Source of the DNA: Pyrinomonadaceae bacterium
GTDB lineage: Bacteria; Acidobacteriota; Blastocatellia; Pyrinomonadales; Pyrinomonadaceae
NCBI GenBank assembly: GCA_021228405.1
Contig: JAJQRF010000002.1
Coordinates: 868,001 to 932,000 of the forward strand
Reading direction: 5' to 3'
Length of the DNA stretch: 64,000 nt
Positions within the stretch are counted from its first letter, which is position 1, and every line of letters starts with the position of its first letter. Made by a program: the position numbers and the translations under genes. The notes beneath the pieces are model-generated. The model saw nothing but the letters and a program-made list of their open reading frames with translations. It was not told the origin of the DNA and made no database searches. Positions 1 through 64,000 of this stretch are shown here, one piece after another.

Positions 1-498
1 GAGCGCGAAGAACGAAAACGATTTATTTTCTTCGCCCGCCCGAATGATTTGCGGCAGATTTTGCCAATTATCGGTCGGCGCGCCGTCCGTTATCAAAAAT
101 ATCCAGGGACGAAAAAGTTTGATGCCGTTTTTTCGTAAAACGTCTTTCCGTGCCTGTAACAAACTCAATCCGCGCTGAACGGCGGAGGAAAGCGGCGTGT
201 CGCCCGACGCTTCCATCTGGATCGGGCGAAACTGATCGGCGGTCGTAAAATCGTGCAGAACGCTGACCGGACCGAACGTTACGACCGCGATCTCGACGCG
301 TTTCATACTCAGCGAATCGTTGAAAAGCTCTTCACGAAACGCCCGAAGTCCGCGATTCAATTCGTCGATCGATTCGCCCTGCATCGAGCCGGAAGTATCG
401 AGCAAAAGCACGCACGGACAGCGCGGTTCGGGATTTTCGGCAAATTCAGCGGCGGCGAAAGGCTGTTGCTCGTCGTAGTTGTATGTGTGATCGCTCAT
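1..498 (-). CDS. VWA-domain protein (TerY-like), 3' end outside window
   Basis: The reading frame starts at the ATG on the complement of 496-498 and stays open to base 1, giving 166 residues of a longer protein. Near residue 33 it reads LLLDTSGSM, the MIDAS metal-binding motif of von Willebrand factor A domains, and further on ITDGAPTD, the second conserved VWA segment. There is no signal peptide, so it is probably cytoplasmic. The arrangement resembles TerY/COG4245-type VWA proteins, which often sit beside a PP2C phosphatase and a kinase; those genes would lie to the left and cannot be seen. It is divergent from nadK. Family assignment is firm, subfamily is a guess. Confidence 0.85.
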   Translation of the reverse strand, partial: MSDHTYNYDEQQPFAAAEFAENPEPRCPCVLLLDTSGSMQGESIDELNRGLRAFREELFNDSLSMKRVEIAVVTFGPVSVLHDFTTADQFRPIQMEASGDTPLSSAVQRGLSLLQARKDVLRKNGIKLFRPWIFLITDGAPTDNWQNLPQIIRAGEENKSFSFFAL

Positions 499-659
499 AA
501 ATCAATTTTTTGGAGATAAATAATTGTATAATTGCTCTTACGTAAATGGCAATATTTTTTGCACCGATTTTTAACTTTTGGAATCCCGGTTTGTTGCAAA
601 AGTTGCTTTGCACGCTAAACTTAGAGTTTGAGGCTTTCAGATTAGGCATTGATCTTAAA
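499..659. promoter_or_regulatory. Divergent spacer, possible nadK promoter
   Basis: This 161-bp spacer separates the VWA gene from nadK. A TATAAT hexamer preceded by TTG lies at 527-532. No convincing -35 box is found at the usual distance, so the promoter call is weak. The spacer stays open in the nadK frame, but the coding resemblance to NAD kinases begins only at 660. Confidence 0.3.
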
Positions 660-1541
660 ATGACGAATAAAGAAATAAATTGCGTCGGCATCGTCGTCAA
701 ACCGAAGGACGAAGCGGCGCGTCAAACGGCTTGCGAGCTTGCCGAATGGCTGGAAAAAAGAGGCATCGCGCTCGTCGGAAAACCGCACGAGGAAGCCGAG
801 CGCGTCGATTCGGCGCAATGCGGGATCGATCTGGCAAATGCTGACGGATTTAAGGTCGATGCCGATCTCATCGTCGTGCTCGGCGGCGACGGAACGATGA
901 TCTCGACTGCCCGTTTGACGGGAAAACGCGAAACTCTGGTGCTCGGGATAAATTACGGAAGCTTGGGTTATCTGACCGAATTCCGCATCGAAGAAATGTA
1001 TTCCGCGCTCGAATCCATTCTGGCGGGCGATTACGACATCGACAGCCGCGTGATGCTCGATGTCGAACATCTGCGCGGCGGCGAACGGCTTGCTTCGGGC
1101 AGGGTTTTGAACGATGTCGTGATAAATAAAGCTGTTCTGGCGCGAATTATCGAGATCGAAGTCGATCTGAACGAGCAATTCGTCAACAGTTTCCGCGCCG
1201 ACGGCTTGATCGTTTCAACGCCGACGGGTTCGACCGCTTACAATCTTTCGGCGGGCGGACCGATCGTTTACCCGACGATGAACGCGGTCGTTTTAACGCC
1301 GATCTGCCCGTTTACGCTGACCAACCGCCCGATCGTGATGCCCGACAACGCCGCGATCAATTTACACCTGAAAAACGAAAGCGACGGCGTTGTTTTAACG
1401 CTCGACGGACAGGTCGGTTATTCGATGCAGGTCGGCGACACGGTTTCGATCCGCAAAAGCGAAACCAATTTCAATCTCGTTCAGCCTTCAAACCGCAATT
1501 ACTTCGACGTTTTACGTAATAAATTGAAATGGGGAAGATAA
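660..1541 (+). CDS. nadK: NAD kinase
   Basis: Phosphorylates NAD to NADP with ATP (or polyphosphate) in the cytoplasm. The 293-residue product has the family signature GGDGT at residues 75-79, NDVVINK at 151-157 and the glycine-rich TPTGSTAYNLSAGGP at 187-201, all expected for the ATP-NAD kinase fold. The frame is open back to 546, but the usual NAD kinase N terminus aligns with the ATG at 660; the upstream part is hydrophobic and unlike the family. No strong ribosome site is visible. The gene stands alone and is followed by a tandem repeat array and convergent genes. Confidence 0.93.
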   Translation: MTNKEINCVGIVVKPKDEAARQTACELAEWLEKRGIALVGKPHEEAERVDSAQCGIDLANADGFKVDADLIVVLGGDGTMISTARLTGKRETLVLGINYGSLGYLTEFRIEEMYSALESILAGDYDIDSRVMLDVEHLRGGERLASGRVLNDVVINKAVLARIIEIEVDLNEQFVNSFRADGLIVSTPTGSTAYNLSAGGPIVYPTMNAVVLTPICPFTLTNRPIVMPDNAAINLHLKNESDGVVLTLDGQVGYSMQVGDTVSIRKSETNFNLVQPSNRNYFDVLRNKLKWGR

Positions 1542-1628
1542 TCAATCGAAAGTAAACTTCCATTTTATTTACGGAAATAAACAAACAACGGCAGGTCGGT
1601 TCGGAAACGATTCCTGATGTTTTTTTCA

Positions 1629-1838
1629 ACACGCTCATTTGCGTTTCCTGCACGTTGATTTGCATTGCCGATACGGTCATTTGAAATTCCGATACGGTCA
1701 TTTGAAACTCCAACACACGCGTTTGAAATTCCAATACAGTCATTTGAAACTCCGATACACGCGTTTGAAACTCTGATACACGCGTTTGAAACTCCGATAC
1801 AGTCATTTGAACTTCCTACACGTCCATTTGAACTTCCT
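1629..1838. repeat. Array of ten degenerate 21-bp units
   Basis: Ten consecutive 21-bp units can be read from 1629 to 1838 with no slippage. The consensus is close to ATACRGTCATTTGAAAYTCCG, with alternation between a GTCATTT and a CGCGTTT version. On the minus strand the same array reads as a 7-residue repeat of the type [MT]xVSEFQ. It lies between the convergent nadK and the zinc-ribbon gene. I treat it as non-coding DNA because the reading frame through it runs into the 3' end of nadK with no recognisable protein. Spacer 1542-1950 holds only this array and the terminator after it. Confidence 0.9.
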
Positions 1839-1897
1839 GCACACTCTACACCGGTTTCTTGCCGCTATGCAAAAAAATTGATAGTCAGGCGGAAAAA

Positions 1898-1925
1898 AAG
1901 CGTCCTTCATTCTTGAAAGACGCTT
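1898..1925 (-). terminator. Intrinsic terminator of the zinc-ribbon gene
   Basis: Stem AAGCGTC...GACGCTT (1898-1904 with 1919-1925), extended by inner TTC/GAA pairs. On the minus strand it is followed by a run of seven T residues (1892-1899 region), fitting termination of the minus-strand gene that ends at 1951. Confidence 0.7.
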
Positions 1926-1950
1926 AAATGTTTAATTTTCAATTTTTAAC

Positions 1951-2682
1951 TTAAATTGATTCTAAGCCTAAGCTCTTATTGAAATAGTGATAAAGATTAT
2001 TAAAATCGCGGACGGCGCGGTTCAGGATGAGCGGAAGCTGTGGAATGTCGGTCGTGTTGACGATCAGATTCAGATTTCGCAAAAAGGCTTCGTGCGCGTT
2101 CATCGTCGTGCCGCCGTCTTCCAGTGAAACCAGATACAACCGCCGTCTTTCCGACGAATACATCGCGTTCGCCTTCTGCTGAAGGATCGCCGCACCGCCG
2201 AATTCCGCCGCGAAATCGGGCGAGAAAAGCAAAATTTCCGTCTTTCCTTCGCGCAGTCTTTCATTTGCCTGCGCCGGAGTTTGCGCCATATAAACTTTGT
2301 AGCCGTTTTCGGATAAAAGTTTCGCGACCTCGTCGCGGCGTTGTCCTAAACAGAGCAGAACACGGCGCGGTTTTTCGCTTTTATCGTCGTCCGCATCGAG
2401 AATTTTATTCTGTCCCTGTAAAGCCGCCATCAGCGAACGAAGCGCGGTATTTATCTGAAATTCGGATTCCTTAACGGCAAACTCGCCCGCGCCGTTTTCG
2501 ACCGCCGGCGCGGGTTTATTTTCCGCCAATTGCTGAACCGTCGCCGAACCCGTTCCTTTCGCGCCTTTGTTGACGCGAATCAGGTTTTGACAGCGCGGAC
2601 AGCGAACCGTAAAATTCCCGCTCGGAATTTTCGATTCGTCGAGTTGTAAAGAAACTGAGCAATTATCACAGCGAATAATCAT
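1951..2682 (-). CDS. Zinc-ribbon (MJ0042-type) protein with receiver-like domain
   Basis: 243 residues. Residues 1-40 form a compact zinc ribbon with two CxxC pairs (CDNC near residue 5 and CPRC near residue 28), the MJ0042 finger class. A low-complexity linker follows. From about residue 105 a receiver-like alpha/beta domain begins (RRVLLCLG ... ILLFSPDF); the Asp of SPDF is where a phospho-acceptor would sit, but the usual acidic pair after strand 1 is missing, so phosphorylation is doubtful. It lies directly downstream of the PilT-type ATPase on the same strand, suggesting a regulatory link to type IV pili. That link is inference. Confidence 0.7.
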   Translation of the reverse strand: MIIRCDNCSVSLQLDESKIPSGNFTVRCPRCQNLIRVNKGAKGTGSATVQQLAENKPAPAVENGAGEFAVKESEFQINTALRSLMAALQGQNKILDADDDKSEKPRRVLLCLGQRRDEVAKLLSENGYKVYMAQTPAQANERLREGKTEILLFSPDFAAEFGGAAILQQKANAMYSSERRRLYLVSLEDGGTTMNAHEAFLRNLNLIVNTTDIPQLPLILNRAVRDFNNLYHYFNKSLGLESI

Positions 2683-2686
2683 AAAA

Positions 2687-2760
2687 TTAGTAGTTAGTAG
2701 TTAGTAGTTAGTAGAGAGTGAAATAGTAATAAAATACTAACTACTCTCTACTATCTACTC
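2687..2760. repeat. Heptamer-built palindrome D1
   Basis: Four perfect tandem copies of TTAGTAG (2687-2714), then AGAGTG; after a short AT loop, the reverse-complementary arm built from ACTAACTAC/TCTCTAC words ends at 2760. It fills the spacer between the zinc-ribbon gene and the PilT-type gene. Confidence 0.85.
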
Positions 2761-2763
2761 GTT

Positions 2764-3963
2764 TTATTCCATCATATCCAGAACCGAATGCGGATTTTTA
2801 ACGGGTTGGGGAAGCGTTACGCCAAGCGGTTGCGGCGGCTTGATCGCGTTGGCATAGTCTTCTGTCGAAGATAAACCTTTGAGTTGCAGTAAGAGATTAT
2901 TCTGATTGGTCGCAAACGAGAGTCCGTCTTCGAGCGTGATCTCTTCCTTTTCGATCATTTTGCGAATAACGGTATCGAAATCCTGCATTCCGTCGATCTC
3001 ACCGTCACGCATTGCGTCGAGCAGAGTCTTTCCGTCCGATTCGCCCTTTTCGATGTATTCACGCGTGCGCGGGTTCGATTTCAGTATCTCGACCGCGGCG
3101 ACGCGTCCCTTGCCGTCGCCGCGCGGGATCAAACGCTGTGAAACGATGTAGCGGAAGGTCTGGGCAAGCCGTGTGCGGATGATCTTTTCCTCGTTTTTCG
3201 GGTATAAACCGATGATACGGTCAACCGTTTTTGAAGCGTCGATGGTGTGAAGCGTCGATAAAACCAAGTGACCCGTTTCAGCGGCTTCGAGCGCGATTTC
3301 GGTCGTTTCCAGATCGCGCATTTCGCCGACGAGAATGACTTTCGGAGCCTGACGCAAGGCGGCACGCAGAGCGGAAGAAAAATCCCGCGTGTCCGAACCG
3401 ACTTCGCGTTGGTTGATCGTGCATTTTTTGTGCGAATGGAGAAACTCGATCGGGTCTTCGATGGTGACGATATGATAGCTTTTCGTTTCGTTGATATGAT
3501 CGATGATCGCCGCGAGCGTCGAGCTTTTTCCAGAACCGGTCGGTCCCGTGAGCAAAACGATGCCGTTGCGAAGCTGGCAGACATCGGCTAACTGCATCGG
3601 CAGATTGAGCGATTGAAAACTCGGAATTTCGTGCGGAATGACGCGCATCACGATCGAAAACGAACCGCGCTGTTGAAAGATATTGACACGAAAACGGCAT
3701 CGGGCGGGCAATGTGTAACTCAAATCCGCCGTTCCGTATTTTGCCAAATGCGCTGCCGCCTCGGAATTATCGCGCAAGATCGCCATCGCGATCATTTCGG
3801 TTTGATAACCCGTCATTTTTCCGATGCCGAGAGGATTTGCCGCATACAAACTTCCGTTGATCTCGACCTGCGGTTTTTGTCCGGTTGAAAAGTTTATATC
3901 GCTGACATTGTCGGAAATGAGCAGCATTTGCTCTATTATCGGTGCTACATCAAGCAAACTCAT
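2764..3963 (-). CDS. pilT: Type IV pilus retraction ATPase, PilT/PilU family
   Basis: Hexameric ATPase that powers pilus retraction (twitching). 399 residues: N-terminal PAS-like domain 1-115, Walker A GPTGSGKS at 140-147, Walker B KVILVGEMRD at 208-217, His box GHLVLSTLHT at 231-240. The C-terminal AIRNLxRE motif of classical PilT is absent; instead there is a TREYIEKGE segment and GMQDFDTVI, closer to the PilU-type C terminus. About 30-50 residues longer than usual PilT because of a Pro-rich tail. Followed after 81 bp by the zinc-ribbon/receiver-like gene. No other pilus genes are in the window. Confidence 0.88.
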   Translation of the reverse strand: MSLLDVAPIIEQMLLISDNVSDINFSTGQKPQVEINGSLYAANPLGIGKMTGYQTEMIAMAILRDNSEAAAHLAKYGTADLSYTLPARCRFRVNIFQQRGSFSIVMRVIPHEIPSFQSLNLPMQLADVCQLRNGIVLLTGPTGSGKSSTLAAIIDHINETKSYHIVTIEDPIEFLHSHKKCTINQREVGSDTRDFSSALRAALRQAPKVILVGEMRDLETTEIALEAAETGHLVLSTLHTIDASKTVDRIIGLYPKNEEKIIRTRLAQTFRYIVSQRLIPRGDGKGRVAAVEILKSNPRTREYIEKGESDGKTLLDAMRDGEIDGMQDFDTVIRKMIEKEEITLEDGLSFATNQNNLLLQLKGLSSTEDYANAIKPPQPLGVTLPQPVKNPHSVLDMME

Positions 3964-4114
3964 TGATTGGATTTACTCCTCGAATATTATTAAATAAAAG
4001 GGTAGGAAAAGACTTGAGCGATCAGGTGAACATATTTCTCAGCTTTGCGCCATATCTATTTTTACGCAAAATAGCGACAAAATGCAAGCTATTTTTGCTT
4101 GTTGCCAACAAAGT

Positions 4115-4741
4115 TTAACGTTTTGCCGATAAATTCAGAAATTCCTGCGTCATTTGAGAAATTTTTCCTGAAGAAGAAACCAATGCACTGATGAGCGCGC
4201 AGGAATCGGCACCGTTCGCAAAAACTTTCGGTAAATTTGCCGCATCGATGCCGCCGATGGCAACCAGCGGAAAATCGCCGATTGCCTCACGAACTTGCTT
4301 CAAACCATCCAAGCCGACGATTTCATCAGGATTTTCTTTCGTTTTGGTGGCGAAGATCGGACCGATTGCCAGGTAATTGATCGGCATCTTCACGGCTTCG
4401 ACCGCCTGCCTGATGCTGTGCGTCGAAAAACCGATGATCGCGTTTTCACCGAGAATTTTTCGTGCCGCTTCGGGCGGCAGATCGTCCTGTCCGAGATGAA
4501 CGCCGTCCGCCTTCAAAGCCAGCGCAATGTCAACGCGGTCGTTGATGACGATCTTCACGCCTTGTTTGCGGGCGATTTGCAAAGCTTTTTCGGCTTCGGC
4601 GTAAAACTCTTTCGGCGAAGCGTGTTTTTCGCGCAGTTGAAGAAAATCCGCGCCGCCCGCAACTAATTTTTCGACTTGTTCGGCGTGTGAAAGTTTTGAT
4701 AAACGGGTATCGGTGATCGGGTAGATTTTCGGAAGAAACAT
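4115..4741 (-). CDS. thiE: Thiamine-phosphate synthase
   Basis: Joins HMP-pyrophosphate and thiazole phosphate to give thiamine monophosphate. 208 residues, the usual length, TIM-barrel. Visible landmarks are DFLQLREK (pyrophosphate-binding, about residue 33), the metal-binding NDRVDIALALKADGVHLGQDD, IGFSTHS, the IGPIFATKTK loop and LVAIGGI near the end. No other thiamine genes are nearby and no TPP riboswitch was recognised in the upstream spacer. It is followed on the same strand by the PilT-type gene after a 151-bp gap. Confidence 0.92.
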   Translation of the reverse strand: MFLPKIYPITDTRLSKLSHAEQVEKLVAGGADFLQLREKHASPKEFYAEAEKALQIARKQGVKIVINDRVDIALALKADGVHLGQDDLPPEAARKILGENAIIGFSTHSIRQAVEAVKMPINYLAIGPIFATKTKENPDEIVGLDGLKQVREAIGDFPLVAIGGIDAANLPKVFANGADSCALISALVSSSGKISQMTQEFLNLSAKR

Positions 4742-4745
4742 TATA

Positions 4746-4815
4746 GAAAGTGAAAAATGGAAAATAAAATGTAAAACGGAAAATTAGGATAAATTCATTT
4801 TCCGTTTTACATTTT
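4746..4815. repeat. Palindrome D2 with perfect 19-bp arms
   Basis: Bases 4766-4784 are the exact reverse complement of 4797-4815 with a 12-bp loop. Arms are A/T rich and contain repeated AAAAT/GGAAAAT words. It sits between the start of thiE and the end of rimI; it could terminate transcription in part, but it lacks a proper T run. Confidence 0.85.
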
Positions 4816-4818
4816 CAG

Positions 4819-5355
4819 TTAAAACAGCGATTTCATCATCAAAAAGCAGTCTTCGCCGTTGTTGTAGTATTTGCCGATTCTTTGAACGGCGGAATAGCCA
4901 AGACCCCGGTAAAGACTTTGCGCGGCGATATTGCTGACGCGGACTTCGAGCATTACCGTGTTTAGCTGACGCTTTCGCAGAGCTTCTTCGGAGTGTGTCA
5001 AAAGCCGTTCCGCCAAACCGCGCCGCCTGTGTTCAGGCGCAACGCCGATAGTCGTGATATGTCCCGCGCCGTTGTTGTCCATCATTACGAACACGAACCC
5101 GACCATTTCATTTTCAGGCGTGACAACGCGGTAACTCAAAGTGCGTGAATCGCTTAAAAGATAATTGAAAGTGTGTTTCGTATAGTTTTCACCGTTACGA
5201 AAACAGCGCAGATTAAGCCGCATCACTTCTTTTAATTGTTTCTCCGTCAAGGGACGGACTTCATAAACCGTCGGCGGCGCAGGCACGATAATTTCGTTTT
5301 CTTCAATCGGTTGTGAAGAAGCGAAAAGATTACGGATCGTTTGAAGAAATGCCAT
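4819..5355 (-). CDS. rimI: GNAT N-acetyltransferase, RimI-like
   Basis: 178 residues. The N-terminal ~30 residues are an extra leader; the GNAT fold follows. The acetyl-CoA-binding motif A is visible as VAPEHRRRGLAERLL (about residues 113-127), followed by LEVRVSNIAAQSLYRGLGY and a GKYYNNGEDCFLM ending, which match the RimI class that acetylates N termini of ribosomal proteins. Located between queA and thiE on the same strand. Substrate is inferred from the family; a more general peptide N-acetyltransferase is possible. Confidence 0.78.
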   Translation of the reverse strand: MAFLQTIRNLFASSQPIEENEIIVPAPPTVYEVRPLTEKQLKEVMRLNLRCFRNGENYTKHTFNYLLSDSRTLSYRVVTPENEMVGFVFVMMDNNGAGHITTIGVAPEHRRRGLAERLLTHSEEALRKRQLNTVMLEVRVSNIAAQSLYRGLGYSAVQRIGKYYNNGEDCFLMMKSLF

Positions 5356-5370
5356 AAAATCAGTTAAGAG

Positions 5371-5460
5371 AATTCGGGAAGTTCGGGAAGTCAGGAAGAA
5401 TTATGGCGAAAAAGTCGCCTTTTCTTCCAAGACTTTCAAAACTTCCCAAACTTCCTAAAC
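5371..5460. repeat. Imperfect palindrome D3
   Basis: Left arm repeats the word GGGAAGTTC/GGGAAGTC; right arm repeats ACTTCCCAA/ACTTCCTAA. It occupies the rimI-queA spacer and ends just at the queA stop codon. Confidence 0.7.
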
Positions 5461-5462
5461 TT

Positions 5463-6494
5463 TTACAAAATCAGCATACAGTCGCCGTAACTGTAAAAAC
5501 GGTAATTTTCCGCAACGGCGTGACGATAAGCATTCATTATAAAATCATAGCCGCCGAAAGTTGAAACCAAAACCAGCAAAGACGATTGCGGAAGATGGAA
5601 ATTTGTCAGCATTCCGTCGATCGCCTGAAATTTGTATCCGGGCGTGATCGTCAGATCGGCTAGAGTTTTTTCGGCGATAAATCTTTTATTTTTAGAAATT
5701 GCATTTTCCAGAGTCCGCGTCGAAGTTGTGCCGACGGCAATTATTCGCCGATTTTCCTCTTTTGCCGAATTCAAAATTTTTGCTGCCGCTTCGCCGATCT
5801 CATAATTTTCGGGCAAAACCTTGTGTTCAGACAAATCCGAAACGCGAACGGGCTCAAAAGTTCCGTAACCGACGTGAAGCGTAACTTCCGTGACGACCAC
5901 GCCGAGATTTTTTACTTTTTCAAGAATTTCGGGCGTAAAATGCAATCCGGCGGTCGGCGCGGCGATTGCTCCGCGATTTTTGGCAAAGACGGTTTGATAA
6001 CGTTCGCGGTCTTTTTCAAAATCGCCGTCGTCGCGTTTAATGTAAGGCGGCAGAGGCGTTTTGCCGATGCCGTCTAAAATCTCGTCGAAATTTCCGTCCG
6101 CTTCAAACTTAATTAAAACGCGTCCTTCTTCCGTTTTACTCAAAACTTCCGCGACGAGCTTTTCGCTGAAAATTATCTTTTTTCCGATCTTCAGACGCTT
6201 TGCCGGGCGCGCCAAGGTTTCCCAGATTCGATGTTCGGTTTCTTTAACGAGAAAAATTTCGATCTTCGCACCGGTTTCCGCTTCGCCGAAAAGCCGTGCG
6301 GGAAAAACTTTCGTATTGTTCAAAACCAAAACATCGCCCGCCTTGAGAAAATCAGGCAGATCGTAAAAGTTTCTGTCCTGCCGGATTTTACGTTTGCGGT
6401 CGAGCGTCAGCATCCGCGAAGTTTCGCGTCTTTCCAGGGGCGTTTGTGCGATCAGTTCGTCAGGCAGAACAAAGTCAAAATCAGAGATTTGCAT
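5463..6494 (-). CDS. queA: S-adenosylmethionine:tRNA ribosyltransferase-isomerase
   Basis: Transfers and isomerises the ribosyl moiety of SAM onto 7-aminomethyl-deazaguanine in tRNA, forming epoxyqueuosine. 343 residues from the ATG at 6492-6494; the frame is open 11 codons further but QueA proteins begin with this MQISDFDFxLPxELIAQ segment. Other family signatures seen: AAPTAGLHFT, VGTTSTRTLE, LTNFHLPQSSLLVLVSTFGG and the ending RFYSYGDCMLIL. First gene of the minus-strand run queA-rimI-thiE-pilT. No preQ1 riboswitch recognised upstream. Confidence 0.95.
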   Translation of the reverse strand: MQISDFDFVLPDELIAQTPLERRETSRMLTLDRKRKIRQDRNFYDLPDFLKAGDVLVLNNTKVFPARLFGEAETGAKIEIFLVKETEHRIWETLARPAKRLKIGKKIIFSEKLVAEVLSKTEEGRVLIKFEADGNFDEILDGIGKTPLPPYIKRDDGDFEKDRERYQTVFAKNRGAIAAPTAGLHFTPEILEKVKNLGVVVTEVTLHVGYGTFEPVRVSDLSEHKVLPENYEIGEAAAKILNSAKEENRRIIAVGTTSTRTLENAISKNKRFIAEKTLADLTITPGYKFQAIDGMLTNFHLPQSSLLVLVSTFGGYDFIMNAYRHAVAENYRFYSYGDCMLIL

Positions 6495-6790
6495 AAATAC
6501 AAAAGGAATTACGACCGGCGAAATCATAATTCCTCAAAATCGGAAAATTAAAAAATCATTCAATAAATTGAAATTTTAATTTATCACATCGTTTCTTCCA
6601 ACGCTAAAAGGAGAAAGGACAGGGTAGCAAATCCTGTCCTTATAAATATGAGGCAACCGACTTTCTTTAGGAGGTATGAGAGTAAACTTTTCAAAAATAT
6701 GAAAGGTTTAGGGGGAGAAATTATTTTAATTTCATGGCAACCGAATCTTGTGATTTAGGGTTTTTACTGAAGAGAAAAATAATCTCCATA
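6495..6790. other. Non-coding spacer with a hairpin and a repeated motif
   Basis: No gene is seen. A hairpin with 9-bp arms (AAGGACAGG 6615-6623, CCTGTCCTT 6633-6641) is present. Downstream the string GGCAACCGA followed by a TTTAGG segment occurs twice (about 6652-6675 and 6736-6763), giving an imperfect direct repeat. I cannot assign it to a riboswitch or RNA class. Confidence 0.4.
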
Positions 6791-7050
6791 TACTAACGCA
6801 CCAAAATTGACCGAAACTTATAATTTTTTTTTCAAAAAAGTGAACTTTTTTTCAAAAAATTTTCGGAATGAACCGGGCGGTTTAGCTAAATGCGGAAATA
6901 ATTAGAATTGGGAGAACGTAAATGTTTTTCGTAAATCGGAAAAACTTTTCAAAAAAGTGTTTTTGTCAGAAGCTTGGGGAGAGAGAATTTCGGACAAATA
7001 AAAAAAACGAAAAAAAATTATAAGTTTCGGTCAGTTTTGGTGCGTTAGTA
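6791..7050. mobile_element. 260-bp element with 41-bp inverted termini (MITE-like)
   Basis: Bases 6791-6831 are the reverse complement of 7010-7050 with a single mismatch. The outer ends read TA-CTAACGCACC...GGTGCGTTAG-TA, as expected for an element that duplicates a TA target. The interior is AT rich, has no credible reading frame and contains two copies of TTTCAAAAAAGTG. Size and structure fit a non-autonomous miniature transposable element of the IS630/Tc1 type; no transposase is in the window. The right end is 17 bp before a truncated gene. Confidence 0.65.
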
Positions 7051-7067
7051 AGTGAGAGGCAAATTAA

Positions 7068-7283
7068 ATGCAGACAGCAGATTGGCAAAAAATCGAAAAA
7101 ATTTTCTTCAAAGCCGTTTCTCTTCCTGCCGAAGAACAATTGGAGTTTGTAAAAAAATGCTCCGACGGCAACGATGAATTGTATTGCGAAGTTTGTCTTT
7201 TGATCGATAAAGACAGTCAAAGCGAATGTTTTCTCGACAATCCTATCTTCAAAACAGGCACAAAAATACTGGCTTCCGAATAG
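7068..7283 (+). CDS. Orphan N-terminal segment of an Acidobacteria-type Ser/Thr kinase
   Basis: 71 residues. The opening (QTADWQKIEKIFFKAVSLP), the acidic CSDGNDELYCEV segment and the closing FLDNPIF match the ~80-residue leader that precedes the kinase domain in many acidobacterial serine/threonine kinases. No kinase domain follows: the frame stops at 7281-7283 and the next 233 bp contain no continuation in any frame. It may be a remnant left by a deletion or insertion, possibly connected with the inverted-repeat element just upstream, or a small stand-alone gene. Family resemblance is from memory. Confidence 0.5.
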   Translation: MQTADWQKIEKIFFKAVSLPAEEQLEFVKKCSDGNDELYCEVCLLIDKDSQSECFLDNPIFKTGTKILASE

Positions 7284-7516
7284 TGAATCCGCCGGCGCAA
7301 TCAGTTTTAAGTTTCAGAGAGCGGTTTTAATTTCAATTTTTGAACTTGCGGTCTGAAATTTCCGTGAAATAAATTGCTTTCCGAACAATTCCTCAATATA
7401 ATCAATCCGCTGTTTGTTATTCAATAAATCAAAAATTCAGTTTGTTTTTCCTGAAAAATATTCGTTCGCTTTTCTAAAATTCATAAAAAATAAAAAGCAA
7501 AAAAGGAGAACAAAAA

Positions 7517-9508
7517 ATGCAACTTCCGAAGTTTATCTTCCATAAAACTGTCCTGGGCTTGTTGATTTTTGCGCTTGCCGTGACGGTGTTTGCACAAAAA
7601 ACGACCCGTGTAAATTCTGCCAGCGGCACTTTCAAACAGCTTGCAGGTCCGGCAGACGAAATCTACACGATGCGTTTGCCCGAACCGTCGGAAACGGGTT
7701 TGCGCTCGAAATCGGCGATGATCGCGGTCAAAAGCGGCGGTCAAAGAATCGAAATTCCGGTCGAAACGGCAGACGATTTTCGCGTGATGATCCTGTCGCA
7801 GGAAAGCCGCAATTGGGACGTGAAAGCAATTTTGCCGAATGGCGAATCGCTGAATCCGCGCCTCGAATCGGTCGCTGTAGACCGTGTTGAAACGACTTAC
7901 GGTTTAGGCAGTGAACAATTTCCGGCAGAAGTTTTCGCATTCAAAAATATTTCTGCGGGAATTTTGCGGCTTGAAATAAATACGCCGAAAACTTCGCTGA
8001 AATCGGATGAAACGGTTGGTTATCTCGTCGCTTCGAGCAATTCGCCGTATCGTCTGTATTCATACGTCAACACTTTGCAAACCGTCAAAAACCGCAACGT
8101 CGGCTTTGTTTCGTCGCTTTTCGACGGCAACGCAAAAGCCGAAACCGCGCTTTCGGGAACGATCGCGCGTTCGGAAATCGAACTGCGCGCACCTAGCGGC
8201 AGAATCGTTAAAGCGGAAATGTTTGATGACGGAAATCACGGCGACCGGATCGCGGGCGACGGCGTTTTCGGCGGCGGATTCGTTCCGACGGAAAGCGGAA
8301 AATATACGGCGCAGGTCACGACGCGCGGCACGACACCGAACGGCGAAGAATTTATCCGCACGGCGGAACACGTTTTTGAAGTCGCCGAAGCGCGCGCAGA
8401 ACTCGGCGGAAACGCTTTCGTGCGTCAGCTTGATGATGCGCGTTACCAGATAATTTTACCGGCTGAAGGAGTTCGCGCCGGACAGAAAGTTATTGCACAC
8501 GCCGAAGTTTGGGGACGCGACGAACGCGGAAACGAACAGGCGATCGCGTGGGTCGGCGGAATCGTTTTGGCGGAAAGAAGTTTCGGCGGTCGGAGCAGTG
8601 CGACTTTGCCTTTGACGCTCGATGCGCGGTGGCTCGTCCGTTCAAATGCAAATAACAATTACGAATTGAGAAACGTCCGCGTGCAGGATGTGAATTCGTC
8701 CGTCGTTCTGGGAACTGCCGACGCGGTTCGTTTGCCTGAGATCAAAGTTTCGGAAAATTTGAGAACCGATTATTTCGGCGAGATCACGGACGAAATGCGG
8801 ACGGGCAAACGTCCCGAAATCGTGACGAACGATGCGGTCGGCGGAAAATTGATGCTCGTTCACGGCTATTGTTCGGGCGATGCGTGGGGCGCGGCGGCTT
8901 CAGCCGGACAGTTTACTAACTACGTGAAGTTTCTGGATTTGAATCAAAACCGTTCGCACGACCAGTTTGCAAATCTAATCAGAAATTTCGGCGCAAGCCT
9001 GCCGTCTTTCGGTATCGTTGCACACAGTCAGGGCGGCGCGGCTTCGCTGCATCTTTACACTTATTACTGGAGCGGACTCGATTCGGCAACGGGCGGAACG
9101 CGTTTGATTCAATCGGTCGGAACGCCGTATCAGGGAACTGCGCTGGCGGGAAATCTGGCGATCCTGGGACAGATTTTCGGCGCGGGTTGCGGTTCAAATA
9201 CCGATCTGACCTATTCGGGCGCGGCTTCGTGGCTGGCGGGAATCCCGACCTGGGCGCGTCAGAAAGTTTATTATCACACGACCTCGTTCACGGACGTTTG
9301 GTATCGCTATGATTATTGCAATCTGGCGACCGATCCGTTTTTGTCAGACCCGGAAGACGGCGTAGTCGAACGCGCTTATGCACAGCTTCCGGGCGCGAAC
9401 AATCTCGGACATAAAACCGGCTGGTGTCATACGTCGGGAATGCGCGACCCGTCGCAAACAACCGATTCTTCGCGTAATTCAAATATGAACGCAAACGCGG
9501 CTCGTTAA
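7517..9508 (+). CDS. Secreted alpha/beta-hydrolase with choice-of-anchor-type domain
   Basis: 663 residues. A ribosome site AAGGAG (7502-7507) precedes the ATG. Residues 1-27 form a signal peptide ending VFAQ. The middle part (around residues 230-285) carries FDDGNHGDRIAGDGVFGG, typical of an immunoglobulin-like 'choice-of-anchor X' segment. The C-terminal third is a hydrolase: LMLVHGYCSGDAWG (oxyanion region), AHSQGG with the likely nucleophile Ser near residue 504, and a late GHKTGWCHTSGM that may supply the catalytic His. Likely an exported lipase/esterase; substrate unknown. Monocistronic, with its own terminator. Confidence 0.8.
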   Translation: MQLPKFIFHKTVLGLLIFALAVTVFAQKTTRVNSASGTFKQLAGPADEIYTMRLPEPSETGLRSKSAMIAVKSGGQRIEIPVETADDFRVMILSQESRNWDVKAILPNGESLNPRLESVAVDRVETTYGLGSEQFPAEVFAFKNISAGILRLEINTPKTSLKSDETVGYLVASSNSPYRLYSYVNTLQTVKNRNVGFVSSLFDGNAKAETALSGTIARSEIELRAPSGRIVKAEMFDDGNHGDRIAGDGVFGGGFVPTESGKYTAQVTTRGTTPNGEEFIRTAEHVFEVAEARAELGGNAFVRQLDDARYQIILPAEGVRAGQKVIAHAEVWGRDERGNEQAIAWVGGIVLAERSFGGRSSATLPLTLDARWLVRSNANNNYELRNVRVQDVNSSVVLGTADAVRLPEIKVSENLRTDYFGEITDEMRTGKRPEIVTNDAVGGKLMLVHGYCSGDAWGAAASAGQFTNYVKFLDLNQNRSHDQFANLIRNFGASLPSFGIVAHSQGGAASLHLYTYYWSGLDSATGGTRLIQSVGTPYQGTALAGNLAILGQIFGAGCGSNTDLTYSGAASWLAGIPTWARQKVYYHTTSFTDVWYRYDYCNLATDPFLSDPEDGVVERAYAQLPGANNLGHKTGWCHTSGMRDPSQTTDSSRNSNMNANAAR

Positions 9509-9537
9509 AGCGAATAAACAATTCGAGCTTTGTCATT

Positions 9538-9575
9538 AAAAACGGCAGTAAATTTCAAATTTACTGCCGTTTTTA
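9538..9575 (+). terminator. Terminator after the hydrolase
   Basis: Perfect stem ACGGCAGTAAA / TTTACTGCCGT (about 9541-9551 with 9559-9569), loop TTTCAAA, followed by TTTTT. Flanking A and T runs make it workable in both directions. Confidence 0.85.
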
Positions 9576-9608
9576 ATGTTTAGTTGTCAAGAGTTAATGT
9601 TTCCTGGT

Positions 9609-9776
9609 CAAGAAATGTCATTTCTTGGTCAAGAAATACCGTTTCTTGATAACGAAACATCATTCCTTGTTTAAGGAAATACATTTCTTGACAACGAGAT
9701 GTCATTTCTTGGTCAAGGAAACTCATTCCTTTAGCGCGGAATGACATTCCGCGCTAAAGGAATGAGTTTCCGCGCT
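9609..9776. repeat. Array of eight degenerate 21-bp units, each a small palindrome
   Basis: Eight 21-bp units of the type CAAGAAATGTCATTTCTTGGT run without gaps. The sequence of units drifts (AAGAAA, ACGAAA, AAGGAA, CGCGGAA) but the dyad within each unit is kept by paired changes, for example GCGGAATGACATTCCGC. The paired changes suggest that the hairpin, or the dyad for a protein, is what is preserved. It lies between the convergent hydrolase and thrS genes. Spacer 9509-9864 holds this array and two terminators. Confidence 0.9.
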
Positions 9777-9805
9777 TATAAATTTGCATTTACCCTTTTT
9801 TTTGC

Positions 9806-9843
9806 AAAAAAAGAGAGCAGGCTAAAAAACTGCTCTCTTTTTT
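9806..9843 (-). terminator. Terminator of thrS
   Basis: Stem AAGAGAGCAG / CTGCTCTCTT with loop GCTAAAAAA, bordered by A run and T run, so it works in both directions; it lies 22 bp beyond the thrS stop. Confidence 0.85.
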
Positions 9844-9864
9844 CATTTTATTTTATTTCCTCGG

Positions 9865-11760
9865 TCAAGCCGCCGCCGGGGTTTCGGTCGGGATGTCGCG
9901 GCGTTCTTCGATTTCCGTTTTGAGACGGTTCAGGATGTCCGCAATCGGCATCGATTTCAAATCGGTTCCGTTGCGAAGACGGACGGATGCCTGTCCGCTT
10001 TCCTGTTCTTTGTCGCCGATGACGAGCATATACGGAATTTTCTTCATCTGCGCATTGCGAATCTTTTTCTGCATCGATTCACGCGAATCGTCGAGCATCA
10101 CGCGGATGCCGCCTAACGCATTGTTGACGGGAAAATTGAATATCTGCTCGTAAACCTTCTGCGCATATTCGATGTGACGGTCGGCAATCGGAACGATGGA
10201 AACCTGCATCGGCGCAAGCCACGTCGGGAAGCTTCCCGCATAATGTTCGATCAAAAACGCGACGAAACGTTCGTGCGAACCGAGCGGTGCGCGGTGAATG
10301 ACGTAAACCGGATGATCTTTGCCGTCTTCGCCCGTGTAAGTGAGATCAAAGCGTTCGGACGCGAGAAAATCGAGTTGATTGGTCGAAATTGCGTATTCGC
10401 CGCCGACCGCACTGCGAATCATAAAGTCGATCTTCGGACCGTAGAACGCGGCTTCGCCTTCGGCTTCGATATACGGATAACCCGATTCGTCCATCACTTC
10501 CTGAATGATATTCATCGCCGCGATCCATTTTTCGGGCGCGTCAACGTATTTGTCGAGCTTGTCGAGATCGGGCTTGGAAAAGCGCATATAAAATTCTTCG
10601 ATGCCAAACATTTTGTAATACCGGGCGTGAAGGTGCATTACCTTCAAAAATTCTTCCTTCGCCTGATCGTAACGGCAGTAAATATGCGCGTCGTTCTGAT
10701 CGAAACCGCGCACACGCATCAGACCGCTCAAAACGCCGCTTTGCTCGTAACGGTAAACCTGACCGTATTCGCCGATGCGAAGCGGCAATTCACGGTAACT
10801 GTGCGGACGCGCCGCATAAACCTGATGATGATGAGGGCAGTTCATCGGTTTCAAAATATACGGTTCGCCTTCGATGTCGATGGGCGCATACATATCGTCG
10901 GCATAATACGGCAGATGTCCCGAACGGTAATAAAGTTTATCTTTGGCGATATGCGGCGTGACGACACGCACGTAACCGTCCTTCCGTTCTTCTTCCTTCG
11001 CAAGTTTTTCGAGTTCTTCACGAATCACCGTTCCGTTCGGGAGCCACAAAGGTAGACCTTGTCCGATGTCTTCGGAGAAAGTGAAAATATCGAGTTCCTG
11101 TCCGAGCTTGCGATGATCTCTTTTCTTGGCTTCTTCCAATTGCCAGAGATGCTTTTCGAGTTCTTCCTTGGTCTGAAAAGCCGTTCCGTAAATACGCTGA
11201 AGCTGCGGATTTTTCTCGTTTCCGCGCCAGTAAGCCCCGGCAATGCTCATCAATTTGAAAGTGCCGATCTCCGAAGTGTTATTAACGTGCGGTCCGCGGC
11301 AAAGGTCGACGAAATCTCCGGTTCTGTAAAGTGAGATGGAAACTTCGCCGTCGCCCGAATCGCTCACGCCGACCGCGTCATCGTCGCCGGTTTCTTTGGC
11401 AACTGCCGTCGAACCTTTTTCTTTCAACAACGCCAGAAGTTCGACCTTATAAGTTTGTCCGAGCCGTTCCATTTCCGCGATCGCTTCATCGACGGGAACT
11501 TCGACGCGTTCATACGGCAACTTTTTGTTCTTAAGCTCGCGCATTTTCTGCTCGATCTTTTCGAGGTCTTTCGGTGTCAATGAAACGGGCAGATCGAGAT
11601 CGTAATAAAACCCGTTTTCGATGGCAGGACCAACGCCGAATTTGGCATCCGACCAAATTGCGCTGACCGCCGCCGCCATCAAATGCGCCGCCGAGTGGCG
11701 CATCCGTTCTAAATTTTCCCTGTGTTCCTGAGAAAATTCTGAAAAATTCTGTTTGTTCAT
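9865..11760 (-). CDS. thrS: Threonyl-tRNA synthetase, lacking the TGS domain
   Basis: Charges tRNA-Thr. 631 residues. The editing-domain motif HSAAH is already at residues 22-26, whereas usual bacterial enzymes carry a ~60-residue TGS domain before it, so TGS is missing. The editing domain has an acidic insertion (about residues 118-140) before CRGPH. The class II core is complete: motif 2 region RVRGFDQNDAHIYC, MNCPHHH with the zinc-binding Cys, motif 3 RAPLGSHERF, then the anticodon-binding domain (PTWLAPMQVSIVPI ... YMLVIGDKE). Start is ATG with no further upstream reading frame. Monocistronic. Confidence 0.95.
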   Translation of the reverse strand: MNKQNFSEFSQEHRENLERMRHSAAHLMAAAVSAIWSDAKFGVGPAIENGFYYDLDLPVSLTPKDLEKIEQKMRELKNKKLPYERVEVPVDEAIAEMERLGQTYKVELLALLKEKGSTAVAKETGDDDAVGVSDSGDGEVSISLYRTGDFVDLCRGPHVNNTSEIGTFKLMSIAGAYWRGNEKNPQLQRIYGTAFQTKEELEKHLWQLEEAKKRDHRKLGQELDIFTFSEDIGQGLPLWLPNGTVIREELEKLAKEEERKDGYVRVVTPHIAKDKLYYRSGHLPYYADDMYAPIDIEGEPYILKPMNCPHHHQVYAARPHSYRELPLRIGEYGQVYRYEQSGVLSGLMRVRGFDQNDAHIYCRYDQAKEEFLKVMHLHARYYKMFGIEEFYMRFSKPDLDKLDKYVDAPEKWIAAMNIIQEVMDESGYPYIEAEGEAAFYGPKIDFMIRSAVGGEYAISTNQLDFLASERFDLTYTGEDGKDHPVYVIHRAPLGSHERFVAFLIEHYAGSFPTWLAPMQVSIVPIADRHIEYAQKVYEQIFNFPVNNALGGIRVMLDDSRESMQKKIRNAQMKKIPYMLVIGDKEQESGQASVRLRNGTDLKSMPIADILNRLKTEIEERRDIPTETPAAA

Positions 11761-11786
11761 ATAAACCTTTTCTTTTATTAATTATC

Positions 11787-11808
11787 CCGCAACCAACGAA
11801 CGTTGCGG
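11787..11808 (-). promoter_or_regulatory. Leader hairpin upstream of thrS
   Basis: Perfect 7-bp stem CCGCAAC (11787-11793) / GTTGCGG (11802-11808), 8-nt loop, ending 26 bp before the thrS start. No T-box motif could be seen, so a regulatory role is only possible. Confidence 0.3.
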
Positions 11809-11918
11809 AATCAAATATTTTACCACTTTTATGCTTATTCTGCGGTAATTCAGAGTATTAAATGATATTAGGAAATTTTCGGCAAATCAAATTCTTACCG
11901 TTTCACGCGTCCGTTTTT

Positions 11919-13376
11919 TCATCGCCAAATCTTCAAATATCTGCCGAACCATTTTTTGACGAACGGCGAAGAAAGACTTTCGAGCGTCTTTTCCGTGCCG
12001 ACGGCTTGCGTGATCTTTGAAAGCGTCGGGTAAACGTGAATCGCTTTGTTGAGGTCGGCAAGCGTCAGCTTTAACTTCATCGCCAAAACAAATTCGTGGA
12101 TCAATTCTCCCGCACGAAGTCCGACGATGTGCGCGCCGACGATTCTATTTTTCCGCAAAATGATTTTTGCAAAACCTTCAATTTCGCCTTCGGCGTGAGC
12201 GCGGTCGTTTTCCTCGAACTGAACTTTGATGACTTCGATTTCGCCGAATTTTTCACGCGCTTCCTTTTCCGTCATTCCGACGCGTGCCGCTTCGGGTTCG
12301 GTAAATGTCGCCCACGGCACGACCGTGTAATCGGCTTTTTTGCGAAACGGAAACGGCACAAAACAATTTTGCAAAACGATTTGCGCTTCGTAATCCGCCG
12401 TGTGCGTAAACTGAAAATGCGCCGTCACGTCGCCCGCCGCAAAGATTTTTTTATTTGATGTTTGCAGATATTCGTTCGTTCCGATCTTTTTTTCGTCAAA
12501 TTTTACGTTGGCTTTTTCCAAATCCAAGCCTTTCACGTTCGGTTTTCTGCCGAGCGCGACGAGGATTTCGTCCGCCGCGATCTCTTCGGTCTTTCCGTCT
12601 TTTTCGATGGTCACAAGCTTTTCGCCTTTTGCGTTTTTTGAAACTTTAACGGCTTTTGTCCTGGTGAAAACTTTCATTTCTTCCTTTTTAAAAATCGTTT
12701 CGATGAAAGCCGAAACTTCTTCATCTTCCTTGTTCAGAATGCGGTCAGCCATTTCGACGAGCGTGACTTTTGCGCCGAGCCGCTGAAAAGCCTGCGACAT
12801 TTCCGCGCCGATCGCGCCACCGCCCAAAACGATCAGTCTTGCGGGCAAAGTTTGCAGATGAAAAACTTCCTCGTTCGTTATAAAACCCGTTTCGTGCAAG
12901 CCTTCGATGGGCGGAACGGCGGGCGAAGAACCCGTCGAAATGCAGAATCGTTTGGCGGAAAGTTTGATTTTTTTATCCGAATCTTTGAGCGAAACTTCGA
13001 TCTCTTTTTCATTCAAAAAGTGCGGCGTTCCGAAGATCACCTCAACGCCCATTCGCTCAAATCTTTCGGGTGAATCGTGCGGTTCGATGGCTTTGATGAC
13101 GTTTTGGACTCTCTGCGTGACGGACGCAAACGAATTTTCACTGAATCCGAAATCCGAAATCCGAAATCCGAAATCGCCCGCTCTTTTGACATCACTCGCA
13201 AATTTCGCCGAACGAATCAGCGATTTCGACGGCACACAACCCGTATAAAGACAATCGCCGCCGAGCAGATTTTTCTCGATCAGCGCGACTTTCGCACCCA
13301 AAACTCCCGCGCCGCCCGCCGCGACCAATCCCGCCGAACCGCCGCCGATAACGATCAGATCATAAATTTCTGTCAT
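11919..13376 (-). CDS. Flavin pyridine-nucleotide-disulfide oxidoreductase (Lpd/MerA-like)
   Basis: 485 residues. FAD-binding IGGGSAG at 10-16, redox-active pair in DCLYTGC (Cys42 and Cys47), NAD-binding GGGAIGAEM near 187, second FAD site ILVALGRKPNV ... FAAGDV, and a C-terminal dimerisation domain. In place of the HxHPTxxE catalytic motif of dihydrolipoamide dehydrogenase it reads HVYPTLSK, so the second His and the Glu are missing; no C-terminal Cys pair of mercuric reductase is seen either. The partner 2-oxoacid dehydrogenase genes are absent. Residues ~68-78 (ISDFGF-type repeat) are encoded by a heptamer run. Substrate unknown. Confidence 0.8.
   Translation of the reverse strand: MTEIYDLIVIGGGSAGLVAAGGAGVLGAKVALIEKNLLGGDCLYTGCVPSKSLIRSAKFASDVKRAGDFGFRISDFGFSENSFASVTQRVQNVIKAIEPHDSPERFERMGVEVIFGTPHFLNEKEIEVSLKDSDKKIKLSAKRFCISTGSSPAVPPIEGLHETGFITNEEVFHLQTLPARLIVLGGGAIGAEMSQAFQRLGAKVTLVEMADRILNKEDEEVSAFIETIFKKEEMKVFTRTKAVKVSKNAKGEKLVTIEKDGKTEEIAADEILVALGRKPNVKGLDLEKANVKFDEKKIGTNEYLQTSNKKIFAAGDVTAHFQFTHTADYEAQIVLQNCFVPFPFRKKADYTVVPWATFTEPEAARVGMTEKEAREKFGEIEVIKVQFEENDRAHAEGEIEGFAKIILRKNRIVGAHIVGLRAGELIHEFVLAMKLKLTLADLNKAIHVYPTLSKITQAVGTEKTLESLSSPFVKKWFGRYLKIWR
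13144..13175. repeat. In-frame heptamer run inside the oxidoreductase gene
   Basis: Four perfect copies of AATCCGA (13144-13171) plus AATC. On the minus strand it encodes the FGFRISDFGF-type segment between the first FAD-binding half and the rest of the enzyme, and the frame stays open. Confidence 0.9.
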
Positions 13377-13468
13377 ATATTCCCTTTAGCTCCTTTTTCA
13401 GTTTCGCTTACGAATGTCTTTTAGATTACAATTTTATTCCGAGTTCAAACAGAAAGGAGTCAAATTTT

Positions 13469-14146
13469 ATGAAAAAATTAATATTAAGTTTAGGTATTTT
13501 TGTCTTTGCTTCCGCGTTCGTGTTTTTCGGTTCGACGACGAACGCAACGAATCTGAATTTCGTTGAAAGTTTCTATGCAAACGCTTCGGATACAAAGCTG
13601 AAACCCGAAGAAACAACGGGAACATACAGTTTAGACAAAGCGCACAGCTCGATCGGTTTCCGCGTCCGGCATATGGGGTTGGTCGATGTGCCGGGATATT
13701 TCCGCGATTTTTCGGGAACGATCAAATATGACGGAAAAGACGTTTCAAAGTCTTCGGTCGAGTTTTCGGCAAAAATGGAAAGCGTCGACACGGGCGTTGC
13801 CGGACGCGACAAACATTTGAAAACTGCCGACTTTTTCGAGGTTGAAAAATATCCCGAAATGACTTTCAAAAGCACAAAAGTCGAAAAGAAAGGCAAAAAC
13901 TGGATCGTCACCGGCGATCTGACGATGAAGGGTGTGACCAAATCATTGTCGATTCCGTTCACCGTCGTTGACATCATCAAAGATCAGCGCGGCGGAACGA
14001 AAATGGGCGTGATGGCGGAAACCGTTATCAACCGGCGCGATTTCGGCGTAAATTACGGTTCAAATATGCCGAACGGTGTAGCGATGCTTTCCGATAATAT
14101 TACGGTCGTTTTGAACCTCGAAAGCAATATGCAGAAAGCGCAGTAA
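13469..14146 (+). CDS. YceI family periplasmic protein
   Basis: 225 residues. AAAGGAG (13452-13458) lies well placed before the ATG. Residues 1-26 form a signal peptide. The lipocalin-like YceI domain starts at TYSLDKAHSSIGFRVRHMGL (about residue 51) and contains GRDKHLKTADFFEVEKYPEM and DLTMKGVTKSL, the standard conserved blocks. Members bind isoprenoid-type lipids in the periplasm; physiological role is usually unknown and linked to stress. Divergent from the flavin oxidoreductase and closed by its own terminator. Confidence 0.92.
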   Translation: MKKLILSLGIFVFASAFVFFGSTTNATNLNFVESFYANASDTKLKPEETTGTYSLDKAHSSIGFRVRHMGLVDVPGYFRDFSGTIKYDGKDVSKSSVEFSAKMESVDTGVAGRDKHLKTADFFEVEKYPEMTFKSTKVEKKGKNWIVTGDLTMKGVTKSLSIPFTVVDIIKDQRGGTKMGVMAETVINRRDFGVNYGSNMPNGVAMLSDNITVVLNLESNMQKAQ

Positions 14147-14166
14147 AATAAAAAAAGTTAAAGGAA

Positions 14167-14204
14167 AAAAGGCACGGGAAACTGTTTCCCGTGCCTTTTT
14201 TATT
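14167..14204 (+). terminator. Terminator after the YceI gene
   Basis: Stem AAAAAGGCACGGGAAAC / GTTTCCCGTGCCTTTTT with a tiny loop, followed by T residues. Confidence 0.9.
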
Positions 14205-14324
14205 TCTTCTCATCTTTCTCGAATGTGGAAATCCACAAATACGCATCCGCAAAATCACGGCGTAGCGTTGTTGATTGACTCGTTAAATCGACGAAAGATT
14301 TCAGCGACAATCGCTTTATCGATT

Positions 14325-16196
14325 ATGCGTTGGTCATTTCTCAAAATTTCGGTGCTCGTGTTGGCAGTAGTAACAGCCGTTTTTGCCGCGTATCAGTTTT
14401 ATAAAATCAATCGCTCCGTCCAACAAACGCTTGCCGAAACACGCGCCCGCCTGATAGACAAAGATCGCGTTCCCTTTGAAAAAAAAATTCTCACTCCTCA
14501 CCTTTCCAACAAAGTAAAAATTATCCAAAACACGAATGAAACGCGTGCCTTCGTAAAATTCAGAGATTCGTTTTTTGCGGCAACGAACGGCGGACTTTTG
14601 CAGTTGGATGAAATCGGAAACACGGAAAAACATTTCACCGTTTTGGACGGTTTGCCCGAAAGCGATCTGACCGCGCTTTTTGTTTGGAACAACAAACTTT
14701 TCATCGGCACGCGCTCGAAAAATCTTGTTACGTTCGACGGCGAACGCTTTGAAAATTACGTCTGGACCGACCGAAAAGCACAAACCGTGACGGCATTTCT
14801 CGAACGCGGCGGAAAGCTTCTGATCGGAACTTTCGCGGGCGGTTTGCTGGAGTTTGACGGCGAAAATTTTACCGAGATCAAAACCGAAAACGAACGCATC
14901 GTCGCCGTCAATTGTCTGTTTCGGGAAAACTCAAAACTTTTTGTCGGAACATTTAACAACGGGTTGTTAATTTATCAAAACGATGTCTGGACAAGATTTT
15001 CGACGGCTGAAAATCTGCCGTCAAATCGTATCGTCGGCATCGCTTCGCACGAAAAAAATCTGTATATTTCGACGGATTTGGGTTTGGCGGTTTGGCAGGA
15101 AAACAGTATTCGGAAAATTTCGGAAATTCCGATGCTCGCATCAAGCATTTCATTTGAAAACAAACTTTTCTTAACTAAAGAAAACGGTAAAATTTACGTT
15201 TTCGATAAAAGCCTGAAGGAATTTCCCACGCAGGAAAATTTGCAAAATGCGCGGCTCGATTCGACTGACGAAAAACTGTTTTTGCTTTCAAATAAAGGTA
15301 TTGCGCAGATCGACGGGACAAAGATAAAACCTTTTCCGAAAGCGGAAAATTCTTCGCTGACCGACAATTTCGTTTCAGCAATCGCTTTCGATAAACGCGA
15401 AAATCTCTGGGTCGGCACTTTCCGTAACGGGCTCGACGTTTTTTCACCAGACGGCAGAAAGATCAAACATCTCGAAGATGAAACCGTGCGCGAGATAAAT
15501 TTTCTCAAGGCTGATGATGAAACCGTTTCAGCCGCCGCTTCGAGCGGTTTGTTAAATTTCAAAAACGATTTTTCCTTTGAAATTCTGACCAGAAACGAAG
15601 GATTGCCGTCAAATTCCATCACTCATTTTACGACCGACCTGACGGCAACGGCGCGCGGTTTGGCGTTTCGCGAAAACGGAAAAATCCGTGCGCTTTCCGC
15701 TCTCAATGGTTTGCCCAACAATGCCGTTTACACGGTCTTGCAAAACGGCGAAAAAATCTATGCGGGAACGCTCGGCGGGCTTGCCGAAATTCAAAATAAA
15801 AAAGTCGTCCGCACCTTCAAAGATTCAAATTCAAATCTCAAAACTAACTGGGTAACGGCTTTAATTTCAGTAAATGAAAGAATTTTTGTCGGAACTTACG
15901 GCGGCGGATTTTTTGAATTGTTGCCTTCGGGCGAGATTCATTCGTTTGAAGCCGAAACCGGAAAATTTACGGTCAATCCGAACGCGATTTTTGCGGACGA
16001 AAACAAAATCTACCTCGGAACTCTGGAAGGCGCAAAGATTTTCGATCTGCAAACGCAGAAATGGTCGAGCGTTAAAAATATTCTGCCCGCCGAAACCGTT
16101 CTAGCGATTGCAGGCGAGGAAAAAAATATCTATTTCGGCACGACAAACGGCATCGCAAAGATCGAAAAAAACTATTTCACGGATGAAGAAAGATGA
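14325..16196 (+). CDS. Membrane-anchored beta-propeller protein (Reg_prop-like)
   Basis: 623 residues from the ATG at 14325; the frame is open to 14223 but the extra 34 codons look non-coding. Residues 1-30 form one membrane helix or uncleaved signal. The rest is a series of ~40-residue blades with motifs such as LFIGTRSKNLVTFDGERF, LLIGTFAGGLLEFDG, LWVGTFRNGLDVFSPDGR and VGTYGGGFFELLPSG, the two-component-regulator propeller type. No kinase or DNA-binding domain follows, so it is an isolated extracytoplasmic propeller. It overlaps the next gene by 4 bp (ATGA at 16193-16196), showing translational coupling in a four-gene operon. Confidence 0.8.
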   Translation: MRWSFLKISVLVLAVVTAVFAAYQFYKINRSVQQTLAETRARLIDKDRVPFEKKILTPHLSNKVKIIQNTNETRAFVKFRDSFFAATNGGLLQLDEIGNTEKHFTVLDGLPESDLTALFVWNNKLFIGTRSKNLVTFDGERFENYVWTDRKAQTVTAFLERGGKLLIGTFAGGLLEFDGENFTEIKTENERIVAVNCLFRENSKLFVGTFNNGLLIYQNDVWTRFSTAENLPSNRIVGIASHEKNLYISTDLGLAVWQENSIRKISEIPMLASSISFENKLFLTKENGKIYVFDKSLKEFPTQENLQNARLDSTDEKLFLLSNKGIAQIDGTKIKPFPKAENSSLTDNFVSAIAFDKRENLWVGTFRNGLDVFSPDGRKIKHLEDETVREINFLKADDETVSAAASSGLLNFKNDFSFEILTRNEGLPSNSITHFTTDLTATARGLAFRENGKIRALSALNGLPNNAVYTVLQNGEKIYAGTLGGLAEIQNKKVVRTFKDSNSNLKTNWVTALISVNERIFVGTYGGGFFELLPSGEIHSFEAETGKFTVNPNAIFADENKIYLGTLEGAKIFDLQTQKWSSVKNILPAETVLAIAGEEKNIYFGTTNGIAKIEKNYFTDEER

Positions 16197-18613
16197 AAAA
16201 TTTTAAAGCAAAGGCGCAAAATCGCGGAGAAAATGGGAAAAAGGCGGCTTCGGGAAAATTCGTAAAACCAAAATTCTATTTCAAAGAGATATTGCGTCTT
16301 TGCGTCTTTGCGTTTCAGATTTTCTTTACATTCCATTTGGCGGTCGCGCAGTCGGGCGTTTTGCTCCCGTTGCCGGCGGCAAAACCTGACTCGAAAGTTC
16401 TCTCGCTTGCCGTGATGAATGTCGAAATTCTTATTGATAACCAGCACGCAACCGTTAAATTGATGCAGATTTTTGACAATCACACGGCAAACACACTCGA
16501 AGGAAAATACGTTTTCGCGCTTCCAGATTCTTCCTTGATTTCGGATTTCGCCGTTTGGGACAACGATACGCGCATTCCGGGTGTGATGATCGAAAATCGC
16601 CGCGCAAATCAGATTTACGGACAAATAAAACAAACAATGACCGACCCCGGAATTTTGCAGACGACCGACGAAACCGAAAGCGCGAGCGGGTTTTCGGCAA
16701 AGATTTTTCCGATCAACGGGTTCGGAACAAAACGGCTCGAAATGGAATACACGGAAGATTTGGCAGTCGAAAATCTCACGTCGAATTTTACTTTTCCGCT
16801 CAAACCGTCTTACGGCGAATCGCAAACGGTCGGCGAATTCAATCTGAAAATCCGCGTCGTCAGCGATTTCGGCTTTGCACGAATCGAGAGTGAAAATCAG
16901 CCGTTACCGCTCGCAATATCGAAGGATGAACCGCACGAATTTATCGGCGAATTTCACGCTCGAAACATTGAACTGAAAGATGATTTTTCATTCGGTTATC
17001 AGATAAATGTCCCCGAAAATTCGCTTTCCGTTCTGGCGTATCGGGCACCCGAAACGATTTCCGCTTACGATCTGCGCGATCCTTCTACAGCAAACAAAAA
17101 CGCTGACGGATTTTTTCAGGCAAACGCAATATTTGCCGAAAATCAAAACGAAACGCGCCAGCCGAAACGCGTTTTGCTGTTGCTCGACACGTCGCTTTCA
17201 ATGTATGGCGATAAAATTTCACGAGCCGTCGAAGCCGTCGATTTTTTTCTGCACGATCTCACGCCCGAAGACGAATTTAACGTCGTTCTATTCAATGATG
17301 AAACCGGTCTTTTTACGACGCAGAAAGTTTCGGGAACCCCGGAAAATATTGAAAATGCGTTGCAGTTCGTCAAAAAATCTTCACTCGGCGGCGGCACGAA
17401 CCTGAAACAGGCTTTTGAAAGATCACTCGAACAAATCAAACTTTTTTCCGGCGGAGAAAAACAGATTGTGTTGATTTCAGACGCAAATCCGACGCTCGGC
17501 ACCTTGCAGACGCGCGCGATCGAAAAGGTTTTTGAAGGTCAAAATGCCAGACTTTTCGCCTTTGCTTTCGGTGCGGATGCAAACGAAAATCTGCTCCAGT
17601 CTTTGACCGAAAAGACGCACGGATATTTTGAAACAGCCCGCGAAACCGAAGATATTTCCTTAAAACTCAAAATATTTCTCGCTAAGATCGGCGTGAGCGA
17701 TATTTCAAATCTCAAGCTTTCGTCAGGCGACGAAGCGAATCTTTACGACATTTACCCGAGCGGCGAAAATTCATTTTTCGGTTCGGAGTTTTCGTTCGTC
17801 GGTCGCTATAAAACACCGAAAAATCAGAAGTTTGATATTTCGGCGAATTTCGGCTCGGAGAAAATCGAACTCACACGCGAAGCCGTTTTGCCCGAATTTG
17901 ATGAAACACACGGATTTTTGCCGCGAGTTTGGGCGCGGGCGCGGGTAAATTTTTTGATTCAGGCGATGAATCACGACGGCGAACGCGAAGACTACATTTC
18001 CGAGATCATCCGGCTTTCGCAAAAATATAAATTTGTCACTCCTTACACGGCTTTTCTCGCCGCGCCGCGCGCGCTTTTGCGTCCGCGTCTGATCCAACCG
18101 GGCGATCCTGTCATTCGTGTCAAAACCGATGAATCCGTTAAGGAAGTTTTTGCCGTTTTGCCGTTCGGCGAAACATTGCCGCTAAAGTTTCTGGAATCGG
18201 AAAAAGTTTGGGAAACGCGCTTTCTCGCGCCTGTCTGGATGACCGACGGAACTTATAAATGCCGTTTGATCCTGAGCGACAAAAACGGGAACGGCTACAC
18301 GGAAGATAAAACCTTTGTCGTGGACAGCCGCGCTCCGAAGGTAAAAATAAACCTCGAAAAAACCTCGTTTCAAGCGGGCGAGGAAATCGCGCTCAAAGTT
18401 TCATCCGACAGCGACACAAATCGGCTTTTCGCCAGAATTTACGGCGCGAAACCCATCCGGCTTTTTTGGTCGAAGGCGGACAAAACGAACGTCGGAAATT
18501 TGAAAATCCCAACCGAACTGGCTTCGGGAAAATACACGCTGACCGTCACGGCAGAAGATTTCGCACATAATCAAACCGCGGAAGAAATGCAGATCGAGAT
18601 TTTAGGAAAATAG
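16193..18613 (+). CDS. Exported VIT + VWA domain protein
   Basis: 806 residues. A basic leader and a signal peptide end at VAQ (about residue 53). A VIT domain follows (about residues 70-200, with MQIFDNHTANTLEGKYVFALP and FPINGFGTKRLEMEYTE). The VWA domain starts near residue 325; LLLDTSLSMYG near residue 331 is the MIDAS motif, with GGGTNL as the second metal-binding loop. A C-terminal Ig-like region (about 700-800) closes the protein. The VIT+VWA pairing is known from inter-alpha-trypsin inhibitors and bacterial surface proteins; no sortase signal is present. It is the second gene of the operon, coupled to the propeller gene. Confidence 0.85.
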   Translation: MKNFKAKAQNRGENGKKAASGKFVKPKFYFKEILRLCVFAFQIFFTFHLAVAQSGVLLPLPAAKPDSKVLSLAVMNVEILIDNQHATVKLMQIFDNHTANTLEGKYVFALPDSSLISDFAVWDNDTRIPGVMIENRRANQIYGQIKQTMTDPGILQTTDETESASGFSAKIFPINGFGTKRLEMEYTEDLAVENLTSNFTFPLKPSYGESQTVGEFNLKIRVVSDFGFARIESENQPLPLAISKDEPHEFIGEFHARNIELKDDFSFGYQINVPENSLSVLAYRAPETISAYDLRDPSTANKNADGFFQANAIFAENQNETRQPKRVLLLLDTSLSMYGDKISRAVEAVDFFLHDLTPEDEFNVVLFNDETGLFTTQKVSGTPENIENALQFVKKSSLGGGTNLKQAFERSLEQIKLFSGGEKQIVLISDANPTLGTLQTRAIEKVFEGQNARLFAFAFGADANENLLQSLTEKTHGYFETARETEDISLKLKIFLAKIGVSDISNLKLSSGDEANLYDIYPSGENSFFGSEFSFVGRYKTPKNQKFDISANFGSEKIELTREAVLPEFDETHGFLPRVWARARVNFLIQAMNHDGEREDYISEIIRLSQKYKFVTPYTAFLAAPRALLRPRLIQPGDPVIRVKTDESVKEVFAVLPFGETLPLKFLESEKVWETRFLAPVWMTDGTYKCRLILSDKNGNGYTEDKTFVVDSRAPKVKINLEKTSFQAGEEIALKVSSDSDTNRLFARIYGAKPIRLFWSKADKTNVGNLKIPTELASGKYTLTVTAEDFAHNQTAEEMQIEILGK
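16204..16317. repeat. Palindrome D14 spanning the signal-peptide codons
   Basis: The left arm (AAAGCAAAGGCGCAAAAT region from 16204) is a degenerate reverse complement of the right arm at about 16290-16317, where TTGCGTCT recurs. Both arms lie within the leader and signal-peptide codons of the VIT+VWA gene. Confidence 0.6.
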
Positions 18614-18624
18614 AGAATTTTTTT

Positions 18625-18748
18625 CCGCAGATGAACGCAAATGAACCCGAATCTTTTTGATGAGAAACCGTATGAAAGAAAAATTTGCCGCAAAATTTAA
18701 AACATTAAATCTGAAAAAATATCTGTGTCTGTCTGTGTTCATCGGCGG
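18625..18748. repeat. Palindrome D13 spanning the start of the giant gene
   Basis: Left arm 18625-18647 (GCAGATGAACGCAAATGAAC words) lies just upstream of the start codon; the reverse-complementary right arm (CTGTGTCTGTCTGTGTTCAT words, to 18748) lies within the codons of the membrane/signal segment. Confidence 0.65.
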
Positions 18749-21700
18749 CTCATTTTTCTTTTTCAATCTGCAAAGACCGGACGTTTCAGCCGAAAATTCG
18801 ACGAATGAAATCGAAAAAGCGATTTTCACGCGGCAGGAATTTTTCGGCGCAAGTGCTCTCGTGCCGATTCCGACCGCCGAAGCAAGGGAAAATCTTTCAA
18901 AAATTGCCGAAAATTCTCCCGACGATCCGAAAATATTGGAGAAGCTTGCCGAATTTGACGAAAAACTTGCGCGGTTCGACGAAGCGGAAAAAAAACTCAT
19001 TCGTTTGAGCGAAATCGATGCGTCAAAGCGCGAAAATCTGGCGGCTTTTTATCATCGCCGCGCCGAATTTGAAAAGGAAGCCGATATTTTCAAACAAATT
19101 CTCTTTTCGACCAAAGCCGAAAATCGGGCATATTATTTTGAAAGATTGACCCAACTCGCCCGCCGTCACGATTTGCCGCAGTATTTGAATAATGATTTTT
19201 TCGGGCAGATTGCAAAGGAAAGTCCTGACCTTTTCGATGTTTTCGCGAGCATCATAAAAAATCTGACCGAAACGGAAAATTATGAGGAAGCCTTGAAATT
19301 TGTGCGTTTGGCGAAAGCTCAATTTCCCGGAAATCGTAATTTTTTGCTTAGAAAGGAAGTCGATCTTTTACTTTCACTCGATAAGGCTGTTGAAGCCGAA
19401 AAACTCTATCAAGCGGCTTTCGATCCTTTGTGGGATGAAAAGGAAGCCGAAAAGTTTTACGAATTTCTCGACAACCGCGACCGTTTGCGGGCATACGGTG
19501 CAGAAATAAAGGCGCGTTTTCGTCAAAATCCGGCGGATTTCGATGCCGCGATTCGTCTTGCGCTTTATCAAAATCACGATAACGAATACGGCAACGATTC
19601 AGCCGCGCCGATCATTTTAAGGCTCGAACAAAACAAAAAATCCTGGACGACCGAAGAACTCGTCACGGCGACGCGAATCTTACTGCGCGCTAACGACGCG
19701 GAACTTGCTTCACGTTTTCTTTACACGCTTTACGTCCGTGAAGATTTCAGGCAAAACAGCGAGCTTCGCGCCAAAATCCTGTATCAGCTTTTCGAGATGT
19801 TTTCAGATGCCGAAACGCGAAAATTACCGATCACGAAAGGCGATCTGAGTTTTTACGAAGACATTGCCAAAGCCGACGTAAATCCGGGAATTACGACCGG
19901 AATTCTCTCATTGATCTTTTCCGATTCAGACCCGCGAGCCGAATTAAGAAAACAGGAAACTGCGGCAAACAGATATTTTAACCGCGCTGCCGCCTATCGG
20001 ATTTTTGAAGAATATAAAGAGGAAAATCCGAATTCGCCCGAACTCGCCCGGATGTATCTCGACATTATTCAGCTCTACACGGCGACACAGGAACCCGGTA
20101 TTGCCGAAAAAACGCTCAACGAATTTGCCGAAAAATATGCCGATTCAAGGGATTTTGCCGATGCCGCATTGAAACTTGCCGATGCTTTCATCGCCGTCGA
20201 AAATGAAGAAAAAGCACGTGAAATCTATCAAAAAAATTTAGATTTTTTAGGAAAGCAAGGAAAATTTCACGCTGTCAAAAAGCAAGAAACTTACGAAGAT
20301 TTTGATTCTGAAGATGAAGAAACAAATGAAAAAGTTTCTCCTGACAAAACTCAGGGAATTAATATCCCGACGACCGAAAAGCCGCAAACCGAATATTACA
20401 CGGGCGAATCCGAAGGCAGGTTCCACGATTATCTGGCGCAGGGCGAAGATGAAATAGTTTATGCGGATATTTTGGAAAAGCTCGTTTCGCTCTATTCAAA
20501 AGATAAAAAAACAGGCGAAATTCTCGCGCTTTATTCAAACGAAATCCGGAAATATCCGAATCAGGAATGGCTTTACGAAGAACGGCTTGCGTGGCTCGAA
20601 CAGACGAGTTTGACGGAAGAAAAGTTAGAATTTTACAAACTTGCGCTCGAAAAATTTCAGACGCGAAGCTGGCAGGACAAACTCGCGAGATTTTTCGTTC
20701 GTGAAAAATGGAACGACGATTTTGTCGCTTTTTCCGAAGATTTGATGGGAAAACTGAACGATGAAGAAGTTGCGGACTATCTTTCAAAATTTGCCGAACC
20801 GAAACAATTTCAGGGCGAATTGGAAAAACAAATTTACTTCAAGCTTTATACTTCGGCACACGAAAAATTTCCGCATAACGTCTTTTTCGTCAGCGGTTTA
20901 TTGCAGTTTTACAAAAATCACGGACAGCCCGAAGATTGGCGAAAACTGTGCGCGGAGTATTATTTTGAATCAAAGGAAATTCGCGAAATATTTCTCGATC
21001 ATTTGGCTGAAAAAGGTGAACTTCGGGCGTATTTGGAAAACGCGGAAAAAGATTCGGGCATTTATGAACTTTTCCGCGCCGATGCTTTCGTGCGGCTTTC
21101 AAATTATGAAAATGCGATTCCGGCTTATCGAAAACTCAATGAAATTTATCCTAATTCGCCCGAATTTTCGGAAAGATTAATTTCGTTTACGCGTTCGTTC
21201 GGACAAAAAAATCGTGAAATTTTGAGCGAATCGGCAACTCTTGCCAAAAATCGGGCGGATATTTCGCCAAGCGACACGGTTTATCAAACGACAAGCGGCG
21301 AGATTTTTGCCGAGCTCGGAGATTACAAAAAAGCGCGGGAAGAATGGCGGAAATTGATCGGCACGGAACGGGGCGAAAAGGAAATTTATCTCGAAACGGC
21401 GACCGTTTTCTGGGATTATTTTCAATATGACGATGCGCTCGAAACGATCCGAAATTTGCGCGCAAAACATTCTGACGACACGCTTTATGCTTTTGAAACA
21501 GGCGCGCTTTATGAAGCCAGGCACGAACAAGATCAGGCAATCGCAGAATATATCAAAGCTCTCGGCGCAACGGGCGAAGACGAAAATCAAAAATCGAAAG
21601 CCGTTAATCGTTTGGCGGTTTTAGCTTCGCGGTCAAAGGAAAATGCACGGCAAATTGAAATCGCTTTTGCGAATAAAAAAGATAAAAACGCCGATTACGT

Positions 21701-24700
21701 TTCGCTTGGGTTTGCCGAATATCTTTTCAAAACAAAAAATTACGGGAAAGGGGAAGATATTTTAAGCAAAGCGATCGGCAACAGTTCGGACGAAGTTTTT
21801 CTTGCCGACGTGCACGATTTTTACCAGTCGAATGAATGGGAGTCAGGCAAGAAATTCGCGCCGGGAAAACAGAGTGCCTTGAAAAGACTGGCGGAAACCG
21901 CTGACGTACCGCGCCTGAAGATCAAATATTCTTTGGAACTTTCCGAGTCGTTGCAGGAAAATAACGAACGTGAAAAAGCGAAAAATATTTTGCAAAACCT
22001 CGTTCGGCAGTTTCCGACAAATTATGGCGTTCTGGCGGCGAGTTCGGCGCGTTTGGGCGAACTCGGCTTTGAAAAGGATGCGGCGAAAATATTGCAAAAC
22101 GCTCTGCCGAAAAGTAAAAGCGTTTATCGAAATTCGCTTGCCGGGAAACTTTCAAAGATTTTGATAAGAACGAATCAAACCGATTCAGCCGAAAGAATTT
22201 TGGTCGAACTTCACGCCGGAAATCCTGGAAATAAGAACATTTTCCGCGAACTTGTCAAAGTTTGCATTCGCACCGGAAAAGCCGAACTGATGCGGAAATC
22301 CTTTGCTGAAACAGTTGTCGAAATTAAGAAATCTGACGAAGAAAGACGCTTTATCGATGAGGAAATCGCCGAACTTCGCAGCGAAATGATCGATGCTTTT
22401 ACACGTTTGAAAGATTACAAATCGGCGGTCGAGCAACACATTGAAATTATCAATCGCGAACCTGAAAACGAAGAGTTGACCGAATCGGCGATCCGTTACG
22501 TTCAGCGTTACGGCGGCGCGGAAACGCTTTTGAATTATTATCTGAAAACCTCTGCCGAAGCGTTCAAAAATTACCGCTGGAACCTGGTTTTGGCGCGTAT
22601 TTACGAAGCGAACAACGATCTGGAAAAAGCGGCGGAAAATTATAAAACCGCGATTCAGAACCAACCCGAAATGTTTGAACTTTATCTTTCGCTTGCCGAA
22701 GTCGAAGCGAAAAGAAGCAATTTCGAGGCGGCGATCGAAAACATTAACGAGGTTTTGACGCTCACGAACGACCGAAAGGAATATGTGAAAAAGAAGATCG
22801 AGTTACTGAAAAAAGCCGGCAGATTTGCCGAGATCGAAGCCGAAAAAGCCAAACTTCCCGAAGAAGAGGAAAAGAAAATCGTCACGGACGAATTTGCCGA
22901 AGCGCAAAAATTGCAGTTTTCGGAAAAGGAAAAAGCCCGCGAGCTATTCCGTGCGGCATTTGCGAAATTGCTCGAAAATCCGATCACGGAAGAATTCAGC
23001 GCGGCAAATATTTCGGCTTGCGTCGCGTCTTTGCGTGAAGAAGAACCGCTCGACCGGGTCAATCAAAATCTCTGGAATTTGCGCGAAAAACTTGTCGAAA
23101 TCGGCAGTGAAACGAATTCGACCGATTCGGGCGAAGCGCGAAAACGTTTGCAAATTCTCGAATCGGCGATGACCGAAGCGGTCGGAAATATCGTAAAAAC
23201 CACGGCAACAGACGAAGAAGTAAGAAATCTGCACAAATTTCTGGCAGACAAAATCGAGGAAAATTCGTCGGAAACAAATTCGATTCAAACGTTTTCGTTG
23301 GCTCAAAATATGAGCCGCCGCGCAGGTTTCGGCGATCTGGAAGAAAAGATTTTGATAAGGAAAATCGAGGAAAATTCTGCCTTTGCGGAAAAGCAAATTC
23401 ATCTGCAAAACCTTGCTAATTTTTATAATGCACGCGGTGCTTATCAACGAACTTTCGATGCGCTCGAAAAATATGAAAGCAGTGATTCGCTATTCAAAGC
23501 GGAAATGGCGCGGATCGTTGGCAACAAACAAAAAGAAATCGAATATCTGCACAATATTTATTGGAAAACGGGCGAAGACGCGCCGAGCCTGAACGATGAA
23601 AATCTTATCCGTTTTTTTGAAATTCTTTATGCGGAAAATCGCGGCGAACTAAAGGCTTTGACCGAAAAGAACACGCGTTATCAATTGCAATTGATAAATT
23701 TTCTGCTCGGCAAAGGCGAACGCGAATTGACGCATACGGCGATTCAAAATTCGGCGTTTTCCGAAGCGTGGAAGGTATCGCGGCACGCCGAAACTTCGCT
23801 TGCTTTGAAAGAGTTTGACGATCGGAGCGAATGTTATTTTTGCGACGCTTTGCAGTTTGATTCGATTGGAAATCTGACCGTGCAAACGCCTGACAAAAAG
23901 CGTTTTTTAATAAATGACGATTGGTTTCGCCTGTCGCGTCAATACGGCGAATGGCTTTTGGCAAAAGATGATAAGACGATTCCGCCCGCAAAATTTTTGT
24001 CGGCAATGCTCGAAAATCAGCCGAAAAACGCGCTCGAACAATTCAAGCTCGGAAAATTTTATTTCGAGAAAAACGAGCTGAAGCCCGCCATCGAACATTT
24101 GAGTTCGGCAGTTGAACTGGAACCGCAAAACACGGAATTTTGGGTAAATCTGGGCGCGCTTTACTTGAAAGCGGGAAAAGCGGATTTTGCCGAAAAATGT
24201 TTTGAGAAGACGTTGTCGACAAATTCATACGAAAGCTATCGGCTTTATTTCCAAACACTTGAAAGATACGGTTTTGCCGAAAAAGCGCGTGAAAAAATGC
24301 AGTCGAAAATTGTCGAAGCTTTGGAAAAAGCCGACGTTGACAATTATCAAGAGTTGCAGGAATTGGTTCGCAGCATTGCCGCATCGTTTAGAGATGACGG
24401 GGAAAAATCTGCGTATTTCAAGGAAATTTTGCGCCAGCGTCCGACCGATAAATCTCTGACGGAAATGCTTTTGGACGAAAATCTTTTAGGGAAAAACTCA
24501 CAGAACGAGTTTTTCAGGATACTGATTTCGCGGCTTGAAAAATTTAATCGATACGATTACGACTATGATTTTCGATCAATTTTCGAGAGAGTCTGGTCGC
24601 AAGCCGATGCCGAATCGGTTTATGAACAGGAAAACGATTTTCAAGTAAAAGAGCCGCAAAATGAAAGAATCGAGTGGCAGAGAAAGTATCTCGAACTGCT

Positions 24701-25886
24701 CTTAGAGCAACAAAATAAAGCAGAAGCGGAAAAAATCATCGCCGGGATCGAAGCGGATTTGAACGGGAAATTTGTGCGTCCGGTCTGGTTGAGAACGGCG
24801 CAAATAAATCTGCAAATTCGCGGCGGGAAAGTTGATTTTGACGGGCTTGAAAGATTCACCGGAATTTACGTGAGCGATTCGGCAACGGAAATAATTCCGC
24901 CGAATGTCGAGCGTTTCAACGCCATTTTGGAGGTTCTCAAAGCGGAAGGAAGCGAAGCCGAAATACTTCGTTTGAAAGAAAATTTCTTTGCGCGGATGCT
25001 CGCGCTCGAACAGCTTGAAACGGCAAATTTCGCAGGGTTTGCACGGGTTTTGTTTGAAAAGGGCGATTCGGAAAGAGCTTTACAGGTTTTGCGTTTGATG
25101 ACCTCGGAAAACCGCGAAACGGCTCTGTCGGAAATTTCCGAATTTGCCGAGATCAAAGCAAAATCGGCTAATTCCGCGAAACTTCAAAACGGCTCGGACA
25201 GTTTTCCGGCGCGATCCGATTCCTTGAAAACAGCGGCGGAAATCGCTTCCGAATTCAGGCAAAATGAAACGGCAATCGAATTCAGTCGCAAACTTGCGGA
25301 AATCGTTCCGAATGATTTCGATAACAAGGTTAAATTAGCCGAAATTTTGGCGGCGAACGATAAAAAAGCGGAAGGTTTTGCGATTTTGCACGGCATCATT
25401 GCAGACCGAAACGCCCTTCGTGCGATGCGTTGGCAAGCACGGAAAATTTTAGCCGATGCGGGTGAGGCGGTTGAGCTACCGAATGATAAATTCGATTCTT
25501 TTTCACAGTTTTATAACGGATCAGTTGCTCAAAAATCTGCTCAAAGAGAATTTTCCATTGAGTTTTTCTTAAGTGCGCTGATCGCCGATCAGGAAACGCA
25601 AATCATTGCCAAACAGGAACTTATCAAAATCTATGCGGTGAACGGACACGAAATATTGGCATTAAAAATTGCGGAAGATGATAAAACTCCGAAATCCGAC
25701 GATCTTTTACAAATATTGTCGGAAGCGGCGGAAAGAATCGGTAATTTTCAAAAAGCGGTCGAGTTTGAAAATACAAAAACATCGCCGAATGCGGAAAAAA
25801 TAGCAAATTTGCGGAAGCTCAATAACGTGAAAAATCAAAAAGCGACCGATTTCACGGTCGATGCGGAAAATACGAAAAAAATATGA
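18660..25886 (+). CDS. Giant exported helical-repeat (TPR-type) protein
   Basis: About 2408 residues from the ATG at 18660; a TTG at 18657 and an ATG at 18672 are alternatives. A basic N terminus and a hydrophobic segment (about residues 20-38) act as signal or anchor. The rest is almost wholly alpha-helical with many degenerate tetratricopeptide-like pairs; clear TPRs appear around residues 1310-1370 (WNLVLARIYEANNDLEKAAE) and 1790-1850 (FKLGKFYFEKNELKPAIEHL). It is rich in Glu, Lys and Ala and probably forms a long superhelical scaffold in the periplasm. It lies 46 bp after the VIT+VWA gene and overlaps the next gene by 4 bp. No enzymatic motif found. Confidence 0.8.
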   Translation: MRNRMKEKFAAKFKTLNLKKYLCLSVFIGGSFFFFNLQRPDVSAENSTNEIEKAIFTRQEFFGASALVPIPTAEARENLSKIAENSPDDPKILEKLAEFDEKLARFDEAEKKLIRLSEIDASKRENLAAFYHRRAEFEKEADIFKQILFSTKAENRAYYFERLTQLARRHDLPQYLNNDFFGQIAKESPDLFDVFASIIKNLTETENYEEALKFVRLAKAQFPGNRNFLLRKEVDLLLSLDKAVEAEKLYQAAFDPLWDEKEAEKFYEFLDNRDRLRAYGAEIKARFRQNPADFDAAIRLALYQNHDNEYGNDSAAPIILRLEQNKKSWTTEELVTATRILLRANDAELASRFLYTLYVREDFRQNSELRAKILYQLFEMFSDAETRKLPITKGDLSFYEDIAKADVNPGITTGILSLIFSDSDPRAELRKQETAANRYFNRAAAYRIFEEYKEENPNSPELARMYLDIIQLYTATQEPGIAEKTLNEFAEKYADSRDFADAALKLADAFIAVENEEKAREIYQKNLDFLGKQGKFHAVKKQETYEDFDSEDEETNEKVSPDKTQGINIPTTEKPQTEYYTGESEGRFHDYLAQGEDEIVYADILEKLVSLYSKDKKTGEILALYSNEIRKYPNQEWLYEERLAWLEQTSLTEEKLEFYKLALEKFQTRSWQDKLARFFVREKWNDDFVAFSEDLMGKLNDEEVADYLSKFAEPKQFQGELEKQIYFKLYTSAHEKFPHNVFFVSGLLQFYKNHGQPEDWRKLCAEYYFESKEIREIFLDHLAEKGELRAYLENAEKDSGIYELFRADAFVRLSNYENAIPAYRKLNEIYPNSPEFSERLISFTRSFGQKNREILSESATLAKNRADISPSDTVYQTTSGEIFAELGDYKKAREEWRKLIGTERGEKEIYLETATVFWDYFQYDDALETIRNLRAKHSDDTLYAFETGALYEARHEQDQAIAEYIKALGATGEDENQKSKAVNRLAVLASRSKENARQIEIAFANKKDKNADYVSLGFAEYLFKTKNYGKGEDILSKAIGNSSDEVFLADVHDFYQSNEWESGKKFAPGKQSALKRLAETADVPRLKIKYSLELSESLQENNEREKAKNILQNLVRQFPTNYGVLAASSARLGELGFEKDAAKILQNALPKSKSVYRNSLAGKLSKILIRTNQTDSAERILVELHAGNPGNKNIFRELVKVCIRTGKAELMRKSFAETVVEIKKSDEERRFIDEEIAELRSEMIDAFTRLKDYKSAVEQHIEIINREPENEELTESAIRYVQRYGGAETLLNYYLKTSAEAFKNYRWNLVLARIYEANNDLEKAAENYKTAIQNQPEMFELYLSLAEVEAKRSNFEAAIENINEVLTLTNDRKEYVKKKIELLKKAGRFAEIEAEKAKLPEEEEKKIVTDEFAEAQKLQFSEKEKARELFRAAFAKLLENPITEEFSAANISACVASLREEEPLDRVNQNLWNLREKLVEIGSETNSTDSGEARKRLQILESAMTEAVGNIVKTTATDEEVRNLHKFLADKIEENSSETNSIQTFSLAQNMSRRAGFGDLEEKILIRKIEENSAFAEKQIHLQNLANFYNARGAYQRTFDALEKYESSDSLFKAEMARIVGNKQKEIEYLHNIYWKTGEDAPSLNDENLIRFFEILYAENRGELKALTEKNTRYQLQLINFLLGKGERELTHTAIQNSAFSEAWKVSRHAETSLALKEFDDRSECYFCDALQFDSIGNLTVQTPDKKRFLINDDWFRLSRQYGEWLLAKDDKTIPPAKFLSAMLENQPKNALEQFKLGKFYFEKNELKPAIEHLSSAVELEPQNTEFWVNLGALYLKAGKADFAEKCFEKTLSTNSYESYRLYFQTLERYGFAEKAREKMQSKIVEALEKADVDNYQELQELVRSIAASFRDDGEKSAYFKEILRQRPTDKSLTEMLLDENLLGKNSQNEFFRILISRLEKFNRYDYDYDFRSIFERVWSQADAESVYEQENDFQVKEPQNERIEWQRKYLELLLEQQNKAEAEKIIAGIEADLNGKFVRPVWLRTAQINLQIRGGKVDFDGLERFTGIYVSDSATEIIPPNVERFNAILEVLKAEGSEAEILRLKENFFARMLALEQLETANFAGFARVLFEKGDSERALQVLRLMTSENRETALSEISEFAEIKAKSANSAKLQNGSDSFPARSDSLKTAAEIASEFRQNETAIEFSRKLAEIVPNDFDNKVKLAEILAANDKKAEGFAILHGIIADRNALRAMRWQARKILADAGEAVELPNDKFDSFSQFYNGSVAQKSAQREFSIEFFLSALIADQETQIIAKQELIKIYAVNGHEILALKIAEDDKTPKSDDLLQILSEAAERIGNFQKAVEFENTKTSPNAEKIANLRKLNNVKNQKATDFTVDAENTKKI

Positions 25887-27604
25887 AGCTGAAATTTTTA
25901 GTTTTGATGGCGGCGATTTGTTTGATCGTTTTGGCGGTTTATTCGCAAATCAAAAAAGATGATTTTGCATCCGCCAAAGATTTTCCGCGTGATGCGCTGG
26001 TTTACGTGCAAGTCGATGATTTGCCTGAAGTTATAAGATTGTGGAATGACTCGAAGATAGCGGAAAAGTATCTTCAAAGCGATAACTTTTCGGATTTTCA
26101 AAATAATCATCTCGGCAGAAAATTGGCAAGCCGTTGGGACGAGTTTAACGTGGCGGCGGGTTTTCAGATAGATTTGGAAACGCTGGCAGGGTTGGCGGAA
26201 AGACGCGCCGCGATTGCGCTTTATGATGTCGGCAAACTCGAATTCGTTTTCATCGCGCCCGTTTCAAACGAAATCTTTGCGGCGACAAGATTTTTGCAAA
26301 ATAAACATAAATTTGCAGAAGAAATTCTGGCGGATGAAACGGTCATTTACCGGGTTGCGGTTGAGGCGGATCGCGGGCGGCAAAAGCAGGAGCTTATTTT
26401 TACACATTGTGAAAACCGTCTGATCGTGGCAACAAGTGAGAAACTGATCGTGCAAACGCTCGCTAACGTAAAGGGAAAATCGCCGAAGAACAGTTTATTT
26501 GAAGAAGCTTCGTTTCAAAATTTGAGCAGTAAAATCTCTTCGCATACGGCGACCGTTTGGCTGAACCAATCCGCGCTGAACGACGACTATTATTTCAAGA
26601 GATACTGGTTGATGTCGGATATGGAAAACCTGAAAAATATTCGCGCAGGAATGTTCGATATTGAAATTCAGGACGAAAAACTGATCGAAAGGCGCAAGTT
26701 TTTACTGAATAAAATACGCCCTGTTGCGCCGCTAAATCTTCAGCAAGCGGAAACTTTGCTTTCGGTCATACCCGCAGAAGTTCCTTTCTACGAATTACGG
26801 CGAGCAGAGAAAAATTCGGCAAACGAAGCAGTTCAAAAGACGATCTTTTACCGCTATGAGCCGCTGGAAAATCTTTATGAAAACAACTTCGTTGAATATG
26901 ACGATTATGAAGGTTATGAATCTTCAGGCAATGATTTTGATGAGAAAATCGATGACATTGAAGAACTTGAAACAGTGCGCCGTGAACTGGAAAATTTCGA
27001 TTTTGCAAAAATTCTGCAATCGGCAAATCCGCAAAGCGTTTTGACTTTCGGCGAACCGAAAGTTTTATCCGCCCCGCTTTTTATCGACTTTGACCGCGCC
27101 GCCGTTTTTTATCTTTCGTCGCCGAACAGCTTTGATCGCGGAGCTTTTGAAACGGAAGTTGCGCGCAGTTTACTGAAAAAGACGATGATTTCCGCGCCGA
27201 ATGTAAATCTGAAATGGGAAACTAAAAACGAAAACAGTTCAAGTTGGCGCGAACTGAAACTGCCGATGCTCGATTGGAATGTTTGCTACGCTTTGCAGGG
27301 AAATAGGTTTATTTTGACAAATAATGCAGTATTTTTGCATAAAATCTTATCGTCAGAAAAAACCGATTTCAAATATGATTCCAAAGATTCGTTTACCAAA
27401 ATTTCAGTGGTCGATCTGACGCAGAAAGATAAAGCCTTTACACAAATCTTTGATGAACTCGAAGCACATTCAATCAACAGCAACTTTTTCGGTCAAAACA
27501 TCGAAAGCCTTATAAAGTCGATCTCAGATGTGAAAAAGATAGAAATTAAACAGTTCGATTCGCAAAATATTTCGGATGAAGAAATTACTTTTCATCTAAA
27601 TTAA
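25883..27604 (+). CDS. Exported protein, DUF3352-like, last gene of the operon
   Basis: 573 residues. Starts with ATG in an ATGA overlap with the giant gene. Residues 1-22 form a signal/anchor. The following DFPRDALVYVQVDDLPEVI, the ELIFTHCENRLIVATSEKLI segment and a second similar half near the C terminus (VCYALQGNRFILTNNAVFL) are reminiscent of DUF3352, which has paired domains of unknown function. An acidic stretch rich in Asp/Glu/Tyr (about residues 332-365) separates the halves. Assignment to DUF3352 is tentative. Being coupled to the propeller, VIT+VWA and giant TPR genes it probably joins the same envelope complex. Confidence 0.6.
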   Translation: MKLKFLVLMAAICLIVLAVYSQIKKDDFASAKDFPRDALVYVQVDDLPEVIRLWNDSKIAEKYLQSDNFSDFQNNHLGRKLASRWDEFNVAAGFQIDLETLAGLAERRAAIALYDVGKLEFVFIAPVSNEIFAATRFLQNKHKFAEEILADETVIYRVAVEADRGRQKQELIFTHCENRLIVATSEKLIVQTLANVKGKSPKNSLFEEASFQNLSSKISSHTATVWLNQSALNDDYYFKRYWLMSDMENLKNIRAGMFDIEIQDEKLIERRKFLLNKIRPVAPLNLQQAETLLSVIPAEVPFYELRRAEKNSANEAVQKTIFYRYEPLENLYENNFVEYDDYEGYESSGNDFDEKIDDIEELETVRRELENFDFAKILQSANPQSVLTFGEPKVLSAPLFIDFDRAAVFYLSSPNSFDRGAFETEVARSLLKKTMISAPNVNLKWETKNENSSSWRELKLPMLDWNVCYALQGNRFILTNNAVFLHKILSSEKTDFKYDSKDSFTKISVVDLTQKDKAFTQIFDELEAHSINSNFFGQNIESLIKSISDVKKIEIKQFDSQNISDEEITFHLN

Positions 27605-27637
27605 AACACGATTATTTTTCAAGTAAAAACAGAAATA

Positions 27638-27681
27638 CAAAAGGCTTTGGAATCGCAGAGATTCGGAAGCCTTTTGTTTTC
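27638..27681 (+). terminator. Terminator of the four-gene operon
   Basis: Stem AAAAGGCTT(T)GGAATC / GATTCGGAAGCCTTTT around 27640-27675, followed by GTTTTCC. It lies 34 bp after the last stop codon. Confidence 0.8.
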
Positions 27682-27696
27682 CAGCCGGAAAGTTTT

Positions 27697-27725
27697 TTGA
27701 CAAAGACAAATTTTCTGCGTATATT
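27697..27725 (+). promoter_or_regulatory. Sigma-70 promoter of argR
   Basis: Consensus -35 TTGACA at 27697-27702 and -10 TATATT at 27720-27725, separated by exactly 17 bp. Transcription would start near 27732, just before the inverted repeat at 27743-27767. Confidence 0.8.
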
Positions 27726-27742
27726 AGGCATCTAACCGGATA

Positions 27743-27767
27743 GTTTATGCAGGAAATGTGCATAAAC
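27743..27767. promoter_or_regulatory. Operator upstream of argR (probable ARG-box-type site)
   Basis: Perfect inverted repeat GTTTATGCA (27743-27751) / TGCATAAAC (27759-27767) with a 7-bp centre. A third half-site TTTTTATGCA follows at 27772-27781. Its place just after the predicted transcription start and before argR suggests autorepression by ArgR. The sequence differs from the enterobacterial ARG box, so this is inferred from position and symmetry. Confidence 0.65.
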
Positions 27768-27776
27768 ACGATTTTT

Positions 27777-28196
27777 ATGCAGAAAGAGTTACGGCAAACG
27801 ACAATTTTGAAATTGATTACGACCAAATCAGTTGGTCGGCAGGATGAGATTGTCGAATTTTTAGAGAAAAAAGGTTTTTCTGTTACGCAATCGAGTGTTT
27901 CGCGTGACCTGGACGAACTCGGCGTTATCAAGGTCAACGGTTTGTATTCAATGCCGAGCAAGCCGAAAAGTGCGATCTCGTTCGGTTTGTCGGGTATGCA
28001 GACGGCGGGTGATAATTTGATCGTCATCAAATGTGAAGCGGGAATGGCTTCGGCGGTCTGTGTGAGGATCGACAATACGCCGATCAAGGAAATCGTCGGC
28101 ACGATTGCGGGCGAAGATACGATTTTTATCGCTATTAATGATAAGGAAGCACAGCAAGCGGTGATGCAAACGATTTGGGAAATATTTGAGAAATAA
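27777..28196 (+). CDS. argR: Arginine repressor
   Basis: 139 residues from the ATG at 27777. The upstream ATG at 27747 lies inside the inverted repeat and adds residues not found in the family. The N-terminal winged helix-turn-helix reads GRQDEIVEFLEKKGF ... TQSSVSRDLDELGVIKV; the C-terminal arginine-binding hexamerisation domain has VRIDNTP and GTIAGEDTIFIAI. It controls arginine genes in response to L-arginine. It heads the cluster that contains argG, argC and argD. Confidence 0.93.
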   Translation: MQKELRQTTILKLITTKSVGRQDEIVEFLEKKGFSVTQSSVSRDLDELGVIKVNGLYSMPSKPKSAISFGLSGMQTAGDNLIVIKCEAGMASAVCVRIDNTPIKEIVGTIAGEDTIFIAINDKEAQQAVMQTIWEIFEK

Positions 28197-28238
28197 TCTT
28201 TGATCTTTGATTTTTATTTTAAGTCAAAGTTCAAAGGT
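28196..28238. repeat. Palindrome D4
   Basis: ATCTTTG occurs twice in tandem at 28196-28209 and is mirrored by AAGTCAAAGTTCAAAGGT at 28221-28238. It fills the argR-argG gap. Confidence 0.7.
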
Positions 28239-28249
28239 CGAACGATAAG

Positions 28250-29449
28250 ATGGAAAAGAAAATTAACAAAGTAGTTTTAGCATATTCGGGGGGGCTGGAC
28301 ACTTCCGCGATGCTTTTGTGGATCAAGGAAAAATACGGCGCGGAAGTTATCTGTTTTTGCGCCGATGTCGGGCAGGGAGAAGAGCTTGACGGGTTGGAAG
28401 AAAAGGCTTTGAAAACGGGTGCGGCGAAGCTTTACATCGAAGATTTGCGCGAAGAGTTTGTCAAGGAATTCGTTTGGACAGCCGTTAAAGCCAACGCGCT
28501 TTACGAAGGCGTTTATCTGCTCGGAACTTCGCTTGCCCGTCCCGTAATTGCGCGCAAACAGATCGAGATCGCACAAAAGGAAGGCGCGGACGCAGTGGCG
28601 CACGGCGCGACCGGAAAAGGAAACGATCAGGTTCGTTTTGAACTGACCTATTACGCACTTCAGCCTGATATAAAAGTCGTCGCACCATGGCGGCACTGGG
28701 AATTTAAGGGACGCGCCGAGCTGATCGCGTATTGCGCCGAACACGGGATAAACGTCACGGCGACCGCCGAAAAGCCTTACTCGATGGACAGAAATTTGAT
28801 GCACATTTCCTACGAAGGCGGAATTTTGGAAGACCCTTGGGCTGCGCCGCCGGACGATATTTTTTTGCTCACGAAATCGCCCGAAAAGGCTTCGGACAAA
28901 GCCGAAGAGATCGTTTTGAGCTTTGAAAAAGGCGAGCCTGTCGCGATCAACGGCGAAAAATACGGTGCGGTCGATATGCTTTCCAAACTGAACTTTCTGG
29001 GCGGCGAACACGGCATCGGACGCGTCGATCTGGTCGAAAACCGGTTTGTCGGGATGAAATCGCGCGGAGTTTATGAAACGCCGGGGGTGACGATTCTGCA
29101 AACGGCGCATCGCGCTTTGGAGTCGATCACGATGGATCGCGAAGTGATGCGTTTGCGTGATTCTTTGGGCGTAAAATTTGCCGAATCGGTTTACTACGGT
29201 TTCTGGTTTGCGCCCGAATTCGAGATTTTACGTTCAATGGTCGATCAGACGCAGGAAACTGTTTCTGGCGACGTGCGGCTGAAACTCTACAAAGGAAACG
29301 TCACCGTGACGGGACGCAGATCGCCGTATTCGCTTTATAAAGAACGAGTCGTAACTTTTGAAGACGACGCGGGCGCGTATAACCAACTCGACGCGGAAGG
29401 ATTTATCAGACTTCAATCTTTAAGATTGCGATTGCGGCAGATGGATTAG
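28250..29449 (+). CDS. argG: Argininosuccinate synthase
   Basis: Condenses citrulline with aspartate using ATP. 399 residues, normal length. The P-loop-like PPi-binding motif YSGGLDTS is at residues 12-19. Further family blocks are [29 protein letters not shown] and the substrate-binding [14 protein letters not shown]. 53 bp after argR, separated only by palindrome D4, so both may be in one transcript. argH is not in the window. Confidence 0.97.
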
Positions 29450-29455
29450 GAAATC

Positions 29456-29529
29456 AGCCACGAACAAACACGAAAGAACACAAAATTTTACTTAAAGTCT
29501 TTCGTGAAATTTTGTGTTTGTTCGTGGCT
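29456..29529. repeat. Palindrome D5
   Basis: AGCCACGAACAAACAC...ACAAAATTTT pairs with AAATTTTGTGTTTGTTCGTGGCT ending at 29529. It occupies the argG-DUF1611 spacer; the extension of the next frame upstream of 29551 falls inside it and is therefore not coding. Confidence 0.85.
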
Positions 29530-29550
29530 AAAATTTTTGAGGTAAAAAAG

Positions 29551-30645
29551 ATGCAAGTTTTAGAAGCAGACAAGATCGGTTCGGCGACTTCGCCGTTGAA
29601 ATTGACGAAAACGGTTGCGGTCGTTGGTGAAAACGATTCGCCGAAAGCGGGCGATGTGGTTGTCGTGCGCGCGTTGAGCGAATCGGTGACTTACGGCAAT
29701 CTGGAACTTCCGAACGGGCGGCTTGCGAAGATCAATCGCAACGACGTTTTGATCGGTGTTTTAGGCAAACGCCGTGCACTGAAAGGTTTTGTCGGCGACG
29801 TTCCCGAATCCGTCAAAACGGGCGACCAGCTTCATCTGCTGAACATGGGCGGCGTGATCGGCATCTGCAAAGGTCATCATTCGTCGCTGTCGGATGCGAT
29901 CGAAGTCGAGGTTCTCGGAATCGCCGTTTCGGATTCCGGATTTAAAAACGAAGACCAAAGACCAAAGACCAAAGACCAAAGACAGCACACTCTCAATATC
30001 GGCGATAATGCGTTAAAACCAACCGATTTATTAAATGCTTCCGCGCCGATTGTCGTTGTCGCGGGAACTTGTATGAATTCGGGTAAAACGGTTGCGGCGA
30101 CGGAAATAATTAAGCAGGCGCATCACGCGGGTTTGAAAGTTTGCGGCGCGAAAATGTCGGGCGTTGCCGCTCTGCGCGACACTTTGAATATGGAAGATCA
30201 CGGCGCGTTTCAGACGGCGAGCTTTTTAGATTGCGGATTGCCCTCGACGGTCGATTACGGCGATCTTTCGCCCGTTGCAAAGGCGATATTGAATCATCTG
30301 AATTCGTTCGAGCCTGATCTGATCGTGGTCGAACTCGGCGATGGAATCGTCGGCGGATATGCAGTCGATTCGGTTTTAAAGGATGCCGAAATAAAATCCG
30401 CGATCTCTTCATTCGTTTTTTGCGCGGGAGATTATGTCGGCGTGGTCGGCGGCATCGCAGTTTTGAAAAATCTCGGAATCGAGATCGATGTCGTTGCGGG
30501 TTCGGTCACGGATTCGCAGATGGGCGAAGATTTTGTCGAAGCGCATTACGGCATCAAGGCAGGAAACGCGCGGCGCGACGGCGCACGTTTGTTCGAGATA
30601 ATTAATGCGAATTGCGCTGTGCCCGATTTTGCAGTTTCGGTTTGA
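29551..30645 (+). CDS. DUF1611 P-loop protein
   Basis: 364 residues from the ATG at 29551, which has a GAGG ribosome site 10 bp upstream; the frame is open to 29512 but that part lies in palindrome D5. A P-loop GTCMNSGKT lies near residues 173-181, followed by KMSGVAALRD and VVELGDGIVGGYAV. Family members are annotated DUF1611; from memory, one has been described as a D-glutamate N-acetyltransferase (DgcN). Its position between argG and argC makes a role in acylation of glutamate or arginine-related metabolism attractive, but this is inference. Residues ~134-144 (KTKDQR-type) come from a heptamer run. Confidence 0.8.
   Translation: MQVLEADKIGSATSPLKLTKTVAVVGENDSPKAGDVVVVRALSESVTYGNLELPNGRLAKINRNDVLIGVLGKRRALKGFVGDVPESVKTGDQLHLLNMGGVIGICKGHHSSLSDAIEVEVLGIAVSDSGFKNEDQRPKTKDQRQHTLNIGDNALKPTDLLNASAPIVVVAGTCMNSGKTVAATEIIKQAHHAGLKVCGAKMSGVAALRDTLNMEDHGAFQTASFLDCGLPSTVDYGDLSPVAKAILNHLNSFEPDLIVVELGDGIVGGYAVDSVLKDAEIKSAISSFVFCAGDYVGVVGGIAVLKNLGIEIDVVAGSVTDSQMGEDFVEAHYGIKAGNARRDGARLFEIINANCAVPDFAVSV
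29951..29985. repeat. In-frame heptamer run inside the DUF1611 gene
   Basis: Four perfect copies of AAGACCA (29951-29978), then AAGACAG. It encodes a hydrophilic EDQRPKTKDQRQ stretch in the linker before the P-loop domain. Confidence 0.9.
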
Positions 30646-30758
30646 ACTTTTGAAAAAAGGCGAAACGCTCTGTGGTGAAGGTTGAACCTTCTGTGAAGTG
30701 CGATAACATACCAAATCGTATGTTTTTGGATTAGGTTAAAGCCTTTTAATGTCAATTT

Positions 30759-31154
30759 ATGAAACAGTCGATCGCTCATCTCGCGTTGGTCGTCGCAGAT
30801 TACGACGACGCGATCAGTTTTTACACTGAAAAGCTCGGTTTTGAACTCGTCGAAGACACGCCGCTTTCGGAAACGAAACGCTGGGTTCTGGTCACGCCGA
30901 AAAATTCCGACGGTTGCCAATTACTGCTCGCCAAAGGTGTCGGTGAAGAACAATGTTCGCGCATCGGCAATCAAACGGGCGGACGTGTTTTTCTCTTTTT
31001 AAGAACCGACGATTTCTGGCGCGATTACAACAATTATTTATCAAAAGGCGTAAAATTCGTCCGCGAGCCCGTTAACGAAGATTACGGAACGGTCGCAGTT
31101 TTTGCCGATCTTTACGGTAATCTTTGGGATTTGATCGAGTTTTCAAAAAAGTGA
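30759..31154 (+). CDS. VOC (glyoxalase/dioxygenase) family protein
   Basis: 131 residues, a complete VOC fold. Begins IAHLALVVADYDDAISFYTEKLGFEL, the first beta-alpha-beta unit with a metal-ligand His, and ends VAVFADLYGNLWDLIEF with the usual Glu metal ligand. Family members include glyoxalase I, fosfomycin-resistance enzymes and ring-cleaving dioxygenases; sequence alone does not tell which. It is 13 bp before the WG-repeat gene and may be co-transcribed. Confidence 0.88.
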   Translation: MKQSIAHLALVVADYDDAISFYTEKLGFELVEDTPLSETKRWVLVTPKNSDGCQLLLAKGVGEEQCSRIGNQTGGRVFLFLRTDDFWRDYNNYLSKGVKFVREPVNEDYGTVAVFADLYGNLWDLIEFSKK

Positions 31155-31167
31155 TTCGTAGATATTA

Positions 31168-32097
31168 ATGAGCAATTTCTTCATAAATACGTCAGGCGAT
31201 AAAGTCCTTGAACTGCCCGAATTAAATTTGATCGGGAATTTCCACGAAGGACTCGCGCTCGTCAATTATTCCCGTTATTTCCTGGGTTTTATAGATAGAT
31301 CGGGTGAGTTGGTAATCGAAACTCCATTTGTCGAAGCAAGGAATTTTTCGGAAAATCTGGCGGTTGTGAAGATACAGGAAAAAGGATTTTACGGGCAATC
31401 CAAAACGAGTTGGGGCGCAATAGACAAAAAAGGGCGGATAATTTTTGAGGAGGATTTTGATAAGTTATACGATTTCTCGGAAAGCGTTGCGACGGCTGAA
31501 AAAGACGATGAAATATTTTTTGTAAATAAGACGGGCGAAAAAATATTCACTTTAGATAAAAGCAAATACGGATTTGATTACAACGGAACGAAAAATTTTT
31601 CTGAAGGTTTAGTGGCGATATTCGATCAGAAAATCGGCAAGTTTGGTTTTATGAATAAGGAGGGCGAATTTGTGATCGAGCCGAAATTTGTAAATGCCGC
31701 TAACTTTTCCGATGGTTTAGCGAGAGTTGCGATCGAGAAAAATAACCGGGAATATCTGGGCTTTATAAATACCGGCGGTGATTATGTGATCGAACCGACA
31801 TTTGACATAGACTGCGATTTTCTTCGCTCGTCAAACGATTTTTCGGAAGAATTGGCGAGCCTGATCGATGCGCCTTTGCAAATGGACAAAGACCCGTCCT
31901 TTTTATTTATCGATAAAAAAGGAAGCGTCGTTTGGAGAACCGAATTTTTCCGAGCCGAAACTTTTCACGAAGGATTATGCGCGGTTTGTTCGCAAAACGG
32001 ATTTTACGGGTATATCGACAAATCGGGGCAGCTGGCGATTCCGGTCAAATATTATTTTGCGTCGAATTTTTCAGAAGGCTTGGCTTTGGTAGCTTAA
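31168..32097 (+). CDS. WG-repeat protein
   Basis: 309 residues with no signal peptide. At least six ~50-residue WG/KWG repeats, each with the pattern 'F..GLA.V......GFI...G..VI.P.F..A..FSEGLA', for example FGFMNKEGEFVIEPKFVNAA and YGYIDKSGQLAIPVKYYFAS. Repeats of this kind form beta-rich solenoids of unknown binding partner. Lies between the VOC gene and argC, 12 bp before argC. No link to arginine metabolism is evident. Confidence 0.88.
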   Translation: MSNFFINTSGDKVLELPELNLIGNFHEGLALVNYSRYFLGFIDRSGELVIETPFVEARNFSENLAVVKIQEKGFYGQSKTSWGAIDKKGRIIFEEDFDKLYDFSESVATAEKDDEIFFVNKTGEKIFTLDKSKYGFDYNGTKNFSEGLVAIFDQKIGKFGFMNKEGEFVIEPKFVNAANFSDGLARVAIEKNNREYLGFINTGGDYVIEPTFDIDCDFLRSSNDFSEELASLIDAPLQMDKDPSFLFIDKKGSVVWRTEFFRAETFHEGLCAVCSQNGFYGYIDKSGQLAIPVKYYFASNFSEGLALVA

Positions 32098-32109
32098 AAA
32101 AATATTGAA

Positions 32110-33141
32110 ATGAAGGAAAAAATAAAAATTGCGATCTTCGGCGGTTCGGGTTACGGCGGAAGCGAACTTTTGCGGATTTTGCTGTTTCACCCGAATGTGG
32201 AAATCGCGCTGGTAACGGCAAACGAACACGTGGGAAAAGCGGTCGGTGAAGTCCATAAAAATTTATATGGATTGACGGATTTAAAGTTTGAAAAATCGCC
32301 CGAAGATTTGTTTGCGCTCGATGCGGACGCGGCATTTTTCGCGCTTCCGCACGGTCAGGCTTTAAATTTGATTCCGCAATTGCCCGAAAAAGTGAAAGTA
32401 ATTGACCTTTCGGGTGATTTTCGGATCGATGATAAAGATGTCTTTCAAAAGTTTTATAAGTTCGAACATACCGCCGACGAATTACAGAAAAAATTCGTTT
32501 ACGGTCTGACCGAAACGAACCGGGAAGCAATCAAAACGGCAAATTACGTTGCCAATCCGGGCTGTTTTGCGACCGCAACTCTGCTTGCGCTCGCGCCGCT
32601 GGTCAAAAGCGGACTGCTGACGGGAAAAGTCATCGTTGACGCAAAAACAGGCTCAAGCGGTTCGGGCGCAAAAGCGGCGGCAAACACGCATCACCCGCAG
32701 AGAATGAATTCGTTTTACGCCTACAAACCCTTTACGCATCAGCACGTTCCCGAAATTTCTCAGCATTTGAAACGGATCGGAAGTTTTGAAAACGATTTCG
32801 TTTTTATGACGCATTCGCTTCCCGTTTCGCGCGGAATTTTCGCGTCGTGCTATCTCGAAACGACAAATATTTTGACTAATGAAGACGTGAAAAATCTTTA
32901 CGAACTTTTTTATAAAGGTTCGTTTTTCGTGCGAATCGTCGAAAATTCGCCCGATATAAACTGGGTGAAAGCGACGAATTTCTGCGACATCGCCGCACAT
33001 TCAAACGGCAAACAGATCGCCGTCTTTTCAGCGATCGATAATCTCGTCAAAGGCGCGGCGGGTCAGGCGGTGCAGAATCTGAACCTGATGTTCGGTCTGG
33101 ACGAAACGACAGGTTTGAAATTGGTCGGCACAAACCCTTGA
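32110..33141 (+). CDS. argC: N-acetyl-gamma-glutamyl-phosphate reductase
   Basis: NADPH-dependent reduction of N-acetylglutamyl phosphate to the semialdehyde. 343 residues, usual length. The nucleotide-binding FGGSGYGGSELLRIL is at residues 10-24; the active-site Cys is in NPGCFAT near residue 152; SGSGAKAA and HxHVPEI follow as expected (the catalytic His is in KPFTHQHVPEI). It is separated from argG by three unrelated genes; argB and argJ are not in the window. Confidence 0.96.
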   Translation: MKEKIKIAIFGGSGYGGSELLRILLFHPNVEIALVTANEHVGKAVGEVHKNLYGLTDLKFEKSPEDLFALDADAAFFALPHGQALNLIPQLPEKVKVIDLSGDFRIDDKDVFQKFYKFEHTADELQKKFVYGLTETNREAIKTANYVANPGCFATATLLALAPLVKSGLLTGKVIVDAKTGSSGSGAKAAANTHHPQRMNSFYAYKPFTHQHVPEISQHLKRIGSFENDFVFMTHSLPVSRGIFASCYLETTNILTNEDVKNLYELFYKGSFFVRIVENSPDINWVKATNFCDIAAHSNGKQIAVFSAIDNLVKGAAGQAVQNLNLMFGLDETTGLKLVGTNP

Positions 33142-33262
33142 AAAACGGAAAACGGAAAATGTTTTTTGTATAAATTGATTGACTTGAATTTATTTACCTG
33201 ATCGCAATTAAATTTCACCGAACAATCTTTTATTTTCCGTTTTCCATTTTCCATTTTCCATT
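33141..33262. repeat. Palindrome D6
   Basis: AAAACGGAAAACGGAAAATG at 33142-33161 pairs with a right arm near 33230-33262 that repeats TTTTCCA three times. The 60-bp centre is AT rich and without a gene. Confidence 0.75.
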
Positions 33263-33276
33263 AGTAATATTGATTT

Positions 33277-33696
33277 ATGAATAAAGAATTTGAAGACGGA
33301 CACGATAAATTGACCGATGAAACACGTGGAAACTTAAAGAATTTGAGCAAAGCGATGCTGAGATTGCATAAGACCCTGCTCGATGCGGCGAAAATGGATT
33401 ATGAAGCGAAAAACGGCGCGATTGCGAGCGTCAATCAATATTTTCAGCTCGTGATCGATGATCCGCATTTCGCCTGGCTTCGCAAAATTTCATCGTTGAT
33501 CGCCTTGATCGACGAAGCGGTTTCCGTGCGCCGTCCCGCGACCGAAGGCGAGGCGAAAGGCTTGGAAAACGAAGCGAAACTTCTTCTTAATTTCCAGGAC
33601 GGCGACGAATCGTTCAACGAAAAATTTCAAACCGCTTTGCAAAACAATCAAGACGCGGTTTTGGGCTATAACGACGCGCTGAAATACTTGGATTAA
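33277..33696 (+). CDS. Small conserved-looking helical protein, function unknown
   Basis: 139 residues, acidic, no signal peptide or membrane segment, predicted all-helical. The pattern includes LSKAMLRLHKTLLDAAKMDYE, VIDDPHFAWLRKISSLIALIDEA and a C-terminal LGYNDALKYLD. Codon use matches its neighbours, so I regard it as real. It is 3 bp upstream of the SGNH hydrolase gene and likely co-transcribed. I do not recognise the family. Confidence 0.7.
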   Translation: MNKEFEDGHDKLTDETRGNLKNLSKAMLRLHKTLLDAAKMDYEAKNGAIASVNQYFQLVIDDPHFAWLRKISSLIALIDEAVSVRRPATEGEAKGLENEAKLLLNFQDGDESFNEKFQTALQNNQDAVLGYNDALKYLD

Positions 33697-33699
33697 GCG

Positions 33700-34365
33700 A
33701 TGAAAAAGCTGATTTTTTCCGCGATTTTTGCTTTATTTCTTTTTTCGTTCGCAATTGCGGCGCAAGAATACAGCCGCGCCGCAATCTGGGATAAGGAAAT
33801 AGATGCGCTTACGGAAATCGACCTCAAACAAACGCCGCCGAAAGACGCGGTCTTGTTTGTCGGCAGTTCTTCGATCAGGTTGTGGCGAAATCTGCGGACG
33901 AGCTTTCCCGAAATAAATTTGATAAATCGCGGTTTCGGCGGTTCGCGGCTCGAAGACGTAAATTTTTACTTCGACCGCATCGTTGCGCCCTATGCTCCGA
34001 AAACGATCGTACTCTATGCCGGCGAAAACGATGTCAACGACGGCATCGCGCCCGAAAAGGTGCTGGCGGATTTTCGACAGTTTTCAAGGCTTGTCCGCGC
34101 CAGATTTCCAAAGGCAAAACTGCTTTACGTTTCGCTCAAACCGTCGCCGTCGCGCTGGAAATTGGCGGATAATTTTCGCAAAACGAACGCGCTTATCAAA
34201 GCCGAGATCGCTAAAGACAAACGCGCGCGATTTGTCGATGTGTGGCAGAAAATGCTCAACGAAAAAGGCGAACCGAAAGCGGAAATATTTGTCGAAGACA
34301 AACTGCATATGAACGAAAAAGGCTATGCGATCTGGCGCGAAATTTTGGCGGAGAAATTGAAATAA
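33700..34365 (+). CDS. Secreted SGNH/GDSL-type hydrolase
   Basis: 221 residues. Signal peptide 1-22 (ends AIAAQ). Block I is LFVGSSSIRLW with the nucleophile Ser, block II NRGFGGSRL supplies Gly, block III YAGENDVND supplies Asn, and block V KLHMNEKGY supplies the catalytic His (with a Met in place of the more common Asp-x-x-His spacing: DKLHMN). These are acyl-ester hydrolases of lipids or polysaccharide acetyl groups. Starts 3 bp after the preceding gene. Confidence 0.9.
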   Translation: MKKLIFSAIFALFLFSFAIAAQEYSRAAIWDKEIDALTEIDLKQTPPKDAVLFVGSSSIRLWRNLRTSFPEINLINRGFGGSRLEDVNFYFDRIVAPYAPKTIVLYAGENDVNDGIAPEKVLADFRQFSRLVRARFPKAKLLYVSLKPSPSRWKLADNFRKTNALIKAEIAKDKRARFVDVWQKMLNEKGEPKAEIFVEDKLHMNEKGYAIWREILAEKLK

Positions 34366-34448
34366 GTATCTACAGACAATCACCGATCGACACGGGCATT
34401 ATTTTGATTTTATCCGAGTTTATCCGTGTTCGTCTGTGGATGAAATTT
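34366..34448. repeat. Palindrome D7
   Basis: ATCTACAGACAATCACCGATCGACACGG on the left is an imperfect reverse complement of ATCCGAGTTTATCCGTGTTCGTCTGTGGAT at the right. It fills the spacer before the GNAT gene. Confidence 0.75.
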
Positions 34449-34449
34449 T

Positions 34450-34971
34450 ATGAATTTACAATTACGGAAAGCAAATCTCGAAGACGCGGAGATTTTGGCA
34501 AAGATTGGTTGGCAATCGTTTGATGAAGCTTTTTCCGATCATCCCGAAAATCATCCCGACGATATGAAAATCTATATGGATGAAGCGTTTTCGGTCGAAA
34601 CCATTTCCGACGATTTGCGCGACGAAAAGACGCTTTACCTGATCGCCGAAGCCGACGGCGAAGCGGCGGGTTACGTGAAAATGAAATTTGACGTGCGCGA
34701 AACCTGTGTTTCAGGCGAAAAAACGCTTGAACTTTGCCGTCTTTACGCGCTCGACAAATTTATCGGCAAAGGCATCGGCAAATCGCTGATGCTCGAATTT
34801 TTCAAAATTGCCGAAGAAACGAAACGCGACACGGTGTGGCTCGGCGTTTGGGAATATAACTACCGCGCACAGGAATTTTACAGGAAATTCGGTTTTGAAA
34901 AATGCGGCGAACACGTTTTCCAACTCGGCTCAGACCCGCAGACGGATTGGGTTTTGCAGAAGAAGATTTAG
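34450..34971 (+). CDS. GNAT family N-acetyltransferase
   Basis: 173 residues. N-terminal LRKANLEDAEILAKI, then the core with LCRLYALDKFIGKGIGKSLM, where KFIGKGIGKSL is the acetyl-CoA-binding motif A, and VWEYNYRAQEFYRKFGFEKCGE as motif B. It resembles the PaiA-like small-molecule acetyltransferases. It is next to argD, and a contribution to N-acetylglutamate supply cannot be excluded, but ArgA-type features are absent. Confidence 0.88.
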   Translation: MNLQLRKANLEDAEILAKIGWQSFDEAFSDHPENHPDDMKIYMDEAFSVETISDDLRDEKTLYLIAEADGEAAGYVKMKFDVRETCVSGEKTLELCRLYALDKFIGKGIGKSLMLEFFKIAEETKRDTVWLGVWEYNYRAQEFYRKFGFEKCGEHVFQLGSDPQTDWVLQKKI

Positions 34972-35059
34972 CCCACGAAATACACGAAAAAAACGAAAAA
35001 AAGAAGAAAATTAAAAAAATTCTTGTCCTTATTTCGTATTTTTCGTGTGTTTCGTGGGC
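34971..35059. repeat. Palindrome D8, arms shared with D12
   Basis: GCCCACGAAATACACGAAAA (left) pairs with TTTTCGTGTGTTTCGTGGGC (right, ends 35059). The left arm is the same as that of the palindrome at 59001-59108, 24 kb away. Confidence 0.85.
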
Positions 35060-35068
35060 AGAAAAATT

Positions 35069-36229
35069 ATGAATTTTAACGAAATAGAAAATTTGGAAGA
35101 ACAATTTCAGGTTGCGACTTATGCAAAGATGAACATTGCGGTCGAAACGGGAAAGGGTTGTTGGGTAGAAACGAGCGAAGGCGAAAAATATCTTGATCTT
35201 TACGGCGGTCACGCGGTTTGCGCGACGGGACATTCGCATCCGCACGTCGTCCGGGCAATTCGGGAGCAAGCCGAAAAAGTTTTGTTTTACTCAAATCTCG
35301 TCTATTCGGAAATTCGTGCGAAGGCGGCGAAGAAATTAGTCGGGATCGCGCCTGAATCGATCACGAAAGCGTTTTTCTGCAATTCGGGCACGGAAGCCAA
35401 CGAAAACGCGATGCGGATGGCGCGTTTTGCAACGAAGCGCGAAAAAGTCATTACGTTTTCGGGCGGTTTTCACGGGCGTTCGGCAGATTCGATTTCGGCG
35501 ACGTTTCTCGGAAATTATCGAAATCTGGGCAAACCGAACGTTCCCGGGCACGTTTGCGCCGAATTCGGAAATCTCGAATCGGTGCGCGAACTTGCCGACA
35601 GGGAAACGGCGGCGATTATGCTCGAACCGATTCAATCGATGGCTGGCGTGACCGAAGCCTCGCCCGAATTTTTTCGCGGCTTGAGAGAAATCTGCAACGA
35701 ACACAACATCGTTTTAATTTTCGACGAAGTACAGACGGGAATCGGGCGGACGGGAAATTGGTTTTTTTCGGGTTCGGAACTGGCGGGATATATTGAAGCC
35801 GACATTATCACGCTCGCGAAATCTTTGGGAAGCGGCGTTCCGGTCGGTGCGTGTCTGGTCAATGATTGCGTGGCGGAAGTCATAAAAATCAACGATCTCG
35901 GAACGACCTTCGGCGGAGGAATGCTGGCGATGGCGGCGGTCGGCGCAACGCTCGAAGCGATTGAAGCCGACAAGATGCGCGAGAATATTACGGAGATCGA
36001 AACTTATTTGCGCGAAAGATTGAAGGAAATCGAAGAAGTCGTCGAAGTTCACGGAAAAGGCGGTTTGCTCGGGATCGAATTTTCCGAAAACTGCAAGCCG
36101 ATTCATCAAAAACTGCTCGAAAACAAGATAATTACGGGAACTTCGAGCAATCCGAAAGTTTTAAGGCTTTTGCCGCCGCTCTGCGTGAAAAAAGAGGAGA
36201 TCGATCTTCTGATCGCGGCTTTGATCTGA
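35069..36229 (+). CDS. argD: Acetylornithine/N-acyl-ornithine aminotransferase
   Basis: PLP enzyme converting N-acetylglutamate semialdehyde to N-acetylornithine. 386 residues from the ATG at 35069; the eight upstream codons belong to palindrome D8. Class III aminotransferase landmarks: YLDLYGGHAVCATGHSHPHV, FCNSGTEANENAMRMAR, GFHGRS, the IFDEVQTGIGRTG segment and the PLP Lys in ITLAKSLGSG near residue 251. Length and signatures fit ArgD; related ornithine or 4-aminobutyrate aminotransferases are less likely given argG and argC nearby. Confidence 0.9.
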   Translation: MNFNEIENLEEQFQVATYAKMNIAVETGKGCWVETSEGEKYLDLYGGHAVCATGHSHPHVVRAIREQAEKVLFYSNLVYSEIRAKAAKKLVGIAPESITKAFFCNSGTEANENAMRMARFATKREKVITFSGGFHGRSADSISATFLGNYRNLGKPNVPGHVCAEFGNLESVRELADRETAAIMLEPIQSMAGVTEASPEFFRGLREICNEHNIVLIFDEVQTGIGRTGNWFFSGSELAGYIEADIITLAKSLGSGVPVGACLVNDCVAEVIKINDLGTTFGGGMLAMAAVGATLEAIEADKMRENITEIETYLRERLKEIEEVVEVHGKGGLLGIEFSENCKPIHQKLLENKIITGTSSNPKVLRLLPPLCVKKEEIDLLIAALI

Positions 36230-36234
36230 AATAG

Positions 36235-36268
36235 AAAAAAGCGGTCGGTGTCAATCAACCGCTTTTTT
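36235..36268 (+). terminator. Terminator of argD
   Basis: Stem AAAAAAGCGGT / ACCGCTTTTTT with loop CGGTGTCAATCA, 6 bp after the stop codon. Also faces the carbonic anhydrase gene and can act both ways. Confidence 0.85.
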
Positions 36269-36301
36269 CGATGTGAGTATTAAAGAGCGTGTGAGAAAAA
36301 T

Positions 36302-37018
36302 TTAGGTTGCTGAAGCCGCCGAAGTTGTTTGATTTTCAACTTTATCTGCCTTTACATCCAGATAAAAATGTCTGATCTCGCCATACATCAGGGTTTCTTC
36401 AAGGAAATCTACGGTTCCTGTTTCGACATCATAGATCGCACCGATCAAAGCTATCTCTTCTTTTTCGATCATTTCACGCAATACAATGCTTTGTTCGACA
36501 ATCGTTTCGATGCTTCTTTTCACCTGAATCTCCGTTACGTTTGCCACAAAGTCCGCGTTTGCGGAAGTCCGGTTTTCTTTGGTCCGGCGTTCAAAATAAA
36601 CGGACGGCTGAATTTTGTTCAGCAAGGTCGAAAGGTTTCCCAGTTGAACCTGATCGCACGCGCCTTTGATCGCGCCGCATTTGCTGTGACCAAGCACCAC
36701 GACCAGCTTTGAGCCCGCAACTTTACAGGCAAATTCCATACTGCCGAGAATGTCTGTATTGACGATATTTCCGGCAATACGAATGCTGAAAATATCGCCC
36801 AACCCCTGATCGAAAATGAGTTCGGCAGAGGTGCGGCTGTCGATACAGCTTAGAATCGTGGCAAACGGATATTGTCCGTCGCGCGTTTCATTGACCTGTT
36901 GGAGCAGGTTACGATTTGCCTTCAGATTTGTAAGAAAACGGTAATTTCCTTCACGTAGAAATTGTAAAGCCTCAAGCGGCGTAGTTGTTTGCTGTGTTTC
37001 TTTTGTATGTGTTCTCAT
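36302..37018 (-). CDS. Beta-carbonic anhydrase
   Basis: Interconverts CO2 and bicarbonate. 238 residues from the ATG at 37016-37018, four bases after the SulP stop codon; the longer frame would overlap the SulP gene. Zinc ligands are visible as CIDSR (Cys58, with Asp60/Arg62) and GHSKCG (His111, Cys114). A GxSxEFA-like block (GSMEFACKVAGSKLVVVLG) precedes the His. Cytoplasmic. It follows the SulP transporter, forming a bicarbonate uptake and hydration pair. Confidence 0.93.
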   Translation of the reverse strand: MRTHTKETQQTTTPLEALQFLREGNYRFLTNLKANRNLLQQVNETRDGQYPFATILSCIDSRTSAELIFDQGLGDIFSIRIAGNIVNTDILGSMEFACKVAGSKLVVVLGHSKCGAIKGACDQVQLGNLSTLLNKIQPSVYFERRTKENRTSANADFVANVTEIQVKRSIETIVEQSIVLREMIEKEEIALIGAIYDVETGTVDFLEETLMYGEIRHFYLDVKADKVENQTTSAASAT

Positions 37019-37022
37019 AATT

Positions 37023-38717
37023 TTATGCCTCTGCCGGTTTTGTTTTTTCAACTAATTTTCCGATCAATTCACGATGTCTGCGGCGCGGAACGGTGTTGAC
37101 GACCATTGCCGATTCCGGTTCCGTGCCTTCTGAATAGACGAACTGACGGCTCAAAGTGTTGTCAATTTTATACTCGGGTTTAAATCCGACACACTCAACC
37201 CGAATGCCGCGTTCGACGGCTTTTATTTCCCTGAATTCCTTGAGCAGGTCAAGCACGTCGTGATCGATATAAAGCGTTTCCGAAGCGTCGATGATGACAT
37301 AACTTTCAGACGGAAGATTTTCCAGCGTCAATTTGATCGCCGCTTTATTCAAAAATGAAACTTCCTGCGCCAGATTGATATGAATTATCTCACCCGTATG
37401 ATGTTCATTGTGCTGGAAAAAATACGGACTTTTCAAGTTTTCGCGCAAAATAAAGAAAATACTGATAATCATTCCGAGCGCAACGCCGAGCAGCAGATCG
37501 GTAAAAACGATCGCTGCGACCGTCACGACAAACGGGAAAAATTGATAAAATCCTGCCGCATACCATTTTTTGAAAAGAGCCGGTTTAGCCAGCTTGTAGC
37601 CTGTCAGAAGCAGAATTGCCGCCAGCACCGCAAGCGGGATTTTATTCAGTAAAAACGGGATCGACCCGGCGCAGACCAGTAAAAGCGTCCCGTGAAAGAT
37701 GGTGGAAATTTTGGTTTTCCCGCCCGAATTGACGTTTGCCGACGAACGCACGATAACCGAAGTGATCGGAAGTCCGCCGATCAATCCGCTGATGATGTTT
37801 CCGACACCTTGCGCCTTCAACTCACGATTTGTCGGCGAATAGCGTTTCAAGGGATCGAGCCTGTCAACCGCTTCAAGACACAAAAGAGTTTCGATCGAAG
37901 CGACAATGGCAATCGTCATCCCATGAACCCAAACGCGGCTGTCCGTAAATCCGTTCAGGTTCGGCAAGGCAAACTGGGCAAAGAAATCGCTGAAACTTGC
38001 CGGAACCGGCAGACTGACCAGATGCTCTTTAGTGATCGCAAGCGGCGAATTTGTGACAACGAAAAGTTCGTTGAGAAGAACGCCGACCACGACCGCCACC
38101 AACGGACCGGGCAAAACCTTTATCTTTTTCAAGAAATCGACCTTTTCCCAGACGAGCATCAAACCGATCGAAATTACCGCTATGACAACTGCGCCGGGCG
38201 TAATGAAATTAACGGCATCCGCCAAAAACGAAAACGTGTTTCCGCCGTCGATTCCGGCAAAACTTTCGCTTCCTTCATAATCCCTGTCGTATCCGACCGC
38301 ATGCGGAAGTTGTTTCAGGATAATGATTAAACCGATCCCGGCGAGCATTCCCTCGATCACGTTTGAAGGGAAATAGTTGGCAATACTGCCCGCTTTCAGA
38401 AAGCCCAACGTAAGCTGGATGACCCCGGCGATGATTACCGCACATAGGAAAATATCAAATGCGCCGAGATCGGTGATCGCCGCCAGCACGATTGCCGCCA
38501 ATCCTGCCGCCGGACCAGAAACGCTGAGTTGCGATTTACTTAAAACACCGACGACCAACCCGCCGATTATCCCTGCAACAATGCCCGAAAAAAGCGGTGC
38601 GCCCGAAGCCAGGGCAATGCCCAAACATAACGGGACCGCCACGAAAAAGACGACTAACCCTGCCGCGAGGTCGCCGCCGAAATTGAAAAATAACTTATTG
38701 CTTTTTAATGAACTCAT
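37023..38717 (-). CDS. SulP-family anion transporter with STAS domain
   Basis: 564 residues. About 11-12 membrane segments fill residues 10-420, including the family block VSGPAAGLAAIVLAAI and IKxIPxAVLAAIL-like NKIPLAVLAAILLLTGY. Residues ~445-540 form a STAS domain (YVIIDASETLYIDHDVLDLL). Members carry sulfate, bicarbonate or other anions; the adjacent beta-carbonic anhydrase favours bicarbonate (BicA-like), which is inference. Upstream lies a perfect palindrome at 38833. Confidence 0.9.
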   Translation of the reverse strand: MSSLKSNKLFFNFGGDLAAGLVVFFVAVPLCLGIALASGAPLFSGIVAGIIGGLVVGVLSKSQLSVSGPAAGLAAIVLAAITDLGAFDIFLCAVIIAGVIQLTLGFLKAGSIANYFPSNVIEGMLAGIGLIIILKQLPHAVGYDRDYEGSESFAGIDGGNTFSFLADAVNFITPGAVVIAVISIGLMLVWEKVDFLKKIKVLPGPLVAVVVGVLLNELFVVTNSPLAITKEHLVSLPVPASFSDFFAQFALPNLNGFTDSRVWVHGMTIAIVASIETLLCLEAVDRLDPLKRYSPTNRELKAQGVGNIISGLIGGLPITSVIVRSSANVNSGGKTKISTIFHGTLLLVCAGSIPFLLNKIPLAVLAAILLLTGYKLAKPALFKKWYAAGFYQFFPFVVTVAAIVFTDLLLGVALGMIISIFFILRENLKSPYFFQHNEHHTGEIIHINLAQEVSFLNKAAIKLTLENLPSESYVIIDASETLYIDHDVLDLLKEFREIKAVERGIRVECVGFKPEYKIDNTLSRQFVYSEGTEPESAMVVNTVPRRRHRELIGKLVEKTKPAEA

Positions 38718-38832
38718 CTTTGTAAAATTGCTTCAAAACCTCTTTGTAAAGCCTCGAAAAAGGCTTGTGAATAATTGAACAAAAATAAGATTAACGGATT
38801 TTTTTGCCGATTAAACGCGTAACTTCACCCGA

Positions 38833-38860
38833 ATTTTATAGGTGATTTCACCTATAAAAT
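38833..38860. promoter_or_regulatory. Perfect 28-bp palindrome upstream of the SulP gene
   Basis: ATTTTATAGGTGA (38833-38845), centre TT, TCACCTATAAAAT (38848-38860). No T run follows in either direction, so an operator is more likely than a terminator. It lies 116 bp upstream of the SulP start and 67 bp after the response-regulator stop. Confidence 0.55.
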
Positions 38861-38927
38861 GAATTTCCCGGGTTCGTATAAATAGAGTAAAGCGCAATTT
38901 TGAAAGTGATTTACGGTAAAAACAGAG

Positions 38928-39569
38928 TTATTTTTCCGTTCGATTGAGGATATGGCGGGCGATTTCGACGCGATTGCTCCAAGCTTTTTTTGAGAGCATA
39001 TTGCTGATATGACCTTCGACGGTGCGGACACTGATATTTAACTCCGAAGCTATTTCTTTATTGGTCATCCCGTCGGCGACAAGGCGTGCCACGCGCGTTT
39101 CGGCTTCGGTAAAATCTTCGTCGGCAAAATTCGTTTCATTTTCAAAATCTTCGCCGTTCACGGTTTTTACCATCCGCGCCAATTCCGCGCTCATTCGTTC
39201 AAAGCGGTTCAGGATATTGGCGATCACGACCAGCAATTCTTCGGGGTCGAAAGGTTTGGTCAGATACGCATCAACGCCGCTCCGCAAACTTTGCAGACGA
39301 TCTTTGCGTTCGTCCTTTGCGGTCAGAAAAACGATCGGGATCATCTCCGTTCGCGCATTCTGGCGCAAGGTTTTTGCAAGCTGAAAACCGTCCATTCCGG
39401 GCATCCTGATGTCGCTAACGATCAGATCGGGCACGGTTCTGCTCAAACTGATGATCGCTTCCGCGCCGTTGTTTGCCGTTATCACGTCATAATCTTCGCC
39501 GCGCAGTGTCACTGCTACGGCTTTCAGCAGTTTTGCTTCGTCATCCACTACTAAAATTCTTTTTCCCAT
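38928..39569 (-). CDS. Response regulator, receiver + LuxR-type HTH
   Basis: 213 residues. Receiver domain 1-120 with the acidic pair Asp9/Asp10, phospho-acceptor Asp53 in IVSDIRMPG, Thr83 and Lys105. C-terminal LuxR/NarL HTH about 150-205 (TEAETRVARLVADGMTNKEI ... SVRTVEGHISNMLSK). Overlaps the histidine kinase gene by 29 bp, so the two form a coupled pair. Targets unknown; the palindrome upstream of sulP is one candidate. Confidence 0.93.
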   Translation of the reverse strand: MGKRILVVDDEAKLLKAVAVTLRGEDYDVITANNGAEAIISLSRTVPDLIVSDIRMPGMDGFQLAKTLRQNARTEMIPIVFLTAKDERKDRLQSLRSGVDAYLTKPFDPEELLVVIANILNRFERMSAELARMVKTVNGEDFENETNFADEDFTEAETRVARLVADGMTNKEIASELNISVRTVEGHISNMLSKKAWSNRVEIARHILNRTEK

Positions 39570-40707
39570 GTTCGTTCGCTTCCCAGATATAAAGTTTTAT
39601 TGTAAATTTGCTTCCCTTGCCGACCGTGCTTTCGACCGAAATTTTTCCGTTCATTCCTTCGATCAGAATTTTCGCCAGATGCAGACCGAGCCCGATGCCC
39701 TTTACTTCCTGTTCGTCGGCAAAAGTGTAAATACCGTCGGCTTTTAATAAATGCCCGCGATAGAAACTCTCGAAAATATGCGGTAAATCCTGCGGATGAA
39801 TGCCGCGTCCGTCATCTTTTATGCCGATCGAAATTTTGCCGTCGCCGGTTGTTTCGGCTGAAATTTTGATCGAACCGCCGTTCGGCGTATATTTTATCGA
39901 ATTTTCGACCATCGTGCAGACGGCACGGCGCAGAGAGCTTGGGTCGGCGGCGGCAAACGGCAGATCGTCCTCAATAGCGACCGAAACATTGTGCCGGTGC
40001 GCGGCGGCTTCGATATGTTCTATCTTGACGCATTCATTCAAAACCTTGCGAATATCGGTTTTTTTGACATCTATCTGCACGCCGCCCGCGCGAATCCGCG
40101 AAAGATCGAGCAGATTGTGAACCAGATCGATCTGCCGTTCACATTCCGACGCAATATCGCCCAGATATTCCTCGCGCTCTGCCTCCGACGTATTTTTGTG
40201 CCGCAGATAATGCGTCAATGTTTTTATTGTTGTCAAAGGCGTGCGCAGTTCGTGCGAAACCGCCGCCAGAAATTCGTCCTTTACGTTGTTTGCGTGTTCG
40301 GCTTCGAGCCGCGCCTTTTTTTCGCTTTCTAAAATCTCTTCGCGTTCTTTTTCCGCACGTCTTTGTCCTGCACTTAAAGTTCCGATAATTGCCGAGGCGA
40401 AAATGTCGAGAACGATCTGCGAAATTTCTTCGCGCTGAACGTCGAACGAGGAAAAATCACGCGGCAAAAGAAAAAATATATTTGCTCCAGCCGATAAAAA
40501 GGTCGCAAAAAATCCGGCGAAAAGCCCGCCGCGCCACGCGCTGATCATAACCGCGATCAAAAAAAGCGGTGAAACGACGGGCGCAAAGAAAGGCGATAAT
40601 AACAGCGAAACGATAAAAGCCGTTGCGACCGTCAGACAGGCGATAAAAAATTGATTGGAAACAATATCGTAAGATTTCACTGTAAATTTAGCTTTAGTCC
40701 GTTTCAA
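39541..40707 (-). CDS. Membrane sensor histidine kinase
   Basis: 388 residues, apparently starting with TTG at 40707 behind a GGA ribosome site (a GTG at 40680 is the alternative). Residues 20-115 contain three to four closely packed hydrophobic helices resembling the DUF4118/KdpD membrane module, without a large extracytoplasmic loop. A coiled coil follows, then the H box FLAAVSHELRTPL with phospho-His152, the N box MVENSIKYTPNGG, G1 DDGRGI, and a G2 KGIGLGLHLAK. The signal is probably sensed within the membrane. Upstream partner of the response regulator. Confidence 0.9.
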   Translation of the reverse strand: MKRTKAKFTVKSYDIVSNQFFIACLTVATAFIVSLLLSPFFAPVVSPLFLIAVMISAWRGGLFAGFFATFLSAGANIFFLLPRDFSSFDVQREEISQIVLDIFASAIIGTLSAGQRRAEKEREEILESEKKARLEAEHANNVKDEFLAAVSHELRTPLTTIKTLTHYLRHKNTSEAEREEYLGDIASECERQIDLVHNLLDLSRIRAGGVQIDVKKTDIRKVLNECVKIEHIEAAAHRHNVSVAIEDDLPFAAADPSSLRRAVCTMVENSIKYTPNGGSIKISAETTGDGKISIGIKDDGRGIHPQDLPHIFESFYRGHLLKADGIYTFADEQEVKGIGLGLHLAKILIEGMNGKISVESTVGKGSKFTIKLYIWEANEHGKKNFSSG

Positions 40708-40731
40708 TTTTCCAACGCCGCCCGTATTTAA

Positions 40732-43200
40732 TCAAACTTTCGCCGCCCGGATAATATCTGCAAAAACTCCGGCGGCGGTCACATCCGCGCCCGCGCCCGC
40801 GCCCTTGACGACCAGAGGCAGATCGGCGTAACGATTAGTGTAAAATAAAACGGCGTTGTCCTTGCCCGAAAGGTTCGCAAAATTATGCGCGGCATCGATG
40901 CTCTGCAAACCGACCGAGGCTTTGCCATTGTCAAAACTCGCGATATATTTCAGCGAAAGTCCTTTCGATCTTGCTTCTGCGAGCAGTCCGCGAAAATAAT
41001 CTTCGTGCTTTTCCATTTCGGCGTAAAAATCTTCGACGCTTCCTTTCAGACAGGATTCGGGCAGAAATCCCTTGTTTTCGATGTCTGCCATTTCGAGTTT
41101 GTGACCTGCTTCACGCGCTAAGATCAGGATTTTTCGTGCCACGTCGGTTCCGCTCAGATCAAGACGCGGATCAGGTTCGGTATAGCCTTCGTCCTGCGCC
41201 TGTTTGACGACTGAAGCAAACGGGCGCGAACCGTCGTAATTATTAAAAACAAAATTCAGAGTTCCCGACAGAACAGCTTCAATACGGTTGATTTTGTCGC
41301 CGCTTCGCATCAGGTCGTTTAAAGTGTTGATGATCGGAAGTCCCGCACCGACGTTCGTTTCAAACAGAAAATTAGCCGAATATTCACGCGCCAGATTTTT
41401 CAGATTTTGATAATTTTCGTATTCGCTCGATGCGGCAACTTTGTTACAGGCAATGATCGAAACGGTTTTCTGCAAGAGTTCCGGGTAAATCTCAACCATC
41501 TCCGCGCTTGCCGTAACATCAACAAAGATCGAATTTCGCAGGTTTTTTTCGAGAATTACATCGGTTATTTCCGACGAGGACAATTCCGAGGCGGAAAGCT
41601 GATCCTGCCAGTTGTTCAGATCGATTCCTTCTTCGTTGACCGCAAATTTTTTACTGTTTGCCAACCCGACGACGCGCAGATTCAAATTCATCTGTTCGGA
41701 AATATATTCCTGCTGTTGCTCCAACTGCGCCAACAATCGTTTGCCGACCGTTCCGACTCCGACGATGTAAAGATTTATCTGCCTTTTACCATCCGAGAAA
41801 AATTCTTCGTGCAATGAATTTACCGCTTTGCCAACGTCTTTGGATTCGATGATCGCCGAAATATTTCTTTCCGAGGAACCCTGCGCAATGGCGCGCACGT
41901 TTACGCCCTGTGCGCCGAGCGCGGCAAACATTTTTCCGCTCACGCCTGTGTGATTTCTCATATTGTCGCCGACAAGAGCGAGAATCGAAAGACCGTTTTC
42001 GACCCGCAAAGGATCGATCTTTCCGCCCGCGATTTCATATTCAAATTCCTTATCGACGACTTTTTTTGCCAGCACATCGAATTTTTCCTCGATCGCCACA
42101 CAGATCGAATGTTCCGAGGAACTTTGCGTTATCAGAATGACGTTGATACTGGCACGAGAAAGCGAATCGAAAAGACGCTTTGAAAATCCGGGAATGCCGA
42201 TCATTCCTGCGCCTTCCAGACTCAAAACCGAGATTTTATCGATGCTCGTGATGCCGCGAATGATTTCGTTGTCGGCAGCCGTTTCCGCTTCGATGAGTGT
42301 TCCGTAATCGTCGGGTGCAAATGTATTTTTGACAAAGATCGGAATGTTTTTCTGCAAAACCGGCTGAATCGTCGGCGGATAAATGACCTTTGCGCCGAAA
42401 TGCGAAAGCTCCATCGCTTCGCGGTAAGTGATGCGCGGAATCCGGCGGATATTGCGCACGATGCGCGGATCGGCGGTCATCATCCCGCTCACGTCCGTCC
42501 AAATCTCCAAAACATCCGCGTCCAAAGCCGCCGCCAGAATCGCGCCCGTATAATCAGAGCCGCCGCGTCCGAGCGTGGTCGTGATGCCGTTTGAATCCGA
42601 AGCGATAAATCCGGGTAAGATTACGAGATTTCGGATTTTGGATTTTGGATTTTGGATTTGTTCGGTGAAAAATTGCTTTATCAGTTCGTTGGTTTTCGTA
42701 AAATCGACTGCCGCATAACCGAAATTTGAATCGGTGCGGATGATCTGGCGCGAATCTTTCCAGATATTCTCTACGCCGAGCAGATTAAATTTTGCCGAAA
42801 CGATTTTGGTTGAAAGAATCTCACCGAAACTCGCGACACGATCGAGCGTTCGCGCCGAAAGCTCGCGCAATAAGTAAACGCCTTCGCAGATGCTTCGGAG
42901 TTCGTTGAAACGATTTTCGATAAAATCAAAAACGCCGTCGGACGAATTTTCACCGAGCAAAGTCCGCGCCGTCGAAATATGTTTATCTTCGAGATTTCTG
43001 ATTTTCAAACGAAACGCTTCGTCGCCTTTTTCGGCGGTTTTCGCAAGGTCGATCAAGCCGTCGGTCGTTCCGTGCATCGCCGATAAAACGACCGCGCACG
43101 AATCTTCTTTGATCGAATTTCTCACGATCTCAACAACTTTTTCAATATTCCCGGCGTTTCCGACCGAAGAACCGCCAAACTTTAAAACTTTCATAGACAT
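40732..43200 (-). CDS. thrA: Bifunctional aspartokinase / homoserine dehydrogenase
   Basis: 822 residues: aspartokinase domain ~1-290 starting KVLKFGGSSV, two ACT domains ~300-460, and homoserine dehydrogenase ~470-822 starting VGVGTVGKRLL, with NKVAAS, GTLNFVF and the C-terminal GAGAGADVTAAGVFADI. Catalyses steps 1 and 3 from aspartate to homoserine. Residues ~180-190 (NPKSKIRN) are an extra stretch encoded by a TTGGATT heptamer run. Last gene of the minus-strand pair thrC-thrA, preceded by palindrome D15. Confidence 0.95.
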   Translation of the reverse strand: MSMKVLKFGGSSVGNAGNIEKVVEIVRNSIKEDSCAVVLSAMHGTTDGLIDLAKTAEKGDEAFRLKIRNLEDKHISTARTLLGENSSDGVFDFIENRFNELRSICEGVYLLRELSARTLDRVASFGEILSTKIVSAKFNLLGVENIWKDSRQIIRTDSNFGYAAVDFTKTNELIKQFFTEQIQNPKSKIRNLVILPGFIASDSNGITTTLGRGGSDYTGAILAAALDADVLEIWTDVSGMMTADPRIVRNIRRIPRITYREAMELSHFGAKVIYPPTIQPVLQKNIPIFVKNTFAPDDYGTLIEAETAADNEIIRGITSIDKISVLSLEGAGMIGIPGFSKRLFDSLSRASINVILITQSSSEHSICVAIEEKFDVLAKKVVDKEFEYEIAGGKIDPLRVENGLSILALVGDNMRNHTGVSGKMFAALGAQGVNVRAIAQGSSERNISAIIESKDVGKAVNSLHEEFFSDGKRQINLYIVGVGTVGKRLLAQLEQQQEYISEQMNLNLRVVGLANSKKFAVNEEGIDLNNWQDQLSASELSSSEITDVILEKNLRNSIFVDVTASAEMVEIYPELLQKTVSIIACNKVAASSEYENYQNLKNLAREYSANFLFETNVGAGLPIINTLNDLMRSGDKINRIEAVLSGTLNFVFNNYDGSRPFASVVKQAQDEGYTEPDPRLDLSGTDVARKILILAREAGHKLEMADIENKGFLPESCLKGSVEDFYAEMEKHEDYFRGLLAEARSKGLSLKYIASFDNGKASVGLQSIDAAHNFANLSGKDNAVLFYTNRYADLPLVVKGAGAGADVTAAGVFADIIRAAKV
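42631..42658. repeat. In-frame heptamer run inside thrA
   Basis: TCGGATT followed by three perfect TTGGATT (42638-42658). On the coding strand it reads AATCCAA and encodes QNPKSKIRN within the aspartokinase domain. Confidence 0.9.
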
Positions 43201-43201
43201 A

Positions 43202-43263
43202 GTTAATGGTTAATTGCGAATAGTTAATTGCTTGAAGTTAAGAGAAATCAATTAACCATTTAC
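43202..43263. repeat. Palindrome D15
   Basis: AATGGTTAATTG (43205-43216) is exactly mirrored by CAATTAACCATT (43249-43260); a second GTTAATTG copy lies between. It fills the thrC-thrA gap. Confidence 0.8.
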
Positions 43264-43275
43264 AATCTTCAATTT

Positions 43276-44610
43276 TTAAATTCTTTGTAAAAGAATTTCT
43301 CTTAAATCTTCATAATTCGCTCTGATCTCAATGCTTTGTTTCGGTTTATCAAATAATTCCCTGACGGATTCGGGCGTTTCGCCGTAAGTTCCCAAAATCT
43401 GTTCGACCGAATCGAATTTGATCGGATGCGCCGTTTCGAGGAAAAATCCGCTCTTCTCGGGATGTTTTTCGAGATATTTTTCGAGCGCGTAAAAACCGAC
43501 CGCGCCGTGCGGGTCGAGAACGTAACCGTATTTCGCGTGAACTTCGCGCATCGTTTTTGCCGTTATCTCATCCGAAACGCTGACCGATTCCATCTTTTCC
43601 TTTAAATTCAAAAAGTCATTGTCGAAGATTTCCAAAATGCGCACGAAATTTGACGGATTGGCAACATCCATCGCGTTTGAAAGCGTGGCGACGGATTTTT
43701 TATCTTCCATTTTGCCCGTTTGCAGAAAATTCGGAATCACGTCATTGGCATTTGTCGCCGCAATAAATTTTTCGCACGGCAAACCCGTAATATGCGCCAA
43801 AATTCCCGCGCAAATATTGCCGAAATTTCCGCTTGGAACACAAATCACCGGATTTTGGATTTCTGAGTTTGAATCTGGAATCCGGAATTTAGAGTCTGAA
43901 ATGCTCCATTGCTGGAGCGCGTAAAAATAATAAAACTGCTGTGGAAGCCAGCGCGCGACATTGATCGAATTTGCCGAAGTAAGAAAAACCCTTTTCTTTA
44001 AATCTTCGTCCGCCAAAGCCGTTTTCGCCAACGCCTGACAATCATCGAAATTTCCCGCAACTTCAATCGCTGAAATGTTTTTGCCGAGCGTCGTGAGTTG
44101 TAATTCCTGAACTTTTGAAACTTTCCCCTGCGGGTAAAGAATCACGACCTCAACACCGTCAACGTCATAAAATCCGTTGGCAACCGCACCGCCCGTGTCG
44201 CCTGAAGTGGCGACGATGACGATCGTTTTTTCCTGCTTTTCGTTTGAAAATTCACGCAGGCAACGGCTCATAAACCTTGCGCCGACATCTTTGAAGGCGA
44301 GTGTCGCGCCGTGAAAAAGTTCGAGCGTTTGAATATTTCCGGTAATCTTTACGAGCGGGAAATCGAAATTTACGGTTTCATCACAGATGCGAAAAAGCGT
44401 TTCGTCCGTCATTACACCGCCGACGAAGGGTTTAATAACTTCAAAAGCGATCTGTGTTTTCGATTTGGCGGGAAAATCGCGCCAAAAATTCGTGGAAAGC
44501 TTCGGAATGCGTTCGGGAAAATACAGTCCTTTATCGTCGGGCTGTCCTTGCAAGGTGGCTTCACGAAATGAAACGTGTGCCGATTTTCTGTTCGTGCTAA
44601 AGTATCTCAT
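43276..44610 (-). CDS. thrC: Threonine synthase
   Basis: PLP enzyme converting phosphohomoserine to threonine. 444 residues. N-terminal YFSTNRKSAHVSFREA, GLYFPERIP, the PLP Lys107 in ATLAFKDVGARF, VATSGDTGGAVA, and the PLP-phosphate loop VPSGNFGNICAG. Residues ~237-254 (ISDSKFRIPDSNSEIQNP-like) form an extra loop just before VPSGNFGN and are encoded by degenerate heptamers. First gene of thrC-thrA; divergent from thrB with a 103-bp intergenic region. Confidence 0.95.
   Translation of the reverse strand: MRYFSTNRKSAHVSFREATLQGQPDDKGLYFPERIPKLSTNFWRDFPAKSKTQIAFEVIKPFVGGVMTDETLFRICDETVNFDFPLVKITGNIQTLELFHGATLAFKDVGARFMSRCLREFSNEKQEKTIVIVATSGDTGGAVANGFYDVDGVEVVILYPQGKVSKVQELQLTTLGKNISAIEVAGNFDDCQALAKTALADEDLKKRVFLTSANSINVARWLPQQFYYFYALQQWSISDSKFRIPDSNSEIQNPVICVPSGNFGNICAGILAHITGLPCEKFIAATNANDVIPNFLQTGKMEDKKSVATLSNAMDVANPSNFVRILEIFDNDFLNLKEKMESVSVSDEITAKTMREVHAKYGYVLDPHGAVGFYALEKYLEKHPEKSGFFLETAHPIKFDSVEQILGTYGETPESVRELFDKPKQSIEIRANYEDLREILLQRI
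43850..43898. repeat. In-frame degenerate heptamer run inside thrC
   Basis: Seven consecutive heptamers GGATTTT, GGATTTC, TGAGTTT, GAATCTG, GAATCCG, GAATTTA, GAGTCTG can be read. It encodes the extra loop before the PLP-phosphate-binding motif of threonine synthase. Confidence 0.75.
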
Positions 44611-44642
44611 TTGAAATTGTTTGAAGATTTTCGCATTTCGTT

Positions 44643-44671
44643 TTGAGCCGAAATCACAAACATTTTATCAT
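44643..44671 (+). promoter_or_regulatory. Possible thrB promoter
   Basis: TTGAGC (44643-44648) and TATCAT (44666-44671) are 17 bp apart, 43 bp upstream of the thrB start. Plausible sigma-70 site; no attenuator was recognised. Confidence 0.35.
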
Positions 44672-44713
44672 AATAGAATTTTAGCCTCTGCTAAAGTTGA
44701 ATAATCATAATTT

Positions 44714-45637
44714 ATGAAAGAAGTTAGCGTTCTCGCGCCCGCTTCCGTTGCCAATGTCGTTTGCGGTTTCGACTGCCTCGGTTTTGCGCTCGCTGCGCCT
44801 TTTGACGAAATGAACCTGCGTTTGATCAATGAAAAAACGGTCAGGATCATCAATCAGGACGATCATAATTTGCCGACCGAACCTGAAAAAAATGTCGCCG
44901 GTGTTGCACTTTCGGCGATTTTGGATGAGATCGGGGATGAAATCGGATTTGAAGTTAAAATTACCAAACATATAAAACCGGGAAGCGGGCTCGGTTCGTC
45001 TTCGGCAAGCGCGGTCGGCGCGGTCGTTGCCGCAAACAAACTTCTAAGCGAAAGATTTTCGCGGATGGAACTTGCCGAATTTGCGTTAAAGGGAGAATTT
45101 CTCGCCTCGCAAGGTCGTCACGCCGACAATGTTGCACCTTGTCTTTACGGCGGTTTTACACTTGTGCGTTCGGTTTTTCCGCTCGACATCGTGGAGATCG
45201 AATTTCCGAAACTCTTTGTCACCGTCATTCATCCGCAGATCGAGATCAAAACGAGCGAGGCTCGAAAAATTCTGCCGGCTCAGGTTCCGTTAAAAAGCGC
45301 GATCCACGCCTGGGCGAATGTCGGCGCACTGATCGCGGCTTTGTCGAAAGGCGACTACGGTTTGATTGCGCGAAGTTTGGAAGATTTGATCGTTGAACCA
45401 GTCAGAAAATCTTTGATTCCGCATTTTGATGAAGTAAAAAACGCGAGCCTGAAAGCAAACGCGCTCGGCGGCGGAATTTCAGGCTCGGGACCGAGTATTT
45501 TTATGCTTTCGGAAACTTTGGAAACGGCAGACGCGGTCAAACAGGCGATGTGCGAAGTTTACGAAAATACGAAGATCGAATTTAACACTTACGTTTCCGA
45601 AATTAATTCGGAAGGCGTAAAGATTTTGGATAAATGA
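44714..45637 (+). CDS. thrB: Homoserine kinase
   Basis: GHMP kinase that phosphorylates homoserine. 307 residues. N-terminal VLAPASVANVVCGFDCLGFAL; ATP-binding GHMP motif PGSGLGSSSASA at 89-100; GRHADNVAPCLYGGF; C-terminal GGGISGSGPSIF. Divergently placed from thrC-thrA, completing the branch from aspartate to threonine except for aspartate-semialdehyde dehydrogenase. Overlaps the next gene by 4 bp (ATGA at 45634). Confidence 0.95.
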   Translation: MKEVSVLAPASVANVVCGFDCLGFALAAPFDEMNLRLINEKTVRIINQDDHNLPTEPEKNVAGVALSAILDEIGDEIGFEVKITKHIKPGSGLGSSSASAVGAVVAANKLLSERFSRMELAEFALKGEFLASQGRHADNVAPCLYGGFTLVRSVFPLDIVEIEFPKLFVTVIHPQIEIKTSEARKILPAQVPLKSAIHAWANVGALIAALSKGDYGLIARSLEDLIVEPVRKSLIPHFDEVKNASLKANALGGGISGSGPSIFMLSETLETADAVKQAMCEVYENTKIEFNTYVSEINSEGVKILDK

Positions 45638-46266
45638 AATACGAAATAAAGTATCTCGAGAATGATTTCCCGATTGAAGAATCAGCCGATGAAAACTGGC
45701 AATTAGCTGAAAACCTGACGATTAACAAATATTGGTCGGGCACGGACGCGCCGCCGGGAAGACATTTTGAAACGAGAATTCTATGGTCTGAAACGGCGGT
45801 CTATGTTCGGTTTGAAGCGACTCAAAGAGAGCCTTTGATCGTAAGCGAAAAAGCAAATTTGAAAACGAAAACGCACGGGCTTTGGGAAAGGGACGTTTGC
45901 GAGATTTTTCTTGCGCCCAATAAGGATGAATTTCGCAGATATTTTGAATTTGAAATCGCTCCGAACGGCGAATGGATCGATCTGGAAATTTACCAAATGC
46001 CCGACAAACGTGAAACCGATTGGGATTATTCGTCAGGAATGCAGTCAAAATCTGTGATTAAAAAAGACAGGATTTTGATGGCGATAAAGATCGAATGGAA
46101 AGCTTTCGGCAAAATTCCGAAATCGGGCGAAGTTTGGCGCGGAAATCTTTTCCGCTGTGTCGGCGCGGGTAAAACACGCGGTTATCTCGCCTGGTCGCCC
46201 ACATTTACGGATGAGCCGGGCTTTCACGTTCCCGAAAGATTCGGTGAGTTTGAGTTTGTAAAATAA
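45634..46266 (+). CDS. CBM9-like carbohydrate-binding domain protein
   Basis: 210 residues, a single beta-sandwich domain with the pattern HFETRILWSETAVYVRFEA ... LWERDVCEIFLAPN ... YFEFEIAPNGEW ... AIKIEWKAFG ... WRGNLFRCVGAGKTRGYLAWSPT, typical of the family-9 carbohydrate-binding-module-like proteins. No signal peptide, so a cytoplasmic role or loss of the leader must be considered. Translationally coupled to thrB, an odd pairing with no evident metabolic link. Confidence 0.82.
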   Translation: MKYEIKYLENDFPIEESADENWQLAENLTINKYWSGTDAPPGRHFETRILWSETAVYVRFEATQREPLIVSEKANLKTKTHGLWERDVCEIFLAPNKDEFRRYFEFEIAPNGEWIDLEIYQMPDKRETDWDYSSGMQSKSVIKKDRILMAIKIEWKAFGKIPKSGEVWRGNLFRCVGAGKTRGYLAWSPTFTDEPGFHVPERFGEFEFVK

Positions 46267-46273
46267 AAGAATC

Positions 46274-46348
46274 GCCTGCGAAATAAACGAAAGGAACGAA
46301 AAATGATACTTCTTTGTATTTTTCGTTCTTTTCGTTTATTTCGTAAGC
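46274..46348. repeat. Palindrome D9
   Basis: Left arm GCCTGCGAAATAAACGAAAGGAACGAAAAAT (46274-46304) mirrors TTTTTCGTTCTTTTCGTTTATTTCGTAAGC ending at 46348. Lies between the two convergent genes. Confidence 0.85.
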
Positions 46349-46357
46349 AAAATATCC

Positions 46358-47059
46358 TTACCCGGCAATAAGTTTTTCGTAAATGATAAAACTGCCGAGC
46401 CCGAAGCTGAAAAGTCCGGCGCAGAGGCGAATTACTTTGTTTAATTGAATGAAATTCGTTGCCGTAAAATGAAACGGCAGACCGATGATAAAGCTCATCA
46501 GCATCATCCCGCCAATCGAGCCGATTCCGAAGATCAGAATATACATCAGTGCAATAAAAGGCGATGAAATCGTCGGTACGACAAGGAGCATCAAAGCCGC
46601 GCTTCCTGCCAAACCGTGAATCATTCCGATAAAAACCGAACGCGGGCTGAAACGGTGATGGGCTTTTTCTTTTTCGTTCTGATGTGTATGAAGATGTGTA
46701 TGTTCGTGTCCGCCGTGAGCGTGGCTGTGCGCGTGAATCTCTTTTGAAGTAAATAATTTATAAAGCGCGTTGATGCCGAGCAAAATCAACATTCCGCCGA
46801 CGATCGCTTCGAGTTTGGCTTCGACCGATTCGGAAATTTGAAGCTTCAGGAAGATTACTAAAGCACCGACGACGAAAAGTGAGATCGTATGCCCAATGCC
46901 CCACATACCGCCGATGATCGACGCGCTGAAAAGGCTTTTGCGTTCGGAAACGATTGTCGTAACAGCCGCTAAATGATCTGCTTCGACGGCGTGCTGAAGT
47001 CCGAGCAAAAAGCCGAAAAGTAGAATTGTAAATGTTGAAAGCTCAGGTGTTATTTCCAT
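46358..47059 (-). CDS. Nickel/cobalt-type permease (NicO/UreH-like)
   Basis: 233 residues from the ATG at 47057-47059. Six or so membrane helices. Helix II carries HAVEADHLAAV, the HX4DH metal-transport signature of NiCoT permeases, followed by GMWGIGHTISLF. A cytoplasmic loop is very rich in His (HAHSHAHGGHEHTH and more, about residues 112-135), suiting binding of divalent metal. UreH/NicO-type proteins export or import nickel or cobalt. No urease or hydrogenase genes are visible in the window. Confidence 0.88.
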   Translation of the reverse strand: MEITPELSTFTILLFGFLLGLQHAVEADHLAAVTTIVSERKSLFSASIIGGMWGIGHTISLFVVGALVIFLKLQISESVEAKLEAIVGGMLILLGINALYKLFTSKEIHAHSHAHGGHEHTHLHTHQNEKEKAHHRFSPRSVFIGMIHGLAGSAALMLLVVPTISSPFIALMYILIFGIGSIGGMMLMSFIIGLPFHFTATNFIQLNKVIRLCAGLFSFGLGSFIIYEKLIAG

Positions 47060-47125
47060 TTTTAGGGTCAGCTTGTCCGCCCTCACTGATGTGCGGGCTT
47101 CTGCCTGTTAATCCGAAATCCAAAA

Positions 47126-47899
47126 TCAAACCGTCATTCCGCCGTCGACGGCAATCGTTTGACCTGTAATGTAGCTTGACGCATCCGAAGCCAGAAAAAC
47201 GGTGATTCCTTTTAATTCGCCTTCGTCGCCGACGCGCGGAATGACGTTGTTTTCCTGAATCGAACGTTCGTAAATATCGATTACGGCATCAGCCAGACGC
47301 GAATGAAAAAAACCGGGCGCGATCGCGTTGACGCGAACTCCTTTGCGTCCCCAACTCGCGGCAAGCTCCCGCGTCAAGCCGATAAGTCCTGCTTTTGAGG
47401 CAGCATAACCGGCATAAAAAGGACCGTTCGCACTCGAAGTCAAACCCGCAATCGAAGCGATATTGATGATCGAACCGCTTTTTTGTTTGAGCATTTCACG
47501 TCCGACGGCTTGCGCCATCAGGAAACAGCCTGTTAAATTCACGTCTAAAACCTTCTGCCATTGCGCGAGCGGCATCTCTTCGGGCATTGCGCCCCACGAA
47601 ATCCCGGCGTTGTTTATCAAAATATCGACTTTTCCGAAGGTTTTAACGGTTTCGTCAACCACCGCTTGCACGTCATCGGCTTTTGAAACGTCGCAGACTT
47701 TTCCTGCGACATTATAGTTATTCGCCCGAAACGCTTCGACGGTTTCATTGAGCCATTCTTCGCGCCGCGCACAAAGCATCAGATTTGCGCCGGCTTCCGC
47801 CAGTGCTTCCGCCATTTCCACGCCGATTCCGCGCGAACCGCCCGTCACGATTGCCGTTTTTCCCGACAGATCGAATAATTCCCTGATGTGTTTTGCCAT
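47126..47899 (-). CDS. Short-chain dehydrogenase/reductase
   Basis: 257-residue classical SDR from the ATG at 47897-47899; 69 upstream codons in frame look non-coding. Cofactor motif TGGSRGIG near residue 18, NNAG near 94, catalytic Ser-Tyr-Lys with YAGYAASK (Tyr and Lys) and C-terminal GQTIAVDGGMTV. The residue pattern after the second strand (CARREE) suits NADP(H). Closest to gluconate 5-dehydrogenase-like enzymes; substrate unknown. Its stop codon abuts an AATCCGA/AATCCAA heptamer run at 47110-47128. Confidence 0.9.
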   Translation of the reverse strand: MAKHIRELFDLSGKTAIVTGGSRGIGVEMAEALAEAGANLMLCARREEWLNETVEAFRANNYNVAGKVCDVSKADDVQAVVDETVKTFGKVDILINNAGISWGAMPEEMPLAQWQKVLDVNLTGCFLMAQAVGREMLKQKSGSIINIASIAGLTSSANGPFYAGYAASKAGLIGLTRELAASWGRKGVRVNAIAPGFFHSRLADAVIDIYERSIQENNVIPRVGDEGELKGITVFLASDASSYITGQTIAVDGGMTV

Positions 47900-47990
47900 A
47901 ATCTTACGAACTTTTAGATTACCATAAATATAAAAAATAAGCGGCAAAACCGCCGTGCAAGTCTTTGCATCTAAAGCTAGAATAATATTT

Positions 47991-48773
47991 ATGAGCAAAA
48001 CACAAAAAGAACTCGCGTTCTTGCGCGAATTTGCGATAGAAAGCGATTGGACAGAACGTTTCACGGAATATTTCGACACGAAATTTGAATTTGAAAAGCC
48101 CGACACTTTGCTTTACGTCAACGCCGGCGCGGGCGGTCACGCGATTGCCTTAAGCGAAAAACTTCCCGAAAATGCGGTCATTTACGCGATCACGGATAAC
48201 GACGATCTGAAAAATATCGCACAGGCAAAAGCCGACGCGGTCAAAGCCGATGTGCAATTCGGGACTAATTATACGATCGATAAATCCGATGTCGTGATCG
48301 GCGACGGAAGTTTTGTCAGACCGCGTGAAATCAAGGATTTTGTTAAAAAACTGATAGAATCTTCCGACGACGAAGTTTCGTTCTTTCTGCCGACAAAGGG
48401 AAGTTTCGGCGAGATTTTTTCGTTTCTCTGGGAAACTTTGCTGGAAACCGATCTGGCGGAACACGGCACGCAAGTCGAACGATTAATTTCGGAAATTCCG
48501 ACGATCGAAGAAGTGATCGATTTGACGAGGGAACTGGGTTTGAGAAAAATCGAACATTCGATGCAGAATGAAGTTTTTGAATATAAAGACGGCGCGGAGT
48601 TTGTCAATTCTCCGCTCGTGGCGGATTTTCTTTTGCCGATCTGGTTGGATTTTTTAAGCGATGCGGAAAAAGAAAAAGTCAGCAAAAAACTTGCCGAACT
48701 CATCGATGCCGAAACCGGAACGATCTCGTATTATTTTTCCGTTAAAAATACTTTAGTTAGCGGAGTCGTTTAG
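47991..48773 (+). CDS. Rossmann-fold methyltransferase-like protein
   Basis: 260 residues from the ATG at 47991. Region about 37-70 reads LLYVNAGAGGHAIALSEKLPE, a class-I SAM-binding-like glycine motif, and SDVVIGDGSFVRPREI is the post-strand-4 region. C-terminal half is helical (AEKEKVSKKLAELIDAET). It may be a SAM-dependent methyltransferase or a degenerate member; the motif is less perfect than usual. Divergent from the SDR gene and convergent with tatA. Confidence 0.65.
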   Translation: MSKTQKELAFLREFAIESDWTERFTEYFDTKFEFEKPDTLLYVNAGAGGHAIALSEKLPENAVIYAITDNDDLKNIAQAKADAVKADVQFGTNYTIDKSDVVIGDGSFVRPREIKDFVKKLIESSDDEVSFFLPTKGSFGEIFSFLWETLLETDLAEHGTQVERLISEIPTIEEVIDLTRELGLRKIEHSMQNEVFEYKDGAEFVNSPLVADFLLPIWLDFLSDAEKEKVSKKLAELIDAETGTISYYFSVKNTLVSGVV

Positions 48774-48800
48774 AGAAGCAATTAATTTAGGTAAGCGCAA

Positions 48801-48842
48801 AGTGAAAAAGTTTCGGTAAAATTTTAGAAACTTTTTCACTTT
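48801..48842. terminator. Bidirectional terminator between methyltransferase-like gene and tatA
   Basis: Stem AGTGAAAAAGTTTC / GAAACTTTTTCACT (about 48801-48814 with 48829-48842), A/T runs at both sides. Confidence 0.75.
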
Positions 48843-48854
48843 TTCCTTTTCAAA

Positions 48855-49121
48855 CTAGGCTTGTTTCGCCTCGGCACGACGGCGCATTTCTTCCATCAAG
48901 GCTTCATCGCTCATCGCATTTATCTGCGGTGCCGCCGTATTTGAAGCAATCTGTTTTTCCTTTGCTTCACGTTCGGCTTCTTCTTCGGCTTCACGCATTC
49001 CGTCCTTAAACGCCTTTCGCGATTGTCCGATAGATTTAGCGAGCTGCGGCAGGCGCGATGCACCGAAAAGCAAAAACAAGACCGCCACGATCAAAATAAT
49101 TTCTGTTGTTCCAAAGTTCAT
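48855..49121 (-). CDS. tatA: Sec-independent translocase subunit TatA/E
   Basis: 88 residues. An N-terminal membrane helix (IILIVAVLFLLFG) is followed by the FG hinge and an amphipathic helix LPQLAKSIGQSRKAFKDGMR, then a charged tail. This is the TatA/E pattern for the pore-forming subunit of twin-arginine export. tatC and tatB are not next to it, so it may be an isolated copy. Confidence 0.93.
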   Translation of the reverse strand: MNFGTTEIILIVAVLFLLFGASRLPQLAKSIGQSRKAFKDGMREAEEEAEREAKEKQIASNTAAPQINAMSDEALMEEMRRRAEAKQA

Positions 49122-49229
49122 ATCATTAATCCTTTACTTTTGACGCGAATCTGCACTGAAAATTTGTGCGCTGTTTTTGTATCATAACGCGATTTGTCGA
49201 ATGTTTCCATTAAAAAAGCATCTTGCTTT

Positions 49230-50186
49230 TTAACTTTTTCCTTTTTCCTTGAATTTATCCATCGCCTCGACCAGCGCGGACGCGATTCCTTTCTCGCTCA
49301 CGGAATGTCCCGCGTCGGGAACGACGATAAATTCGGCTTCGGGAAAGGCGCGGTGAAGCTCCCACGCGCTCGTCATCGGGCACACGACATCGTAGCGACC
49401 CTGAACGATAACGGTCGGAATATGACGGATTTTATCGACGTTTTCGATCAGATAATTTTCGGTCGGGAAAAACGAATTGTTCATAAAATAATGACATTCG
49501 ATGCGTGCTAAAGATAAAGCTTCGTGTTCGCCTTCCCAATGATTCATCAGATCGGCATCGGGAAAAAGTTTCGAGGTCGAACCTTCCCAGACACTCCACG
49601 CCCGCGCCGCTGAAAGTCGGGTTTGCTCGTCGTCGCTCGTCAGCCGATTGTAATAAGCGGTCATAAAATCGCCGCGTTCTTCAAACGGGATTTCGTCGCG
49701 GTAACGTTCCCAGAAATCGGGGAAAATCTCGCTCGCACCGTATTGATAAAACCAGAGTAGTTCTTTGCGGCGCGTCAGAAAAATTCCGCGCAGGATCAAT
49801 CCCAAACAACGGTCGGGATGCGTTTCGGCATACGCCAAACTGAGCGTACTGCCCCACGAACCGCCGAAAACATACCATTTATCAACGCCGAATTTTTCGC
49901 GTAGAACTTCAATGTCGTGAATCAAATCCCACGTCGTATTTTCACGAAGTTCGGCGTGCGGCGTTGATTGCCCCGAGCCGCGCTGGTCAAACAAAATGAC
50001 GTGATACGCTTCGGGATCGAAATATTGACGATAAAGCGGGATCAAACCGCCGCCCGGACCGCCGTGCAGAAAAACGACGGGAATTCCGTCGGGATTTCCG
50101 GCGCGTTCGTAGTAAATTTCGTGAATATCGGAAACTTTCAGCATTCCCGAATCAAACGGTGCTATTTCTGGATAAAGTGTTTTCAT
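49230..50186 (-). CDS. pip: Proline iminopeptidase (peptidase S33)
   Basis: 318 residues, cytoplasmic alpha/beta hydrolase. HGGPGGG at 41-47 (oxyanion hole), VILFDQRGSGQS, nucleophile elbow GGSWGS with Ser110, Asp in QGRYDVVCP and His in DAGHSV. Removes N-terminal proline from peptides. The GGSWGS elbow and the DQRGxGxS block mark the bacterial pip group well. Monocistronic, between tatA and the SLH gene. Confidence 0.93.
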   Translation of the reverse strand: MKTLYPEIAPFDSGMLKVSDIHEIYYERAGNPDGIPVVFLHGGPGGGLIPLYRQYFDPEAYHVILFDQRGSGQSTPHAELRENTTWDLIHDIEVLREKFGVDKWYVFGGSWGSTLSLAYAETHPDRCLGLILRGIFLTRRKELLWFYQYGASEIFPDFWERYRDEIPFEERGDFMTAYYNRLTSDDEQTRLSAARAWSVWEGSTSKLFPDADLMNHWEGEHEALSLARIECHYFMNNSFFPTENYLIENVDKIRHIPTVIVQGRYDVVCPMTSAWELHRAFPEAEFIVVPDAGHSVSEKGIASALVEAMDKFKEKGKS

Positions 50187-50225
50187 ATTGCGAATGATAC
50201 TAAAAGCTATCTCAAAAATAAATTC

Positions 50226-50299
50226 AAGCGTTTTGAGTTCTGCCTTTAGGCGGCTTTTCGCTAAACGAAAGTCTGCTGAAGCAGGAGCTCAAAACTTTT
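50226..50299. repeat. BIME-like repeat, copy A
   Basis: Outer arms TTTTGAGTTCTGCC and GCAGGAGCTCAAAA enclose two small hairpins (TGCCTTTAGGCGG and TCTGCTGAAGCAGG). The same design recurs at 52855-52926 with about 75 percent visible identity. Confidence 0.8.
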
Positions 50300-51271
50300 T
50301 TACGGCAAAACCTTGTAGGTCAAAACGCCCAGACTTTCCTGTAAAAAAAGCGCAAATTCGCCGCGTGTGATGATGCGGTCGCCATTCTCTATTTTTTCAA
50401 AATTAACGGAAACGGCTTCCGCACCGAAAATTGCCGTCCAGATTTCGATCAATTCGTTATTCGTCAACGGCTGATTTCCCTGAAATCTGTTTTGCGCGTC
50501 GAGCAGGGAAATGTCGTATTTCGTCAGCAAAATCTTGACCGATTCGCTGTAGGGCTGTTTCGCGTCGAAATCGACGATTTTATCGAACGAATTTATCGCT
50601 TGCGGATTCATCGCGGAAAACAGACCGATCTCACGCGGAAGCTTTCCGGCGATTCGTGCACGTTCCGACAGCAGATCGAGTGTCAGGCGCAAAGAATGTG
50701 CAAAATCGCCGCGTGAAACGGGCGCGTCGGCGCGAAATTTTTTGTCGGCGAAACCGTAGGCGAGCTTGTAGTTTTCGGTCAGATCGAGCAGTGTTTCAAA
50801 ATATTCTGAATCTTTCGTGATGTCCGAAAATTCTTCGATCTTCGCGGGCGTGAAATATGTTTCGGAAAAAGGATAAGGCAAAAAGTTGTAAACGATCACG
50901 CCCGAAATTTTTGCTTCAACGCCGTCGCAAACGGTCGGGGAAAACTTTGCCTTTAACGCCGAGGCGACCGCCGCGCCGTGCAGAGCCGTGTTTCCCGTTA
51001 CTTTTTCGACCTCGGTAACTTTGCCTTTTTCGTCAATCTTGACAATGACCTCGACCGTTCCGCCGATGTATGATTTTTTCGCTTCTTCGGGATAATCGGG
51101 TTTCGGATTGTTGATAATTTTTCCCGGAACGAGCGTTTTGCAAATTTTCGTGATGCTTTCGGGCGAAGTTTTCGGGACGACCTGAACTTCGGCTTTCTTT
51201 TGCGCCTGCAAATTTGAAATTGTCAGCAAAACGAGCAAAACGACACTCGTTACGGCGGTAATTCTTGGCAT
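50300..51271 (-). CDS. Exported TonB-C-like + SLH domain protein
   Basis: 323 residues. Signal peptide 1-23 (ends NLQAQ). Residues ~45-135 resemble the TonB C-terminal domain (NPKPDYPEEAKKSYIGGTVEV and VTGNTALHGAAVASALKAKF). From ~145 two S-layer-homology-type segments follow (FSDITKDSEYFETLLDLTEN, YGFADKKFRADAPVSRGDFA and a second NRFQGNQPLTNNELIEIWTA). The stand-alone TonB-C domain probably serves as a periplasmic binding module rather than an energy transducer. The SLH part could bind cell wall polymer. Confidence 0.78.
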   Translation of the reverse strand: MPRITAVTSVVLLVLLTISNLQAQKKAEVQVVPKTSPESITKICKTLVPGKIINNPKPDYPEEAKKSYIGGTVEVIVKIDEKGKVTEVEKVTGNTALHGAAVASALKAKFSPTVCDGVEAKISGVIVYNFLPYPFSETYFTPAKIEEFSDITKDSEYFETLLDLTENYKLAYGFADKKFRADAPVSRGDFAHSLRLTLDLLSERARIAGKLPREIGLFSAMNPQAINSFDKIVDFDAKQPYSESVKILLTKYDISLLDAQNRFQGNQPLTNNELIEIWTAIFGAEAVSVNFEKIENGDRIITRGEFALFLQESLGVLTYKVLP

Positions 51272-51322
51272 TTGTTTTTACGAAAAAAGATTCTGAACGC
51301 GCAAAAATTATAGCAGAAACTT

Positions 51323-52837
51323 TTATTTCAGACGAACGATTCTGCCTTCGAGTTTCGGCGCGATGGTCGCATCGGGCGCATTCCTGATCGCGGCTTCAAA
51401 AACTTCGGAATCCTTCGGCGCAGATTCCGCCGTTATCAGAATTTTTCCGTTTTTGAGCATCGTGTAGCCGTCGCCGCCGCGTGAAACGAGAAAATCGGAC
51501 GTGGCAAGCGTGTAATTTTTCGCTTCATCGAGCGGTTTTCCGCCGACTAAAATGTCGGACGTGCGGCTTCCTGCCGGTTTCGTCGTGTCGAATTTGAACG
51601 ACATTCCCGAAATTTGCGGAAAGCGTCCCGGTTCGCCGTCTTCTCCGACCGCGCTTCTTGCCACGCCGTGTTCGAGAACTTCGCGCAGAGTTTTGCCCGG
51701 AATTTCGATCTTCACGATCGGGTTATTGAACGGCAGGATCGAAAGCACGTCGCGTTTCGTCAAAGTTCCGACGTTATAGGTCAGATCGGCGCGGATCGAA
51801 CCGCCGTTGACGAGTGCCACGTCAGCGTTGGCGGCGTTGCGGTAAGCGTCGGCGACGAAATTTCCGATATTCGTTTCCTTCGTGCGGTTCGAGATTGAAA
51901 GCGCGTCCAGAATTTCCGCCGTGCGCCCGACGGGTTCGGCAAGCTTTTGCAAAAGGTCTTTGTATTTGTCGAAAACCCACGCAAATTCGGGTGCGTCGGG
52001 AATTTTGTCGGTGACGGGAATAATGTCCCAATCCATACTTTCGAGCCGTTTCGTCGAGGCGTTGAAATTCAGATTAAATTTGCCCAATTCACGCGCATCA
52101 GCGGTCATTTTGAAGATCGGCGTGCCGTTCGATGAAGACTGTAAAAGCGTATGTTCGTGACCGCCCAAAATGAGGTCGAAATCGGCGCATTTCGCCAGTT
52201 CTTTGTCCTGCGTCATCGAAAGATGCGTCAAACCGATGACGGCGTTGACCTTTGCTTTTTTACGCATCTGTTTGACGAGCTTTTTCGCGGTCGCGCAATA
52301 ATCCGCGACGGTCAAACTTGCTTCCATCGAAGAAGTTTCCTTTGTTTCGGGCAATAGCAGACCGATAATTCCGAGCTTGATGCCGCCGATTTCCTTGACG
52401 GCAAACGGCGGCGTGTCGGCAAAAATCTTGTTCGTTTTCGTGTCGATCACGTTCGCGCCGAGCCACGTAAATTTTGATTCCTTCATCCTTGCTAAAAGTT
52501 CGGGCGTTTTGATGTCGAATTCGTGATTTCCGAAGACGGCGTAATCGATGCCGACGGCATTCCAAGCGTCGATCATCTGCGCACCTCTATAAGTCCGCGT
52601 TTCGACCGAAGGCGAAACCGTATCGCCGCCGAGCGTGAAGATCGTGTTCGGATTTTCCGTCAAAGCCTGTTTTTTCAAGGTTAAAAGCCGCGCCAATCCG
52701 CCGCGTGTGCCGCCGTCAACCGGCGCAAATTGGTAAACGTCGTTGACGTGCAGAATCGTGATTCGCACATTTTGCGCGAAAACCGATGACGAAAAAACGA
52801 AGATCGAAAGCAAAAAGAAAAGTCGAGAAAGACGCAT
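51323..52837 (-). CDS. Exported 5'-nucleotidase / UDP-sugar hydrolase family
   Basis: 504 residues. Signal peptide 1-21 (ends VFAQ). Metallophosphoesterase domain with ILHVNDVYQF, LGGDTVSPS, VFGNHEFDI and GGHEHTLL; C-terminal 5'-nucleotidase domain with NFVADAYRNAANADVALVNGG and LPFNNPIVKIEIPGK. Hydrolyses extracellular nucleotides or UDP-sugars. Usual size is ~500-550 residues. Monocistronic; upstream lies BIME copy B. Confidence 0.92.
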   Translation of the reverse strand: MRLSRLFFLLSIFVFSSSVFAQNVRITILHVNDVYQFAPVDGGTRGGLARLLTLKKQALTENPNTIFTLGGDTVSPSVETRTYRGAQMIDAWNAVGIDYAVFGNHEFDIKTPELLARMKESKFTWLGANVIDTKTNKIFADTPPFAVKEIGGIKLGIIGLLLPETKETSSMEASLTVADYCATAKKLVKQMRKKAKVNAVIGLTHLSMTQDKELAKCADFDLILGGHEHTLLQSSSNGTPIFKMTADARELGKFNLNFNASTKRLESMDWDIIPVTDKIPDAPEFAWVFDKYKDLLQKLAEPVGRTAEILDALSISNRTKETNIGNFVADAYRNAANADVALVNGGSIRADLTYNVGTLTKRDVLSILPFNNPIVKIEIPGKTLREVLEHGVARSAVGEDGEPGRFPQISGMSFKFDTTKPAGSRTSDILVGGKPLDEAKNYTLATSDFLVSRGGDGYTMLKNGKILITAESAPKDSEVFEAAIRNAPDATIAPKLEGRIVRLK

Positions 52838-52854
52838 ACGTTAAAAATAGTTTT

Positions 52855-52926
52855 AAGCGTTTCGAGTCCCGCCTTCAGGCGGCTTTGCCCTCGCGAATTG
52901 CCTGCTGAAGCAGGGACTCAAAACTC
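52855..52926. repeat. BIME-like repeat, copy B
   Basis: Outer arms TTTCGAGTCCCGCC and GCAGGGACTCAAAA, inner perfect hairpins CCGCCTTCAGGCGG and CCTGCTGAAGCAGG. Related to 50226-50299. Confidence 0.85.
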
Positions 52927-53079
52927 TGATGAAAAATCGTTGATAACTTGATTATATTCGTTTCCGCGAATTTCGCTATTAAAACTGCGCGAGTTAAGGA
53001 AAAAAATCAATAGCCTACAAACACGTTTCTTTGTATTCGCTTATACTTTCTGCTTGTTTCAATCGTAGCTTAGTAGTTG

Positions 53080-53247
53080 CTAAAAACAATTTAGCAACTA
53101 CTAAAATAAAATTAACGACCGCTAAATTAATTTCAATTTACACTAAATCTAAACTTATAATTACTAAACTTAAACTAGCAAATACTAAATCTAAACTTAT
53201 AACTACTAAACTACAATAAATAGCTACTAAAGTTACTTTAGTAGCTT
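53080..53247. repeat. Array of eight degenerate 21-bp units
   Basis: Eight units of 21 bp each beginning with CTAAA and otherwise A/T rich, for example CTAAATCTAAACTTATAATTA. A 62-codon frame through the array encodes a Thr/Lys-rich heptad (TKSKLII TKLKLAN) and is judged incidental. With BIME copy B it occupies the 508-bp spacer 52838-53345; the remainder 53248-53330 is AT rich and probably holds the promoter of the next gene. Confidence 0.9.
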
Positions 53248-53345
53248 AAAAAATAACTTTATTAACAAATATCTGTAAAAAATCTTGATTTATTGGGTAT
53301 TTATCGATCAAAATATAGAAATTCGACGTTTACGGAGGAAAAGTT

Positions 53346-54014
53346 ATGAGTGACAGTAAAGATTTAGGTAATCTTCCCGACCGCGAATTGCTGGCGGAGA
53401 TACGCGCATATCAAACGAAATTGGCAGTTTTGGGCGAGAGTCTGAATTTTAGCGAAGCGGAAATCGCGGAAATTGTCGAGGCAAACGAAGTTTTTTCCGA
53501 ATCGCTCGATGAGTGGGACGCAATCCGAATACAGAAGGCGGGAATCGCGCAGAAAAAAAAGACGGCGCGAAAAAACCTGCTCCAGAAATACCGCGCACAC
53601 CGCGCGAAAATTTACGCCAACCGAGCCGCCTCGGACGTGCAGATCGCCCAATTCGGTCTGCCGCAGCGCGACCGCATCCGAACTGCTTCGCCCGATCCCG
53701 AAACTGCGCCTGTCGGTCGCGTCGAATACTTGAATTTAAAGCACCTCATCCATTTCCGCGATAAGGAAACGCCGCACCGCCGCGCCAAACCCTTCGGGAT
53801 GGAAGGCTGTGAGGTCTGGCATTACATCGGCGAAACGCCGCCGGATAAAATCGAAGACTTCAGATACGTCGAAACTGCGCGGAGAACGCCGCTCAGCGTC
53901 GATTACACAATGGAAAACGCCGGTAAAACTGTCTTTTACAGGCTCCGCTGGAAATCGAAAAACGGGGCGAAAGGAACGTGGAGCGCAACCATTCGAGCCA
54001 CGATCAACGGTTAG
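53346..54014 (+). CDS. Protein of a recurrent unnamed family with C-terminal beta-sandwich
   Basis: 222 residues. A good ribosome site GGAGGAA (53334-53340) precedes the ATG. The N-terminal half is helical and basic (KTARKNLLQKYRAHRAKIYA). The C-terminal half begins at SPDPETAPVGRVEYLNLKHL and contains HFRDKETPHRRAKPFGMEGCE and GKTVFYRLRWKSKNG, resembling a fibronectin III-like beta-sandwich. I have seen this pattern in hypothetical proteins of several phyla but know no function. No signal peptide. Stands 72 bp before the GHL10 gene. Confidence 0.7.
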   Translation: MSDSKDLGNLPDRELLAEIRAYQTKLAVLGESLNFSEAEIAEIVEANEVFSESLDEWDAIRIQKAGIAQKKKTARKNLLQKYRAHRAKIYANRAASDVQIAQFGLPQRDRIRTASPDPETAPVGRVEYLNLKHLIHFRDKETPHRRAKPFGMEGCEVWHYIGETPPDKIEDFRYVETARRTPLSVDYTMENAGKTVFYRLRWKSKNGAKGTWSATIRATING

Positions 54015-54086
54015 GATTTATGTTTAAGGCTACGAAAGTTTGCAATCACGCATCGAAAAGAACGGCAAAACCGCCGAGGGCATAAA

Positions 54087-55535
54087 ATGAACAAATTCTT
54101 AACCGTCGTAGCTTTTTTATTTTTGAGTTTTGCTTCTGCAAAAGCGCAAAATCTGCCGAAAATCGAACGCGAATTTCGGGCGGTTTGGATCGCAACGGTC
54201 GATAATATCGATTTTCCGAGCGCGAAAAATCTAACGATCGGACAGCAAAAAGCGGAAATCATCAAGGATTTGGAACTTGCGCGAAGTTTGAAGATGAACG
54301 CGGTGATTTTTCAGGTGCGCCCGATGTGCGACGCGCTTTACGAATCGAAGATCGAACCTTGGTCGGAATTTCTGACGGGTGAAATGGGTAAACCGCAAGC
54401 CTTTGATCCGCTCAAATTTATCATCGAAGAAGCGCACAAACGCGGGATTTTGGTTCACGCGTGGTTCAATCCTTACCGCGCATATCATCCGGCGGCGAAG
54501 ACCGTTTCGGAAAATCATATTTCAAAAAAGCGTCCCGATCTCGTCAGAAAATACGGCAAATATCTGTGGCTCGATCCTTCGGATGCGGAAGTTCAGGATT
54601 ACTCGTTGAGCGTCGTTTTGGATGTCGTCAAGCGTTACGACATCGATGGCGTGCATTTCGACGATTATTTTTATCCTTACCCCGAAAAGGACGAAAACGG
54701 CAACAAGATCGAATTTCCCGACGACGAAAATTACAAGAAATATGTGCAGACGGCGATGCGTTTCAGCACTTCGGGAAAGAAACGAATCCCGCTCAGGCGC
54801 GACACCTGGCGGCGGATGCACGTTAATCGGTTCATCGAAGCGGTCGGTCGCGGCATCAAAGAAATCAAGCCCGAAGTGATGTATGGAATTTCGCCGTTCG
54901 GCGTGTCGGAAATCAACAAAACCGAACTTTTCGCCGATGCGGAAAGCTGGTTGGAGGAGGGAACGGTCGATTATTTCGTGCCTCAACTTTACTGGAAATC
55001 AGACCGCAAAGACAGAGAATTTCCGCTTTTATTGAAATTCTGGGAAAGCGTCAACATTAAAAAACGTCACGTTTGGGCTGGAATCGGGACTTATAAAATC
55101 CCGAGCAAAACCGAAAATTTCAGCGCGGACGAGATTGTTAGGCAAATCAAATTCACCCGCGAAATTCAAACGACGAGCGGAAATATTCAATTCAGTTTCA
55201 AATCCGTGCGAAGCGATTTCGACAAAATCCAGACCGCTCTGCGCGAAAAATCTTATCAGCGCGATGCACTCATTCCCGCGTCGCCGTGGATAAGATCGGC
55301 AAACCCGCTTGCGCCGAAAGTTGAAATCAAACGTGATGAAAAATACGTCCGCGCAAATTGGACGGAACGCGGAACGAGAAAAGCGTTTTGGTTTGTCGTT
55401 TATGCAAAGGACAAAAACGGCTGGAATTATTCGATTCTGCCCGCGCCGCAAAAATCCATCTCGCTTTCGGCAGAGAGAAATATCGAGCAAATTATCGTGA
55501 AAAGTGTGGACAGATTGGGAAATGAATCAGAATAA
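54087..55535 (+). CDS. Exported GHL10-type glycoside hydrolase (DUF187/YngK-like)
   Basis: 482 residues. Signal peptide 1-19 (ends ASAKAQ). The TIM-barrel domain opens with EFRAVWIATVDNIDFPSAK and continues with NAVIFQVRPMCDALY, GILVHAWFNPYRA, YDIDGVHFDDYFYPYP and VMYGISPFGV, the GHL10 signatures. A small C-terminal Ig-like domain follows (about 400-482). Members are thought to act on peptidoglycan-related or other glycans; substrate unproven. Might be co-transcribed with the gene before it. Confidence 0.9.
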   Translation: MNKFLTVVAFLFLSFASAKAQNLPKIEREFRAVWIATVDNIDFPSAKNLTIGQQKAEIIKDLELARSLKMNAVIFQVRPMCDALYESKIEPWSEFLTGEMGKPQAFDPLKFIIEEAHKRGILVHAWFNPYRAYHPAAKTVSENHISKKRPDLVRKYGKYLWLDPSDAEVQDYSLSVVLDVVKRYDIDGVHFDDYFYPYPEKDENGNKIEFPDDENYKKYVQTAMRFSTSGKKRIPLRRDTWRRMHVNRFIEAVGRGIKEIKPEVMYGISPFGVSEINKTELFADAESWLEEGTVDYFVPQLYWKSDRKDREFPLLLKFWESVNIKKRHVWAGIGTYKIPSKTENFSADEIVRQIKFTREIQTTSGNIQFSFKSVRSDFDKIQTALREKSYQRDALIPASPWIRSANPLAPKVEIKRDEKYVRANWTERGTRKAFWFVVYAKDKNGWNYSILPAPQKSISLSAERNIEQIIVKSVDRLGNESE

Positions 55536-55604
55536 GTGATAACTGATAGTGGATAACTGATAATGAAAAATCAGTTATCCACTATCAGTTATCAACTATC
55601 CACT
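55535..55604. repeat. Palindrome D10 with perfect 20-bp arms
   Basis: Bases 55541-55560 are the exact reverse complement of 55571-55590; words GATAACTGATA/AGTGGATAACTGATA recur in each arm. Lies between convergent genes and starts at the GHL10 stop codon. Confidence 0.9.
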
Positions 55605-56380
55605 GTTTTTAAGTGTGTTCGTGCCGTCCAGAGTTCGGGAATGAATTTTTTGGAAAGCGTCGTGCGCAAGTATCCCGAACCGTCCGAACCACCCGTTCCG
55701 CGTTTCATTCCGAGCATTCTTTCGACCATTAGAACGTGATGATAACGCCACAGCGCAATGTTTTCATCGTGTTCGATGAGCAAATCCTGCATATTGAAAA
55801 GGTCGGGATATTTTTCGGGATGCGTTAAAATTTCAACGATCGCTTCGATACGTTTTTCTTCACTCGAAACGTCAAAGTTATTTCTTTTCAAAAGACTCCA
55901 GAATTTATCCGCAAGGCTCGGTGCGTCGAATCTTTTTTGCAAACGTTCGTGTGCAAATTCGTCGGATTCAAAAAATCGCAAAATATGTTCGTCCTTCGCG
56001 CCCGAAGCAAATTCGAGTTCGCGAAACTGCATCGACTGAAAGCCGCTTGCCGGGTTGAGCTTGTCGCGGAATTCGAGAAAACCGATCTGCGCCATCGTTT
56101 CGAGAATATGGATTTGCGTGACCAGAACCTTTTCGATGCCGACGACCGAACGCAAGCTGTGATTGGCGCGAAACATCCTGCCTTCGTCTATCCAAACGCC
56201 CGAAGCGTCGATTTCGTGGAGAATCTGCTTGAACCAAAGTTCGTAAGTTTGGTGAATGATGATGAAAAGTTGTTCGTCGTGGCTGGTCGGCTCGGATAAC
56301 GTTTGTTGAAGCCGGATCAGTTCGGGAACTTTCAGATATTCGTTGTAAGACAGCGGCGCGTTTTTTCCGTATTCGGTCAT
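55592..56380 (-). CDS. kynA: Tryptophan 2,3-dioxygenase
   Basis: Heme enzyme opening the tryptophan indole ring to N-formylkynurenine. 262 residues, close to the family length of ~280. Family blocks: LSYNEYLKVPELIRLQ, DEQLFIIIHQTYELWFKQIL, SGFQSMQFRELEFASG, and the C-terminal WRYHHVLMVERMLGMKRGTGGS with the heme-ligand His. Other kynurenine genes are not in the window. Its stop codon overlaps palindrome D10. Confidence 0.95.
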   Translation of the reverse strand: MTEYGKNAPLSYNEYLKVPELIRLQQTLSEPTSHDEQLFIIIHQTYELWFKQILHEIDASGVWIDEGRMFRANHSLRSVVGIEKVLVTQIHILETMAQIGFLEFRDKLNPASGFQSMQFRELEFASGAKDEHILRFFESDEFAHERLQKRFDAPSLADKFWSLLKRNNFDVSSEEKRIEAIVEILTHPEKYPDLFNMQDLLIEHDENIALWRYHHVLMVERMLGMKRGTGGSDGSGYLRTTLSKKFIPELWTARTHLKTVDS

Positions 56381-56386
56381 AAGATT

Positions 56387-56459
56387 AGTGGTCAGTGGTC
56401 AGTGGTCGGTGGTCAGCTAAAAGTTAAATTCTGAACACTGACTACCGACCACTGATTAC
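56387..56459. repeat. Heptamer-built palindrome D11
   Basis: Three perfect AGTGGTC copies plus GGTGGTC (56387-56414), mirrored by ACACTGACTACCGACCACTGATTAC to 56459. Upstream of the tryptophan dioxygenase start. Confidence 0.9.
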
Positions 56460-56530
56460 TGCTTAATCTTCGTTTATCGGGTGTTTTATGTCAATTTTGG
56501 ATTTTTTTTCAAAAAATATTCAAAAAGGTC

Positions 56531-56559
56531 TTGACAGAAACCTAATTTTTGATTAAATT
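56531..56559 (+). promoter_or_regulatory. Promoter of the cold-shock gene, with long 5' leader
   Basis: TTGACA (56531-56536) and TAAATT (56554-56559) with a 17-bp spacer. The predicted start lies ~235 nt before the coding region, so the mRNA has a long untranslated leader of the kind that acts as a thermosensor in cold-shock genes. Bases 56381-56800 otherwise hold palindrome D11 and no gene. Confidence 0.7.
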
Positions 56560-56800
56560 TGCGTTCGTCTATCAACTAAACACACAAATTTAATCCCCGA
56601 AATCTTGCAGTTTAAGATGTTCTATTTGTTTAGGAGCAGTTGTCGGACATTTCTTTGAAGTCTGTGCTATTCGCAAAGTATTTCGCATTGCTTTGCCGGA
56701 GAATGCAGGCTTTTGTTTTACGCAGGTGTTTTTCCCAAAAAACGCTTTCGGCTAAAAATTAATTTAATGTATTTGAAGTTTGTAGGAGGAATTAAGAAAT

Positions 56801-57010
56801 ATGTCTAAAACTACCGGTAAGGTCAAATGGTTTAACAACGCCAAAGGTTATGGGTTTATCGAACAACCCGGCGAGCAGGATATTTTCGTGCATTACAGCG
56901 CGATTTCCGGCGAGGGTTACAAAACTCTGATTCAGGGACAGGAAGTCGAATTTGAAGTCACAAACGGACCGAAGGGACCGCAGGCTGAAAACGTGATGAA
57001 AGTCCAGTAA
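56801..57010 (+). CDS. csp: Cold-shock domain protein
   Basis: 69 residues, one cold-shock domain. RNA-binding motifs KGYGFIEQ (RNP1) and DIFVHYSAI (RNP2), opening [14 protein letters not shown]. Ribosome site AGGAGG 10-15 bases before the ATG. Acts as a single-strand RNA/DNA chaperone; whether induced by cold cannot be told. Long leader and terminator make it a single-gene unit. Confidence 0.97.
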
Positions 57011-57077
57011 AAAGGTTAAATTATTGATCGTTTTCGGTTTTTTCTTTAGAGAAGCCGGACGGCGTTTAATTAAGAAA

Positions 57078-57114
57078 AACGGCGCATCTGCAAATCGATA
57101 CGCCGCTTTTTTTA
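57078..57114 (+). terminator. Terminator of the cold-shock gene
   Basis: Stem AAAAACGGCG(C)AT / AT(A)CGCCGCTTTTTTT around a TGCAAATCG loop; T run at the 3' end. Confidence 0.75.
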
Positions 57115-57129
57115 TCTTTAAATAACTCG

Positions 57130-57450
57130 TTAAGCCATTTCCTCGCCCTTTCGTTTGAGCATTCTCCGCCAAAGCTCGCGGTAAGAAGTGAAACGCGACA
57201 TCACCGTGTTGAATTGGTATCTTTGCGCATACGTCAGATTGCGGTTGTCGGCGATGCGCTTCATATTCGCTTCGAGCCGTGCGCGGGCTTCGAGCGGCGG
57301 GCGTTTTGAACCGCCGTTAAAGTAGATGTCGAAATCTATCTTCAATTTGCGAATATCGTCATCGAGCCGCGACAGTTCAAGGTCGATATTTGCCGCCTCG
57401 TCTTTTTTATTTTGCTCTTTTCTGTATAAATTATTTCCTAAGATTGCCAT
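57130..57450 (-). CDS. Small coiled-coil protein, function unknown
   Basis: 106 residues, highly charged and helical (NIDLELSRLDDDIRKLKIDF), with a conserved-looking centre YFNGGSKRPPLEARARLEANM and C terminus SRFTSYRELWRRML. No signal peptide. Codon use matches the surroundings, and no overlapping gene competes with it. I do not recognise the family. Divergent from selA with 106 bp between them. Confidence 0.7.
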   Translation of the reverse strand: MAILGNNLYRKEQNKKDEAANIDLELSRLDDDIRKLKIDFDIYFNGGSKRPPLEARARLEANMKRIADNRNLTYAQRYQFNTVMSRFTSYRELWRRMLKRKGEEMA

Positions 57451-57556
57451 TTTTTTCGGGATTTACGGGTTGTGGATTTAGAACTCCTAATTTAAAGCAA
57501 AGCCGTAAAACCGCGAATATTCCTTAATTTTTTCGGTTTTGCGCTAAAATAATTTT

Positions 57557-58993
57557 ATGGAAAAACAGAAAGTGCCTGACATTACGGAGATTTTGCGGCT
57601 TTTGCCCTCGGTTGACGCACTTTTGCGTTCGGAAACCGCGCAGAAGATCGCCGTCGAAACGGGCAAAAAACATCTGACGTTTCTTGCCCGCGCCGTGACC
57701 GATTCGCTCCGGCGCGAGATACAGGAGAAAGTCGCCGAAAACCAATTAAAAACTGAAAAATATTCACGCGAGATTTTGCTGGCGGAAGCGGAAAACCGTC
57801 TGGCGGGGGCTTGGCAAAGCGAATTGAATACGAGTCTGCAACGCGTTATCAACGCAACGGGCGTGATAATTCACACGAATCTGGGACGTGCGCCGCTCTC
57901 GGAAAATGCGCGAAAGGCGATGGCGCAACAGGCTTCGCGCTACTGCACGCTCGAATATAACGTCGAAACGGGCAAACGCGGAAAACGCGGTGCGCGCGCC
58001 GAACATCTGCTCGCGGAACTGACGGGCGCGGAAAGCGCGATCATCGTCAATAATTGTGCGGCGGCGGCGTTTTTGGTGCTGACCGCGCTTGCGAAAGGCG
58101 GCGAGGTCGTCATTTCTCGCGGCGAACTGGTCGAGATCGGCGGCGATTTCCGTGTGCCAGACGTGATGACGCAATCGGGCGCGGTTTTGCGCGAAGTCGG
58201 CACGACGAACCGCACCCGCATTTCGGATTACGATCGCGCCATCGATGAAAATACGCGTCTTATCTTGAAAGTTCATCCGTCGAATTACCGCATCATCGGT
58301 TTTACGGCAACGCCGACCGTCGCGGAACTTGCCGAGCTTGCGCATCGTAAGGAAATATTGCTTTATGAAGACGCGGGTTCGGGCGCGATGTTTGACTTGA
58401 GCGAATACGGTTTGACGGATGAGCCGATAATTTCGCAATCGATCGTGGCGGGCGCGGATGTCGTTACGTTCAGCGGCGACAAACTGCTCGGCGGAACGCA
58501 GTCGGGCTTGATCGTCGGGCGGCGCGATGTCGTCGAATATATCCGCAAACATCCGCTTTATCGTGCGCTTCGTGTTGATAAATTGATTTATGCCGCGCTC
58601 GAAGCGACGCTCGAAGCGTATCGCAAGGAAACTTTTTTGCAGGAAATTCCCGTTTTGAAAATGCTTTCCGCAACGAATGCCGAATTAATGAAACGGACGG
58701 CAGATTTTGCCGACAAACTCCACGAAAAACTTGCGGAAAGTTCAGCGTTGAAATTTGAGATCGTGGAAGGAAATTCAGTTGTCGGCGGCGGTTCCGCGCC
58801 TGATGTGCAACCAGTGACGACACTGCTTGCGCTGAAACACGGAAAACTTTCGGTTAGTAAGCTGGAAGAAAAATTGCGAACGGCGAATCCGCCCGTTATC
58901 ACGCGGATTTTAGATGAAAAGGTTTTGCTCGACCTGCGGACGGTTTCCGACGCGGAAGAAAGCGAATTGCTTGAAATTTTAGGGAGTTTATAA
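57557..58993 (+). CDS. selA: L-seryl-tRNA(Sec) selenium transferase
   Basis: PLP enzyme converting seryl-tRNA(Sec) to selenocysteinyl-tRNA(Sec). 478 residues, the usual size. N-terminal helical domain with LPSVDALL; core GVIIHTNLGRAPLS, NNCAAAAFLVLTALA, the PLP Lys309 in FSGDKLLGGTQSGLIVG and HPLYRALRVDKL. No selB, selC or selD gene and no selenoprotein reading frame with an in-frame UGA was recognised in the window, so those must lie elsewhere or the gene is an orphan. Confidence 0.95.
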   Translation: MEKQKVPDITEILRLLPSVDALLRSETAQKIAVETGKKHLTFLARAVTDSLRREIQEKVAENQLKTEKYSREILLAEAENRLAGAWQSELNTSLQRVINATGVIIHTNLGRAPLSENARKAMAQQASRYCTLEYNVETGKRGKRGARAEHLLAELTGAESAIIVNNCAAAAFLVLTALAKGGEVVISRGELVEIGGDFRVPDVMTQSGAVLREVGTTNRTRISDYDRAIDENTRLILKVHPSNYRIIGFTATPTVAELAELAHRKEILLYEDAGSGAMFDLSEYGLTDEPIISQSIVAGADVVTFSGDKLLGGTQSGLIVGRRDVVEYIRKHPLYRALRVDKLIYAALEATLEAYRKETFLQEIPVLKMLSATNAELMKRTADFADKLHEKLAESSALKFEIVEGNSVVGGGSAPDVQPVTTLLALKHGKLSVSKLEEKLRTANPPVITRILDEKVLLDLRTVSDAEESELLEILGSL

Positions 58994-59000
58994 AACATCT

Positions 59001-59108
59001 GCCCACGAAATACACGAAAGAAACGAAAAAAAGAAAGAAGAAAAGAATATTAGATAGTTTTTATATTATTTTTGTATTTCTTTCGTGATTTTCGTGTATT
59101 TCGTGGGC
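59001..59108. repeat. Palindrome D12, arms shared with D8
   Basis: GCCCACGAAATACACGAAAGAAACG left arm mirrors a TTTCGTGATTTTCGTGTATTTCGTGGGC right arm (ends 59108), with an AT-rich centre. Same outer arms as at 34971-35059. Confidence 0.85.
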
Positions 59109-59129
59109 AAAAAAATAAGGAGAAAAAAT

Positions 59130-59822
59130 ATGTCGAAATACACAATGCAGAGTTTTTTACAACAGACGGCGCAGAACGATAATGCGCGGGAATTTTTTGA
59201 GCTTGAAAATCCGTATCTTTTGGAAGTAAACCTGAACGGTCGCGTGTGGGCAAAACTCGGTTCGATGATCGGTTACACGGGCAATGTCAAATTCGAGCGC
59301 GAAGGCGTTTTAGAAGGCGGACTCGGAAAATTTCTGAAAAAAGCCGTGTCGGGCGAATCAACGCCGATGATGAAAGCCGAAGGACAAGGGCGCGTTTATT
59401 TTGCCGAAAACGGCAAAAAAGTCCGCATTATTTATCTGCAAAACGAAATGTTCTACGTCAACGGCAACAACATTCTCGCCTTTGAAGATGCGATCCAATG
59501 GGACATCAAAATGATGCGTCGCGTCGCGGGAATGGCGGCGGGCGGACTTTTCAATATGCAGTTGGGCGGAACGGGAATGGTCGCCATCACGACGCATTTC
59601 GACCCGATCACGCTCGTCGTCCAACCCGGTCAGCCCGTTTACACAGACCCGAACGCGACCGTCGCGTGGTCGGGCAATCTCACGCCTTCGATCAAGACCG
59701 ACATTTCCCTGAAAACCCTTTTCGGACGCGGTAGTGGCGAATCCTTCCAGCTTGCTTTTGAAGGGCAAGGTTGGGTAGTTTTACAGCCATACGAAGAAGT
59801 TTATTACGCACAGGCAGGCTAA
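59130..59822 (+). CDS. AIM24 family protein
   Basis: 230 residues from the ATG at 59130, which has AAGGAG 6-11 bases before it; upstream frame codons belong to palindrome D12. Core blocks: [62 protein letters not shown] and [19 protein letters not shown]24/TRAP-like bacterial proteins have no firmly known function; the eukaryotic homologue is mitochondrial. Follows selA at 136 bp. Confidence 0.9.
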
Positions 59823-59824
59823 AA

Positions 59825-59960
59825 GATTGGAGTGCAAGCATCATTGCTTGCAAACGGCGCGAATGCGTCGTAATTAAGTTCGGATTTTCAGAAGTTTCAT
59901 TGCCAAACGCTTTTTCGCGTTAAAAAGCCCCAATGCAAGCAAGATGCTTGCGCTCCAGTC
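59825..59960. repeat. Palindrome D16
   Basis: GATTGGAGTGCAAGCATCATTGCTTGCA (from 59825) mirrors TGCAAGCAAGATGCTTGCGCTCCAGTC (to 59960), 80-bp centre. Each arm is itself a hairpin of AAGCA words. Confidence 0.85.
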
Positions 59961-59987
59961 TTTTTTTGAATTCTTGGCAGTATTTTG

Positions 59988-60047
59988 CGATTGCGCTCGT
60001 TTATTTGAAATAATCACGCAGTTTTGTGAAATAAACGAGTGCAATCG
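59988..60047. repeat. Palindrome D17
   Basis: CGATTGCGCTCGTTTATTT (59988-60006) mirrors AAATAAACGAGTGCAATCG (60029-60047), one mismatch. Confidence 0.85.
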
Positions 60048-60071
60048 TTGAATATTCATCCAAATTTTCGG

Positions 60072-60253
60072 ATTTCATACTAAATCCTGAATTTTCATAC
60101 TAAATTGTGGATTTTCATACTAAATCCTGAATTTCCATACTAAATCCTGAATTTCCACCATATAATCCTCATATTTCACGCCAAATTGTCATATTCCGCT
60201 CTAAATTGTCATATTTCACGCTAAATTGACGATTTTCATTTCAAATTGGCGGT
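60072..60253. repeat. Array of nine degenerate 20-bp units
   Basis: Nine units, consensus TTTTCATACTAAATCCTGAA drifting to TTTCACGCTAAATTGTCATA; all 20 bp except one of 22. No open frame. Part of the 709-bp spacer 59823-60531, which holds two palindromes, this array and the 39-bp repeats but no gene. Confidence 0.9.
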
Positions 60254-60335
60254 TGAGTTTTGAAAAATCGCGGGTGAATAATTTTCTTGCTAAAAACAAC
60301 GGCAATCGGGTATGTTGATTCTGCACATAAGGGAT

Positions 60336-60452
60336 TTATGCCGAATCATTCTGTATAATACACAAATACGAGTATTAAACCGAATCAATCCATGTAACAT
60401 CCTAAAAAGAGTGTTATGCCGAATGGTTCGGCATAATCATAACTTATATGCT
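60336..60452. repeat. Three 39-bp repeats, each with an imperfect palindrome
   Basis: Units 60336-60374, 60375-60413 and 60414-60452 share TTAT/AGCCGAATC at the start. Each holds a ~23-bp dyad; in the third it is perfect (TTATGCCGAATGGTTCGGCATAA). They lie 80-196 bp upstream of the cassette-like gene and could be operators. Confidence 0.7.
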
Positions 60453-60531
60453 TCGTGTGAAATATGAGCGACTCAATTATTGAAACAAAATACAAAATGT
60501 TTTTCGATGCCGCCTGTTTAAGGAGAACAAT

Positions 60532-61581
60532 ATGAACTTGAAAATTACTTTGCGTCAGAATTCAACAAAATCATTTCTTTGGTTGCTTACAGTTTTATCA
60601 ACAGCACTCGCAACTTACGCTCAACCGGGTTGTGATCCGGCATTCATAAATGCACTTCGTGACTTTGGTTATGAAACAGAGGCAAATGATGTCGCACTTA
60701 CGATAATGAAAAATGTTTGTTCTGGAAGTTCACGAAGTGGCGGTTTTAATTACGTGAAAGATACAACGAAAATCGGTGGAAGTGCTAAATCAGTAGAACA
60801 AGCCTGCACTACGAAAGATTATCAATTCTTTGAAACGTATCGAAAAGAATTGATGTATTCAAGGCTACCTCAAGGAGTTCTACAAGGAATTGCTAATTGT
60901 TTTGGCGAAAGTGTTTATTTTACGGCAACAACAAATGATGACAACATCGAATTGCGTGCAGGACATAGACCGATAGGAATGCCGCCTGCAAAAATTAGAA
61001 ACTTCACATGGGAACCCAAAAATGCAATGACCTGTAGCGGTCAAGAGTGGAAACCCGGATTTCAACTTAAAATAAATGGCGATGTTCTGATTTGTCGAAG
61101 AACCCGAAATGTGGCGTTAAGTATTGCTATGAATTTAACAGGAACTGGAGGCGGAAAAACTTTATCTTTTACTACTAAACCGGTTTTTGAGAGGGTTTCA
61201 TGGTCAATTGTTCAGTCTCCTAATGGAAATAACTTTAAATGCGTCAATCAATTTGGCGAAGCTGATAAAAATTGGGTGCCTTTAGATAGGCGACTTCTAA
61301 TGCAACATGCAACTGGAACTTGCTACACCCGTTATGGACATTCAACGGTTCATTACGGCGACAATAAAAGAACATATATTCGGGAAACTTGGAAAGGGGA
61401 GGCTCGGTGGAGAGGAAAACCCTATGTTATATGCGTTCTTGACGGGCGAGATTATGGAGATATATGGAGTGTTAAGGTTCAAGGAGGTCGAAGCCGCCCT
61501 GATTTGTGGGACGATATTTGTGCATCTTTATACCGACCAATTCAGGACGTTGATAAAAAAGCAAATTTCCCACAAGATTAA
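60532..61581 (+). CDS. Secreted protein of unknown family, probable integron-cassette gene
   Basis: 349 residues. AAGGAG 8-13 bases before the ATG. Signal peptide 1-30 (ends ATYAQ). The mature part has several Cys (at least seven) that may form disulfides, for example PGCDPAFIN, EQACTTKDY and ATGTCYTRYG. No family recognised. Base composition is clearly more AT rich than its neighbours and codons such as AGA, GTT and TTA are more frequent, which suggests foreign origin. An attC-like site starts 74 bp after the stop codon, so this could be the cargo of a captured gene cassette. Confidence 0.75.
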   Translation: MNLKITLRQNSTKSFLWLLTVLSTALATYAQPGCDPAFINALRDFGYETEANDVALTIMKNVCSGSSRSGGFNYVKDTTKIGGSAKSVEQACTTKDYQFFETYRKELMYSRLPQGVLQGIANCFGESVYFTATTNDDNIELRAGHRPIGMPPAKIRNFTWEPKNAMTCSGQEWKPGFQLKINGDVLICRRTRNVALSIAMNLTGTGGGKTLSFTTKPVFERVSWSIVQSPNGNNFKCVNQFGEADKNWVPLDRRLLMQHATGTCYTRYGHSTVHYGDNKRTYIRETWKGEARWRGKPYVICVLDGRDYGDIWSVKVQGGRSRPDLWDDICASLYRPIQDVDKKANFPQD

Positions 61582-61654
61582 ATTTTATAGTTCAATCAAC
61601 ATCTGACTTAGCTACCGTCAGTTCGGGATAATAAAAAGGTCTTTTTCAAGACGC

Positions 61655-61768
61655 ATATAACAAATCAATGGACGTGAGGGCGAAACAGCGACTTTCTTAT
61701 CAACGGCTTTTCTTAAACTCGGAGTTGTGTGGTGGCGGTTTCGCCCCACGTCATCTCAATCGTTAGCC
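61655..61768 (+). mobile_element. attC-like recombination site (integron cassette)
   Basis: Left end ATATAAC-AAATCAATGGACGTGAGGG; right end TTTCGCCCCACGTCATCTCAATC-GTTAGCC. The two ends are reverse complementary with offset unpaired bases in the TGGACGTGAGGGCGAAAC / GTTTCGCCCCACGTCA arms, and the outer boxes match RYYYAAC and GTTRRRY loosely (one deviation in each). 114 bp, with a ~60-bp variable centre. This is the structure of an attC site, akin to Vibrio repeats. The GTTAGCC box covers the serC stop codon. No integron integrase is in the window. Confidence 0.7.
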
Positions 61769-62845
61769 ATTTTTATTTGTAAAATCGCGCATAAATTCTA
61801 CTAGTGCTTCGCAGCCTTCTTTCGGGAAAGCGTTGTAGATCGAAGCGCGGATGCCGCCGACGCTGCGGTGTCCTTTTAAGCCGTCGAAGCCGTTGGCGGT
61901 CGCTTCGGTGACGAATTGTTTTTCTAAATCTTCGCTCGGCAGACGGAATGTGACGTTCATCAGGCTTCGTGCTTGTTTTTCGGCGTGTCCGCTGTAAAAT
62001 CCGTCGCTCGAATCGATCGCATCATAGAGAATTTTCGCTTTTTCTTCGTTTATTTTTTGCATCGCCTTCACGCCGCCTTTGTTTTTCAGCCATTCGCAGA
62101 CGAGGCTTACGAGATAAATTCCCCAGGTGTTCGGCGTGTTGAGCATCGAATCGTTTTTCGCAATGGCGCGGTAATCGAGCATTGCAAATTGATTTGAGGG
62201 AACTTTTTCGAGCATATCGTCGCGGATAATGACGAGCGTCACGCCCGAAGGTCCGATATTTTTCTGTGCTCCGGCGTAGATGAGCGCGTATTTGTCGAAA
62301 TCGAGCGGTTTGGAAAGAATGTTCGACGAGGCATCGCAGACGACGGGAATGCCTTTGCCGTCGAGTTCGTATTTGAACTCAACGCCGTCGATCGTTTCGT
62401 TTGAACAATAGTGTATGTAATCTGCCGTTTGACTGAAATTAAGTTCGTCCTGTTCGGGAACGGATTTGTAATTTGTTTCTTTCGTAGAAAAAATGACGTT
62501 CACTTTGCCGCATTTTTTCGCTTCCCTGACGGCTTTTTCGCCCCATGCTCCCGTCACGATGTAATCCGCCGAATTTTTTAAGAAATTGATCGGAATCATC
62601 GAAAACTGCAAGCTTGCGCCGCCTTGCAGGAAAAGAATTCGGAAATTTTCGGGGACGCTCAAAAGCTCGCGGATACCGTTTTCGGCGGAATGCAGGATCG
62701 GTGCGAAATGTTGCGAACGGTGGCTGATCTCCATCACGCTCATTCCGATACCGTTCAGGGAAAGCATTTCGCTTTGGGCTTTTTCCAAAACTTCGGTCGG
62801 CAGAATCGCCGGACCTGCGCTGAAATTATAGATTCTTTTCGTCAT
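61763..62845 (-). CDS. serC: Phosphoserine aminotransferase
   Basis: PLP enzyme of serine synthesis (3-phosphohydroxypyruvate to phosphoserine). 360 residues from the ATG at 62843-62845. Opening RIYNFSAGPAILPTEVLEKA, the EISHRS block, LFLQGGASLQFSMIP and the PLP Lys in YAGAQKNIGPSG are all present; ends with the family's C-terminal FMRDFTNKNG. The last codon and stop lie in the GTTAGCC end of the attC-like site. serA is not in the window. Confidence 0.95.
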   Translation of the reverse strand: MTKRIYNFSAGPAILPTEVLEKAQSEMLSLNGIGMSVMEISHRSQHFAPILHSAENGIRELLSVPENFRILFLQGGASLQFSMIPINFLKNSADYIVTGAWGEKAVREAKKCGKVNVIFSTKETNYKSVPEQDELNFSQTADYIHYCSNETIDGVEFKYELDGKGIPVVCDASSNILSKPLDFDKYALIYAGAQKNIGPSGVTLVIIRDDMLEKVPSNQFAMLDYRAIAKNDSMLNTPNTWGIYLVSLVCEWLKNKGGVKAMQKINEEKAKILYDAIDSSDGFYSGHAEKQARSLMNVTFRLPSEDLEKQFVTEATANGFDGLKGHRSVGGIRASIYNAFPKEGCEALVEFMRDFTNKNG

Positions 62846-63075
62846 CGAATTTTTTAGTGAAACCTGCAAAAAAATTACAATAGCACAGAGCGGTTTAATG
62901 TTGAATTTCGCAATTCCGACTTATTTTTCGATTTCTGCGGATTGGGCGGCGGTTACGTTTCAAAATTCACATAAAAGTGAGTTAAAATACACAATATCTG
63001 TCAAACTCTTTTTTTGAAGATGGCATCTTAGAAAAGCGTTTCCCGAATTTAATGGACACAATTTGGAGGATTTCA

Positions 63076-64000
63076 ATGTTTAGAAAAAAATATTTTACGA
63101 GTTTTTTATCAATTGCAATACTACTTGCCGCGAGTGCGGCGGTCTTTGCACAGAGTTCGCCCGTGAGCGGACGCGTGGAATTAAAAAAGGCTGACGGCAC
63201 GACCACTCCCGTCACTGATGCGGTCGTCGACGTTTACCGCACCGACATTAAAGGTAAACCGCCCGGAACCAAAACCAACAAAAAAGGCGAATTCAGCTTT
63301 GCCGGATTACTGCTCGGCGGAACTTACGCTCTTTCGGTCAGCGCACCCGGAGCTAAACCTGAAATCCAACCGAATATCAAAGCCGGACAGGAAAGAATCG
63401 TTATCACCTTGATGGAAGGCGACGGCAAGCGTTGGACGGAAGATGAAGTCAGACAAGCGTTGGCAGCCGGTCCGCAAACGACGGGCGGGACGAATACTGC
63501 CGCCGCGCCGACCGCCGAAGAAAAGAAAGCGGCTGAAGATGCCAAAAAATCACAAGCCGAATATGATGCAAAGGTAAAGGAAATCAACGCCAAAAACGAA
63601 AAGATCAAACAAAATACGGCGATCATTCAAACTTCTCTGAAAGAAGGCAACGATGCCTTTAATGCTAAAAATTACGATCTGGCAATTACCAAATACGAAC
63701 AGGGAATCGCCGCCGAACCTGATTTTGTCGGAAGCGCGCCGGTGCTTAACAACAACAAAGGCGCGTCTTTGAAAAGCCGTGCGGTCGATACTTATAACCA
63801 ATTTGCAAAATCGACCGATGCCGCCGCAAAAGCCGAAGCGATGGGAAGAGTTAAAAAAGACCTGACCGACGCGATTGCCGCTTATGCAAGATCATATCAG
63901 GTATTGAAAGGCGCACAGCCTGCGGATATTAGCAATCAGGCTGTGTATGATTCGACCAAATACACGGCATTGGCGGGTTTGACCGACAGCTATCGTTTAC
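63076..64000 (+). CDS. Exported CarboxypepD_reg + TPR protein, 3' end outside window
   Basis: 308 residues visible; the frame is open to base 64000. GGAGG (63066-63070) precedes the ATG. Signal peptide 1-26 (ends AVFAQ). Residues ~28-115 form a carboxypeptidase-regulatory-like beta domain (SGRVELKKADG ... GLLLGGTYALSVSAPG). After an Ala/Thr-rich linker and coiled coil (~140-185) TPR units follow (LKEGNDAFNAKNYDLAITKY). Such proteins are frequent in Acidobacteriota and of unknown role. Confidence 0.85.
   Translation, partial: MFRKKYFTSFLSIAILLAASAAVFAQSSPVSGRVELKKADGTTTPVTDAVVDVYRTDIKGKPPGTKTNKKGEFSFAGLLLGGTYALSVSAPGAKPEIQPNIKAGQERIVITLMEGDGKRWTEDEVRQALAAGPQTTGGTNTAAAPTAEEKKAAEDAKKSQAEYDAKVKEINAKNEKIKQNTAIIQTSLKEGNDAFNAKNYDLAITKYEQGIAAEPDFVGSAPVLNNNKGASLKSRAVDTYNQFAKSTDAAAKAEAMGRVKKDLTDAIAAYARSYQVLKGAQPADISNQAVYDSTKYTALAGLTDSYRL

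Follow-up and report, generated by a model that had tools for sequence, protein, structure and literature searches.

The locus studied here lies in a 64,000-nucleotide stretch of DNA from a Pyrinomonadaceae bacterium (the window) and raises the question of what four adjacent genes for exported proteins, one of them 2408 residues long, do together. No system matching this gene set was found by name, nor was one described in the literature searched. An initial annotation, made from the sequence letters, had reported a same-strand run of four such genes and guessed at an envelope-spanning adhesion, motility or stress complex.

Organisation of the four-gene run

The run itself was confirmed, as reading frames, domains and N-terminal segments were all found. 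The four frames are open and share the forward (+) strand. Gene 1 (PROP, 14325..16196, 623 aa) encodes an N-terminal membrane anchor followed by a beta-propeller of the two-component-regulator type. Gene 2 (VIT-VWA, 16193..18613, 806 aa) combines a signal peptide, a VIT domain (residues 75-186), a VWA domain and a C-terminal Ig-like region, while gene 3 (GIANT, 18660..25886, 2408 aa) has a signal peptide and, after it, a predicted TPR solenoid. Gene 4 (P4, 25883..27604, 573 aa) consists of an N-terminal anchor and two similar alpha/beta domains (about residues 28-199 and 287-493). The window sequence also bore out the annotated junctions, namely ATGA overlaps at 16193 and 25883 and a 46-bp gap between genes 2 and 3 (-4, +46, -4). 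A hydrophobic N-terminal segment was present in 4/4 proteins, with 15-residue Kyte-Doolittle maxima of 2.77, 2.03, 1.94 and 3.29 for genes 1-4; a hydropathy and sequence scan of the four proteins revealed neither a second membrane segment nor a lipobox.

The upstream boundary of the operon is marked by a terminator-like hairpin of 17 pairs (14165..14201, + strand), detected by hairpin scan and in the sequence, 3' of a YceI-type gene. At the other end, an imperfect inverted repeat, AAAGGCTT...AAGCCTTT, with T-rich DNA (about 27640..27675, + strand) is the probable terminator. It was read by eye, since an inner mismatch caused the hairpin scan to miss it, and sits 5' of ArgR-like and argG genes.

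Conservation of the gene order in Acidobacteriota

Across Acidobacteriota, 51 homologous loci came with sufficient flanking sequence to be tested, and PROP, VIT-VWA, GIANT and P4 were all present and in this order at 45 of them. These loci span Blastocatellia, Terriglobia, Bryobacterales and Granulicella, with GIANT identities as low as about 20%, and the median junctions across loci were -4, -17 and -4 bases. Full-length copies of all four genes were counted at 46 loci, and the culturable Granulicella rosea DSM 18704 (locus L110) is one of the bearers. Because order, strand and tight spacing recur so often among the testable loci, the gene run is not due to chance; PROP, VIT-VWA, GIANT and P4 form a conserved four-gene unit. 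The recurrent same-strand spacing likewise supports the proposal that the genes are made as one set. Two outcomes that the initial annotation had named as damaging were not observed: GIANT, far from being specific to the strain, has homologues across Acidobacteriota, and the homologues stand in order rather than singly and scattered without co-occurrence.

In the finished Chloracidobacterium-like genomes G046, G050 and G054 the four genes were unlinked, yet each was kept in one copy, so the genes are retained even without linkage. In a sample of about 290 genomes, strong bearers numbered 24 for P4, 26 for VIT-VWA and 23 for both. A VIT-VWA match at E<=1e-100 occurred in 33 of 297 acidobacterial genomes, and many genomes are without the gene set. 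Distances in the four gene trees agreed (r 0.966-0.978, a figure that includes ordinary vertical inheritance). The genes probably constitute a dedicated, vertically inherited module of Acidobacteriota, one of the commonest soil phyla, with products that form an unnamed cell-envelope machine. Since the unit has been kept together through deep divergence, and its genes were kept even where they came apart, it must act under selection.

Relatives of the four products

VIT-VWA matched the Pfam models VIT (PF08487, 5.1e-15) and VWA (PF13768, 3.4e-17). Its MIDAS (DxSxS...T...D) is intact: in a 17-member alignment D332, S334, S336 and D430 are invariant and T402 is conserved at 90% or more. The best solved relatives were inter-alpha-trypsin inhibitor heavy chains (ITIH4, E=1.6e-51; ITIH1, E=6e-46), and on sequence grounds VIT-VWA is their bacterial counterpart. 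It shares with ITIH1/ITIH4 (PDB 6fpy, 9c4f) the architecture of VIT followed by VWA but differs from them in being bacterial, in its C-terminal Ig-like region and in having a TPR giant as operon partner. ITIH heavy chains are animal plasma proteins that become joined covalently, through an ester bond, to a bikunin-type chondroitin chain. Two further models aligned with the VIT and VWA regions, the marine proteobacterial sortase target TIGR03788 (163.2 bits, cut-off 551.65) and the MSEP-CTERM/exosortase model TIGR04286 (34.8 bits, cut-off 150); both scores lie far under the curated cut-offs, and the sortase and exosortase readings were dropped. In contrast to these systems, the window's operon has no sortase, exosortase or sorting tail, and no sortase gene was recognised among the window's ORFs when their list was read at annotation level.

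The initial annotation had called this VWA a metal-dependent adhesion type. As an adhesion or matrix complex, the MIDAS would bind an external ligand (substrate, neighbour or polysaccharide), GIANT would carry the VWA outward, PROP and P4 would anchor or sense, and the transpeptidase and SpoIID proteins encoded at related loci (see below) would serve only to pass the apparatus through the wall. The MIDAS residues, conserved in 17/17 members or nearly so, the signal peptides and the alignment with TIGR03788 over much of the length are in agreement with such a role. However, neither sorting model came near its cut-off, no sortase, LPXTG motif, exosortase signal, autotransporter or C-terminal hydrophobic tail was seen in the window's operon, and P4 and PROP keep anchors of the inner-membrane type. 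The conserved MIDAS residues do not by themselves support adhesion: the closest solved relatives are ITIH heavy chains, and neither an adhesion partner nor a surface anchor was found; we regard an adhesion complex as unlikely.

GIANT matched TPR-type Pfam models only (TPR_19, 2.3e-31) and no A2M family. Its C-terminal half is confidently predicted to be a helical solenoid, the AlphaFold model of residues 1215-2408 being helical throughout (pLDDT 90.6). The model resembled the IFT139/TTC21B, Ski3 and Ctr9 scaffolds, a likeness that tells the fold class only because the PDB list was dominated by generic TPR scaffolds at low TM scores. PrsT of the XrtA/PEP-CTERM system is a long exported TPR protein as well, but GIANT lacks the exosortase context and scored 95.1 bits against TIGR02917, far below the curated cut-off of 312.2; the PrsT reading was abandoned. 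PROP matched the Pfam model Reg_prop (PF07494, 5.3e-14), with 4a2l and 3v9f as solved relatives, and reached 46.6 bits against NF052228, the PorZ model of type IX secretion, well short of the cut-off of 260.

P4 had no Pfam or NCBIfam match. The predicted structure (pLDDT 86.3) contained two similar alpha/beta domains, in keeping with the 'paired-domain DUF' of the initial annotation. Its name for the protein, DUF3352-like, was not retained: P4 and 17 homologues (18 family members) gave no Pfam match to it at E up to 1, although a remote superfamily link is possible, and the term was not met in the literature searched. The nearest solved fold was Treponema pallidum TP0453 (Z 12.2, rmsd 4.2, 210 aligned), a likeness of fold only, at about 10% identity and with no sequence match, and such a shared fold shows no function; RseB followed with Z 5.2-5.7. 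A P4 sequence profile found no match in the PDB up to E=10.

TPR proteins and propellers are paired elsewhere, with PorZ in type IX secretion and in the IFT-A and Ski complexes of eukaryotes. A biogenesis or assembly factory, in which GIANT and the propeller would chaperone or sort outer-membrane or surface-layer proteins or lipids, could account for the resemblance of GIANT to large scaffolds that work with propellers, for the weak PorZ match of PROP and for the TP0453- and RseB-like fold of P4. Yet no gene for a translocase, a barrel or export accompanies the set in the locus neighbourhoods, and its absence from much of the phylum is unlike core biogenesis; we consider this role improbable. 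Least probable is a signalling module with PROP as a detached two-component sensor and the other products as periplasmic signal-relay partners: in L055, L056, L060, L063 and L070 the genes immediately upstream, with the same orientation, encode a LuxR-type response regulator and a propeller-histidine kinase, but most loci, the window included, have no adjoining kinase or regulator genes, and neither a Pfam search nor the family members (17-member PROP alignment) revealed a kinase domain in PROP. The Bat aerotolerance operon combines VWA and TPR proteins; as a candidate it was rejected, no MoxR or DUF58 gene being recognised when the window's ORF list was read.

Wall-enzyme genes and the yfa/mag operon

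According to the initial annotation, no enzyme gene accompanies the set. This is only locally true, because transpeptidase and SpoIID genes follow P4 in most Terriglobia-type loci, while the statement holds for the window's lineage. Among the genome-contig loci, a gene for a penicillin-binding (PBP-type) transpeptidase (PF00905) was located directly 3' of P4 in 31 and a SpoIID gene (PF08486) in 28, with a median P4-transpeptidase junction of -4; the SxxK, SxN and KTGT motifs were all present in 25 of the 31 transpeptidases. The window's genome contains a single SpoIID match, on another contig, and no relative of the transpeptidase was found. The occurrence of two cell-wall enzyme genes in many relatives hints at wall protection or repair. 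It also means that an ITIH-like protein, of a kind familiar from animal plasma, sits beside cell-wall enzymes in a bacterial exported-protein operon.

The type II alpha-2-macroglobulin operon (yfaA-T-S-Q-P in E. coli, magABCDEF in P. aeruginosa) is likewise a single operon whose exported products centre on one very large protein. Its YfaQ was matched by the transpeptidase profile (E=3.6e-6) and by the SpoIID profile (E=2.3e-6). The N-terminal half of YfaQ gave E=1.4e-7 against the transpeptidase family, compared with 0.41 for FtsI and 0.66 for MrdA, which are single-sequence controls and as such less sensitive than a profile. By profile comparison, the two genes together correspond to the two halves, transpeptidase-like and SpoIID-like, of E. 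coli YfaQ. In Terriglobia-type loci this YfaQ-type (DUF2300) feature takes the form of two neighbouring genes; the window's operon lacks it. The anchored YfaA (about 565 aa) is weakly similar to P4: a profile of 18 rows gave no signal and one of 60 rows a weak match (E=0.0056, probability 6.6), while the hhalign score of 31.1 over 180 columns exceeded 200/200 shuffles (maximum 24.4) and nine controls. P4 is possibly related to this YfaA-type (DUF2138) anchored two-domain protein. In contrast to yfa/mag, macroglobulin (MG, A2M) domains were not found in GIANT, and DUF1175 and DUF2135 proteins were not seen; where yfa/mag has these, the present set has the TPR solenoid of GIANT, the propeller and the ITIH-type VIT-VWA protein. 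The VIT-VWA family compared with YfaP (DUF2135) at E=0.06, which was not taken as evidence, and DUF2135 was not among the Pfam matches of gene 2.

MagD is periplasmic and forms a complex with MagA, B and F (PMC5764988), and magD confers protection from VgrG3 and Tae1, two T6SS effectors that target peptidoglycan (PMC12663445). The explanation we favour, at a probability of about 0.4, is that GIANT scaffolds a periplasmic complex whose task is to guard or repair wall and envelope and which is related in part to the Mag complex; the envelope or stress complex of the initial annotation is compatible with the evidence. The four proteins would assemble in the periplasm, with P4 and PROP holding the complex at the inner membrane and the TPR solenoid of GIANT as the backbone on which the propeller and the ITIH-like VIT-VWA protein dock. 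The complex might recognise or restrain envelope damage, be it a foreign hydrolase or broken peptidoglycan, and the transpeptidase and SpoIID proteins, where present, would act on the wall. It would work like the type II alpha-2-macroglobulin complex, yet not be a member. From the link to YfaQ comes a first function open to test, protection of wall and envelope; the link also suggests that two different giant-protein complexes are served by one portable part, the YfaQ-type transpeptidase-SpoIID pair. That the ITIH-like VIT-VWA protein, the 2400-residue TPR solenoid, the propeller and the wall enzymes make up a new kind of envelope guard, trapping hydrolases or bridging broken peptidoglycan, is a long shot; if true, it would be a second route, beside macroglobulins, to plasma-inhibitor-like defence in bacteria.

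GIANT as a simple replacement of A2M was considered and dropped, because 50 of 60 related genomes carry A2M genes at other places, the window's own genome having three. Next to a second VIT-VWA copy in G042, an A2M gene was observed 8-14 kb downstream; we treated this neighbour as chance, since the matching copy in G038 showed no such gene.

Architecture of the operon and its products

The four open reading frames lie on a single strand at 14325-27604, as the initial annotation had placed them, and encode a propeller protein (PROP), VIT-VWA, GIANT (2408 aa) and P4 (573 aa). Two junctions are ATGA overlaps (16193 and 25883); 46 bases separate the VIT-VWA gene from that of GIANT. Upstream, a 17-pair terminator-like hairpin (14165-14201) ends a YceI-type gene; the downstream neighbours, named by eye from sequence, are an ArgR-like repressor gene and argG. 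All four proteins carry an N-terminal hydrophobic export or anchor segment. Pfam assigned Reg_prop to PROP, VIT and VWA to the second protein and TPR to GIANT, and gave no match for P4. A confident model of P4 (pLDDT 86) shows two alpha/beta domains that resemble each other, the nearest solved fold being TP0453 (Z 12.2). Inter-alpha-trypsin inhibitor heavy chains (ITIH) were the nearest solved relatives of VIT-VWA, whose metal-site (MIDAS) residues are conserved, and GIANT is similar to the TPR scaffolds found in large complexes.

Conservation, linkage and co-occurrence

Of 60 related genomes, about 24 encode a full-length or nearly full-length relative of GIANT. Scanning the GIANT alignment against 84,980 species genomes yielded 121 places, the best 80 of which were kept and their open reading frames scored with profiles of all four families. 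Nearly all records among these best 80 were labelled Acidobacteriota, spanning Pyrinomonadaceae, other Blastocatellia, Terriglobia, Acidobacteriaceae, Bryobacterales, Granulicella and Candidatus Acidiferrum. The order PROP, VIT-VWA, GIANT, P4 was kept across the phylum in 45 of the 51 loci whose contigs extend 4.8 kb or more upstream and 2.5 kb or more downstream of the GIANT gene (40 exactly, five with an additional small gene before P4); since GIANT served as bait for all loci, this fraction expresses linkage given GIANT. Two of the remaining six lacked PROP, two held GIANT and P4 only, and two GIANT only. Blastocatellia loci on sufficient contig had the same neighbours, apart from giant-only and propeller-less ones.

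Some loci encode, between GIANT and P4, a protein of 313-350 aa with one membrane helix and no significant Pfam match (L025, 3258-4199; L030, 15251-16234; L033, 15391-16392; L042, 15495-16547; L057, 17599-18564). A gene resembling REP-associated (IS200-type) transposases by sequence separates VIT-VWA from GIANT in three related loci (L036, 12491-12937; L037, 10976-11467; L040, 6432-6926). GIANT homologues of about 2520-2670 aa at L039, L041 (the same place as L067), L043, L045, L069 and L077 have none of the three partner genes nearby.

The set is also retained without linkage. Three finished, two-contig Chloracidobacterium-like genomes (G046, G050, G054) carry the four genes far apart on the main contig (in G050 at about 1.74, 2.01, 2.19 and 2.44 Mb); PROP, VIT-VWA and P4 each gave a single strong match, and the neighbourhoods of these three contain no second family member. 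Across phylum samples of about 290 genomes, a strong P4 match was accompanied by a full VIT-VWA match in 23 of 24 genomes, and by a partial one in the 24th (G117). Pairwise distances in the four trees correlated at 0.966-0.978 (47 sets), a figure that includes shared species descent and has no control gene. Two genomes, G038 and G042, hold two gene sets each, the second scattered; their unlinked second P4 copies lie directly 3' of genes judged by eye to be NfeD-like and SPFH/stomatin-like (L157, 5792-9356; L158, 5376-9226).

Enzyme genes and relation to the yfa/mag operon

In Terriglobia-type loci, the two commonest genes after P4 encode a PBP transpeptidase-domain protein, mostly of 230-300 aa, and a SpoIID/LytB-domain protein. 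Profile searches of the genome_contigs loci detected the transpeptidase in 31, with all three motifs together in 25 of these, and SpoIID in 28. The transpeptidase gene overlaps P4 mostly by 4 or 13 bases; in one Blastocatellia locus (L034) a SpoIID gene also lies 3' of P4. Thus, the initial view that no enzyme accompanies the set holds for the window but not for the family.

These enzymes have a counterpart in E. coli YfaQ (DUF2300), encoded within yfaA-T-S-Q-P next to the macroglobulin gene yfaS. YfaQ aligns with the transpeptidase family over its N-terminal part and with the SpoIID family over its C-terminal part. In profile comparison the N-terminal half matched the acidobacterial transpeptidases at E=1.4e-7; FtsI and MrdA gave no signal against them, a contrast that somewhat flatters YfaQ, as these were single sequences. 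The match of P4 to YfaA was weak (E=0.0056) but colinear, covering the membrane anchor and the first domain, and it scored above 200 shuffles and nine other proteins. The macroglobulin of the yfa/mag (type II alpha-2-macroglobulin) operon is missing here: GIANT gave TPR-type matches only, and the model of one half of it shows an uninterrupted helical solenoid. The operon is therefore not a yfa/mag family member, but has parts in common with it. Elsewhere, the 5.72 Mb source genome encodes three alpha-2-macroglobulin (PF00207) proteins in open frames of about 2000 aa (C1, 57393; C4, 587615; C7, 557933).

The gene set is not described in the literature searched, nor was a paper found there that places genes of the SpoIID, macroglobulin and penicillin-binding types together in an operon of this kind; most subscription papers lie outside that search, so this absence is no proof. 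We rate the operon as an unnamed, phylum-conserved, partial relative of the Yfa/Mag-type periplasmic operon.

Possible function and regulation

MagD, from the related yfa/mag operon, is periplasmic and complexed with its operon partners (PMC5764988), and in P. aeruginosa magD guards against wall-degrading T6SS effectors (PMC12663445). Together with the ITIH likeness and conserved MIDAS, the TPR scaffold and the P4 fold, this leads us to favour, tentatively (probability roughly 0.4), an envelope-guard or wall-repair complex, of which GIANT would form the backbone. Adhesion, an assembly factory and signalling are less probable alternatives. The window holds no pair of LuxR-type regulator and propeller-histidine kinase genes. 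Such a pair lies just 5' of PROP, on the same strand, in five loci (L055, L056, L060, L063, L070), suggesting that in these species the operon may respond to an envelope signal.

Follow-up and report, generated by a model that had tools for sequence, protein, structure and literature searches.

The stretch of DNA analyzed here (the window, 64,000 nucleotides from a Pyrinomonadaceae bacterium) carries a single integron gene cassette of 1,319 bp (60444-61762, + strand) between two chromosomal genes. The left neighbor is an AIM24-family gene on the + strand (59085-59822, open frame as listed; Pfam PF01987, E = 1.2e-40), and the right neighbor is a class V aminotransferase gene on the - strand (61763-62869; Pfam PF00266, E = 9e-48) that we take, from synteny and general knowledge, to be serC. 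The cassette contains one open reading frame of 349 amino acids (60532-61581, + strand) and ends in an attC site (61655-61768, + strand), and it is preceded by an attI-type site (60336-60443, + strand). The DNA between the AIM24 gene and the attI-type site is rich in repeats, with two inverted-repeat elements that resemble dispersed repeats right after the AIM24 gene (59821-59964 and 59981-60054) and period-20 tandem repeats (TTTCATACTAAATCCTGAAT) at 60060-60246; similar-looking DNA occurs at positions 60-170 of another locus of the data set (L001).

Read from left to right, the attC site consists of an R'' box ATATAAC (61655-61661), a 6-nt spacer, an L'' box AT-[G]-GACGTG (61668-61676) with an extrahelical G at 61670, an extrahelical A at 61677 between L'' and the stem, a 9-bp stem (61678-61686 paired with 61738-61746; arms GGGCGAAAC and GTTTCGCCC) that encloses a variable loop, an 8-bp L' box CACGTCAT (61747-61754), a 7-nt spacer, and an R' box GTTAGCC (61762-61768), the last six bases of which (61763-61768) are part of the target into which the cassette was inserted and contain the stop codon of serC. 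The layout features expected of an attC are present, namely the AAC and GTT of the R'' and R' boxes, pairing L boxes, and spacers of 6 and 7 nt. Both extrahelical bases lie on one half of the site, which gives it strand polarity, and the geometry is that of the class 1 plasmid attCs used as controls, with extrahelical bases at the same places; the first of these bases is a C on the bottom strand in the window site and a G in class 1 sites. A geometry-only finder, which recovers the known class 1 attCs from plasmids, places 61655-61768 first in the window, and neither its score nor its strict geometry was reached by any of 300 simulated sequences of 64 kb. DNA folding yields z scores of -2.8 (+ strand) and -2.35 (- strand). 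A covariance model built from 20 attCs of integron arrays in Pyrinomonadaceae relatives, with the window excluded, scores the site at 117 bits (E = 1.1e-32), and the second and last significant match in the window is the mirror of the same site on the - strand. The stem pairs of this model covary among the relatives, and the window site aligns over its full length with the attCs of arrays that adjoin intI; a scan at Rfam gathering thresholds gave no match. Its position between a + strand reading frame and the - strand serC gene is also where a hairpin terminator of convergent genes could lie, but this reading, or one of mere chance, is practically negligible and can be set aside in view of the 117-bit family match, a terminator scan that calls nothing terminator-like there, and the simulations. 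Judged by layout and family match, 61655-61768 is an attC site.

At least one attC of this type is found by the covariance model in 64 of 118 family genomes, and in the 5.7-Mb genome to which the window belongs the same whole-genome search returns the window site as its only match. A strongly conserved attC type of about 112 bp, its loop included, is common to genera of the family (seen at six loci).

The ends of the cassette were placed by a rule taken from the relatives' arrays, in which the two ends of a cassette are complementary. Among 24 pairs of detected sites that follow one another, 18 show this complementarity over 9 to 12 nt, and the remaining six, with 3 nt only, are read as having a missed attC in between. 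The rule predicts TTATATGC as the left end in the window, and this sequence, complementary to the extended R'' box, is present at 60444, where it abuts the attI crossover 88 nt before the start of the reading frame; on the right, the cassette ends with the G of R'. We also considered a shorter cassette without the reading frame (61427-61762, 336 bp), since GTTATATGCGT at 61426 is exactly complementary over 11 nt to the extended R'' box and shows the expected G, a match with a chance of about 4e-4 (rough estimate by hand). This left edge is very improbable and was rejected, as neither an attI nor an attC lies in front of it, it would split an intact reading frame, it carries a G where the left ends of the relatives' cassettes have T or C, and the competing edge at 60444 abuts the attI. 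The match belongs to an inverted pair, 61426-61442 and 61645-61661, between the reading frame and the DNA before R'', which matches exactly over 11 nt and over about 17 nt if one gap is allowed.

The cassette reading frame is AT-rich and codes for a hydrophobic N terminus that, by eye, ends in ATYA-Q, so that the product is probably a secreted ORFan. A family profile search gave no match above cut-off; weak hits to DUF6006 (E = 0.05) and to the lectin family OAA (E = 0.008) were rejected as far under their own cut-offs. Relatives were found neither in 119 family genomes nor among GTDB species genomes, viral contigs, plasmids, and phages, and a single-sequence AlphaFold model (pLDDT 35) was discarded. 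A first-pass annotation made from the letters alone had proposed an attC-like site following an AT-rich gene of deviant composition and no known family, in the manner of cassette cargo in an acidobacterial-type chromosome. Its layout and coordinates for the site proved exact, the gene exists without a convincing family or relatives, and the cassette carries the attC type of Pyrinomonadaceae arrays. The nearest relative of serC lies in a named Pyrinomonadaceae MAG, from which we take Pyrinomonadaceae (Acidobacteriota) as the host family.

Directly before the cassette start we observe three copies of a 23-bp palindrome (60336-60358, 60375-60397, and 60414-60436) at 39-nt spacing, followed by a crossover point between 60443 and 60444. 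In a BLAST search against all loci of the data set, the DNA left of 60444 matches the DNA directly before cassettes at attC loci of the closest relative, G030 (E = 7e-23, 7e-11, and 7e-11), with weak matches also to DNA upstream of intI genes. The aligned copies share the 23-bp palindromes with a spacing of about 39 nt, followed by ATAATCA..AG|TT, at which the cassette starts; the window differs in having a C in place of the G (ATAATCATAA[G>C]|TT). In five relatives (G060, G036, G109, G104, and G023), the palindrome element separates intI from the first cassette, which is the position of attI. A model (R3) built from these five intI-adjacent attIs only, with the window excluded, finds 60350-60452 in the window (48.9 bits, E = 6.4e-9) and also recovers the G030 copies, and the palindrome arms covary among copies. 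By position and sequence, the element left of the cassette is the attI-type site of the family. Palindromes at fixed spacing can be operators, and attI function is here a prediction, so that the element might instead be a promoter, an operator, or a small mobile repeat carried along with cassettes; we regard this as unlikely, given that it ends exactly at the crossover before cassettes, is flanked by intI and the first cassette in five intact integrons, and has attC downstream of it in one orientation. It may have a promoter role in addition.

The DNA found left of the cassette changes how the locus is to be classified. The first-pass annotation had seen no integrase and suggested a lone attC capture of the SALIN type; the single attC and the lack of a nearby intI stand, but entry at an arbitrary place is not supported, since the cassette occupies an attI docking site that has no intI beside it. 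An IntI similarity search near the attI in the window detects neither an integrase nor an intI remnant to its left, so that, relative to a complete integron (intI, attI, and cassette with attC), the intI is missing locally; the IntI-like gene closest to it belongs to another contig, C4. The absence of an integrase thus does not extend to the whole genome: the genome-wide search for intI and further attCs that had been suggested yields no second attC and one divergent IntI-like protein of 308 amino acids (L001:1471-2397), which has the IntI-type insertion region and scores below the family cut-off. It groups with proteins of G029, G030, and G032 (100/100 support), and in all four proteins of this clade a Gln replaces the His of the catalytic HxxR motif (giving QxxR), with open frames intact. 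Neither attC nor attI was found near this gene or near the relatives' copies, and the clade has possibly been repurposed. At a completeness of about 96%, the assembly could lack a canonical intI that the organism has.

A comparison with relatives lacking the cassette, also put forward at the outset, is provided by G032, which shows that the insertion is not present in all relatives. In this genome the syntenic AIM24 and serC genes (90% and 85% identical, respectively) are about 50 bp apart, with neither cassette nor attC between them. In the window, the TTA within R' comes from the stop codon of serC, and the insertion thus left serC intact. The cassette at the AIM24-serC locus is known from one strain. 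In G030, the corresponding contig (C162) ends two bases past the serC stop codon, at an R'-box-like CTAACG, possibly because the assembly broke at an attC in that genome as well; a continuation of this contig was not found among the attC loci of G030.

In the host order/family set, 35 of the 119 genomes encode an integron integrase that passes the curated cut-off. As to the attI-type site, a broader model (R2, with the window included in its training) has matches in 34 of 118 family genomes, often with more than one copy per genome, spread over separate contigs. We examined 48 copies from 19 genomes, not counting the window's own. The G|TT crossover, changed to C|TT in the window, is retained in all but one of them. 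An attC follows downstream on the same strand in 33 of the 48 and lies upstream in two, while opposite-strand attCs are nearby in one case on the right and in two on the left; most copies without a following attC reach a contig edge within about 1.1 kb. By hand count, 33 copies have a left flank of at least 2.4 kb with no IntI similarity, in relatives that are mostly MAGs in many contigs, where breaks at repeats can detach intI. Truncated intI fragments adjoin two copies (G036:C577 and G034:C60), which appear to be integrons caught while losing their integrase. In G023 (C487) and G024 (C140), an intI-less attI directly adjoins the same gene (proteins 88% identical), and to the right of this orthologous copy lie unrelated DNA and different cassettes. 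Furthermore, one cassette gene is common to the intI array of G023 and to intI-less loci of G024, G030, and G109. Within the open literature (subscription papers being outside its scope), we found no description of dispersed attI sites in Pyrinomonadaceae.

From these comparisons of sequence and position, we consider it likely that the locus is an integrase-less attI platform that was filled once by IntI acting in trans and is now probably frozen. A circular cassette would have been inserted by integron-integrase recombination between the folded bottom strand of its attC and the attI. The integrase presumably came from another source within the cell or was that of an ancestor, given that several attI sites without intI occur in relatives that have one or a few intI genes. 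By now the insertion is probably fixed in place, since the crossover has C instead of G and the genome's own IntI-like protein is divergent, with Gln for the catalytic His; together, the crossover change and the QxxR protein suggest that it is frozen. The dispersed attI copies fit capture in trans, although they do not prove it, and one integrase may serve several capture sites.

Two other origins were weighed against capture at a platform. The locus could be the relic of a complete integron whose intI, left of the attI, was deleted locally, with neither dispersal of attI nor action in trans. CALIN elements have been proposed to arise by loss of intI (PMC8618304), and the truncated intI genes beside attI in G036 and G034 look like such losses under way. 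We think this origin rather unlikely: no intI remnant is found left of the window attI, the intI-less copies with long left flanks would need many independent clean losses, and at the G032 locus the whole insertion is missing. The other origin, an off-target insertion of a single cassette (SALIN, attG type) into ordinary chromosomal DNA at the stop codon of serC, would agree with the single attC, the lack of a nearby intI, and the right junction in serC, and such insertions are already known (Loot et al. 2024, as cited in PMC11023631). It is disfavored and quite improbable, since the left junction is an attI-type site rather than an ordinary one and the same order of attI and then attC is seen again in the relatives, at 33 of the 48 copies.

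Capture at an integrase-less attI platform has partial counterparts in known systems. CALIN and single-attC elements are defined as attC sites without an integron-integrase (IntegronFinder 2.0, PMC9024848), and they share with the window locus an attC and a cassette with no intI nearby; unlike them, the window locus is headed by an attI-type site, and the family has many loci of this kind. IntegronFinder 2.0 does not detect attI outside class 1 (PMC9024848), which is why standard software would file the window locus as CALIN. In a Shewanella prophage, an attI likewise heads an integrase-less array, with intI elsewhere in the same element (PMC9892861), but there it is one extra copy of a short attI in one prophage, whereas here a palindromic attI is present in many chromosomal copies across several genera. 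Insertions at attG sites, as cited in PMC11023631 and PMC12901181 from Loot et al. 2024, also place cassettes outside the main integron; going by those citations, the target is a non-classical site, in contrast to the conserved attI-type site of the window. Chromosomal integrons have lineage-specific attC types, and an attC model for Acidobacteria is listed (PMC8352920). In line with this, the window attC type is common to the host family and present in intI-bearing arrays, whereas its own genome has a single cassette and no canonical intI.

Integrase-less attC loci are usually taken as decayed integrons or off-target insertions. Here, an attI outside class 1 is defined by sequence and occurs in many copies, mostly away from intI and correctly oriented to cassettes, with different cassettes at one orthologous copy in the sister genomes G023 and G024. 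The origin of CALIN elements, and the question of whether one integrase can serve many docking sites, thereby become directly testable. Tentatively, and with slightly less than even confidence, we propose that Pyrinomonadaceae have multi-port integrons, in which many live chromosomal attI sites would be served in trans by one integrase, the port in the window being a frozen one. If this is true, the CALIN-like loci of Pyrinomonadaceae would be working outposts, not debris.
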